35,824 nucleotides of DNA from a virus. The notes under the pieces were generated by a model, which searched no databases, was not told the DNA's origin, and worked only from the letters and a program-made list of their open reading frames with translations. Numbering within the stretch: position 1 is the first letter of the stretch; each line of letters begins with the position of its first letter. Made by a program: the position numbers and the translations under genes. Of this stretch, positions 1 through 35,824 are shown one piece after another. The DNA is taken from IMG/VR virus record IMGVR_UViG_3300046820_000814, positions 1 to 35,824 of that record, one strand, 5' to 3'.

Positions 1-3000
1 CAAAAAACGTACCTAATATTTGTTTGTTTCGTGTTGGGTCTTGTGCACTTGCTTGTATTTCATTAATGATGCCGTTTTGTGTGCGCATCATTTGCCCTAG
101 TTCTACAACTGACTGTGCAATATGTGCATCATAAGCATTGATGCCATACTCGTATTTAAATGGGTAGTTATTAATATCTGCGGTCATCACTGCATATGTC
201 AGAGCCGTGACCATTTCTTCTTCATGAGTCGTGTTAAGCCACACTCCACGCCCTTGAGCAGTGTCAATTAATCCACGGTTAGCACCATATTGTAATTTGG
301 TCATCTCGATACTAGGGAATCTAGACCTTAATATGTCGTGATAAACAGCTCTTGGCATTGATTGCAACAACATGTGATGCAGTTCATGGACTTTAGTTTC
401 TATAGTAGTAGTTGATTCAACAACGCCATATCGACCAACATTGACAAACGTACCGTCTACTAGTACACGTACAGCGCTGTCAACGTATGCAAGGTCATGA
501 CCAGGTCTCATCAATTCAGCTGCACCAGCACTAAGTTGTCCAAACGAACCAAGATGCTGTTCGTAATAAACCTGCTTCAGATCAGCTAACAACTGCTTGT
601 TTGCACGTGTGTTATTAAATATGCTGATTTCTCTAAAGTCTTTTTTCCACGAGTCAAACGTCGTGTATGTTTGTGTGACTGGCACAGTATATTCATTGCC
701 ATTCACCTTAATCTTGCCACCTGAATTTACTGCCTCAGCAGCAAGTGTTTTTATCTGTTGAGGTGTGGCATTTATGTTGTTTTCCTTGAGAGTATCTTGG
801 ACAGATTTCTCTACAAATGCTGTGTAACTTGCTTCAACTTCAGCATTGGTTTTCCTAGCCATTAACCGTTTATTGAGGTTGATACCTTCCATACGTGCAA
901 CAGTCATGGCCCAACCAGTAGCCCAGCCGTCGACGTATCGTGCTATAGCCTTAGCTTCTTGTTCCGTGCTATTCCATCTCTGCTGTAAAACACGAACTAC
1001 ATCTTGTTCACTACTGACGCTTTCAACTTGTATAGCGGCAACTAGTGTTGAGTTATCTTTAGCCCCAAATGTCCAGTTGACATCCATCACACGTGGGCGA
1101 GGTTGTAGTGGTGAATACGCTTTCAGGATAGACTTTATTTCTTCGTCAGTTACACTGGCTGTAGTTCTAAGTTCCTCTCCTTCGGTTTGTCGATACCATT
1201 CATAGCCTTCTTCACGTTCACCCGTGGCTTTACCTTCGGTTGACGTGGTGCGCTGTGGGAGATTTTCTTCAGGCTCTATATCTTTAGATGCAAATTTGTC
1301 TCCAAAACTAAGAGATGCATCCCGTGGTGTCTTTGTACCCATCTGTATTTTTTCAACAGCTGAATCAAAGTTAGGACCACGCATAACTTCTTTGTCAAAT
1401 GCTTCCGCACTTGGTGCAACAATGATGCCATCTTCTTCTAATTCACTATAAGCCTGGTCAACAATCTCACGATTAACGCCTTGCCTTGTGCCAGTATCTT
1501 TAAACCTTTTTAACTGCTCTAGTGTTTGCGGAATAAAATCTTGTGATTCTAATTCCTGTTGTGAGATTGCCGGCTTGGTGGCATTTGTTTTTTCTCTTAG
1601 ATATCGGACGATTTGCGATTTTACAAAGTCGACTCCACTATCTCCACGACTTAGAACCCTTGGCGCTTCTCCATCACCTGAACCGTCACCAGGACCCTCT
1701 CCCTCATCTGTACCAGCACCTGGGCCTTCACCTTCATCGCTACCAGCACCTGGCCCTTCACCTTCATCAGTGCCATCACTTGGGCCTTCGACACCATCAC
1801 CTTCTTCAGTGGTGTCCGTCTTTGCATCTTCTACCTCGGTAGTTTTCTTCAGAGACTCTTTAATCTTAACTGCTTCCGACACATCAACAGCATCGGCATA
1901 ACTCATCACGTATGGTTCAAAGACACGATTGTCTACATCGTAGACAAGCATGCCAACCATGCGTCGACCTTCTACAGTTTGGTCAACGTGACGAAGCAAC
2001 ACAACACGGTCACCGCTAAATCGGTCAGCGAATACTGCACCACGCTCAACCTGCTGTAACTGCCCTATACGTTCGTCTACATCAGAATACTGATCTCGTA
2101 GAACATCTACGTCGTAACTGTCTTTCCAGCCTTCCTCATCGCCGGCAGTGACCTTTTCACGGTCATCCGGACTAATTCGCCAGTCAGATTCAGCAAACCG
2201 TACAGCATCACCTACAACATCATTTGGACGATAGGATTTACGGTATGCACGCTCAGGCCATGCCGATTGCTTTACCGTTGTGATTGGCTTACCTGCGCCA
2301 TCTCGTAACGTGCTGATTGGAACTCTATAGTAGTTACCACTGAATGTACGCACGCCAACACTTTCGTTGCGTGTGTCTACATCTGATACCGCACGAACTG
2401 GGATGTCGACGCCGTCCTTACGAAGCTTGTAGATGTCTGGCTTCCAGTTACCAGCCCTGTCTTTGACTGGTACACCACGAAGGTCGTTCTCAGTGTTGTA
2501 TGTTCGCCGTTCGCGCCCTGGTACATCTTCCGATTCAGCGGCTGGATCATACTTATATGGTCGTTGCTCAGGCGTTGACCTATCAATGAACGTAGTCGTG
2601 CCAAAGAATCTGCCAGCTTGATCTTTGAGTTCTTGTGGCAGTTCAGTCCACCCGTACGACCGCACCTCAGTAGTTCCATCGGCATTGCGATGCAGCACGT
2701 TGAAGTCGTTATCAGCATTCATGCCGATAAGTTTCTGCGCTCCTTCAGAGGTAGGCGTAAATGCTACTTCCTTATTGGCATTTCGGCTGAACTGCACATT
2801 GAACTTTTGTACGACTTCGCCCGACTCTTTACGTGTTGGGAATACACCAACTTCAGTACCACTACGCTCTTCGACGGTGATTGGAACACCACCTTCAATA
2901 GTCTCAAAACGTGGGTAACTTCCAGCAGTTGCAACGCCTGTAGTAGGCGTGACTGGTTCTGTGGTAGACGCTTGTTCACGCTTATTGCGTAGTTGCTCTA

Positions 3001-4162
3001 CCTGTCCCGCAATATCATTGACGTTAAAGTCTGGACGTGGAGTTGTATCAATATGTCCAAGACGTCCAAGTGCAGAGCCTAGTCGTGTTGTCCCGCCAAG
3101 AAGGGCAGCCATGCCCATGTCTGCTAATTTCTCAAACTGAGTCTTATAGCCAAATTCCTTTAGTTGATTAACATCCGTTGGAGCGTAACCATAAGCCTCT
3201 GTTGCAGCTTTAATTGCTTGCTGGTTGCCGGCGTCAACACCTTGACCTGCTTGCATCACAAAGAATCCACGTGTGCTCAGGTCTTTTACTGACGCCATCA
3301 TGTATGGATTACGAGCAACAGCCCCATAATCTTGGAATACCTGTGGCACAAGTTTACGCAGTGGTGCGCCAGCCAGTTTAATTGTTGGTTTAAACAGTGA
3401 CAACGTAGCCGCAGTTGCACCAAGTTGACCACCTGGGGTCTGTGGGCCAAACATGCTTTCACCAACGCCACGTTCTTCTGGCGTTAGATTGCCACTTGTA
3501 ATTGCTTGCTGTGCTTTTTCGGCCAACGATGAACCAATGTGGCCACCTTGGATTGCACCATACAGGTGTCCACCAAATCGCACGCCTCCTGCGATAGCAC
3601 GCATCCATGCTGGAGACAGAGACGTTACACCAGATGTCAGTGCTCCTGTGGCAATGTCACCAACAGCACCACCGAGACCCATTGTAGGAACAGACGCTGC
3701 TGTAGATGGGAACGTCTTGGCAAACGAATAGCCTGACTCAGCACCAAATTGCTTTGCGTAGTCGGTGTCACTACCAGCCTGTAAATATGCTAACTCTGGT
3801 GGAAGACCACGACTTTTAAGTTTGCTTGCCGCTATATCAGCAGCGCCACCTCCAGCAAAACCTTGTAGGTACGCAGGGATTTGACCGAGAAGACCACGCC
3901 TTTGAAGTTTTTGCTCAGCGGCAATCCCTCTGGCACCAGATGCTTTAGCTTGTTGCCTAGCAGCCTGTGCTTCTTCAACAGAAGGCATAAGTACGCCTTC
4001 TGGGCCTAATCTTTGTGGGCTAGTCTTCCGGATCCTTGTACTGACTTTATTGCGTACATCTTGCAATATTGCAGTGTCTTTTGCGTCTAATCCTGTAAGA
4101 GCAGTAAATTCGGCAGGAGAATCTTTGGCACCACCAAGCAATGCCCTAAAGGCATTACTCAT
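1..4162 (-). CDS. Giant ejection-type internal virion protein with HExxH metallopeptidase motif (partial)
   Basis: The frame is open from 4270 to the left window edge, so at least 1387 residues are present from the ATG at 4162 and the C-terminus is missing. The first 250 residues are Ala/Gly-rich with long weakly hydrophobic stretches, as in proteins injected through the membrane. Residues about 785-830 form an acidic DEGEGPGAG repeat. Near the visible end, HELHH (residues 1259-1263, bases 374-388) fits the zincin HExxH motif, and HEEEMVTA about 50 residues later could supply the third zinc ligand. It is the last of three large genes after the tail nozzle gene, where podoviruses keep ejection proteins, so I infer a virion protein delivered with the DNA. 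The start is uncertain: GTG 4165 and ATG 4162 follow AGGTGA, but the well-placed ATG at 4268 is out of frame by one base. Confidence 0.8.
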   Translation of the reverse strand, partial: MSNAFRALLGGAKDSPAEFTALTGLDAKDTAILQDVRNKVSTRIRKTSPQRLGPEGVLMPSVEEAQAARQQAKASGARGIAAEQKLQRRGLLGQIPAYLQGFAGGGAADIAASKLKSRGLPPELAYLQAGSDTDYAKQFGAESGYSFAKTFPSTAASVPTMGLGGAVGDIATGALTSGVTSLSPAWMRAIAGGVRFGGHLYGAIQGGHIGSSLAEKAQQAITSGNLTPEERGVGESMFGPQTPGGQLGATAATLSLFKPTIKLAGAPLRKLVPQVFQDYGAVARNPYMMASVKDLSTRGFFVMQAGQGVDAGNQQAIKAATEAYGYAPTDVNQLKEFGYKTQFEKLADMGMAALLGGTTRLGSALGRLGHIDTTPRPDFNVNDIAGQVEQLRNKREQASTTEPVTPTTGVATAGSYPRFETIEGGVPITVEERSGTEVGVFPTRKESGEVVQKFNVQFSRNANKEVAFTPTSEGAQKLIGMNADNDFNVLHRNADGTTEVRSYGWTELPQELKDQAGRFFGTTTFIDRSTPEQRPYKYDPAAESEDVPGRERRTYNTENDLRGVPVKDRAGNWKPDIYKLRKDGVDIPVRAVSDVDTRNESVGVRTFSGNYYRVPISTLRDGAGKPITTVKQSAWPERAYRKSYRPNDVVGDAVRFAESDWRISPDDREKVTAGDEEGWKDSYDVDVLRDQYSDVDERIGQLQQVERGAVFADRFSGDRVVLLRHVDQTVEGRRMVGMLVYDVDNRVFEPYVMSYADAVDVSEAVKIKESLKKTTEVEDAKTDTTEEGDGVEGPSDGTDEGEGPGAGSDEGEGPGAGTDEGEGPGDGSGDGEAPRVLSRGDSGVDFVKSQIVRYLREKTNATKPAISQQELESQDFIPQTLEQLKRFKDTGTRQGVNREIVDQAYSELEEDGIIVAPSAEAFDKEVMRGPNFDSAVEKIQMGTKTPRDASLSFGDKFASKDIEPEENLPQRTTSTEGKATGEREEGYEWYRQTEGEELRTTASVTDEEIKSILKAYSPLQPRPRVMDVNWTFGAKDNSTLVAAIQVESVSSEQDVVRVLQQRWNSTEQEAKAIARYVDGWATGWAMTVARMEGINLNKRLMARKTNAEVEASYTAFVEKSVQDTLKENNINATPQQIKTLAAEAVNSGGKIKVNGNEYTVPVTQTYTTFDSWKKDFREISIFNNTRANKQLLADLKQVYYEQHLGSFGQLSAGAAELMRPGHDLAYVDSAVRVLVDGTFVNVGRYGVVESTTTIETKVHELHHMLLQSMPRAVYHDILRSRFPSIEMTKLQYGANRGLIDTAQGRGVWLNTTHEEEMVTALTYAVMTADINNYPFKYEYGINAYDAHIAQSVVELGQMMRTQNGIINEIQASAQDPTRNKQILGTFF
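1672..1806 (-). repeat. In-frame tandem repeat encoding acidic Gly/Pro units
   Basis: The coding strand reads about three and a half 30-base units translated as DEGEGPGAGS, DEGEGPGAGT and DEGEGPGDGS, flanked by degenerate copies. The segment lies in the middle of the giant ejection-type protein and looks like a flexible acidic linker between an N-terminal membrane-active half and the C-terminal enzymatic half. Long antisense frames over this stretch are by-products of the repeat. Confidence 0.85.
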
Positions 4163-4268
4163 CACGAACTCATCGTCACCTATTTGTTCAAGCTTTTTGC
4201 GTGATGCCTTTGCATCAGGAGTCAACCCAAGCTGCTTAACAATATCTTTGAGTCGTTGGTTTTCCATA
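4163..4268 (-). other. Out-of-frame natural start of the giant ejection gene
   Basis: ATG at 4268 has a good ribosome binding site (AAGG, 5 bases upstream) and lies 13 bases after the preceding gene. It runs ATG GAA AAA CCA ACG and stops after 10 codons. Moving one base forward inside the run of five A (plus-strand T at 4260-4264) gives NQRLKDIVKQLGLTPDAK, which reads straight into the giant protein. The in-frame codon upstream is a stop (TAA at 4273-4271) and no in-frame ATG precedes 4162. One A too many in the run would explain this. A real frameshift, or a short leader peptide with restart at 4165/4162, would also fit. Confidence 0.65.
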
Positions 4269-4280
4269 CTTACCTTATCT

Positions 4281-6410
4281 TTATCTCGTCAACCTAATGT
4301 TTGATGGCTTTGGTGTTGGCTTTTTGCCAGGTGCTTTTCCCATTGCTACTAAAGAGTCTAATTGATCGGTTGTCAAATTAGGGTCAGATTTTTTCCACTG
4401 TAGCCTTAATTCTTTTCTACGTGCTTCGTCCCCTGTAAATTTGTCTCTTACTGCACCCTCATAACCTCGCAGTCCATCCAGAGATTCATTTGCGTCGGTA
4501 ATTTGACGATCCAGTGTCGCTGCTTGAGCAACTTGTCTGTACAACTCCGTGCTTTCTCTAACAGCCATTTTCTGCTCTTCGGTTAGACTATTCCATTCAT
4601 CCGGAGTTGTATCCTGGCCAGAACGAACTTTATCCATAATTGAAGCGTCGACAGAATTAAGCGATGTATGGTTAATCCATTGCGACGACGAAAGAGCACG
4701 TATTGTAGTGTTGACTGTGTTTAACCGTGCCTTCAATGTGTCAACGTTTTTCTGTGTTACATCACCAAGACTCTGTATAAACTTGATATCTTTTTGTCCG
4801 ACTTCTTTGTTTTTCAACCATCTGTCAAATCTGTCTTTATCGATATCAAAATTTAACCGTTCTCTTGATATACCAAGTTGCTGCCATCCACGTAATGATT
4901 CGTCATTAAATTTAAATTGATCCCATTTTTGACGCCACGCGGCATTTTGCATATCGTCGTAAACTTTTTTAGTTCGAGCCTTTATAAGTTCATTGTTCGG
5001 TATACGATTCAAAATTTCAGTTTGCGTCTTAGCATCAGTCAACTTTGCAGTAGCCACTGCACTAAGAGCTGATGCTTTAGGAGCAATCGTAAACTTTTGT
5101 GTAACTGGTACTTGCTTTTGAGTTTGAGGCACAAACTCCATTGACGACCCTTCGCCTGTGACCATTTTGGCTGCAGCTCTGTGAAGCGTTGGTGCAATGT
5201 TAGGCCCTGCTAGTTGCAACGTAAATCGTAAATCCTCCATGTTACGGAACGGGTCAAAGTTTGGATTCACCGTGCGTTGCGATTGTATAAATTGCTGTAA
5301 ACCTAGTTCCTCTTGTGTGGTTGGTGTTCCAGATAAAACACGTGTAGCAAACCCTCGTCGAAATTCTTTGTCTGGGTCTGCAAAATTAGCCGGAACGTTA
5401 GTAGGTGACGGATTAAATATCGGCGCCATATTAAATTGACCCCTAGCAGGGTCAAAATTAGCGTCTGTAATTGTACCAAGAGTTTGCGGAGCGTTATATC
5501 TAGCGTCTTGGTAAGCATCCCTCTCCGATTGCGGAGCAAACATACCAGGCGCGTCAGTGCCAAACATACCAAGTAACTGTTGTTGTGGGGCTGTTCTTCT
5601 TGCAATCCCACCTTGCGTTGGCATGCCTAAAAATGGATTAGTAGCATCGTCAAATTTTGGTGCAAATCTATCTTCAATTGCGCGTGGTGCCCCATCGACA
5701 TTAATTGTTTTGGTGCCCATTTGAACATCGTCGCCAGGCAAATACGGAATTTCCGCCATAGCGTTACGTTTGCCGTATAACGCTGCAAGGTGGTCACGCA
5801 AGCCCTGCATCCTAGCCCTTGCGGCTTCTGTAGTCATTCCTGGTGACTCAGATATTTCCCTTATGGTGTCTCTTACTGCATTTTTATCAGTAATAGTAAC
5901 TGGTGGTGCATAGGTGTCATAGACATCTTCTGGTATTACATACTTACCTGTGGCTGGGTCAAACTTTACTCCAGCCATGCCATGCATACCACCTAAAAAC
6001 AAGTCAGGGTCTGCGTTATTAAATCCAAGTTGTGGCCCATATGCATCTAGTGCAGACTGTATTTGTTGTCTGTGAAAAGGCATTTTGGCAATACCTTCAT
6101 CAATGACACGCCTACGGTCAGCCAATGTTAATCCAGAGCCGACGTTTTTCTGCCATGATTCCCAATATTTACGAGTAGGGTCTATCATCCGGTCAAATAT
6201 CAATGATGGACCGGTGTCTATATTGGGAGCTGGTTTGTCGGAATCTTTCTTCTTTAAGTACTCGAACTTATCCTGTTCAAGTTTGTACTGACGTTCACGG
6301 TCATCCTGTTGCGCCTTCAATGTTGCTTGGCGGATGCCACGATTTTGCTTGAGTTGGCGACCTTGCTGGTAGCCACCCAGTAACCCCGCTAACAAGCCTA
6401 AAGGTTGCAT
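4281..6410 (-). CDS. Internal virion / ejection-type protein, 709 aa
   Basis: Middle member of three large genes following the tail nozzle gene. The start ATG overlaps the stop of the upstream gene as TAATG at 6410, indicating coupled translation. The N-terminus begins with a short hydrophobic MQPLGLLAGLLGGYQQGRQL, then becomes a highly charged helix-like region (residues about 20-60, rich in K, E, D and Q). The rest is polar and Asn/Pro-rich, ending in a basic tail with repeated Pro-Lys. No enzymatic motif is visible. By position it would be the counterpart of the second ejection protein of T7-like or P22-like phages (T7 gp15 or P22 gp20), but I see no sequence motif that proves this. Codon use and composition resemble the neighbours. 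Confidence 0.72.
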   Translation of the reverse strand: MQPLGLLAGLLGGYQQGRQLKQNRGIRQATLKAQQDDRERQYKLEQDKFEYLKKKDSDKPAPNIDTGPSLIFDRMIDPTRKYWESWQKNVGSGLTLADRRRVIDEGIAKMPFHRQQIQSALDAYGPQLGFNNADPDLFLGGMHGMAGVKFDPATGKYVIPEDVYDTYAPPVTITDKNAVRDTIREISESPGMTTEAARARMQGLRDHLAALYGKRNAMAEIPYLPGDDVQMGTKTINVDGAPRAIEDRFAPKFDDATNPFLGMPTQGGIARRTAPQQQLLGMFGTDAPGMFAPQSERDAYQDARYNAPQTLGTITDANFDPARGQFNMAPIFNPSPTNVPANFADPDKEFRRGFATRVLSGTPTTQEELGLQQFIQSQRTVNPNFDPFRNMEDLRFTLQLAGPNIAPTLHRAAAKMVTGEGSSMEFVPQTQKQVPVTQKFTIAPKASALSAVATAKLTDAKTQTEILNRIPNNELIKARTKKVYDDMQNAAWRQKWDQFKFNDESLRGWQQLGISRERLNFDIDKDRFDRWLKNKEVGQKDIKFIQSLGDVTQKNVDTLKARLNTVNTTIRALSSSQWINHTSLNSVDASIMDKVRSGQDTTPDEWNSLTEEQKMAVRESTELYRQVAQAATLDRQITDANESLDGLRGYEGAVRDKFTGDEARRKELRLQWKKSDPNLTTDQLDSLVAMGKAPGKKPTPKPSNIRLTR

Positions 6411-7225
6411 TAACCGAATCCTCCACCTGCCAGGCTACCAATGCCCTTGACAGCACCCATCATCGCTTGATCTGATGCAGCACGTCGTGCATCAGCCGAA
6501 GCTTGCAATCTACCGAGTACACCCATCATGTTCTGACGTCCGCCTTGCGCGACATTGAATGAGTTGTTTAGCATGCCAGAGCCTTGACTAAAGTCGTTAG
6601 CCGCTGCATTTGCACCGAATCCATATGCATTAGCTAATCCTTGGCGTCGTTGTCCCATCAATCCTGCAACACCACTAGCGAAGCCTGGGTTATATGCTGA
6701 TGCCATTGCTCGAGATGCACCGAGGTTACCGCCCATCATCCCAAACCGAGATGAGATACCTCGTTGCCGTGCTGAGTCTTGTGCCGCAAGAGCCGCCATG
6801 TCGTACTGCATGTTTGCTGGGTTAGCCATTGTGTCCATGTACCGAGATCGATACATGTCTTGATCAGCAAGCCCACGGTTTTGTAGCATCTGACCAATAC
6901 CACCTAGTTGCCCAGCATATGCATTGGCATCGCCCATGCCACTGCGGCCTAGACCTTCTTGTTCAATCTCGTATCGTGATGGACCTTGTCTCCTGCCAAA
7001 CATGGACATTAAGCCCATCGCACCACCAACTATGCCGGCAGCACGACCCGACGGACCAAGGTTTTGCCACTGTTGATCTAAGAATCCAGATGGTCCACCA
7101 CCTGGTTGTCCAGCATACATTGTTCCGGCACTGGGATTAAATACTGGTGCATTTGCATTGGCTGCGGCAGCATTCATCCTGTAACCGGGGTCGTTCATAT
7201 TAAGTCCGCCGTTAATTCCACCCAT
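6410..7225 (-). CDS. Small ejection-type internal virion protein, 271 aa
   Basis: A Gly/Ala/Met/Gln-rich protein of low complexity. A weakly hydrophobic stretch (residues about 60-75, AAGIVGGAMGLMSMFG) is followed by the charged segment GRRQGPSRYEIEQEG, and a further Gly/Met-rich hydrophobic segment closes the protein. This composition is typical of the first, smallest ejection protein in podoviruses (compare T7 gp14 or P22 gp7), and its place directly before the 709-residue and giant proteins agrees. The start has a good GGGAGA ribosome binding site 7 bases upstream. Assignment rests on composition and order, not on a recognised domain. Confidence 0.7.
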   Translation of the reverse strand: MGGINGGLNMNDPGYRMNAAAANANAPVFNPSAGTMYAGQPGGGPSGFLDQQWQNLGPSGRAAGIVGGAMGLMSMFGRRQGPSRYEIEQEGLGRSGMGDANAYAGQLGGIGQMLQNRGLADQDMYRSRYMDTMANPANMQYDMAALAAQDSARQRGISSRFGMMGGNLGASRAMASAYNPGFASGVAGLMGQRRQGLANAYGFGANAAANDFSQGSGMLNNSFNVAQGGRQNMMGVLGRLQASADARRAASDQAMMGAVKGIGSLAGGGFG

Positions 7226-7229
7226 TGCG

Positions 7230-7655
7230 TTATCTCCCTACCCAGCCAATGTATGTAGCGTTGTTGACAGCAGTATAATCACGAGCTGTGTATTGTGTTG
7301 TTATAGCTGCTGTTCCACCGTAAATTGTTCCAGATGCAGTAGCAATGTTGACTGCGTTGCCAGTTGCATCCATCTTCTGGATTGTAACAGTTTTACCTTC
7401 AAACGTCCCGGGGTCAGGGAGTGTGACAGTCACAGCCGCTGTACTTGCACTAGCCAGCACAATCATTGGTGCAAACTCTACAGTTGCTGAAGCCGTGAGT
7501 TCCTTACTTGGCACAAAGTTAGTACCAAACGGATCCCATGGAGTAGACACAACAATTGGTGGGTCTTCGACTGTTCGGCTTGACCCTGTTGTTTGCCTTC
7601 CATTTGGCGCGGCGCCTTGCCCATCTGCTGGTGCTGGTGCTGTTGCTGATGCCAT
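7230..7655 (-). CDS. Small tail or head-fibre-like structural protein, 141 aa
   Basis: The N-terminal 45 residues are Ala/Pro/Gly-rich and probably disordered. The rest (about 55-141) is Thr/Ala/Val-rich with alternating polar and hydrophobic residues, including VTVTLPDPGTFEGKTVTIQK, ASGTIYGG and a final ATYIGWVGR. This pattern resembles the small beta-structured tip or trimerisation domains of phage fibres, where the phrase ending YIGW or similar forms the last strand. The start overlaps the stop of the nozzle-like gene as TAATG with AGAGGT upstream. It may be a minor tail component; the exact role is unknown. Confidence 0.65.
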   Translation of the reverse strand: MASATAPAPADGQGAAPNGRQTTGSSRTVEDPPIVVSTPWDPFGTNFVPSKELTASATVEFAPMIVLASASTAAVTVTLPDPGTFEGKTVTIQKMDATGNAVNIATASGTIYGGTAAITTQYTARDYTAVNNATYIGWVGR

Positions 7656-10600
7656 TATGACCTCTGTATAGCAGCATCATAACAGTGTATGTGTGCTGCG
7701 TGTATGTAGAACGTACCTGACGACGTGCCCGACAGTTTAATCTGCAATGCCGTAGCTTTGATTGCCCTGTTCAGATTTCGTATTGCAATCGACCTGTTAG
7801 TATTTTGCGCAAAACTATAGGTTGTTGCCGTGCTGTTGAAGTATTGTCCGTATTGATCTTCGATGCGCCAGTTGATTGTAAGTTTGGAGCCAGTTGTGTC
7901 GACTGCGTTGTTATTCTGTATATGCAAGTCTAACTGATAAGCGCGGTTTACAGCATGGTATGCAACGCCCTCAGAATACGTTTGGCCATGTTGCCTCGTA
8001 AGTATCGACCAAGATATAGGAGCCGTAGTTGCGGTGTCCGAATTATCTGTCGTGCCTGTAAGCCTATACAGCTGCCCTGTAGTGCTACCCATCAAGACCG
8101 TCTGAATGCTGTCACTGAATGACAATACGCATCCAGATGTGTACGTCATATTGTTTATCGTGGTCCACTTGACCCAGCCATTCGTGCGCGTGTCGTACAC
8201 GTATACAGTTTGATTAGCACCACCAGCACCGCTGGATGTTGATGTCAGCAACAAACGCCTGTTTGCGTATACGCTAAACGATTGGCGATAGTAATCCTTC
8301 GATATGTTTGCTGGACCCTGCATTGTGGGGTCGAGGGATAGTAACTTCCGCAGTTCAGTTGACCTTGGTGTTATTTGTCCTTGGTTGTATGAAACAACTC
8401 CATTTACGCCAAGCCACATTACCTGGCCGTCTGCGTTAATCAGTGAGTTTGGCGCGGCAATACCTGCACCAGGTGTAGATACCCATAACTGTGCAGTGAA
8501 CGTAGTTGGGTCGAAACCGATGATTGTGCTTATACTGTTGTCTTTGAGAATGTACAGGCTTGCTGAGTTTGAGTTGCTCTGCTGTATGTTCTCCGTAAAC
8601 GAACTAACCATCGCTCGGATGATTTCTTTATCTTGATATCCACCAACAGTAAATGACGCGCCCTTCTTCTGGACACCAGGCTCGTTCAAGTCTGGCACCT
8701 GCGTTGTGTAGATACCGTACTCTTGTCCCTGCTCCAACTCCCACGACCCGAATATCACGTTTCCTTTACTGGCAAAGATGCGTGATTGGAATACCGCTAT
8801 TGAACTTGCTCCAAGTGGAAGATTATCTCTTCCTATCTCAAGAATGTGTCCTTGCTTATACAATTCAGGTATGTACAACAAGTCTGTGTCCGGAACCGTA
8901 TCTACCAACGTTACAACGCCCGGAGCAGTTGCCGAGGTGTTATCGTACGTTGCTGTCCAGTTTGGACCTGTAATCGTCTGGGTTCCAGTCGTAGCCGGGT
9001 CATAAGGCACGGATGCAATTAATCTGAACCGTCCATCTGGGAACAGTGTGTTGCATCGCCTATAAACCAATATGTGGCTGTACTGTGCTGGTGCCGTCCG
9101 CTGTATGGTCGCATACGTTCCAGCCACAGTGCTAGTGTTCGGCGTGACTACCGCTCCGCCCGATGACAACGATACAGTTATTGCCGTCCCTGAATTTGTC
9201 AGGACGTAATACGTCGTGCCACCTGTGAGGTTACCAAGAGTAGTCGTAAAGACAATAGTGTCACCTACAGCGAACGGAGCAACTACACTGATTGCATTAG
9301 TACTTGCTGTGACCGTCGCATAGTAGTTGACCTTTCCATACGCCACATAGTGCTCTAACCATATTGGCCCAGTCACAGAAGTTACATATCTTATCTTTCC
9401 GGATTGTGTCGTTGGAACAGAGTAATAGTAATAACTTGTTCCAGACAGGGCTGTCCAACTTCCGGATGCAACTGTCACAGTAGTGCCATCTAGAGCGATA
9501 TATGTTATAGAAGGCGTTGCGTTTGATGATATTAACCGTATCTGGTATTCAGCCGGCACACTGGTCACTAAGTGTTGATCAGTATTTGTAGCGTCTGTTA
9601 CAGAGACTACTTTCTTTCTATCCTTAGACAAGTCGACCTGATAGCCCACACCTCCAGTGTCTACCAATGGGTTGAGGACTACACTTGCGGCTGACAAGGC
9701 TGGTGTAGTGAACACTGTGTTAGAAACGTCGGATAGATTAGACTCGTACCCATTTGCTGTTAGACCGTCCGCTAGAAGTTGATCAGGCCCAAGTTTAGAT
9801 GTAAGATTTTCTGGATACCATCTAGTGAAAGCATATTCATACCCGTTGCTTGGGGTCAGACTTGTACCAGCCTTGACTAGGTCACCAATCCCGAATGCTG
9901 GTTCCCACGTACTAAACGATGTCTCATCTTCCTTAAATACGTCTTCCAAGAACTTTATATAGACATATTGGACAGACTTACGTTCTTCTCTTGTAAGCCT
10001 GAAGATGTTGAATGAGATGTATCTATTAGTCTTATCCCATTCGCCAATACTAGACCATGCTATGTTTGTAGACCCAGACTTCTGTATTCCTAGAACTATG
10101 TTTGGGTACTTGCCATTAGTTTTTACAAGCGGTGCCTCAAAATCCCACTTAAATGACAACGTGTCAACCGTTTGGAAGTCCATGTATGGCGATGCAAAGA
10201 GCACACGGATTGCTCTGTTTTTAACGTAGCTTGCATTGCGTGATACTAGATTTGTGTTCTCTTGATAGAACTTTATTGACACCAGTCCAGCATCGTTGAA
10301 CTCTGTAGTGGTCGATGTAGTTAAAGCGGCTACACTTGCGTGAAACCTAATGTTGTCTATGATGATGTCTTGATTTGCTATGACAGCGGCGTTTTCAATC
10401 CTTAGTTTTATCTTTACTAGTTGGCTTGCAAACTCACGGAAGTCTACGACTACATTGTTTAAAATCCAGTCTGCTTCATTTGTAGCGTACGCTTGGTTGT
10501 ATTCTTTGCTGAATATTGCACCTGCAATAACGTTGCCAGAGTTGTTGAGTCCAGACACAGTGACAATGTATTTGACACTAGCCTCGGTCTTTACAATGTT

Positions 10601-11635
10601 GGCAAACGAATACCACTGCAAGTTGAATAGACCAATCTTTGACGACGACGTTGCTGGCGGCCATTGTTCGTATGGCAAGTTCTCGATGACCTGCTCAACG
10701 TATTCACCGACGTTATCAAGAACTAGGTACTTCTTAGTGCCACCAACCGCACTGCTATAGGTACTACTGTTTGGTGCTTGCTTTACATTAGTGCCATCTT
10801 TCTGTGCCCACGTTACGTTTGCTTTTACAGATGCACCGCCATCACTCGTCCAGTCAGCATTAAAGTAAGTGTTACTACTAGATGCATTGTCGTCATAGCC
10901 ATCAAAGTCTCCACTCGGGATAATTGGTGACAACGTAGGTGTGCGCGTTGAGTTTTTCAGCAGGTTGTCTGACCATGTCGACGGCCAACCTGTGGCGGCT
11001 GGTTTGCCAAATGCTGCTTCCGCAGTTGTCAGATATGCATTGTCAATGTCGGTGCGTGCCGCAATAGACTTAACGGTAACACCACTCAGCGTTACTTTGT
11101 TCTTGACAAACGTTTCTCCGTCCGTAGTAGCACCCTCTAACTGTGGGATGTACTCAATTGGGTTAGCCCCATCTGTTCTAAACATACAACCGCCGGTCAA
11201 TGCCGGTGATGCACCCGCATCTGTGCCAGCACCAGGCACGCCATAGATATACTTACCAAGTTGTGTAAGCCTTACTTGGCTTGCGTCAGCCCACGGTCCA
11301 TATCCAAGGTGAGCATTTGTGTTTGTAACAGGCGTTGACACGACGTGCGAATATATTGCATTCCCACTGACAAACACCGCTTTATTATCCTGATTGTCTT
11401 TGGTTCTATACCCTGTCAGTGCATAAATAGGGTTAGGTAATGATGACGTCAATTCCGCTTGCCAGCCTGGGCGCGGCGTCAGCGAAGAACCATCAACAAA
11501 AAGATTTGTTGAGTCCTGAATGTAACCTACGTCAAGAGCGTTAGGCTGAAGGTTGGTTTGTATGCCAACAAACCGTCGATCTCCTAAGACGTACGATTGC
11601 GTCCCTGAACTTACTTGTCTTGTATTATCTGGCAT
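7655..11635 (-). CDS. Large tail nozzle / tail tubular B-like protein, 1326 aa
   Basis: The first 60 residues (FVGIQTNLQPNALDVGYIQ... then LTPRPGW) match the common opening of podovirus nozzle and stopper proteins, in which the genes or strands that 'define the path' begin with N-x-R-P-G type signatures. The C-terminal third has propeller-like repeats: SLYILKDNSISTIIGFD, GVNGVVSYNQGQI, RRLLLTSTSS, VYVYDTRTNGWVKWT and TGQLYRLTG, as seen in T7 gp12-like and P22 gp10-like tail proteins. The protein is longer than T7 gp12 because of an inserted beta-rich middle, including a carbohydrate-binding-like segment (residues about 230-430) and one copy of the shared FCCH-like module (bases about 9095-9330). 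TGATG overlap with the upstream gene. Confidence 0.7.
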   Translation of the reverse strand: MPDNTRQVSSGTQSYVLGDRRFVGIQTNLQPNALDVGYIQDSTNLFVDGSSLTPRPGWQAELTSSLPNPIYALTGYRTKDNQDNKAVFVSGNAIYSHVVSTPVTNTNAHLGYGPWADASQVRLTQLGKYIYGVPGAGTDAGASPALTGGCMFRTDGANPIEYIPQLEGATTDGETFVKNKVTLSGVTVKSIAARTDIDNAYLTTAEAAFGKPAATGWPSTWSDNLLKNSTRTPTLSPIIPSGDFDGYDDNASSSNTYFNADWTSDGGASVKANVTWAQKDGTNVKQAPNSSTYSSAVGGTKKYLVLDNVGEYVEQVIENLPYEQWPPATSSSKIGLFNLQWYSFANIVKTEASVKYIVTVSGLNNSGNVIAGAIFSKEYNQAYATNEADWILNNVVVDFREFASQLVKIKLRIENAAVIANQDIIIDNIRFHASVAALTTSTTTEFNDAGLVSIKFYQENTNLVSRNASYVKNRAIRVLFASPYMDFQTVDTLSFKWDFEAPLVKTNGKYPNIVLGIQKSGSTNIAWSSIGEWDKTNRYISFNIFRLTREERKSVQYVYIKFLEDVFKEDETSFSTWEPAFGIGDLVKAGTSLTPSNGYEYAFTRWYPENLTSKLGPDQLLADGLTANGYESNLSDVSNTVFTTPALSAASVVLNPLVDTGGVGYQVDLSKDRKKVVSVTDATNTDQHLVTSVPAEYQIRLISSNATPSITYIALDGTTVTVASGSWTALSGTSYYYYSVPTTQSGKIRYVTSVTGPIWLEHYVAYGKVNYYATVTASTNAISVVAPFAVGDTIVFTTTLGNLTGGTTYYVLTNSGTAITVSLSSGGAVVTPNTSTVAGTYATIQRTAPAQYSHILVYRRCNTLFPDGRFRLIASVPYDPATTGTQTITGPNWTATYDNTSATAPGVVTLVDTVPDTDLLYIPELYKQGHILEIGRDNLPLGASSIAVFQSRIFASKGNVIFGSWELEQGQEYGIYTTQVPDLNEPGVQKKGASFTVGGYQDKEIIRAMVSSFTENIQQSNSNSASLYILKDNSISTIIGFDPTTFTAQLWVSTPGAGIAAPNSLINADGQVMWLGVNGVVSYNQGQITPRSTELRKLLSLDPTMQGPANISKDYYRQSFSVYANRRLLLTSTSSGAGGANQTVYVYDTRTNGWVKWTTINNMTYTSGCVLSFSDSIQTVLMGSTTGQLYRLTGTTDNSDTATTAPISWSILTRQHGQTYSEGVAYHAVNRAYQLDLHIQNNNAVDTTGSKLTINWRIEDQYGQYFNSTATTYSFAQNTNRSIAIRNLNRAIKATALQIKLSGTSSGTFYIHAAHIHCYDAAIQRS

Positions 11636-12777
11636 CAGTCACAACCTTTTTTACCCCAACCAGAGGTTAGGGTCTGATTACGTTTGTTAGAACATGATAG
11701 CGACAAATCATTTTTGAATTGATACGTCAATGATGCATCGTTTGCAAATCCATCGACTAACGTCACTTCTTCGCTAAATGTGTCTACAAGCGTGCCGTCT
11801 GGCATCCACGAAGGACATTCACAATATAACTGATTGACAGTTACAACTGCACGCACAGACATGTTGACAACAACAACCGTTGTTGCACCGCCACTTTTTA
11901 CGCCATACGACGTGACGACCGCTTTACTACTTAGTTGTGTCTTGACTACTTTTGTGGCTCTAGCATTGTCTGTGATTACGACTTTACTGCTAAGATTACA
12001 ACTAACATTTACGAACCCAGCTCGTGTAGCCGAGATGGCAGTTTTACTACTAAGATTACATACAGGCGTCTTTGTTACAGTCTGCCGTGTCGTTATGACA
12101 GTTGCCTTACTACTTGCATTTGCTACACGAGTAACGGTGGCTGCTTGCCTTGTTGCAGCTACCGTAGCTTTACCGCTCGTGTTTACAACTACTTGTCGTG
12201 TAACGGTGAAAACGGCAGAGACAGATGTTTTACTACGTAGTAAGGCATTGGTGTTAGAGAACCCTGCTCTTGTCGCAGTTATTACTGTCTTACTACTAAT
12301 CGCAGATACAACAGTTTCTGTTACAAGACTTCTTGTACTTGTAACAGTTGCTTTACTCGTTGCATTCGAAACGACAGTTTTTGTGACTACCTGCCGTGTG
12401 GCGGTGACCGCAGTCTTGCTAATTGTAGATGCAACACGGCTAAATGTAACAGATTGACGTACAGCACCAACTGATGTTTTACTGCTTGTGTTTAATACAG
12501 CAGTTTTTGTAATAGGTGCTCTAACAACTGTGACTGTAACTTTACTGCTTGCATTTGATACAGGCGTTTTTGTTACGGGTTGTCTTGTATTTGTTACCGA
12601 TGTTTTGCTACTTAAGTTGCATTTGACAACTCTCGTAACATTAATGACAATTGTAATCGGGGATTTTGACGACGGATTACTAACGGCAGTCTTAGTTGTG
12701 CCGCCGGTACCCGAACCAAAAGGTACGCCCAAGACACTAAATCTTGGGCCACCTCTTCCACCGACTGATGCAGCCAT
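11635..12777 (-). CDS. Repetitive fibre-like protein built of 21-residue repeats, 380 aa
   Basis: I recognise no family. Residues 27-318 consist of about 13 degenerate repeats of a 21-residue unit with the pattern TKTxVxNxSSKxxVTxTRQxV. Two units are expanded. The alternating Val/Thr/Ser pattern predicts beta strands and would suit an elongated fibre or stalk. The N-terminus (MAASVGGRGGPRFSVLGVPF) is Gly-rich. The last 62 residues are different: they contain the cluster CECPSWMPDGT, further cysteines and a basic end GWGKKGCD, suggesting a folded tip. It sits between a small structural gene and the nozzle gene, so a virion appendage is the most likely role. Repetition also produces long open antisense frames, which are not genes. 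Confidence 0.7.
   Translation of the reverse strand: MAASVGGRGGPRFSVLGVPFGSGTGGTTKTAVSNPSSKSPITIVINVTRVVKCNLSSKTSVTNTRQPVTKTPVSNASSKVTVTVVRAPITKTAVLNTSSKTSVGAVRQSVTFSRVASTISKTAVTATRQVVTKTVVSNATSKATVTSTRSLVTETVVSAISSKTVITATRAGFSNTNALLRSKTSVSAVFTVTRQVVVNTSGKATVAATRQAATVTRVANASSKATVITTRQTVTKTPVCNLSSKTAISATRAGFVNVSCNLSSKVVITDNARATKVVKTQLSSKAVVTSYGVKSGGATTVVVVNMSVRAVVTVNQLYCECPSWMPDGTLVDTFSEEVTLVDGFANDASLTYQFKNDLSLSCSNKRNQTLTSGWGKKGCD
11824..12699 (-). repeat. Array of about 13 degenerate 63-base coding repeats
   Basis: Translated units include TKTPVSNASSKVTVTVVRAPI, TKTVVSNATSKATVTSTRSLV and TKTPVCNLSSKTAISATR. The fixed core is Ser-Ser-Lys followed by Val and, eight to nine residues later, Thr-Arg. 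At the DNA level copies are diverged, with only short identical stretches such as the plus-strand sequence TTTACTAC(T)AAGATTACA near 12000 and 12050. This implies old duplication under selection for the protein pattern, not recent slippage. Confidence 0.85.
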
Positions 12778-12783
12778 TTACTC

Positions 12784-13494
12784 TTAGTACTGGTCTATTG
12801 CTATACCCGTTGCAGCAGTATTAGCACCAATAGCAAACGACAACGTATCACCTGAGTTAAGTGTCACGGTGGTGAAGTCACCGTAATACAAAACTGGATT
12901 GCTAGTAGCAGTAGCCAAAAAGTCATTCGTCGTTGGTGTAGCCAAGTTGTTACGGCACACCAAGATTCCGCTACATGTATCACCAGTTCCAGTAATGGCA
13001 AAGTTGATTGCAACACTATTAAACGCACGCTGGAAATCTGTTCCAGAAGATGGCGAACCAATCGTAAATGCCGGCAACTGTTGTGGTGTATACGTGAATG
13101 TAGCCATAACAAGACCAGTGCCAGTGTCAGTAGTTGGCACTGTTTTGACTAAGTACAAGTAAGGACTTGAGTTTGTTTGCAGAATAGACGCTGCTGACCA
13201 CGGACCAGTACCTGACAACGAGATAGCTGACCCACCAATGGTCGCAGAGATTGAAAATGTTGTGCCACCCGCCGTTGACACTCCCACTACATAATACGGT
13301 TGTCCAACAACAGCACTGGTTGGTGCAGTTGACACAAAGCGAACTATGTCTCCATTGATTAATCCATGAGCGGCACTAGCCGTAAGCGTGGTGGTTGACA
13401 CACTGTTAACTGTTAGGTTGGTTGCTGGCGTATTAAGATATGCCGACAACGACCTACGTGCACTAAATTCCGTCATTGCTGCTACTACAGGCAT
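12784..13494 (-). CDS. Beta-rich virion protein with FCCH-like module, 236 aa
   Basis: The N-terminus (MPVVAAMTEFSARRSLSAYLN) is short and helical. Residues about 24-103 form the module TLTASAAHGLINGDIVRF...YYVVGVSTAGGTTFSISATIGG, which resembles the segment often labelled 'ubiquitin-activating E1 FCCH domain' in phage structural proteins. The rest is a jelly-roll-like Thr/Ser/Ala-rich domain ending in DTLSFAIGANTAATGIAIDQY. The ribosome binding site AAGGAG is strong. It lies in the tail and fibre block, so a minor tail or decoration role is probable, with no catalytic motif visible. Confidence 0.68.
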   Translation of the reverse strand: MPVVAAMTEFSARRSLSAYLNTPATNLTVNSVSTTTLTASAAHGLINGDIVRFVSTAPTSAVVGQPYYVVGVSTAGGTTFSISATIGGSAISLSGTGPWSAASILQTNSSPYLYLVKTVPTTDTGTGLVMATFTYTPQQLPAFTIGSPSSGTDFQRAFNSVAINFAITGTGDTCSGILVCRNNLATPTTNDFLATATSNPVLYYGDFTTVTLNSGDTLSFAIGANTAATGIAIDQY

Positions 13495-13505
13495 TTATTT
13501 TCTCC

Positions 13506-14858
13506 TTATGATGGATCTACCGTTGTGATTGGGTTTACTCCTGCGGTCGCTGTTAAAGCCGCATTCCACGCAGCAGCAGTATCATCTTCTTGATATACAG
13601 TCATTGTACTACCGCTAATGTCAACCTTGTTTCGTAGGTAACGGAGTGCAGACAGCATGTCACGACCGGTTACTTTAGTTGCAGTAAATGCACCTGTTGA
13701 ACTTGTTGCAATAGGGAATCCACCTTGAGTTGTACTAATAGTAAATGTCGTAGATGACAAGCTACCAGATACAACCCAATATATTGCACCCAATGCCAGG
13801 CTATTAGGAGCGGTACCGACAAATGTTATTCGGTCATCAACAGCCAATGTGTTTACTGCTTGAAATACGTTAGACACAATAGATGTGATTGCAATGTTGT
13901 TAGCTGCACCAGCTGTTGCAAAACTCCTCGTTAACATGCCATCTGCTATCTGTTCACGTGACCATACGTGATCACCAAGAACAACAAACGTATCACCAGC
14001 AGTTGGGGTTGTAGTCAGTGAATCTGCAAGTTGAATAACCCCGTTAGTAGATGTAAATGATGACACAACGGCTGTCTGTCCAGACAATGTACCAGTCGTA
14101 AACAACAACGTCTGACTGTTGTAAAAGTTATCAGCACCAGTCAACGATGTGCGGAAGTACACAGTTGAGTTTGCTGGAGACCCACTCGCTGAAACTGACC
14201 CTTCCGTTGCCGTGTTTGCTTTTCGCAGGATATCCATCAATTTACCAAACGTACCAGCGGTTGTATGACCTGAGTACGCCTCATCCCATACACCACCAGC
14301 AATCTCAATTACTGCATCTGTAGCCAATGCCGATGCAGTAATTGAGTTTGCAGCAAAGGATGTCGATGTAAGTGCACCAGATGCAGTAGCAGCCACCGTA
14401 ACCTGACCAGATGCGTTGCCTGTTGGCAAACCGCCGTTTGCGCCAGCTGCAGCGTTAGGTAGAGCAGTAATGCCAAGACGAACACCATCATCCGGATTAA
14501 ACGCTACGATCTGATACTCAAGCAGAATTGGTGCCATGTTAGTAGCACCCTTGAGCATTACAACTGATTTGTCAGCTGTGGCAAACACAGCATTAGGTAC
14601 GTCAAATCTATAAAGCCCAGGCATGTTTGTGCCATCAACGGCAATGAAACCACCAGAAGACCAAGCTGCATCTGCGGAAGCTAATGTGGCCAGTGTAATA
14701 CTTTGCCTTAGTCCACGCTCAACAACATAATCTGCAGTAAGACCAGCCGAGTTGAATACAAGACCAGTAAGTCCAGCACCTGTCGTACTTGATGAGTTTT
14801 GTATAAACACATACTCAGTACGACTAGTGTTATTCAATTGTACTAATTGCTTAGCCAC
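13506..14858 (-). CDS. Fibre or tail-associated structural protein, 450 aa
   Basis: The start is GTG at 14858, preceded by GGGGGA, and overlaps the upstream stop by 8 bases. Residues 1-120 have the widespread phage pattern of an N-terminal beta domain: VQLNNTSRTEYVFIQNSS, GLVFNSAGLTADYVVERG and MPGLYRFDVPNAVF. A central Ala/Thr/Ser-rich linker (145-195) leads to beta-rich repeats and one FCCH-like module near the C-terminus (ITFVGTAPNSLALGAIYWVV). The final part, LRNKVDISGSTMTVYQEDDT, is a recurring C-terminal signature in siphovirus and podovirus tail proteins that I know as uncharacterised. A virion role is well supported; the precise position on the particle is not. Confidence 0.72.
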   Translation of the reverse strand: MAKQLVQLNNTSRTEYVFIQNSSSTTGAGLTGLVFNSAGLTADYVVERGLRQSITLATLASADAAWSSGGFIAVDGTNMPGLYRFDVPNAVFATADKSVVMLKGATNMAPILLEYQIVAFNPDDGVRLGITALPNAAAGANGGLPTGNASGQVTVAATASGALTSTSFAANSITASALATDAVIEIAGGVWDEAYSGHTTAGTFGKLMDILRKANTATEGSVSASGSPANSTVYFRTSLTGADNFYNSQTLLFTTGTLSGQTAVVSSFTSTNGVIQLADSLTTTPTAGDTFVVLGDHVWSREQIADGMLTRSFATAGAANNIAITSIVSNVFQAVNTLAVDDRITFVGTAPNSLALGAIYWVVSGSLSSTTFTISTTQGGFPIATSSTGAFTATKVTGRDMLSALRYLRNKVDISGSTMTVYQEDDTAAAWNAALTATAGVNPITTVDPS

Positions 14859-15960
14859 GTATTCCCCCTGCCATTCCTGGATGAACTACCATTCCACCAC
14901 CAGTGGATCCCGTAGCACCGCCAATAACTAATTTCCACGCAGGACATACTGTATCTGTGTCAGTCCACGCACCAGCGTTGGTTCGTTCTGTTCTCATGTA
15001 TGAACCACCACCAACAAACGACCTAGCTACTGTGCTGTTTGCATAGTTGTTTTGCAGGAATGATGTAAAACCAAGCGAAGCATTAGTTACTTCAAGTGTG
15101 ATTCGATAAGTACTACCGGCAGTAAGTTCGGACAATGTTGTCGCGTCAAATAATAACGTTCTTAGTAATGCAGTGGACGTACCAGCTTGTATCTCCGTAG
15201 CTGTAAAGGACTTACTTTGCAGTACCGTATTACTGCTGTCATACAATTTCATATTGGCTGTTGAAGCACTGTTGGTAATTCCCAAAACGCCTTGTATGCC
15301 CAACACGTTGTAACTGGTCGTCCATGACGACTCAAGGTTGAACTTGATTCCTATTTCATCTGGTGATGCACCGCTATTCCATGAAGATATGTTGGATGGC
15401 CCACCAGTCGAATTACCATACGTTGCAGTTGATGACTCACAGTAAATACATGGTTGTGCTTGAGCTGCATTGTAGTTACTTGCTGCTCCACTGATAATTG
15501 CTTTTAGCGTAGGGAAAGCTGTAACGTATTGACCAACGCCAGAAAACTGCGTACCAAACTGCAAGTGATTTGTTGCATCCCATGTTCCTGACTGAGCTTG
15601 CATTACAATGGCGTACAACTGCCCACGAGTAACGGTAGCTGAGCCAACGCCAGTGATGGATAGATTGATGTTGCTAAAGTTTGGAAAGTTTGTACCGTTG
15701 GCTGCGTAATCTGTATATCCAAGCCACGTGCCACTTGGATCACCACTAGTGTTTACAGATTGAATTCCAACTCTACAAGTACCTGGTGAGCCGGTGCGCA
15801 CATCAAAGTAAAAACCAACTTTTGTAATTGTTGCAGCTTCTTCTGCTTGACGAATACAAGCACAATAGTCATTGACTGCTTGGATTCTTCGTTGACCAGA
15901 TACAGATGTAGTCGTGGGTTGTGGGAAAGCCCACGGCCACATAAAGTCAACTCTAGCCAT
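14851..15960 (-). CDS. Virion protein with beta-sandwich-like domains, 369 aa
   Basis: No named family is evident. The protein is rich in Ser, Thr, Gly, Tyr and Asn with strand-forming segments: ITKVGFYFDVRTGSPGTCRV, GQLYAIVMQAQSG, LGIKFNLE-like stretches and STYRITLEVTNASLGF. These phrases resemble the repeated carbohydrate-binding or jelly-roll domains of phage appendages (sentences of the type 'gtYwlvlq'). It ends in a Gly-rich GGATGSTGGGMVVHPGMAGG tail. It overlaps the upstream gene by 8 bases. A receptor- or surface-binding role is inferred from composition and its place among fibre genes. Confidence 0.66.
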   Translation of the reverse strand: MARVDFMWPWAFPQPTTTSVSGQRRIQAVNDYCACIRQAEEAATITKVGFYFDVRTGSPGTCRVGIQSVNTSGDPSGTWLGYTDYAANGTNFPNFSNINLSITGVGSATVTRGQLYAIVMQAQSGTWDATNHLQFGTQFSGVGQYVTAFPTLKAIISGAASNYNAAQAQPCIYCESSTATYGNSTGGPSNISSWNSGASPDEIGIKFNLESSWTTSYNVLGIQGVLGITNSASTANMKLYDSSNTVLQSKSFTATEIQAGTSTALLRTLLFDATTLSELTAGSTYRITLEVTNASLGFTSFLQNNYANSTVARSFVGGGSYMRTERTNAGAWTDTDTVCPAWKLVIGGATGSTGGGMVVHPGMAGGIRG

Positions 15961-16210
15961 TTTTCTCTATCCACGCACTATTAGGAGCATCTGTATCAAA
16001 CACAGCGACAGTGCCTAATTGGCTATCTGCAAAATACTTTTGCAACAGCAAAGACCTCATCAACGGCATTGGATAGTTGGTCTGACATTGATAAATCTCG
16101 TCGTCCCATTCCTGCTGAGTTAACGTTATTATTGGGCCAACACTAAACTCAATTGTTATAGTTGAATCTTCGTTGGACGTGACGCTAACAATTGAAAGAG
16201 TGCTTCGCAT
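15953..16210 (-). CDS. Hypothetical protein, 85 aa
   Basis: A small acidic protein with no recognised domain. Residues 1-35 alternate polar and hydrophobic residues (STLSIVSVTSNEDSTITIEFSV), suggesting a beta hairpin, followed by a helix-like region around QQEWDDEIYQCQ and LMRSLLLQKYF. It starts on TAATG with the stop of the upstream membrane protein gene and overlaps the downstream virion gene by 8 bases, so it is clearly part of the operon. Many podoviruses have a small tail-assembly protein here, but I cannot assign it. Confidence 0.7.
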   Translation of the reverse strand: MRSTLSIVSVTSNEDSTITIEFSVGPIITLTQQEWDDEIYQCQTNYPMPLMRSLLLQKYFADSQLGTVAVFDTDAPNSAWIEKNG

Positions 16211-16488
16211 TACTTCTCTAAACTCTTTATAAATCGTTCAGCTACAGCATTTACTAGCTGAACTGATCGCAGACCAAGTGTCCCTACTGCAAACGCAACA
16301 CCTACAACCTGTTCAGGTGTATGCCATTGCATTTGCTTTGCAATTAGTGGTGTCAGATAAACAGCAGATAAAGTACCTACAATTACACCGGCAAGTCCAT
16401 GCCAGACATTCTTGACTTTGGTCTTATCCCACCAGTCAGTTCCTGCTACGGCGCCTACTGCTCCAGCTATGATTTGCTCTTTATCCAT
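16210..16488 (-). CDS. Small membrane protein, holin candidate, 92 aa
   Basis: The chosen ATG at 16488 has GAGGGA five bases upstream and overlaps the previous stop by 8 bases. Two hydrophobic segments are visible: NVWHGLAGVIVGTLSAVYLT (residues about 27-46, following a polar DWWDKTKVK) and VVGVAFAVGTLGLRSVQLVNAV (about 60-82), with a basic C-terminus RFIKSLEK. Two hydrophobic helices with a charged tail are typical of class II holins, and it is paired with another small membrane gene immediately upstream. The endolysin candidate is 15 kb away, so the pairing is functional inference only. Confidence 0.65.
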   Translation of the reverse strand: MDKEQIIAGAVGAVAGTDWWDKTKVKNVWHGLAGVIVGTLSAVYLTPLIAKQMQWHTPEQVVGVAFAVGTLGLRSVQLVNAVAERFIKSLEK

Positions 16489-16777
16489 CGATGTCCCTCG
16501 TTGCTTGGCTGACACGTTTCACCTCCGGTAGTTTAACTGAAAAAACTGGTAGGTTGCTATCTTGGCGCATAAAGAAGGCAATCAACGCAGTAGTCATAGC
16601 CGGTATACCAGCCCTGACTCCTTCTATGCTACATAATAATAAACTGCGTGTCACCATGCCGAATGACGCATTGTCGTGTATGTGTTGTGACTTCCATGCA
16701 GCATCAAACTCAGGAGCCGCTGATGCTGTGAATGCTCCAATAGCAAGTAGTATCAAACGCCCCCAAGCGATGTTCAT
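16481..16777 (-). CDS. Small membrane protein, possible holin partner, 98 aa
   Basis: The start ATG at 16777 overlaps the upstream TGA as ATGA. The first 20 residues (MNIAWGRLILLAIGAFTASA) are a hydrophobic segment that could be a membrane anchor or a signal peptide ending at ASA-AP. A second hydrophobic segment lies at residues about 50-70 (GIPAMTTALIAFFM). The C-terminus is basic and Gln/Arg-rich. The next gene is also a small membrane protein, overlapping by 8 bases, so the two may act together in lysis as a holin and its regulator, or one may be a spanin-like component. A longer reading from 16888 would overlap the connector gene by over 100 bases and is unlikely. Confidence 0.62.
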   Translation of the reverse strand: MNIAWGRLILLAIGAFTASAAPEFDAAWKSQHIHDNASFGMVTRSLLLCSIEGVRAGIPAMTTALIAFFMRQDSNLPVFSVKLPEVKRVSQATRDIDG

Positions 16778-17517
16778 TTTTGTGCCTGTTGAATCGGTGG
16801 TACAGCAAATGGTGCACCGGATGTTTTCATATGTGCATCCATCTGCATCCATAACTTCATGCGTTGTCCGTCGTACCAGTCCCGCCAAAACATACGTTGT
16901 GCGAGGCTTGGGTCATCCACGTTTTTCATGATGAGTTTTATTGCAACGTAGGTAGCTAGAAGCTGTTTTAAAACATCATCTGGAAGAAAATCCAACGTTG
17001 TAGCCGCGTCATTAGCCGGCATAGGATGTACGCCACATCCGTAAATTGTAGTGTTTATTGGTGAACCACTAGCATTGCCTGGATAAACAGCAATACGATA
17101 AGCGTCTGGTCTATACCAATACAATACACCTGTGCTTCCTGCGGCTGTTGTTGTTTTGTAACTAAGGTCATTCGCACGAATTGATTGCTCACTAGCATGC
17201 GTTAGTCTGACTGACCCGCTGGTAATGAACACATCCGTGACTGACCAGATAGTGCCACTATTCGACACGCTAGTAGCTGACACTAACGATGACGACAGGC
17301 TGTTGTTTGCTATTGCTAATGTAGCATTTACAGGTATGTAAACACATGTCTTACAAAGGTCTGTGATGGCTTCTGCAATAAACGTTGTGACACCATCGGT
17401 TGAAATAATTGTGTCAGTGCCACCAGACCCGTCAGGCAATTGACCCAATACACTTGCATTGGTTTCGTTCAGTAACCTGTATGCTTCTTGCCGCACACTC
17501 TGTATTGATATTCCCAT
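16774..17517 (-). CDS. Connector / head-to-tail adaptor-like protein, 247 aa
   Basis: It shares with its upstream neighbour a general architecture of phage adaptor-like proteins: an N-terminal helical part (SIQSVRQEAYRLLNE), a central beta part with W and P-rich turns (LYWYRPDAYRIAVYPGNASG), and a C-terminal helix (VLKQLLATYVAIKLIMKNVDDPSLAQRMFWRDWYDGQ). That last stretch, with residues that could pack around a ring, recalls DUF6682-type proteins next to capsid genes in podoviruses. TAATG coupling with the upstream gene supports co-expression. Role as a second ring in the neck is inferred from order. Confidence 0.62.
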   Translation of the reverse strand: MGISIQSVRQEAYRLLNETNASVLGQLPDGSGGTDTIISTDGVTTFIAEAITDLCKTCVYIPVNATLAIANNSLSSSLVSATSVSNSGTIWSVTDVFITSGSVRLTHASEQSIRANDLSYKTTTAAGSTGVLYWYRPDAYRIAVYPGNASGSPINTTIYGCGVHPMPANDAATTLDFLPDDVLKQLLATYVAIKLIMKNVDDPSLAQRMFWRDWYDGQRMKLWMQMDAHMKTSGAPFAVPPIQQAQK

Positions 17518-18164
17518 TACAGCGTTCTCCTGCTGTATACAGCGGCATTAGACTCGAGTATGCCTACTCGATCTTGGTACTTCTGAGTGTATATCTGTGC
17601 GGCGTCGCCATCGCGCATCTGCAACGCCTTTTCCATAAGTACACCATATACAACAGCGTCATGCCCCGAGTCTGGCAACGGGCAGTCGTGTGCGTCCGTA
17701 AGCGTTACAGGGTTGCCGTTAGTGTCGTATACCCAGTAATCGCCCGGTATTGCATACCCTTCAATCATCAAACCGTTTGTTGTGCTGGTTGATGGCTGTG
17801 GATACAGTTTAATTCGATTCATACCGAACACAATGGCGTGTGTTGGTGTAATGTCTGTGTCTGTTCTTCGATAGTCTTGAGATCTAGCATCTGCCCAATC
17901 AATCAATCGAAGGCGCTCGTAATCACCATCTGTCTGCAATGCAAATATATTCTTCACACGATATAAGTCGCTGTCACAATATTCACTTGTACCAGCGACT
18001 ATATCTAAATAACGTCTACCAATGTAACAGTCGGTTGACCGTGCTATTTGATTTGTGACTTCCACAATCAAGAGGTCGAGACCAAACGGGTCAAGGTCGT
18101 TGTCGCCAGAAAAGTAATGCTTTCCCAGCAACCTTATGCGTCGTTTAATCTCGCCTCTTGTCAT
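17517..18164 (-). CDS. Connector / adaptor-like protein, 215 aa
   Basis: Begins with a helical MTRGEIKRRIRLLGKHYF, then DLDPFGLDLLIVEVTNQIARST and a beta part with DLYRVKNIFAL, NRIKLYPQPST and LMIEGYAIPGDYW, and closes with a long helix (DAVVYGVLMEKALQMRDGDAAQIYTQKY). Phage adaptor proteins such as P22 gp4 and their relatives follow the same helix, beta, helix plan, and the phrase 'rl.LyP.P.....l.i.gy..P' is common in them. It lies between the decoration-like gene and a second adaptor-like gene. AGGTGA precedes the ATG by 5 bases. Confidence 0.66.
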   Translation of the reverse strand: MTRGEIKRRIRLLGKHYFSGDNDLDPFGLDLLIVEVTNQIARSTDCYIGRRYLDIVAGTSEYCDSDLYRVKNIFALQTDGDYERLRLIDWADARSQDYRRTDTDITPTHAIVFGMNRIKLYPQPSTSTTNGLMIEGYAIPGDYWVYDTNGNPVTLTDAHDCPLPDSGHDAVVYGVLMEKALQMRDGDAAQIYTQKYQDRVGILESNAAVYSRRTL

Positions 18165-18172
18165 GTCATCAC

Positions 18173-19252
18173 CTAGCCAATAGCAGCAGAATCACGTCCG
18201 TATGCAAGGGAAGCGGAGTTGATGATAATACGTCCACTTCCTGATCCTGCTCCAACTACGTTAAGTCGAAGACTTCCCGCAAAGTTTGGTGCAATCGGAA
18301 CTGACGCAATACGTCCTCCAGCAACCTTTGCAAATACAGTACTAGTAACTGTACCTGCAACTGTCAACGCAGTACCTGCCACACCAGCACCAAGATACAG
18401 TGAACCTGGTCCAAGACCAATGGTGAACGAGTTATGCGTTGGGACAGACAATACTTGGTAGACAGATCCTGCAAGAGGGGTCTGACCATTCAACGTAATA
18501 CTTCCGACAGTAGTCATCTGAATGATGTCGCCTACTGCAAAAGCATGTGAGAAGTTTTGCACTGTTGGCGCTGTTCCACCACTAGTTGCTTGGATTGGTG
18601 TACCACCAAGTGTTGCAGACAACTGCATACTTGTTGTTGTACTAGAAACAACAAAGTAGTTCGTTGTCGCGGCAAATCCACCAGGAACCGCCGTACCAGC
18701 AACCTGCACAACACTACCAATTGGGATAGGGTTGGTCTGCGCGGCAAACGTAATCGTTGGTGTAGTCGTGGAAAACGTTGCACTAATTGCAGTGGCTGCC
18801 GCAACAGTCATAACGTTACTAGCTGTACTAGCAACTGTAGAGCTGTACACAGGTCCAATTAGTGCACCTGTTGCAATAGTAGTTCCAACTGGATACACAA
18901 CGGGCGATGCGGCTGTCGCATCAGGTGTGCCTTCTACAACAAATCGCAGAGTGGTACTTGCTGTATAAGCTTCAGACACCGTATATGCAACACGGACATA
19001 AAGCTGATCACGGCTTCCTGAATGCAACAACGGTACGGATGGTGTGCCTGGTGCTGGTTGATCTGCCTGGCCGGCAAATACACCAGCGTCAGCCAAGGTG
19101 TTTAGAAACCCACCAAAGTTCATAAACAACGAGTAACTGTTTGTGAACGATGCACTCAGAGCTCCGCCGATTGTTTGACTTGAGTTTGGTAGTGACTTAA
19201 CACCAGTAACACTGTTATCCCACCTAAATGTGAGTTTTGCGTCTCTTGCCAT
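18173..19252 (-). CDS. Capsid-associated (Bbp16-like cement) protein with inserted FCCH-like modules, 359 aa
   Basis: Placed directly after the major capsid gene. The N-terminal 120 residues (DAKLTFRWDNSVTGVKSLPNSSQTIG, then SRDQLYVRVAYTVSEAYTASTTLRFVV) and the last 50 (AGSLRLNVVGAGSGSGRIIINSASL) together resemble Bbp16-type capsid cement proteins, where the strand 'LyV.V....t.....l.f.l' pairs with a C-terminal 'lrl.yv..gs.tsG.i...l'. Between them lie two copies of the FCCH-like module (residues about 145-230 and 235-285; bases about 18400-18820), enlarging the protein well beyond a usual cement protein. I infer a decoration protein with surface-exposed additions. The ribosome binding site is AAAGGA. 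Confidence 0.6.
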   Translation of the reverse strand: MARDAKLTFRWDNSVTGVKSLPNSSQTIGGALSASFTNSYSLFMNFGGFLNTLADAGVFAGQADQPAPGTPSVPLLHSGSRDQLYVRVAYTVSEAYTASTTLRFVVEGTPDATAASPVVYPVGTTIATGALIGPVYSSTVASTASNVMTVAAATAISATFSTTTPTITFAAQTNPIPIGSVVQVAGTAVPGGFAATTNYFVVSSTTTSMQLSATLGGTPIQATSGGTAPTVQNFSHAFAVGDIIQMTTVGSITLNGQTPLAGSVYQVLSVPTHNSFTIGLGPGSLYLGAGVAGTALTVAGTVTSTVFAKVAGGRIASVPIAPNFAGSLRLNVVGAGSGSGRIIINSASLAYGRDSAAIG

Positions 19253-19270
19253 ATCTATTTCCTTTCGCTA

Positions 19271-20317
19271 TTACGCCGTTACAACACAGTCAAGACGACC
19301 TAGTGCACGTGTATGCGGAATCCAAAGTCCTACGCCCCAGTCGAACAGGACGTTATGCATGATTCCGTTTTCGTTGCTGAGGCCCAGATACTTAGGCTTG
19401 AATGGCTCAGACTGCCATCCTGTCACGTATCCAGTGCCATACCGAACTGCAAAGATTGACGTAGCCTTAGCAGATGCCAACGAGCCAATTGTCTGCGTGT
19501 TGCTGATAATTGGAGTGACACCATCAGACTTACGTCCAACAGTACGGATAGTAGCCGACTTGTACTTTTCTACAGGGCGGTCATAGGAGTCTTGTGTAAT
19601 ATCGAAACCTGCTCCGATACCCATCACACGAACTGCCATTTCAACTTGGCGCTTAGCAAGTTCCGACATGTAGAGGACAATGCCGTCACCGTCAGGGCTG
19701 TTCATTGCGTCAAACAATGACTGAATGTCAGCAAAGAACTTGTTTGCGTTTGCGACACCAGTTCCACCAGATGCAAACAGACCAGTGGTGTTGTTTGCAG
19801 AGATGTCTTGGGATGCAACAATCATTTCCGCAGGAATGTCATAATCAGCCGCGTTTTTAAGGCGGTAGTTAAGACCTGGGAAACAGTCAGGGGTATTTCC
19901 GCCGGATGAAACCGACGGGTCGTTATTAATGAACTTGTCATTAAAATCATACGCAAACCCCTCGAGGAACATCTGTACCTGAGCCTCAATTGGATCGATG
20001 ATTGAGTTTGGCTGGTTCAGCAAACGGCGGTCAACGGTCAACTTGTTGCGTACAAGGTACAACTGCTCTTCGTAAGACTTTGGCTTGGAGCGGAATGCTA
20101 CAGGCTCGGAGTTGATTCCAGTCCAGTTTGGAGCAGGAATGTTAGCGTTGAGATAACGCATACCAACCTGACGCAAAGAAGGACTCGTCTGAAGTGGGAT
20201 GTCCTTAAGAGCGTTCCACGTCTTATGCAGACTTTTTGTAATCTCTTTTACGAGATTGTCGTTGGAGATGGCTGCGTAGTCTGCAAGTGTCAGCGCTCCA
20301 TTGAAGTCAATTGCCAT
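19271..20317 (-). CDS. Major capsid protein, 348 aa
   Basis: Follows portal and scaffold genes and precedes the connector genes, the standard place for the major capsid gene. The N-terminal region is helical (LADYAAISNDNLVKEITKSL), as in HK97-fold capsids with an N-arm. A spine-helix-like segment (IEAQVQMFLEGFAYDFNDKFINND) is followed by GLNYRLKNAADY, and an A-domain-like region with NANKFFADIQSLFDAMNSP and IVLYMSELAKRQVE. The C-terminus with YVTGWQSEPFKPKYLGLSNENG and a final DWGVGLWIPHTRALGRLDCV fits this class of podovirus capsids. No prohead protease is adjacent, so maturation probably uses the scaffold alone. AAAGGA ribosome binding site. HK97 fold is inferred. Confidence 0.85.
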   Translation of the reverse strand: MAIDFNGALTLADYAAISNDNLVKEITKSLHKTWNALKDIPLQTSPSLRQVGMRYLNANIPAPNWTGINSEPVAFRSKPKSYEEQLYLVRNKLTVDRRLLNQPNSIIDPIEAQVQMFLEGFAYDFNDKFINNDPSVSSGGNTPDCFPGLNYRLKNAADYDIPAEMIVASQDISANNTTGLFASGGTGVANANKFFADIQSLFDAMNSPDGDGIVLYMSELAKRQVEMAVRVMGIGAGFDITQDSYDRPVEKYKSATIRTVGRKSDGVTPIISNTQTIGSLASAKATSIFAVRYGTGYVTGWQSEPFKPKYLGLSNENGIMHNVLFDWGVGLWIPHTRALGRLDCVVTA

Positions 20318-20333
20318 ACTGTTTTTCCTTTAC

Positions 20334-21149
20334 TTAGGAGTCTTTAGATATTCCTAGCAGTTGCGTTAGAGTTGACAGTCCTCTTTGTGCAGATGGTGCC
20401 TGTACCGCTGGTGCGGGAGTTCTACCACTGTTCATTGGTGTGACTGCTCCACCCTTGTTCAACCTGTTCGTTAAATCTGGGAGTAAAGCTTGCGCAGTTG
20501 CTTTGACGATGTTGTGTACCTGTTGTGCAGCTTGGGCAGGATTGACTCCTGACTGCACTAGGCTCGCAACTAAGTCTGGCGACCGCTTTGCCAGAGGATA
20601 CTGATCGATTGCTTCAGTCATCTGCTTATCAAGCATATACTGTTGCACTTCGCTCATCTGTCGTTCATAACGAAGACGAGTGATTTCAGCTTCCTGCTGA
20701 GCGTACGCGCTCTGCGCATCAATGAGATTTGCTTCCGAAAGCCGCTCGTAGCGATCTCTGATTTCCTGTTCTTGCATTTGAACTTGTTGTTCAGCAAGAG
20801 CCTTCTGGACATCAGCCGCGCTATTAAAGCCTTGGTTGCGCAACTCATCGATAACACCTTGCCACTGACTTAATTCAGTCGATGTGGATTCGGCTTGCTT
20901 TGCGCGTTCATTGACCTCACGGAACCGCTCGTACGGGACATTACCGGGCTTGTCACCTTCCAGGCCAAGCAACTCGTTAATGACGTCATCCGCACTTGCA
21001 TTGCTGACTGTATCTGCGTTTAACGCCCCTGTCGCATCACCTTCAGAACCGGCGGCGTCCTGAATGAATTCAGCAAAAGCTCCACTAAGGTTGGAGTCAG
21101 ACGCTCCCGCTGGTGAATCGGGAGTTGGTGTCACCATCTCGTCAGACAT
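20334..21149 (-). CDS. Capsid scaffolding protein, 271 aa
   Basis: Acidic and Ser/Asp-rich N-terminus (residues 1-65), then VPYERFREVNERAKQAES, a phrase frequently found in phage scaffolds, leading into a long predicted coiled coil (about 70-185) full of Gln, Glu and Arg (VQKALAEQQVQMQEQEIRDRY). The C-terminal part (residues about 225-271) is basic to neutral with LTNRLNKGG and RGLSTLTQLLGISKD, and could form the capsid-binding element as in P22 scaffold. It lies between portal and capsid genes, as expected. Start chosen at an ATG with GAGGAA upstream. Confidence 0.83.
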   Translation of the reverse strand: MSDEMVTPTPDSPAGASDSNLSGAFAEFIQDAAGSEGDATGALNADTVSNASADDVINELLGLEGDKPGNVPYERFREVNERAKQAESTSTELSQWQGVIDELRNQGFNSAADVQKALAEQQVQMQEQEIRDRYERLSEANLIDAQSAYAQQEAEITRLRYERQMSEVQQYMLDKQMTEAIDQYPLAKRSPDLVASLVQSGVNPAQAAQQVHNIVKATAQALLPDLTNRLNKGGAVTPMNSGRTPAPAVQAPSAQRGLSTLTQLLGISKDS

Positions 21150-21180
21150 TAGTTGTTTTCCTCACTTTACCACAACAGTT

Positions 21181-23406
21181 TTATTTTTTACTTGCAGATT
21201 GCGGCTTCTGCTTTCCTCCGGGCGTAGAAGACTCTTTTGGTTCCGGAGAAATTGCTTGCATTGCCATGGCATGATTTAGATCTGCAATCTTTTGTGCAGC
21301 ATATTCTTCTTGCTTCGCTTGGCTCTGCATTTGTAGTTTTTGTTGTTCCATCTGTGCTTTTTGCTCAGCCAGTGCGGATTGTTTTTGAGCATCCAATTCG
21401 GCTCGATGACCTTCGGCTTCCGGGTCATATTGTTGCCCTCGTCCTTGTTGCTGTGCCATCATCTGTTGCTGTTGCATTTCCATCATCTGCTGTTGCATTT
21501 GCTGTTGTTTCTCAGCCTGACGCGCGAGATGATCAAGGATTTCACCAGTCTCTGGTAACTGCAACATCTTTACGACGAGTGCGTTAGTTTCTGGGTCGGC
21601 TGGGTCACCAAACAGACCCATCTGGCGTAATGCCGCAATCTTCTGCAACTTCTGGTCTGGACTGTCTTCTTGAGACGACCCAGCGACATAGACGACCTTA
21701 TACATGCCACCTTCACGGATAGCCTGGAAGTCAACGATGCCTTGCTGTGCAGGACTCTTGCTGTTAATCTGGTCGTCAACACTACCTACAAATGGTGCTG
21801 GAGCAAACTCTTTGACAAGAGCAATCTCCCATTCTTTAATCTTGGCGATACTGATTTCGATGTCAGCCCGGATGTACGAATGCTGTGTGTTGTCCGCACG
21901 TTGCAACAGCTTGACTGATTCAGCCGGCGTGCCGGCTTGTGCTTGCCCTTGACTGACATCGTGTAGTCCAGCGATGTCCATCATATCTTTCTCAACTGTT
22001 TGCATAAAAGGGAACAGGTCTCCACTTATGCCGGGAGCACGCATGACTTGCGGAGGATGTGTCCCTCGATTAAAGTAGACCTTGCGATAGGTGCGGTTCT
22101 TGTCTTCAATCTCGTCGCTAGTGTTGTTGAACGCATCAGCACCAATGTTGCTGTTACGTTCGACCATCACGTAGTCCTTAGTTGTCTCAAATTGCTCTAC
22201 AGCCCGAGAGTAAAGCCGATTGTACGTCAACTGCAATGGGCAGAGGTCAAAGCCAAGGCTGTGCCCGTATGGGGTTCCGCTACGTGGTTGCCATCGCAAT
22301 GGCACGAATGGAAAGTCGTCTTTCTTTTCGTACGGCCATTCCGCTGCATAAAGCAATGCGCTGTTTGTACTGACGATAAATCGACCGTTTGGATACTGCT
22401 CGCTTGGCTTTTCCCAATACTCGTATACGACGGCGGCTTTACGCTTATGGTCAGCGTTGTTTAGTCGTGCTGTCGACGGTTGCACCCATCCATAGCCCGT
22501 ATTCCCCAACCCTTCCAAGTATGCATCAACATAACCCGCATTATCTCCAACAATAGCATCGGGGACTACTTTCTTACCTGCATCACCATAGTTGTCTACA
22601 AACCAAGATAGAGGGCGAATAGACGCATGGATAAGCCATCTGACTTGTTCATCCACCTGCGCTGTTGGGTCTAAGTAAATGTTGAAGCACGGAATAATCT
22701 GCTCTTCTACATCACCTATCGCCATTGACTTAAAGCCTGTGACAGAACCATCCATGATTGAAAATTCAGGAACCACTTGTTCTGCTTTAGCATTCCACCA
22801 AACCTTTACATATGATGTGCCTGTGACACATGCCCAGCGCACACGTTCTTTTGTTTGCGTCTCTCGTCCAAACTTCCTAGTAAAGTGCCCGGCGATGAAG
22901 TTTGCTTCTTCACTAGCCTTCTGGTCAAACTCGCTATAGGACAATGGCACTGCGCGCGCGTCAGGAGCACACTGAGTCAACTTGCCAACAACTCCATCAA
23001 TAAGTGGTCGCATCTTATTGACAGTGACATACCTTGCCCCTTCGTTTGGGTTTTGTAGATTGACAAGGTTGCGTGTTTGGCTGTTAATGCGAAACCACTG
23101 ACGCCCCTCGAAAAACGCCAGTGCTTGCGTCCACTCAAGTTCCATCTCTAGTCTCGATGTGTACGCTATATCAAACTGCTTCTTTACAAAGGCTATGACC
23201 TTCAGTGCTTCTTCTTTGTCCGCCTCTGGACTAACTCGCCATTCTGCCTTAGCGTGATCGAGCGACAGGTCATCTGACTTATTCAGTAATAAGTTCTCAA
23301 CATCAAAACTGCCAGGGTTACCTTTACCTGTTGGTGCTTGCAACGCTGTAACTTTTGGCTGTTGCGTGCGTTGAATTGCCGCTTGCAATATCTCACGTAT
23401 ATCCAT
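21181..23406 (-). CDS. Portal protein, 741 aa
   Basis: Size and layout fit the P22-like portal class. Residues about 65-140 (VIAFVKKQFDIAYTSRLEMELEWTQALAFFEGRQW, then VTVNKMRPLIDGVVGKL) match the N-terminal helices and wing of such portals. The stretch WACVTGTSYVKVWWN and later PFVPLRWQPRSGTPYGHSLGFDLCPLQLTYNRLYSRAVEQ are typical of the stem and crown region. From about residue 625 the protein becomes a Gln/Met-rich coiled coil (QQQMQQQMMEMQQQQM) and ends in a basic Ser/Pro/Lys tail, which could extend the barrel into the capsid interior. The start overlaps the preceding 42-residue gene as TAATG. Confidence 0.9.
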   Translation of the reverse strand: MDIREILQAAIQRTQQPKVTALQAPTGKGNPGSFDVENLLLNKSDDLSLDHAKAEWRVSPEADKEEALKVIAFVKKQFDIAYTSRLEMELEWTQALAFFEGRQWFRINSQTRNLVNLQNPNEGARYVTVNKMRPLIDGVVGKLTQCAPDARAVPLSYSEFDQKASEEANFIAGHFTRKFGRETQTKERVRWACVTGTSYVKVWWNAKAEQVVPEFSIMDGSVTGFKSMAIGDVEEQIIPCFNIYLDPTAQVDEQVRWLIHASIRPLSWFVDNYGDAGKKVVPDAIVGDNAGYVDAYLEGLGNTGYGWVQPSTARLNNADHKRKAAVVYEYWEKPSEQYPNGRFIVSTNSALLYAAEWPYEKKDDFPFVPLRWQPRSGTPYGHSLGFDLCPLQLTYNRLYSRAVEQFETTKDYVMVERNSNIGADAFNNTSDEIEDKNRTYRKVYFNRGTHPPQVMRAPGISGDLFPFMQTVEKDMMDIAGLHDVSQGQAQAGTPAESVKLLQRADNTQHSYIRADIEISIAKIKEWEIALVKEFAPAPFVGSVDDQINSKSPAQQGIVDFQAIREGGMYKVVYVAGSSQEDSPDQKLQKIAALRQMGLFGDPADPETNALVVKMLQLPETGEILDHLARQAEKQQQMQQQMMEMQQQQMMAQQQGRGQQYDPEAEGHRAELDAQKQSALAEQKAQMEQQKLQMQSQAKQEEYAAQKIADLNHAMAMQAISPEPKESSTPGGKQKPQSASKK

Positions 23407-23534
23407 TACAAATACCTATTTTCCTTGTAGTACCAGGGCGTCTTTATCAACGACTTTAGATACAAGTATATTGTAAATTGCAATGCGACAGACCCTGCCA
23501 GCAATATACACGCAATGCACGCAAGCACCATCAT
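23406..23534 (-). CDS. Tiny single-pass membrane protein between terminase and portal, 42 aa
   Basis: This very short gene fits exactly between two large ones. Its ATG overlaps the terminase TGA as ATGA (23534-23531) and its TAA overlaps the portal start as TAATG (23408-23404). The product starts MMVLACIACILLAGSVALQF and continues TIYLYLKSLIKTPWYYKENRYL, giving one hydrophobic segment at residues 2-26 followed by a basic, aromatic tail. This suggests a single transmembrane helix with a cytoplasmic positive end. No family is recognised. Candidates are a small lysis component or a membrane protein of unknown role. The exact fit on both sides argues strongly that it is translated. Confidence 0.72.
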   Translation of the reverse strand: MMVLACIACILLAGSVALQFTIYLYLKSLIKTPWYYKENRYL

Positions 23535-25264
23535 AGATAGTCCTCGTTCTTCTTTTCTTGTAACCAGTGTGGTCTAGTCGCAGGGTTAATAGAGACTTCA
23601 TCGCATCGCACCGGATACTCTCGCCACATGACTCCATAACGACATGAATCCAAAGCGTGGTCGCTCTTGGTGCCATTGTCTAGGTCTTCCGGATCTTTCG
23701 GGTCTGACATCGCCGCTTCCAACTCTCTTATAAGGTTTGGACAACTATTACGCAGAATACGGAACCTGGGTGTAACAACACCTTCGGTCATACGTGTAGC
23801 CGCAAGCCATTCCTTAAGTCGGCGCCATCCAGCCTTACGGTCTTTGACAGCACGTACTGCCGGCAACCCCTTACGCCACCAGACTTCAACTGGGTATTCA
23901 CCAATGCGTTGATCGTATTTCTCCGGCGGGAATGTGTTTCCCCAGTCAAAAGCAATAGCCTCTAACTTTGTATTCCATTGTCCGCCAGGGATATCTTTAT
24001 CCACAGGAGCGGCCATTTCTCTAGCTTGCAATAGTTCCAGTGCGGCATCGGCTTGTTGACTAGATACCATTCCATTCTTATAAACTTCACCAATGACATA
24101 TATGTTCTCCACATCGTCAGAAGCAAACAACAAAAATGCAGCAGGACTGTTTGTACCAAAGTCGTGACTAGCCCATACGCGCCACCACGGTTTTACGTCA
24201 ACCACATCAACAACATGCCAAGGATTACCTTTTTCATCATGCTGTTTAAACTCAGGGAAGAATCTTCCGCCAACACCAACATCATGCTGGCACTCCCGCA
24301 AGAATGAAATTAAGCCATAGTCGTCAATTTCGCGCTGACAGACTTCCAGCGACTTATGTTCCCATGATGCCGTTCCGCCAGTAATCTTGTAACCCATACG
24401 CCCATCTTCTTTTTCGATTGGCTCATATCGAAGATCGATGACCGCAGGAACAATTGGCGACTGGATTCTGTTTTGAAGCATATCCAATTCACCAGATATG
24501 ACTTGGCTCATGACAGAGTTTGCATGGATTCTGTTCTGCACAAATACGATTGCACAGTCGTTTGACTTAGCTGGCAAGATTGTTTGTGTTATAGTCGCTA
24601 TCTTTTTATCCACTCTAGTAACACTGTCATCAAGTTCGTCAATGTCGTCCAAAATGATGAAATCAGGTCGTAGATGATCCAACTTAACCCCACGAGCACC
24701 AGTATCCAAACCAAAAGCCAATACGTTAAAACCATTAGCAGTGCGCAACTTGCTTGCATTCCAGCCTTTACTAAAGCCATATCGGTTCATAGCCCTTTCA
24801 ATGCCACATCGCTCCATAGTAGTTGCAATGTCGGTTACGTGCCGGTCTGCTGCTTCTTGCGTTGAACAAACATACAAAAGGAATCGTCTAGAACCTCTGA
24901 CTGCAATACGTGCAGAGATAAGTTCCATTGTTGTACTCTTGCCGCCACCACGGAACCAGCATTCGATAAGTGCGGGTGGTGGCTCACCCTGAACAATATT
25001 TTCCGCCCATTCCCATGCGCGTTTATGATGCTCGCCAAGCTTAGAACTGGCTGCGTGCGGGGCGTATGTTTTCAGCCACTTTTGATAATCTAGTTCTGCT
25101 CCGTTAATGGAATACGCCCTCCCGCTGTTGTAGTCACCAGTGTCGATAATGTCTTTAAGCCGTGCATCCATCGCTTCAAGTAGTGCATTTGCCAGTGGCT
25201 TATCTGGTCTTGCAAACTGTTTAAACCGTTTTGGTGTAAGTTTTTCCAGGTCTCTAAGATTCAT
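23531..25264 (-). CDS. terL: Terminase large subunit, 577 aa
   Basis: DNA-packaging motor with ATPase and nuclease halves. The Walker A-like motif FRGGGKST lies at residues 104-111, in the form common among podoviral large terminases. Walker B is FIILDDID (residues 202-209, with D206-D207 as the acidic pair). The RNase H-like nuclease half shows HDFG (D368), IAFDWGN (D440) and SDHALDS (D535/D539) in the order expected for the metal-binding residues. The gene overlaps the preceding small-terminase candidate by 11 bases, and GGAGA lies ahead of the ATG. No frameshift, and length is normal for the family. Confidence 0.93.
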   Translation of the reverse strand: MNLRDLEKLTPKRFKQFARPDKPLANALLEAMDARLKDIIDTGDYNSGRAYSINGAELDYQKWLKTYAPHAASSKLGEHHKRAWEWAENIVQGEPPPALIECWFRGGGKSTTMELISARIAVRGSRRFLLYVCSTQEAADRHVTDIATTMERCGIERAMNRYGFSKGWNASKLRTANGFNVLAFGLDTGARGVKLDHLRPDFIILDDIDELDDSVTRVDKKIATITQTILPAKSNDCAIVFVQNRIHANSVMSQVISGELDMLQNRIQSPIVPAVIDLRYEPIEKEDGRMGYKITGGTASWEHKSLEVCQREIDDYGLISFLRECQHDVGVGGRFFPEFKQHDEKGNPWHVVDVVDVKPWWRVWASHDFGTNSPAAFLLFASDDVENIYVIGEVYKNGMVSSQQADAALELLQAREMAAPVDKDIPGGQWNTKLEAIAFDWGNTFPPEKYDQRIGEYPVEVWWRKGLPAVRAVKDRKAGWRRLKEWLAATRMTEGVVTPRFRILRNSCPNLIRELEAAMSDPKDPEDLDNGTKSDHALDSCRYGVMWREYPVRCDEVSINPATRPHWLQEKKNEDYL

Positions 25265-26015
25265 TTACAATCTCCGCATCGACAATGTCGTCATCATCAG
25301 ACGCTTGATAAACCTTCAACAACTTTTGAACGCCAGCCCGAATCGCAATCAACTCCTCTGATGACTTGACGTTATCTTTGACAATCTCAAGGACTTGCAT
25401 TGCCAATGAAAACGCTTGGTCTATTTCAAGAGTATACGCCTTAGCATGCATCATTCTTTGTTCAGCTTCAACAATACTTACACGTTTATCGATTAATTCA
25501 ATGACATCGCGGCTTGCGTCATACATTGTAAGCGTATCGGTAAGTACATCGCCGATTTGCTCAAATGCATCGACAAAGTCAGGACTGCCTAATTTGCTAT
25601 GGGCTAAACCATATGCAGCTTGTACTTTCTTGTACTGGTCTATGCCGACGCCTTCGGAAGCGGCTTCCGCGCGCTTGTCCATGATTGCAGTAATAAACGC
25701 GGCGTCATCCTTAAGACTAAACAAGTCGACGTCTTCACGCAACTCTTCAATACGCTCAAGCAGTTGTTGACCAACAGTACTAAATCGCTTCCTGTTAGTG
25801 CTTTGAAGTCCGGTCACAAAGTTTGGATGAGCCGGTCCAATAAGAGATTTACCGCCGTGATACTGACAGTAATCTCTGCCTTTCATAGCTCTGGCATTAC
25901 AGTTCCTTGTAGTGCCATCAAGTGCATTATCAATGACTATGCCATTGCACAGTTTTGTTTTTGTTGACCCATTAATCCTATAACGCTTACCGTCGATAAC
26001 TGTAATCTCTGACAT
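25254..26015 (-). CDS. Terminase small subunit candidate with zinc-finger-like N-terminus, 253 aa
   Basis: The N-terminal 60 residues contain C23, C39, C50 and H53 in the context CNGIVID...NCNARAM...YCQYHGGKS, followed by GPAHPNF. This C-C-C-H arrangement ending in YCxxHGGxS is known from small phage proteins next to terminases and probably binds a metal ion. A long helical part follows (residues 75-235) with a central DKRAEAASEGVGIDQYKKVQAAYGLAH and an acidic tail ASDDDDIVDAE. It is directly upstream of and overlaps the large terminase gene by 11 bases, so DNA recognition for packaging is the most likely role. Confidence 0.68.
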   Translation of the reverse strand: MSEITVIDGKRYRINGSTKTKLCNGIVIDNALDGTTRNCNARAMKGRDYCQYHGGKSLIGPAHPNFVTGLQSTNRKRFSTVGQQLLERIEELREDVDLFSLKDDAAFITAIMDKRAEAASEGVGIDQYKKVQAAYGLAHSKLGSPDFVDAFEQIGDVLTDTLTMYDASRDVIELIDKRVSIVEAEQRMMHAKAYTLEIDQAFSLAMQVLEIVKDNVKSSEELIAIRAGVQKLLKVYQASDDDDIVDAEIVNES

Positions 26016-26024
26016 AAAGTCATA

Positions 26025-26966
26025 TTACCGCCGTCTATCCCAACTGTTGTATCCATAACCTGTCATTTTGCCATCAAGCATTTTAATGGCTTCTACGGTG
26101 TTTGCTTTGCTTGAATAGTCTTTTGGGATTGCACCAGCATCGACACCTGTCCGTAGAATGTCAGCCCCAGTTGCACCATACTTACGCTTTGCGTCTTTAA
26201 TTCGCTGTTGTATTTGTTTTTCCGAAAGACCAGTGCGCTTACCATCTCGCACTATGCCAGACGTAATTGCTGACAATTCTGCCGCTCGTTTTTGTGCAAG
26301 TTTCCAAACTGAATTAGCATCGTCCATTCCCGCATTAACGTTTGCATTATGCTGGTATACGCCTTGGTTATACTCTCTGTCATAGTCGTCGTATGCTTCA
26401 TCTGCACTATGAACTATAGGAATATTGTAGCGATCTGGCTTATTTATGCCTGGCAGATTTACGTCTCTTGTAACTACATCGGCAAGCTTACTGACCGCAT
26501 TCGCTTTTGCTAAAAACGGCAATGACCCAGGTATAGGCAGTGATGCCGCATCCATCATTGTCTGTGCCGGCACGTCTAGCACATCGGCCACACTCCGAGT
26601 TAACGCAGCATACTTCCCTTCTGGGTCATATGCTTGATGAAACAAATCACGTGCAGCGTAAGGATCTAGTATTTCTCGTCCTTTTTGGATGGCACCTTCC
26701 CACGTATTTTTTGCACGTGTAATGCCGACGCCTGTTTGTCCGCCAATACCATTTGCCATCATGTCTAAATACGTGCCTGGCATCATGTAATGAATGCCTT
26801 GCTCTAATGACTTACTAGGTGCAAATGTTTGCCCTGCACCCATTGATGCAACGCCTTGCAATCCGGTCATGCCAGCGTTACCAGCAAACTGCCTTGCGGG
26901 TTTAGTCGATGTATTAACGCGCTGAAGCAAGTTTATTAACTTGCTTAGTTTATTTGCCTGCGGCAT
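26025..26966 (-). CDS. Hypothetical protein, 313 aa
   Basis: No family recognised. It has a basic N-terminus (MPQANKLSKLINLLQRVNTS), a Gly/Met-rich middle (GNAGMTGLQGVASMGAGQTF; MMPGTYLDMMANGIGG), a weakly hydrophobic stretch around VADVLDVPAQTMMDAASLPIPGSLPFL, and a basic helical C-terminus. This resembles internal virion proteins in composition, but the gene lies upstream of the packaging genes. It overlaps the preceding gene by 17 bases and the ribosome binding site is weak, suggesting coupled translation. A partner role with the 418-residue protein is possible. Confidence 0.6.
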   Translation of the reverse strand: MPQANKLSKLINLLQRVNTSTKPARQFAGNAGMTGLQGVASMGAGQTFAPSKSLEQGIHYMMPGTYLDMMANGIGGQTGVGITRAKNTWEGAIQKGREILDPYAARDLFHQAYDPEGKYAALTRSVADVLDVPAQTMMDAASLPIPGSLPFLAKANAVSKLADVVTRDVNLPGINKPDRYNIPIVHSADEAYDDYDREYNQGVYQHNANVNAGMDDANSVWKLAQKRAAELSAITSGIVRDGKRTGLSEKQIQQRIKDAKRKYGATGADILRTGVDAGAIPKDYSSKANTVEAIKMLDGKMTGYGYNSWDRRR

Positions 26967-28206
26967 TGTATTTTAACCATATTCGCGCGTTTGACGACAT
27001 GCTCGCTCCTGATTGAGCAAGTTCTTTGATTCGCGCCAGTTTTTGACTTGCCGATACATTAGCGTACTTAGCATCAAGATGGTCAATAATCATTTGATCA
27101 ACTTCGCCTATTGGTTTCGTATTTGCATTTGCTGTGGGCTGAGGTGATTGTTGGTTAACAACATCTTCGACCATTTTGTCTGCAGCGTAATTGTCAGCAA
27201 CACCTTTCAATACACCTCCAGCAACTACTGCTCCAGTGCTTATTTTTGCACCAATTGGAGCACGCGCGACCCCACGAACAATGTTGCGTCCGGCTGCTTT
27301 TACTGCTGTCATGCCTGTGCCCGGCACGCGCAACCGACCTGCTTTGCGCAAATCCTTAATTGCTGTCCTGTATGCAGCCGTGCGTTCTGGTAATGTTTCT
27401 GGTCCTACAAAGTTATTACTCTGTGTTGCAGGTAAAGGTTGTGCAACAGGTGGTGCCTCGGGTGCAACGCCTACCATTGGTGGTGTCATACGCAATCCCT
27501 TTACAGCAGATGGATGCCCTTGCGGTAGCCGTTGAGCAATTTCATTCATTGACATTCGCTGCGTAGGTTCTGTAAATCCTTCATTTGTAATAAGTGAGGA
27601 TGTTGGAGCAGTTGACCCCATTGCACCTTGCTTCAATGCAGATTGGTTGACACCTTCTCCTACAAAATTCCAACTTTTATTACCTCTGTTAATTCGTGGG
27701 ATTAACCCCCCGGATGCAACATGCTCTTGTGCTACGGTTGCTAACCCTTGTTTTCGTCCGACACGGTCTTGTGCCTGAGTAAGCACTGACTGTTGCACCG
27801 GCACAACTAGTTGATTAATAGCTTCTCGTAATTGCAAGCCACCTTGGTTTTTTGGTAGTTTTGCTGTAATCCCGTGAACGGGATCCATAATAATCTGCCC
27901 AAGCGTTTTTTCCACGCCGTTGATTTTTACAGGCAATTCGTGCAATGGCATCGCCGGGTCAAAGGTAGCAGTGTCCATTCCAGTCAGCCTTTTAACAGCA
28001 GCCTTTTGCTGAGGATTAAGTTGCTCAATAGTGTATTTGTCAAATTGCCCGGCAACACGAGCCATATATCGTCTATCGAGTTTTTTGTTTGTGTTAAGGG
28101 CATTACTAATTAACGATCCACCACCAGCAACTGTTCCAATTAGTGACGCACCTCCACCTATCATGCCAAGTAAACCCGCTAATTCTTGTTTCTTTTTTTC
28201 ATCCAT
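26950..28206 (-). CDS. Hypothetical protein with hydrophobic N-terminus, 418 aa
   Basis: After a charged MDEKKKQE start comes a Gly-rich hydrophobic stretch (LAGLLGMIGGGASLIGTVAGG, residues 9-29), which could insert into membranes. The middle is polar with Gln/Pro-rich linkers (residues about 245-275, PPMVGVAPEAPPVAQPLPAT). A second hydrophobic region is at about 320-345 (GAKISTGAVVAGGVLKGVAD), and the end is basic. The architecture is reminiscent of ejection proteins and of MuF-like internal proteins, but no motif confirms this. GAGG lies ahead of the ATG, one base after the previous stop. Confidence 0.6.
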   Translation of the reverse strand: MDEKKKQELAGLLGMIGGGASLIGTVAGGGSLISNALNTNKKLDRRYMARVAGQFDKYTIEQLNPQQKAAVKRLTGMDTATFDPAMPLHELPVKINGVEKTLGQIIMDPVHGITAKLPKNQGGLQLREAINQLVVPVQQSVLTQAQDRVGRKQGLATVAQEHVASGGLIPRINRGNKSWNFVGEGVNQSALKQGAMGSTAPTSSLITNEGFTEPTQRMSMNEIAQRLPQGHPSAVKGLRMTPPMVGVAPEAPPVAQPLPATQSNNFVGPETLPERTAAYRTAIKDLRKAGRLRVPGTGMTAVKAAGRNIVRGVARAPIGAKISTGAVVAGGVLKGVADNYAADKMVEDVVNQQSPQPTANANTKPIGEVDQMIIDHLDAKYANVSASQKLARIKELAQSGASMSSNARIWLKYNAAGK

Positions 28207-28207
28207 A

Positions 28208-28417
28208 TTAGCCTCGGAATCTGGTCTGTCTGGCTTGGGCGTTCATCAAATTGTTAATACCGCGCCCAGTACCATTCTGGGCACGCGCTTGCATCAGCCT
28301 AGAAAGCCCACGCATAGGCATATGCATTGGCATAGAGTTGTTTGGCATAACTGCCTTAATCTCTTCTTTGGTAGGCGTCGCTTTGCCTGTTCTTGGTTTA
28401 CTGGACACGGTTTCCAT
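28208..28417 (-). CDS. Small basic hypothetical protein, 69 aa
   Basis: Begins METVSSKPRTGKATPTKEEI, then a Met/Pro-rich AVMPNNSMPMHMPMRG, and a basic Asn/Gln/Arg-rich end (LMQARAQNGTGRGINNLMNA). The start overlaps the stop of the zinc-ribbon gene as TAATG. No family recognised. It belongs to the chain of tiny Lys/Arg/Met-rich genes between the LuxR-like gene and the packaging module. The tail-end phrase with two LMxAxAxxxxGR(G)INNLMNAQAR copies is a short internal repeat. Confidence 0.6.
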   Translation of the reverse strand: METVSSKPRTGKATPTKEEIKAVMPNNSMPMHMPMRGLSRLMQARAQNGTGRGINNLMNAQARQTRFRG

Positions 28418-28572
28418 TACTTACCTCGCTTGGCACCCATGACTGACATCATGCCTTTGCCTTTGCCTTGTGACGAAGGCTTCATACTCTTCTTGTCCAT
28501 AGGCTTTTGCTTGCCATTACACTTCATGCACGCCCCACCATACATAGGGCTGCCACAACCTTTACATGTCAT
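28417..28572 (-). CDS. Tiny zinc-ribbon protein, 51 aa
   Basis: Found by reading the gap between its neighbours. The ATG at 28572 and the TAA at 28417 both share bases with adjacent genes (TAATG on each side). The product starts MTCKGCGSPMYGGACMKCNG, giving C3-x2-C6-x8-C15-x2-C18, a textbook four-cysteine zinc knuckle. The remainder is Lys/Met/Gly-rich and basic (DKKSMKPSSQGKGKGMMSVM), suitable for nucleic acid binding. No specific family recognised. Confidence 0.75.
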   Translation of the reverse strand: MTCKGCGSPMYGGACMKCNGKQKPMDKKSMKPSSQGKGKGMMSVMGAKRGK

Positions 28573-28784
28573 TATCTTACTTCCTTACCTGACCTATGCT
28601 CTTTTGCTTCAATCTTTAGCATCTGTGCATACGTCGGTGCTCTTTTCAACCGGTGCTCTTTTTTCTCAATCTGTGAAAGCTCTTTTGTTGTTGGAGTTTT
28701 CTTGAGACCATGTTCCGATACTTCCCGAGCAAAAAACTTTACTCTGGAAAGATGGTTCATGTGTTTGTCCATCTGGTTGACCAT
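28572..28784 (-). CDS. Small Lys/Glu-rich protein with internal duplication, 70 aa
   Basis: A helical, highly charged protein. Residues about 24-62 contain two copies of a 19-residue unit, EHGLKKTPTTKELSQIEKK followed by EHRLKRAPTYAQMLKIEAK, and then the start of a third (EHRSGKE). The ribosome binding site is weak; an internal ATG at 28772 (MDKHMNHLSRVK) is an alternative start. The stop shares TAATG with the zinc-ribbon gene. No family recognised. Confidence 0.6.
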   Translation of the reverse strand: MVNQMDKHMNHLSRVKFFAREVSEHGLKKTPTTKELSQIEKKEHRLKRAPTYAQMLKIEAKEHRSGKEVR

Positions 28785-28788
28785 GATG

Positions 28789-29193
28789 TTACTTAGGTTT
28801 CGTTACCGGTTTCGCGCCGTCAGCCATCATCGCTTTAGTCACTGGTGCTTGGTAAGTAGACTTTGGTGCCTTTGCCCCAGTACTGGTTGTCTGACGTCCT
28901 GCCACTTTGCCACGATTGAATGCGTCGAACTTAGCGTTCTCTGCCATGTTCTTGTCGTATGCACCCTTAATAGCCATTGCAGAACCAACCAACGTTGCTC
29001 CAATACCTACGCCTTGTGAGCGACCACGGCTTTGAGTTCGAGCATGTGCTGCACGTCCTGGTGCCACAGCTTGTTGCGCTGCAGTCATTGGCCGACGTGA
29101 CCCAGGTACAGATGTCCCACGTGCGGCATCCGAACGATTTATTCCGCGCTCACCACCGGGGTTTGCACTTTTAGGTGTAGTATCTCGTCGCAT
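28789..29193 (-). CDS. Basic hypothetical protein, 134 aa
   Basis: Arg/Ala/Gly-rich, with a low-complexity N-terminal half (residues 1-60, many Arg, Ser and Pro) and a Gly/Ala hydrophobic stretch GVGIGATLVGSAMAIKGAYD at about residues 62-80. The C-terminus is Lys/Ala/Thr-rich. It could be a single-pass membrane or internal virion protein. AAAGGA lies about 10 bases before the ATG. No family recognised. Confidence 0.6.
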   Translation of the reverse strand: MRRDTTPKSANPGGERGINRSDAARGTSVPGSRRPMTAAQQAVAPGRAAHARTQSRGRSQGVGIGATLVGSAMAIKGAYDKNMAENAKFDAFNRGKVAGRQTTSTGAKAPKSTYQAPVTKAMMADGAKPVTKPK

Positions 29194-29228
29194 TGTATGT
29201 TTTTCCTTTCACCCGTTAATGCCACGGG

Positions 29229-29405
29229 TTAGCACTTCTTTGATTTACCTTTGCCATACTCGGCAGCTTCGTGCTTCTTCATAGCACTAGGGGACAAGCC
29301 CTTCTTGCTATACTCTTTCTTTTCCATCTTTTGCATAGGCTTGCTCATGCCACTGTGTGCACCAGACTTAATGCCCATCATCTCCGACATAGATTGCTTT
29401 CTCAT
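29229..29405 (-). CDS. Tiny Met/Lys-rich basic protein, 58 aa
   Basis: Starts at an ATG that shares TAATG with the stop of the upstream gene. The product (MRKQSMSEMMGIKSGAHSGM, then MQKMEKKEYSKKGLSPSAMKKHEAAEYGKGKSKKC) is strongly basic with nine Met. No family recognised. A start at GTG 29417 would add only four residues and has no ribosome binding site. Confidence 0.6.
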   Translation of the reverse strand: MRKQSMSEMMGIKSGAHSGMSKPMQKMEKKEYSKKGLSPSAMKKHEAAEYGKGKSKKC

Positions 29406-29653
29406 TAACAGTCCCACGCTCTTAGTGATTTATTGATACGGCTATTTGGGTCACGTGCTGTTTTAGCAGACGTGTTAGCCTTCTTCATGCCTTCCATGCG
29501 TGCACAGAACGACTTGCGCCGTGCAGCATCTTTTGCTGTCTTTGGGTTTGGTGCTGGTGGCTTCAAGTTGGCACCAGTGGTCTTTTTGAAATGGGCACGT
29601 CCTGCCGCATTCAAACCACCCGCAGGATTCTGGTATTTTTTGACGACTCCCAT
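29405..29653 (-). CDS. DUF6321-like small basic protein, 82 aa
   Basis: The sequence NPAGGLNAAGRAHFKKTTGANL followed by KPPAPNPKTAKDAARRKSFCARMEGM matches, from memory, a small family of uncharacterised proteins in aquatic phages annotated as DUF6321: a Gly-Leu-Asn-Ala-Ala-Gly-Arg start and a Lys-Ser-Phe-Cys-Ala-Arg-Met core. Function is unknown. The ATG at 29653 has GAGGT upstream; a longer reading from 29698 lacks one. Its ribosome binding site overlaps the -35 box of the opposite-strand promoter. Confidence 0.68.
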   Translation of the reverse strand: MGVVKKYQNPAGGLNAAGRAHFKKTTGANLKPPAPNPKTAKDAARRKSFCARMEGMKKANTSAKTARDPNSRINKSLRAWDC

Positions 29654-29654
29654 T

Positions 29655-29682
29655 TTGACCTCGTAAGTAGGTATGCTATAAT
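29655..29682 (+). promoter_or_regulatory. Sigma70-like promoter with extended -10 for the LuxR-type gene
   Basis: TTGACC (29655-29660), a 16-base spacer, and a perfect TATAAT (29677-29682) preceded by TGC (extended -10). The start of transcription would be near 29690, giving a leader of about 35 bases with AGGAG seven bases before the ATG. It reads against the surrounding minus-strand genes. Confidence 0.75.
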
Positions 29683-29725
29683 CTCCGATTAAACACATCT
29701 GGATTGTACATTACAGGAGCATTAT

Positions 29726-30025
29726 ATGGAAGAATCCCGTGAAGGCATGTACTTTGACGGCTTCACATGGCGTTCACATGATGAAACCCCTGCTGAGCGT
29801 GAGACACGTACGGACGTAGTCTACGACTTATCAGATCGAGAACGTGAAGTTCTAGGCATGATGCCTAGCAAGATGACTGCTAAGCAAATGGCTGCTTCCT
29901 TGGGGATTAGCCATAGGACTGTTCAGTTCCACATGGACTCACTGTATTGGAAACTTGGATGCAGTGGTCGTGACGCTCGAACGCAAGCGTGTAACAAGGG
30001 GCGTAAATTAGGATATATTAAATAG
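29726..30025 (+). CDS. LuxR/GerE-type helix-turn-helix protein, 99 aa
   Basis: A transcription factor consisting almost only of a DNA-binding domain. LSDREREVLGMMPSKMTAKQ (residues 35-54) and ASLGISHRTVQFHMDSLYWKLG (57-78) fit the GerE domain: 'LT.RE.EVL' followed by 'eIA..L.is..TV..H...i..Kl'. There is no receiver or ligand-binding domain, only a 30-residue polar N-terminus. It is one of two plus-strand genes in the window, has its own promoter and terminator, and converges on ssb. It probably regulates phage or host transcription; the target is not visible. Confidence 0.85.
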   Translation: MEESREGMYFDGFTWRSHDETPAERETRTDVVYDLSDREREVLGMMPSKMTAKQMAASLGISHRTVQFHMDSLYWKLGCSGRDARTQACNKGRKLGYIK

Positions 30026-30047
30026 GTACGACTTAAACGGAAAGACT

Positions 30048-30086
30048 AAGGACTCCTGTTTATGCAGCAGGAGTCCTTTTTGTTTT
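30048..30086 (+). terminator. Rho-independent terminator, probably bidirectional
   Basis: A perfect 11-base-pair stem (AAGGACTCCTG at 30048-30058 with CAGGAGTCCTT at 30068-30078), 9-base loop, then TTTTGTTTT on the plus strand. It ends the LuxR-type transcript and also overlaps the last codon and stop of ssb. On the minus strand the stem is equally perfect but lacks a good T run. Confidence 0.88.
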
Positions 30087-30477
30087 ACGCAAACGGGTCT
30101 TCGATGTCGTCTGTTTGGATTGATGCCTGTGACGCACCACTTGGTTGTTGCGAAGCATCGCCCGAGCGTTCCTTGTACTCAAGAGGTGTCAGTTTATCCA
30201 CCAAGATTTCAACTACCTTACGGTTTGTTCCATCCTTGGCTTGGTACTGCCGCATCTTCAGACTGCCAACGATGCCAACGAGCTGTCCCTTTTGAAGGTA
30301 GGTACATGCAAAGTCAGCATTCTTGCCGAAACATACAGCGTCAAAGAAGTCGGTTTCCTTCTCCCTCCCTTTTCGGTCTACAGCAATATTGAGTTTTGCT
30401 ACGGCGGTAGCACCTGTTGTTTGTTTGTGTTCAGGAGCCGCACATAGTCTTCCGGTGAGTGTGACACAGTTAATCAT
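30085..30477 (-). CDS. ssb: Single-stranded DNA-binding protein, 130 aa
   Basis: Binds single-stranded DNA during replication and recombination. The OB-fold begins MINCVTLTGRLCAAPEHKQT, and contains the typical KLNIAVDRK and ETDFFDAVCFGKNADFACTY(L)xKG stretch followed by LVGIVGSLKMRQYQAKDG. The C-terminus ends in acidic DDIEDPFA, close to the DDDIPF tip that recruits partner proteins. It is shorter than E. coli SSB mainly in the linker. The ATG overlaps the end of the XRE gene by 8 bases, so the repressor and ssb are co-transcribed. Confidence 0.93.
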   Translation of the reverse strand: MINCVTLTGRLCAAPEHKQTTGATAVAKLNIAVDRKGREKETDFFDAVCFGKNADFACTYLQKGQLVGIVGSLKMRQYQAKDGTNRKVVEILVDKLTPLEYKERSGDASQQPSGASQASIQTDDIEDPFA

Positions 30478-30778
30478 TTATCAGTTGGTCTTCTTTTGCC
30501 AGTGAATCAAGATGCGTTACGACGTATCGACAGACTGTATCTGTCTGCGTTCGACGCAACTCCAATGCAACGAATAGCCCTTGCATATAGTTCGGTTCCA
30601 TTCCGAGCACTTCCGCAATCTTCGGAACCATTGTCGCAATCGGCATACGCTTTCCGCTGAGCCATAGAGAAGCTGTTGATTCGTCAACTCCTACTTGCTC
30701 TGCAAACATACGTTGCGTCAAATTAGCCTTGTCGCACAAGTGGTGAAGCCTTGTGCGTTTTACGTGTGGTCTTGCCAT
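30470..30778 (-). CDS. XRE/Cro-type helix-turn-helix regulator, 102 aa
   Basis: Residues 10-70 form a Cro/C1-type helix-turn-helix: LHHLCDKANLTQRMFAEQVG, then VDESTASLWLSGKRMPIATM and IAEVLGMEPNYM. The last 30 residues are a helical charged extension that may mediate dimerisation. Two palindromes lie immediately upstream of the start, one over the ribosome binding site, which suggests autoregulation. Because the gene overlaps ssb, this regulator would control ssb and perhaps genes beyond it. No integrase was found, so a lysogenic role is unproven. Confidence 0.85.
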   Translation of the reverse strand: MARPHVKRTRLHHLCDKANLTQRMFAEQVGVDESTASLWLSGKRMPIATMVPKIAEVLGMEPNYMQGLFVALELRRTQTDTVCRYVVTHLDSLAKEDQLIND

Positions 30779-30782
30779 GTTG

Positions 30783-30824
30783 TACCTTTCAGGTAAGTAT
30801 CTTGTGCGTTAACACAAGATACTT
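30783..30824. promoter_or_regulatory. Two palindromes, likely operator of the XRE regulator
   Basis: A perfect inverted repeat AAGTATCTTGTG (30795-30806), six-base loop, CACAAGATACTT (30813-30824), and next to it TACCT-TTC-AGGTA (30783-30795). The second covers the AAGG ribosome binding site of the regulator gene. Neither is followed by a T run on the minus strand, which argues for protein binding over termination. Confidence 0.68.
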
Positions 30825-30833
30825 TACCACGAC

Positions 30834-31379
30834 CTAAAAGTTTATTGTGATGAATCCGCCGAACTGCCCGAGTTCAGACCAGTCACGTACTTTCGGGTAG
30901 AGACCATCACCATCACGGTCAACGTAATCATCGTCGTCTTGTTCAGGGGATGTGTTGCCTTCGATGGTAAGCACACCTGAACCGTCTGCACGCACTTTAT
31001 CAATCATGCCCATGTGTGCATGCCTACCAAGTGCCTTGAAGTAAAAGCATACAATGTCACCTTCACGCAACCTACCAGGATTTGCTTTGGCATCTGCTAC
31101 TGATATCCAATGACCAGTACGCTTTGCCCATCGAACCCAGTCAGGCGTGTAGCCAGTGCGAGGCATAGTTGCGTCGTATGTCGTCCCAAAGTCCGTAGCG
31201 GCTTGCTTTAGGCGGAACCTTACGTGGGCAACACACCAGGGCGAGCCTGGTGGCAGTGATGGAATACAACTGGCCAGGTAGGCTTCGACTTCCTTGCCAC
31301 GATTCTCTCCACCTTTTTCAATCACACCCAAGTTCAGCCGAGCGTTGGCAATAGCCTTAACTGCAATTGGTCGGTCCAT
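30834..31379 (-). CDS. CHAP/NlpC-type cysteine peptidase or amidase, endolysin candidate, 181 aa
   Basis: Probably cleaves peptidoglycan. ENRGKEVEAYLASCIPSLPPG leads to PWCVAHVRFRL with the candidate nucleophile C49. HAHMGMI gives H122 and IEGNTS gives E140/N142, the His and polar residues expected of the CHAP-type triad. REGDIVCFYF before the His is also typical. No signal peptide or wall-binding domain is present, so export would need a holin; candidates lie at 16.2-16.8 kb. GGAGGAGG sits seven bases ahead of the ATG. A 23-base overlap with the upstream gene links it to the DNA-metabolism operon. Confidence 0.78.
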   Translation of the reverse strand: MDRPIAVKAIANARLNLGVIEKGGENRGKEVEAYLASCIPSLPPGSPWCVAHVRFRLKQAATDFGTTYDATMPRTGYTPDWVRWAKRTGHWISVADAKANPGRLREGDIVCFYFKALGRHAHMGMIDKVRADGSGVLTIEGNTSPEQDDDDYVDRDGDGLYPKVRDWSELGQFGGFITINF

Positions 31380-31683
31380 GCTTCATCCTCCTCCAATGTT
31401 TTGCTGTTTCATTCGACGTAGCGTTTGGGCACTCGCCTGTATACGCAAGTACTAACTCTGTTACGAACGCAGTAAACTTCTTGTCTCGTGTAACGCAATA
31501 CGTTAGATACCAGATTGCTTTACACAGGTCTTTCGCATATGTTGTGCCGGCTTTCTTCCCACGACGTTGCAAGTACTTGAGTGCACTAAATTCATATCGT
31601 GTAAGTTCCCAGTCATCCGAAACTGCGACTGCATCTAATGTGTTTTGTCCATAGTGTTCACTTAGCCCATGAACGACTGGCAT
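31357..31683 (-). CDS. DUF3310 protein, 108 aa
   Basis: Residues 10-65 match DUF3310 as I know it: HYGQNTLDAVAVSDDWELTR, then YEFSALKYLQRRGKK and DLCKAIWYLTY, the invariant 'f..gn.iKYl.R...K....DL.KA..YL'. Family members are often annotated as nucleotide kinases without proof, and commonly sit in phage nucleotide-metabolism operons, as here next to dUTPase. The start at 31683 follows the dUTPase stop by one base with AGGTAG upstream; a longer reading from 31803 would overlap dUTPase by 119 bases and is unlikely. Confidence 0.78.
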   Translation of the reverse strand: MPVVHGLSEHYGQNTLDAVAVSDDWELTRYEFSALKYLQRRGKKAGTTYAKDLCKAIWYLTYCVTRDKKFTAFVTELVLAYTGECPNATSNETAKHWRRMKHGPTNCS

Positions 31684-31684
31684 C

Positions 31685-32143
31685 TTATCTACCTGTTGAT
31701 CCAAATCCTTTATCTCCTCGATTTGTCTCTCCGTCAAACAAGTCTCCTGTGTTGAGTTGGACAAGTTCTGCTTTGACAACGGGACTGAGCGATATCTGAG
31801 CAATTCGTGACCCCCTGCAAATGTGTTCTACGTTCTTCCCAAGATTCATCAAAATGACTTTAATTTCCCCTTGGTAGTCTTCATCGATAGTGCCTGGTGA
31901 GTTCAGCACAAATATTCCATACGATGCCGCTAAGCCACTGCGTGAACGTACCTGAAGTTCATATCCTTCTGGGATATTAATCTTCAATGCCGTTGGAATG
32001 ACAGCATATTCGCCGGGCTGAATGGCTACTGGCTTCTTCACAGCTGCGGAAATGTCAAAGCACGCCGCGTTATTCTTATACTCAGGTAGAGTTATCATGT
32101 ATGGCTCTATTCCATGAGGCATTACTTCGTAAACTAACTTCAT
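31685..32143 (-). CDS. dut: dUTPase (deoxyuridine triphosphate pyrophosphatase), 152 aa
   Basis: Hydrolyses dUTP to dUMP and pyrophosphate, keeping uracil out of DNA. All five trimeric dUTPase motifs are visible: motif 1 ACFDISAA (27-34), motif 2 RSRSGLA (66-72), motif 3 NSPGTIDEDYQGEI (81-94, catalytic D87 by comparison with E. coli), motif 4 GSRIAQ (111-116), motif 5 RGDKGFGSTGR (142-152). Length is normal. The ATG overlaps the methyltransferase stop as ATGA. Confidence 0.95.
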   Translation of the reverse strand: MKLVYEVMPHGIEPYMITLPEYKNNAACFDISAAVKKPVAIQPGEYAVIPTALKINIPEGYELQVRSRSGLAASYGIFVLNSPGTIDEDYQGEIKVILMNLGKNVEHICRGSRIAQISLSPVVKAELVQLNTGDLFDGETNRGDKGFGSTGR

Positions 32144-33594
32144 AAACTCTCTTTCTGTAACCTTTCACCAATCCACTTCATAACAGGCACTGCCATTGAG
32201 TTGCCTATTGCCTTGTATCTGCCTGAATCTGACTCCTTTCCCGGCGCCTTCGCCCATTCATCCGGCATTCCTTGTAAACGTTCACATTCGGTCGGCGTTA
32301 GACGCCTGACGACCATGTTCACGGATAGATATTGATCTTGGCTTGCCAATATTGTGAATGCTTTCCCCTCTTGCCCAAGGTAACCTTTGCCACCGCCAGC
32401 ACATCCACTGCGAATCTTAAACGTTGTAGGTTCTACCTTTAGTACAGCCGGCTGATTGTCGCCCATATCTGCACGTAACGTAGAACATACCGTGTCTAGC
32501 CCAGCAGGACCAGCGTTTCTGGCTATAGAACCCGGTTCAAATGCGTAGACTTCTGGTTGTACAACACCGTGCACGCCCGTAGCGTTCAACGTGTACATTG
32601 GCCCACCCACAGTAAAGCCATTACCGTTGCCACCATTGAGTGGCTGACGCCCTATCGTGTTCTCCGCTAAGGCTATTGGTTGTACTGCAAGGTTTGTGCT
32701 ACGGATGTCACCAAGATCAAACGTGTTTAAGGTGTTCGCAACTTCATCTTCGACCCACGTCTCATGGTCTTCAGTCGATTGAGCACGCCTCGACTTGCGA
32801 TATGCATGCTGTACAAGTGGAGTATTGCCTCCACCTGTACCCCATCGAGCTGCAACTGTAGGTGATTCATCAAGAGGACCTGTAACTCGGCTATCATTAG
32901 GATGGTTTTCATAGAGCACCGTGACTAAGTTGTATGCTTCGTCTCCGGCTGGTCCTCCTGCTCCTTTTGCCCACTTGCTGCTAACAGTGCCTGTCGTAGT
33001 AGCGGTGGGAGTGACTTTCCTCGTTTTTCGGCTCTCCGAAGGATGCCTTTGCACGCAGTCGGACTCAAAAAGTATTTTTCCGGCACGTCTTGGATCTCCT
33101 GAAGAATGTCCGATAAGGAAGATTCTTTGGCGTCTTTGGGGCACGCCGAAGTACTGAGCGTCCAAGACCCGGTAGGACCACCCATACCCGAGTTCTGAAA
33201 ACGCCCCGAGGATGGAGCCAAAAGCCCTTCCTCTGTCAATTGACAAGACACCGGGTACATTTTCCCAGACAACCCATTCGGGTCTAAGGAAATCAACCAT
33301 ACCAGCAAAGACCAAGGAGAGATTTCCCCGAGGGTCTTCCATTCCTTTTCGCATTCCCGCAACGGAGAATGCTTGACATGGTGTTCCTCCAACGAGAACG
33401 TCAACTGCTCCTCTTTCAATTCCCCACTCCTTGTATTTAGTCATGTCTCCGAAGTTCTTGACATCTGGAAACTTGCCCGCAAGTACTCGACATGGGTATG
33501 GTTCAATCTCGGAAAAGCCAACTGGAGTCCAACCTAACTCATGCCAGCCTAAACTAGCTGCTTCCACACCTGAACACACACTCAAATATCTCAC
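32140..33594 (-). CDS. DNA cytosine-5 methyltransferase with long repetitive target-recognition region, 484 aa
   Basis: Transfers methyl from S-adenosylmethionine to cytosine C5 in DNA. Motif I is SVCSGVEAASLGW (5-17), motif IV GGTPCQAFSVAG with catalytic C73, motif VI WENVPGV (110-116), motif VIII QRRQRIFLIG (153-162), motif IX RRLTPTECERLQGMP (430-444) and motif X GRYKAIGNSMAVPV (458-471). Between VIII and IX are about 270 residues, far longer than in M.HhaI-type enzymes, with several degenerate repeats. GTG start overlapping the SNase stop as GTGA. No restriction enzyme is adjacent, so it is an orphan, probably protecting phage DNA. Confidence 0.93.
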   Translation of the reverse strand: MRYLSVCSGVEAASLGWHELGWTPVGFSEIEPYPCRVLAGKFPDVKNFGDMTKYKEWGIERGAVDVLVGGTPCQAFSVAGMRKGMEDPRGNLSLVFAGMVDFLRPEWVVWENVPGVLSIDRGRAFGSILGAFSELGYGWSYRVLDAQYFGVPQRRQRIFLIGHSSGDPRRAGKILFESDCVQRHPSESRKTRKVTPTATTTGTVSSKWAKGAGGPAGDEAYNLVTVLYENHPNDSRVTGPLDESPTVAARWGTGGGNTPLVQHAYRKSRRAQSTEDHETWVEDEVANTLNTFDLGDIRSTNLAVQPIALAENTIGRQPLNGGNGNGFTVGGPMYTLNATGVHGVVQPEVYAFEPGSIARNAGPAGLDTVCSTLRADMGDNQPAVLKVEPTTFKIRSGCAGGGKGYLGQEGKAFTILASQDQYLSVNMVVRRLTPTECERLQGMPDEWAKAPGKESDSGRYKAIGNSMAVPVMKWIGERLQKESL

Positions 33595-33920
33595 TTAGTT
33601 CCGCCTTCGTATGGCTTACCGTGCCCTTCCTTGATGAGCATGTCGCTCAACAGGACGCCGTCAACCATAACCTCAGCCAGTATACGCCCATATTTATCCT
33701 GACGCTCAAATACTTTAATGCTAAGGCTTTTAGACTTTTGCATATTCTGGTCAGTGAATGCTTTGGCAAGAAGTCCTTCAGGAGTATTCTTTTCTGGTGA
33801 ATTGACGTGCATGACGCGCACGTGTTTATCAATTAAGTAGATGCCAAATCCCAAGTCAACGTTTGCAACGAATGTGTCACCATCGACAACTCGCAGGTAT
33901 TTAATCTTATACTCGTACAT
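33591..33920 (-). CDS. Staphylococcal-nuclease-like (SNc) protein, 109 aa
   Basis: Small OB-fold nuclease. VVDGDTFVANVD (residues 11-22) carries the acidic pair D13/D15; VRVMHVNSPE (34-43) gives R35 and E43, numbering coincidentally equal to staphylococcal nuclease; DKYGRILAEV (75-84) supplies the second Arg (R79); LIKEGHGKPYEGG is the usual C-terminal signature. The residue equivalent to Asp40, a calcium ligand in the model enzyme, is Asn here. No signal peptide, so it works inside the cell. ATG at 33920 shares TAATG with the upstream gene, and its stop overlaps the methyltransferase start. Confidence 0.85.
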   Translation of the reverse strand: MYEYKIKYLRVVDGDTFVANVDLGFGIYLIDKHVRVMHVNSPEKNTPEGLLAKAFTDQNMQKSKSLSIKVFERQDKYGRILAEVMVDGVLLSDMLIKEGHGKPYEGGTK

Positions 33921-34165
33921 TAATCTTCATCCTCTAGTTCGTCAGCACTGAGAGATATACGCTCGTAGGCAAACTGCACCAGCCCGTAGGCAACAATGTC
34001 ATCGCAGTTTCTTGCAAAGGATACACGAGTGCCTTGTGTAAACATACTCGACTCACGCATCAGGAGTACAACGTCAATCCCAGCAGCCCTAGCTTCCTTG
34101 ATAAGATCGGCAAACACATCTGAAACTTGGTCATAGGAACGTGGGATTTCTTCTCCGTCAATCAT
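33920..34165 (-). CDS. Hypothetical protein, 81 aa
   Basis: The product (MIDGEEIPRSYDQVSDVFAD, then LIKEARAAGIDVVLLMRESSMFTQG and a final ISLSADELEDED) looks like a small alpha/beta protein with an acidic tail. No family recognised. The start has a strong GAGGAGAGG, and lies just after the terminator-like hairpin, so transcription must start very close by or read through. Coupled by TAATG to the SNase-like gene. Confidence 0.65.
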   Translation of the reverse strand: MIDGEEIPRSYDQVSDVFADLIKEARAAGIDVVLLMRESSMFTQGTRVSFARNCDDIVAYGLVQFAYERISLSADELEDED

Positions 34166-34180
34166 AAACCTCTCCTCTAT

Positions 34181-34226
34181 AAAAGAAAGAACCACCCTGA
34201 CAGTGGCTGTATAAGGGTGGCTCTTT
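34181..34226 (-). terminator. Terminator or attenuator hairpin between early genes and DNA-metabolism operon
   Basis: Stem of 13 pairs, 34186-34198 with 34214-34226, containing a smaller ACAG/CTGT stem in its loop (34200-34210). In minus-strand RNA the pair at 34191/34221 is a G-U wobble, but in plus-strand RNA it would be an A-C mismatch. It is followed on the minus strand by CTTTTAT. Both points favour a minus-strand terminator. Confidence 0.7.
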
Positions 34227-34270
34227 CACTTGCGATGGTAGTTGTTGTTCTTCGCAATACTCACCTTGCG

Positions 34271-34690
34271 GTGGCGAAAACAGTATACAATGACGACAGA
34301 GCAATGAGTACAGCAATCAAAAAAGATCCGGCAAAGTGGAAGGGTATTGTTGCAAGTGTCAAGGCTGGCACTAAGGGTGGTGACCCTGGTGAGTGGTCTG
34401 CACGCAAAGCGCAACTTGCCACACAAAAGTACAAAGCATCTGGCGGTACATACCAAGGTCCTAAAAAAGCAGACAACAGCCTGTCAAAATGGTCAGACCA
34501 AAAGTGGCGCACTAGTGATAACACTCCATCCGAAGGCAAAAAACGGTACTTGCCAGATAAGGCATGGTCAGGTTTGTCTAGTGGCGAGAAAGCTGCAACT
34601 AACAAAGCAAAAGCCTCTGGTAATAAAGCCGGAAAACAATTCGTGGCTCAACCAAAGGCTATTGCACAGAAGACTGCAAAGTACCGCTAA
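34271..34690 (+). CDS. DUF5872-like small basic protein, 139 aa
   Basis: The body, AKWKGIVASVKAGTKGGDPG followed by EWSARKAQLATQKYKASGGTYQGPKK, then SLSKWSDQKWRTSDN, KKRYLPDKAWSGLSSGEKAA and GKQFVAQPKAIAQKTAKYR, resembles the DUF5872 family known from aquatic phages and large viruses, of unknown function. It is very basic and Lys/Ala/Ser-rich. Two starts are possible: GTG at 34271 (MAKTVYNDDRA...) or ATG at 34304 (MSTAIKKDP...). Neither has a strong ribosome binding site. It runs opposite to its neighbours and its end overlaps the end of the convergent early gene by 4 bases. I see no clear promoter. Confidence 0.7.
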   Translation: MAKTVYNDDRAMSTAIKKDPAKWKGIVASVKAGTKGGDPGEWSARKAQLATQKYKASGGTYQGPKKADNSLSKWSDQKWRTSDNTPSEGKKRYLPDKAWSGLSSGEKAATNKAKASGNKAGKQFVAQPKAIAQKTAKYR

Positions 34691-34932
34691 GGTTTATTTT
34701 TGATAAGCACCGTGCGTAAAGCATCTTTGCGTTTTAGGTTGTCCATGGCGTAACTAACGGCGTAGATTAATTCAGTAAACTCTGGGTTGTTAATCCTGCC
34801 GACAACTTCCCTCTGCCCATCTCGATCATAGACTAACTCAATGTACGGTTCGTCTGGGTTATCTTTGAAATGCTTATGTATAGCGGTAACCGCTAGGTAC
34901 ATATCGTCTTCAGTTGAAATCTTAAAGGTCAT
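34687..34932 (-). CDS. Hypothetical early-type protein, 81 aa
   Basis: The product starts MTFKISTEDDMYLAVTAIHKH and contains DEPYIELVYDRDGQREVVGR and a helical C-terminus. It looks like a small alpha/beta fold, with no recognised family. ATGA overlap with the upstream Tad2-like gene and a GGAGG seven bases before the ATG. The stop overlaps the convergent plus-strand gene by 4 bases. Confidence 0.68.
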   Translation of the reverse strand: MTFKISTEDDMYLAVTAIHKHFKDNPDEPYIELVYDRDGQREVVGRINNPEFTELIYAVSYAMDNLKRKDALRTVLIKNKP

Positions 34933-35189
34933 TCCACTACCTCCTTTTTGTTGGAGACAACAATATGGTTTGCTTCGTCTTCCCACTCATCTACTTGCCA
35001 GTCATCAGCTGCTAGGTCAGATCCACGTAAAGGAGCAAGATGACACAAAACATGAAAGTCAAACTCTACTCTAGCTTCAGAAAACATATTCCAGTCATCT
35101 TCGTAGTATATAAAGTGACCGTCTTGCCACCCTTTACGGTAGACAGGTAACCCACTCAGTAAGTCGTTCAGCACCTCAGCAAATGTCAT
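34929..35189 (-). CDS. DUF2829/Tad2-like protein, candidate Thoeris inhibitor, 86 aa
   Basis: The N-terminus MTFAEVLNDLLSGLPVYRKGW (F3, G13, R18, G20, W21) follows the DUF2829 pattern 'M.F..AL..l..G..V.R.gW', and the C-terminal part APLRGSDLAADDWQV (S57-V66) follows its 'sDllAeDWeV' ending. DUF2829 proteins include Tad2, which sequesters the cyclic ADP-ribose signal of the Thoeris anti-phage system. Length (86) fits. It lies in a run of tiny overlapping early-type genes, where phages often keep anti-defence genes. The middle is shorter and more divergent than usual. Family match is from memory; function is inference. Overlaps its upstream neighbour by 14 bases. Confidence 0.62.
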   Translation of the reverse strand: MTFAEVLNDLLSGLPVYRKGWQDGHFIYYEDDWNMFSEARVEFDFHVLCHLAPLRGSDLAADDWQVDEWEDEANHIVVSNKKEVVE

Positions 35190-35466
35190 TGGCTTGCGCT
35201 TCCTTTGCTTTGTACTTCTCAATGACAACACGGATAGCATTGTCACCCCAAGGCATAGTCATCGGAGGACTAGGCACACCCATATCGACTAACCACTGCG
35301 ACATCTGCCGACGAGTCCTACCTTCCTTATACCAAAGCCAAATCACGTCCTGTATCTCCGCAGGTATATGATCTAGCAGGTACACCCGCTTTTTGGGCGG
35401 CTCACCTGTTGAATTTTTAGACCTGGCACGCACAGAGCCAATCGATCTCGCATTACTTAAACTCAT
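35176..35466 (-). CDS. Small DNA-binding-like protein with recombinase-type pattern, 96 aa
   Basis: Start ATG at 35466 overlaps the upstream TGA as ATGA. After a basic, probably flexible N-terminus (residues 1-30, Ser/Arg/Lys-rich) comes IPAEIQDVIWLWYKEGRTRRQ, then MSQWLVDMGVPSPPMTMPWG and DNAIRVVIEKY. This recalls the DNA-binding 'recombinase' region of large serine recombinases ('i..ly..G.s...ia..Ln..gi.......W....v..il'), but the catalytic domain is absent. A regulatory DNA-binding role is possible; unrelated resemblance is also possible. Confidence 0.6.
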   Translation of the reverse strand: MSLSNARSIGSVRARSKNSTGEPPKKRVYLLDHIPAEIQDVIWLWYKEGRTRRQMSQWLVDMGVPSPPMTMPWGDNAIRVVIEKYKAKEAQANDIC

Positions 35467-35696
35467 CTCTCCCACCACTTCTTCTTAGGCACTGCACGCA
35501 GAGCGTGGTCACCCTGGAGTCCCAACAACTCGTCAATAGACTCATCAAGCAAATCACTTAGCCGGCACGTTACATGGTTGCCAACAAGACCATTCTCCGA
35601 CTGCATACGACGACGAAACACCTCAACACGATACTGCATAAGCAGCATGTCTGACACCAACTCGTCAAACTCTGACCGCAAATCACGCTTGTTCAT
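35463..35696 (-). CDS. Small acidic hypothetical protein, 77 aa
   Basis: First gene of the right-end run. The start ATG at 35696 has GGAGA six bases upstream; a longer reading from 35738 has no such site. The product (MNKRDLRSEFDELVSDMLLM and a helical QYRVEVFRRRMQSENGLVGN) looks all-alpha and ends in basic PKKKWWER. No family recognised. Confidence 0.65.
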   Translation of the reverse strand: MNKRDLRSEFDELVSDMLLMQYRVEVFRRRMQSENGLVGNHVTCRLSDLLDESIDELLGLQGDHALRAVPKKKWWER

Positions 35697-35824
35697 ACAA
35701 ATCTCCGCTAGTACTATACAATATATTAATGACAGCACGCTAAAATGTTTTGTTGGATAAGCGAATCTACGTCGGTAGAGGGTAGTCGAAGAAAATATGT
35801 TCCGTAGGGGGCGGGGAGGATTAT
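35697..35824. other. Right-end non-coding stretch
   Basis: No gene seen. Bases about 35711-35730 are AT-rich (TATATTGTATAGT on the minus strand) and would be a natural place for the promoter of the right-end run, but I could not find a convincing -35 box at proper spacing. The last 20 bases are G-rich. Confidence 0.4.

Follow-up and report, generated by a model that had tools for sequence, protein, structure and literature searches.

The closest described relatives of the protein studied here are the Tad2 proteins of phage SPO1 (Gp34.65; PDB 8sme and 8smf) and ModTad2 (9eib), together with AcrIIA7 (8kbi and 9kzr), which belongs to the same PF11195 superfamily. According to a review, rather than to the coordinates themselves, the gcADPR pocket of Tad2 is formed by the β1–β2, β3–β4 and β4–α3 loops, strand β4 and helix α3, and the dimer interface lies at α2 and β2 (PMC12043709). 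Ligands differ within the family, SPO1 Tad2 binding gcADPR and MoTad2 binding His-ADPR (PMC13299392). PF11195 genes can also lie side by side. Phage SpaA1 has two adjacent PF11195 (DUF2829) genes, P60 and P61, and the Lactobacillus phages Semele, Bacchae and Iacchus carry rows of short PF11195 modules, three to six per phage.

We analysed a protein, labelled P0001, encoded in a 35,824-nt stretch of viral DNA (IMG/VR record IMGVR_UViG_3300046820_000814; hereafter the window). A sequence-only reading had proposed it as a Tad2-like anti-Thoeris protein in an early gene run at the right end. The candidate shares with SPO1 Tad2 and ModTad2 the fold core (α1, β1, β2 and α3/β5), the residues F3, G13, V16, R18, G20 and W21, a D..xDW motif, the size class and a place in an operon of small genes. 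In contrast to them it lacks the NGK loop, the MKTAD..VPWLASQTD strands and the α2/insert, and the ligand-binding and dimer segments are not conserved. As judged from its sequence, the candidate is not a standard Tad2 but a stripped-down relative that lacks the known signal-binding parts. It likewise differs from SpaA1 P61, which is of the canonical type with a WLASQTD motif.

The candidate ORF is intact on the minus strand, running from an ATG at 35189–35187, with a Shine-Dalgarno-like GGAAG upstream, to a TGA at 34931–34929. Six orthologues with about 70% identity are found on six other IMG/VR contigs. The residues on which the sequence-only reading had relied (F3, R18, G20, W21 and SDLAADDW) are all present in the candidate as claimed, and F3, R18, G20, W21 and the D..A-DDW residues are kept in the candidate and the six orthologues, nearly all of them invariant. 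Pairwise dN/dS is 0.07–0.44 overall, with values of 0.29–0.44 between the candidate and its orthologues and 0.07–0.25 among the orthologues. The candidate is a real gene under purifying selection. It might be suspected of being a decaying array relic without present function, since this virus has one module where its relatives, described below, have two to four; the intact frame, the Shine-Dalgarno-like sequence and the dN/dS values all speak against this very improbable explanation, which is largely excluded because of the purifying selection.

Table 1. The candidate gene and the genes of its overlapping operon (window coordinates).
Feature	Length	Coordinates	Strand	Evidence
Gene1, first gene of the overlapping operon	~77 aa	35463..35696	(-)	ORF and 4-nt overlap with gene2
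Gene2, putative small helix-turn-helix-type protein (Recombinase/resolvase-like)	96 aa	35176..35466	(-)	Sub-threshold matches of homologues
Candidate, minimal Tad2-fold (PF11195) protein	86 aa	34929..35189	(-)	Pfam, six orthologues, AlphaFold, Foldseek
Gene4, conserved downstream partner of the candidate	81 aa	34687..34932	(-)	Homologues in L003–L007

The placement at the right end did not hold up. The right end of the window marks no more than the end of a contig; a longer one of 62 kb (L002/G001), 100% identical to the window over 6.9 kb at that end, extends past it, and because the window is a fragment of this longer sequence its "right end" has no biological meaning. Past the window, in the same virus, an intergenic element of about 140–170 nt recurs eight times (L002:590-5330). 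In seven of the eight copies an intrinsic-terminator-like hairpin precedes about 100 conserved nucleotides (CCACGCTAGTA...CTACATAA.CCTCGCAGGTATGGGTTGGCTATAGTTGG...TGTAC). Between the copies lie single small ORFs, oriented opposite to the candidate operon; the element has no Rfam match.

The Tad2-like assignment held in a profile search: the candidate scores 29.2 bits against PF11195 "Tad2-like" (E 1.4e-6; profile positions 1–72 of 73), above the curated gathering cut-off of 25 bits. It is the one PF11195 match in the whole virus record, and all six orthologues also exceed the cut-off. PDB sequence matches were weak when the query was the candidate and its orthologues only. A module profile was built from 21 modules (three candidate orthologues and 18 other members of the arrays described below) and included no canonical Tad2. 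Searched against PDB sequences, this profile gave seven matches (E 6e-9 to 6e-6), and all seven are Tad2 or AcrIIA7 sequences: AcrIIA7, 8kbi "inhibitor of type II CRISPR-Cas", SPO1 Tad2, Myroides Tad2 and SptTad2; nothing else scored below E 0.2. A modules-only HMM recovered 78 of 80 canonical loci and none of 3378 reversed ORFs.

The best PDB match of the module profile is AcrIIA7 (9kzr and 8kbi; E 6e-9), with both terminal motifs matching. This is consistent with an AcrIIA7-like protein binder that would directly inhibit a CRISPR effector or another defence protein rather than capture a small molecule. AcrIIA7 itself, however, is a long canonical type with a long insertion and the ASQTD motif, both of which the candidate lacks, and the homology is at superfamily level; we consider such a function quite improbable.

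Aligned with hhalign against canonical Tad2, the candidate is covered over residues 1–32 only, and homology of its middle therefore rests on the profile and the fold rather than on direct alignment. GFP had come up at the top of the PDB sequence matches and was rejected, as these matches were weak, repeated and local and were gone with the module profile. Searches with tblastn against annotated phages, using the candidate, a generic short probe, an orthologue and one module, returned nothing useful. A scan of genome contigs gave two short matches only, and in neither genome does PF11195 score at E ≤0.01. Neither the candidate nor SPO1 Tad2 is recognised by any NCBIfam model.

The anticipated structural match to Tad2 was found. 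With a 62-row alignment, AlphaFold modelled the candidate at a pLDDT of 76 (about 90 over residues 1–40), as against 48.6 with only seven close orthologues. The model has a helix (3–11), three strands (16–18, 25–30 and 35–40), a second helix (56–60) and a short strand (64–66), with residues 72–86 disordered. In Foldseek searches of the PDB, ranks 1–17 are all Tad2 proteins (SPO1 and Myroides; probability 1.00, TM about 0.6), and the first non-Tad2 match appears at E 1.8. Among viral models the matches are Tad2-like/DUF2829 proteins; one of them, 60 aa long and from a Klebsiella phage, reaches a target TM of 0.87. The fold match is supportive but not independent of sequence homology, because the AlphaFold alignment contained canonical rows. 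The model supports placing the candidate in the Tad2 fold and family.

Having compared the candidate with canonical Tad2 over the 35 columns whose conservation in the latter is at least 80%, we found that the scaffold is kept: F3, L10, G13, V16, R18, G20, W21, D58, D63 and W64, the last three corresponding to canonical D76, D81 and W82. Four of five conserved positions are retained in β1, and one of four in each of two loops. The middle is divergent, as had been claimed: none of the ten conserved β3/β4 positions (0/5 in each strand) is kept while the terminal signatures are, and with them the MKTAD..VPWLASQTD signature and its invariant W70 are missing. The A-S-Q of the β4–α3 loop is absent, and the N22-G23-K24 of the β1–β2 loop is present in none of the seven orthologues, candidate included. 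The model has no helix between residues 30 and 56, where the α2/insert between β2 and β3 would lie, and the span from GW to DDW measures 45 aa, where canonical Tad2 has no fewer than 49 and most often 64. The other array modules likewise keep scaffold residues and lose those of the pocket segments.

The segments changed in the candidate are the ones responsible for recognising the ligand and for part of the assembly, which argues against a standard Thoeris sponge. Loss of the ligand pocket had been named beforehand as grounds for abandoning the anti-Thoeris reading, and the loss of the canonical pocket residues weakens it. What stands of that reading is the homology to Tad2, seen by Pfam, by the PDB profile search and in the fold; the anti-Thoeris function is unsupported, as the pocket segments are not conserved. 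A genuine Tad2, that is a tetrameric sponge for the Thoeris signals gcADPR or His-ADPR, would fit the family membership, the fold and the retention of W21, R18 and D58, and the ligand does vary among known members. We nevertheless regard it as improbable, given the missing NGK, β3, β4 with W70 and ASQ, the missing dimer-interface α2/insert, the short GW–DDW span and a position outside the clade of SPO1 Tad2 and ModTad2. In our tree the canonical clade (SPO1 and Myroides Tad2/ModTad2) is separate from the candidate clade with support of 100/99, although an AU test did not reject a joint clade of the candidate with characterised Tad2 (p-AU 0.159); the deeper branching order is left open because of few columns and long branches. 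The candidate may instead have another ligand, as the characterised members of the family already differ in theirs.

The relatives of this virus carry the candidate's orthologue in tandem arrays. We searched the orthologues' contigs with PF11195, followed by ORF analysis and an HMM scan, and found that all six have two to four adjacent, strongly diverged Tad2-like genes, the orthologue counted. The window virus has a single module; a second was sought in the window and in the examined parts of the 62-kb contig, and none was found there. When the search was extended outward from two other modules, the number of contigs with two or more adjacent modules rose to 22 (L003-L008, L107, L109-L119, L121, L122, L124 and L125). 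A few of these may represent one virus recovered from several samples, and the figure is not an estimate of frequency, because the contigs were found by homology to modules; the six of six is less biased. Pfam alone gives 2–7 PF11195 matches in each of ten array records. The longest runs are six contiguous, overlapping module genes, in L111 and in L122. In L121:3689-4237 and L122:1692-2567, single chains apparently hold two Tad2-like modules (by eye), one module being only ~45 aa. Composition varies between close relatives, as with a module that follows the candidate orthologue in L003 and L007 and is absent in L004. Such variability, in tandem, diverged genes that differ between close relatives, is as expected of accessory arms-race genes.

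A cultured phage has an independent array. Lactobacillus phage Semele (host L. plantarum) carries six tandem PF11195 genes in 3 kb (MG765279 113015-116093; L134:1516-4594), all annotated "hypothetical protein"; Bacchae has four PF11195 genes, Iacchus three and Lenus two. The Semele modules differ from the candidate in carrying C-terminal extensions of their own; no helix-turn-helix (HTH) fusion was seen among them, and they are not orthologous to it. Unidentified paralogous families of hypothetical proteins are mentioned in the Semele genome paper, whose text does not contain the term DUF2829 (PMC6669764). We found no paper describing tandem PF11195 arrays.

In the window, the overlapping operon noted earlier around the candidate was borne out: four minus-strand genes overlap by 4 nt (gene1/gene2), 14 nt (gene2/candidate) and 4 nt (candidate/gene4, ATGA), with purine-rich Shine-Dalgarno-like stretches upstream. 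The candidate's three neighbours had been put forward as anti-defence candidates by association, which stands for them unequally. Gene4 has homologues of 61–91% identity adjoining the candidate's orthologue or its array in five relatives. Gene2, without a Pfam match of its own, has homologues in L123 and L005 whose sub-threshold Recombinase/HTH matches suggest that it is an HTH-type protein; the L123 homologue lies directly upstream of, and overlaps, a Tad2-like module of another class. No family was found for gene1, and no independent anti-defence evidence for any of the neighbours.

Several other ORFs in the window were recorded. A LuxR-type GerE DNA-binding domain (49 bits) occurs in a 99-aa protein whose gene lies at 29726-30025 (+), opposite to most surrounding genes. 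At 34127-34690 (+), amid minus-strand genes, an ORF matches PHROG 14910 in its C-terminal part (E 7e-32) and PHROG 17747 in its middle (E 2e-13); its true start is probably internal, because the frame overlaps a neighbouring minus-strand gene. A 484-aa ORF at 32140-33594 (-), with the motif TPCQAFSVAG, looks like a C5 cytosine methyltransferase and is adjoined by an SNase-type nuclease (33591-33920), and 31685-32143 holds a dUTPase-like ORF (by eye).

HTH domains are also part of the arrays themselves. In 20 of the 22 arrays the first or second gene encodes a longer member with an N-terminal extension, and eight of nine extensions tested have HTH-type Pfam matches, three of them above threshold. 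An Acr/Aca-type operon would have an HTH protein in it or fused to it; in relatives the HTH is fused to a module, and in the window gene2, going by the sub-threshold matches of its homologues, may supply one. HTH proteins regulate anti-CRISPR operons, and in AcrIIA1 a fused domain does so. The fusions are compatible with a purely regulatory role too. The strongest rival to a counter-defence function is a phage-internal regulatory or protein-interaction domain, in which HTH-fused members would be transcription regulators and stand-alone members would modulate them by hetero-oligomerising. The HTH-type N-terminus in one member per array, the HTH-type gene beside a Tad2-like module in both the window and L123, and the lost pocket residues would all fit this. 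We hold it to be unlikely, however, as every member of the fold characterised so far inhibits immunity (the Tad2 and AcrIIA7 entries of the PDB), array composition differs between close relatives, which is unusual for core regulators, and HTH fusion fits autoregulated counter-defence proteins too.

Our preferred reading, to which we give about an even chance, is that the candidate is a counter-defence binder with a changed ligand or target, from a fast-diversifying array family. It would be a minimal Tad2-fold binding module, composed of an N-terminal helix, a small β-sheet and a C-terminal D-x-x-x-DDW helix/strand, of a family that appears to diversify fast in phages, usually as tandem arrays. 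It would work by binding rather than catalysis, capturing a molecule of the host's defence, either a nucleotide second messenger or a protein, that is not among the canonical Tad2 ligands. The small-gene operon would co-produce the candidate and the HTH protein, which in relatives is fused to a Tad2-like module and which probably regulates the operon and with it its own expression. More tentatively, phages may hold tandem sets of minimal Tad2-fold modules, in which each module is specialised for its own signal or protein of host defence and an HTH-fused member regulates the array. The gene in the window would then be the one member common to seven related contigs, and the Tad2 sponges a single specialised branch within a wider family of binders.

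The module family is a larger finding than the single candidate gene. PF11195-based annotation will call these short modules anti-Thoeris, because PF11195 is now labelled "Thoeris anti-defense", though the pocket signature is missing. On present sequence comparisons, the arrays point to an undescribed family, probably of counter-defence modules rather than of standard anti-Thoeris proteins, and their tandem arrangement suggests that they have diversified to meet many targets. This is open to direct test in the Semele array, which belongs to a cultured Lactobacillus phage. Should the modules bind new defence signals, they would be a source of probes for second messengers not yet known.
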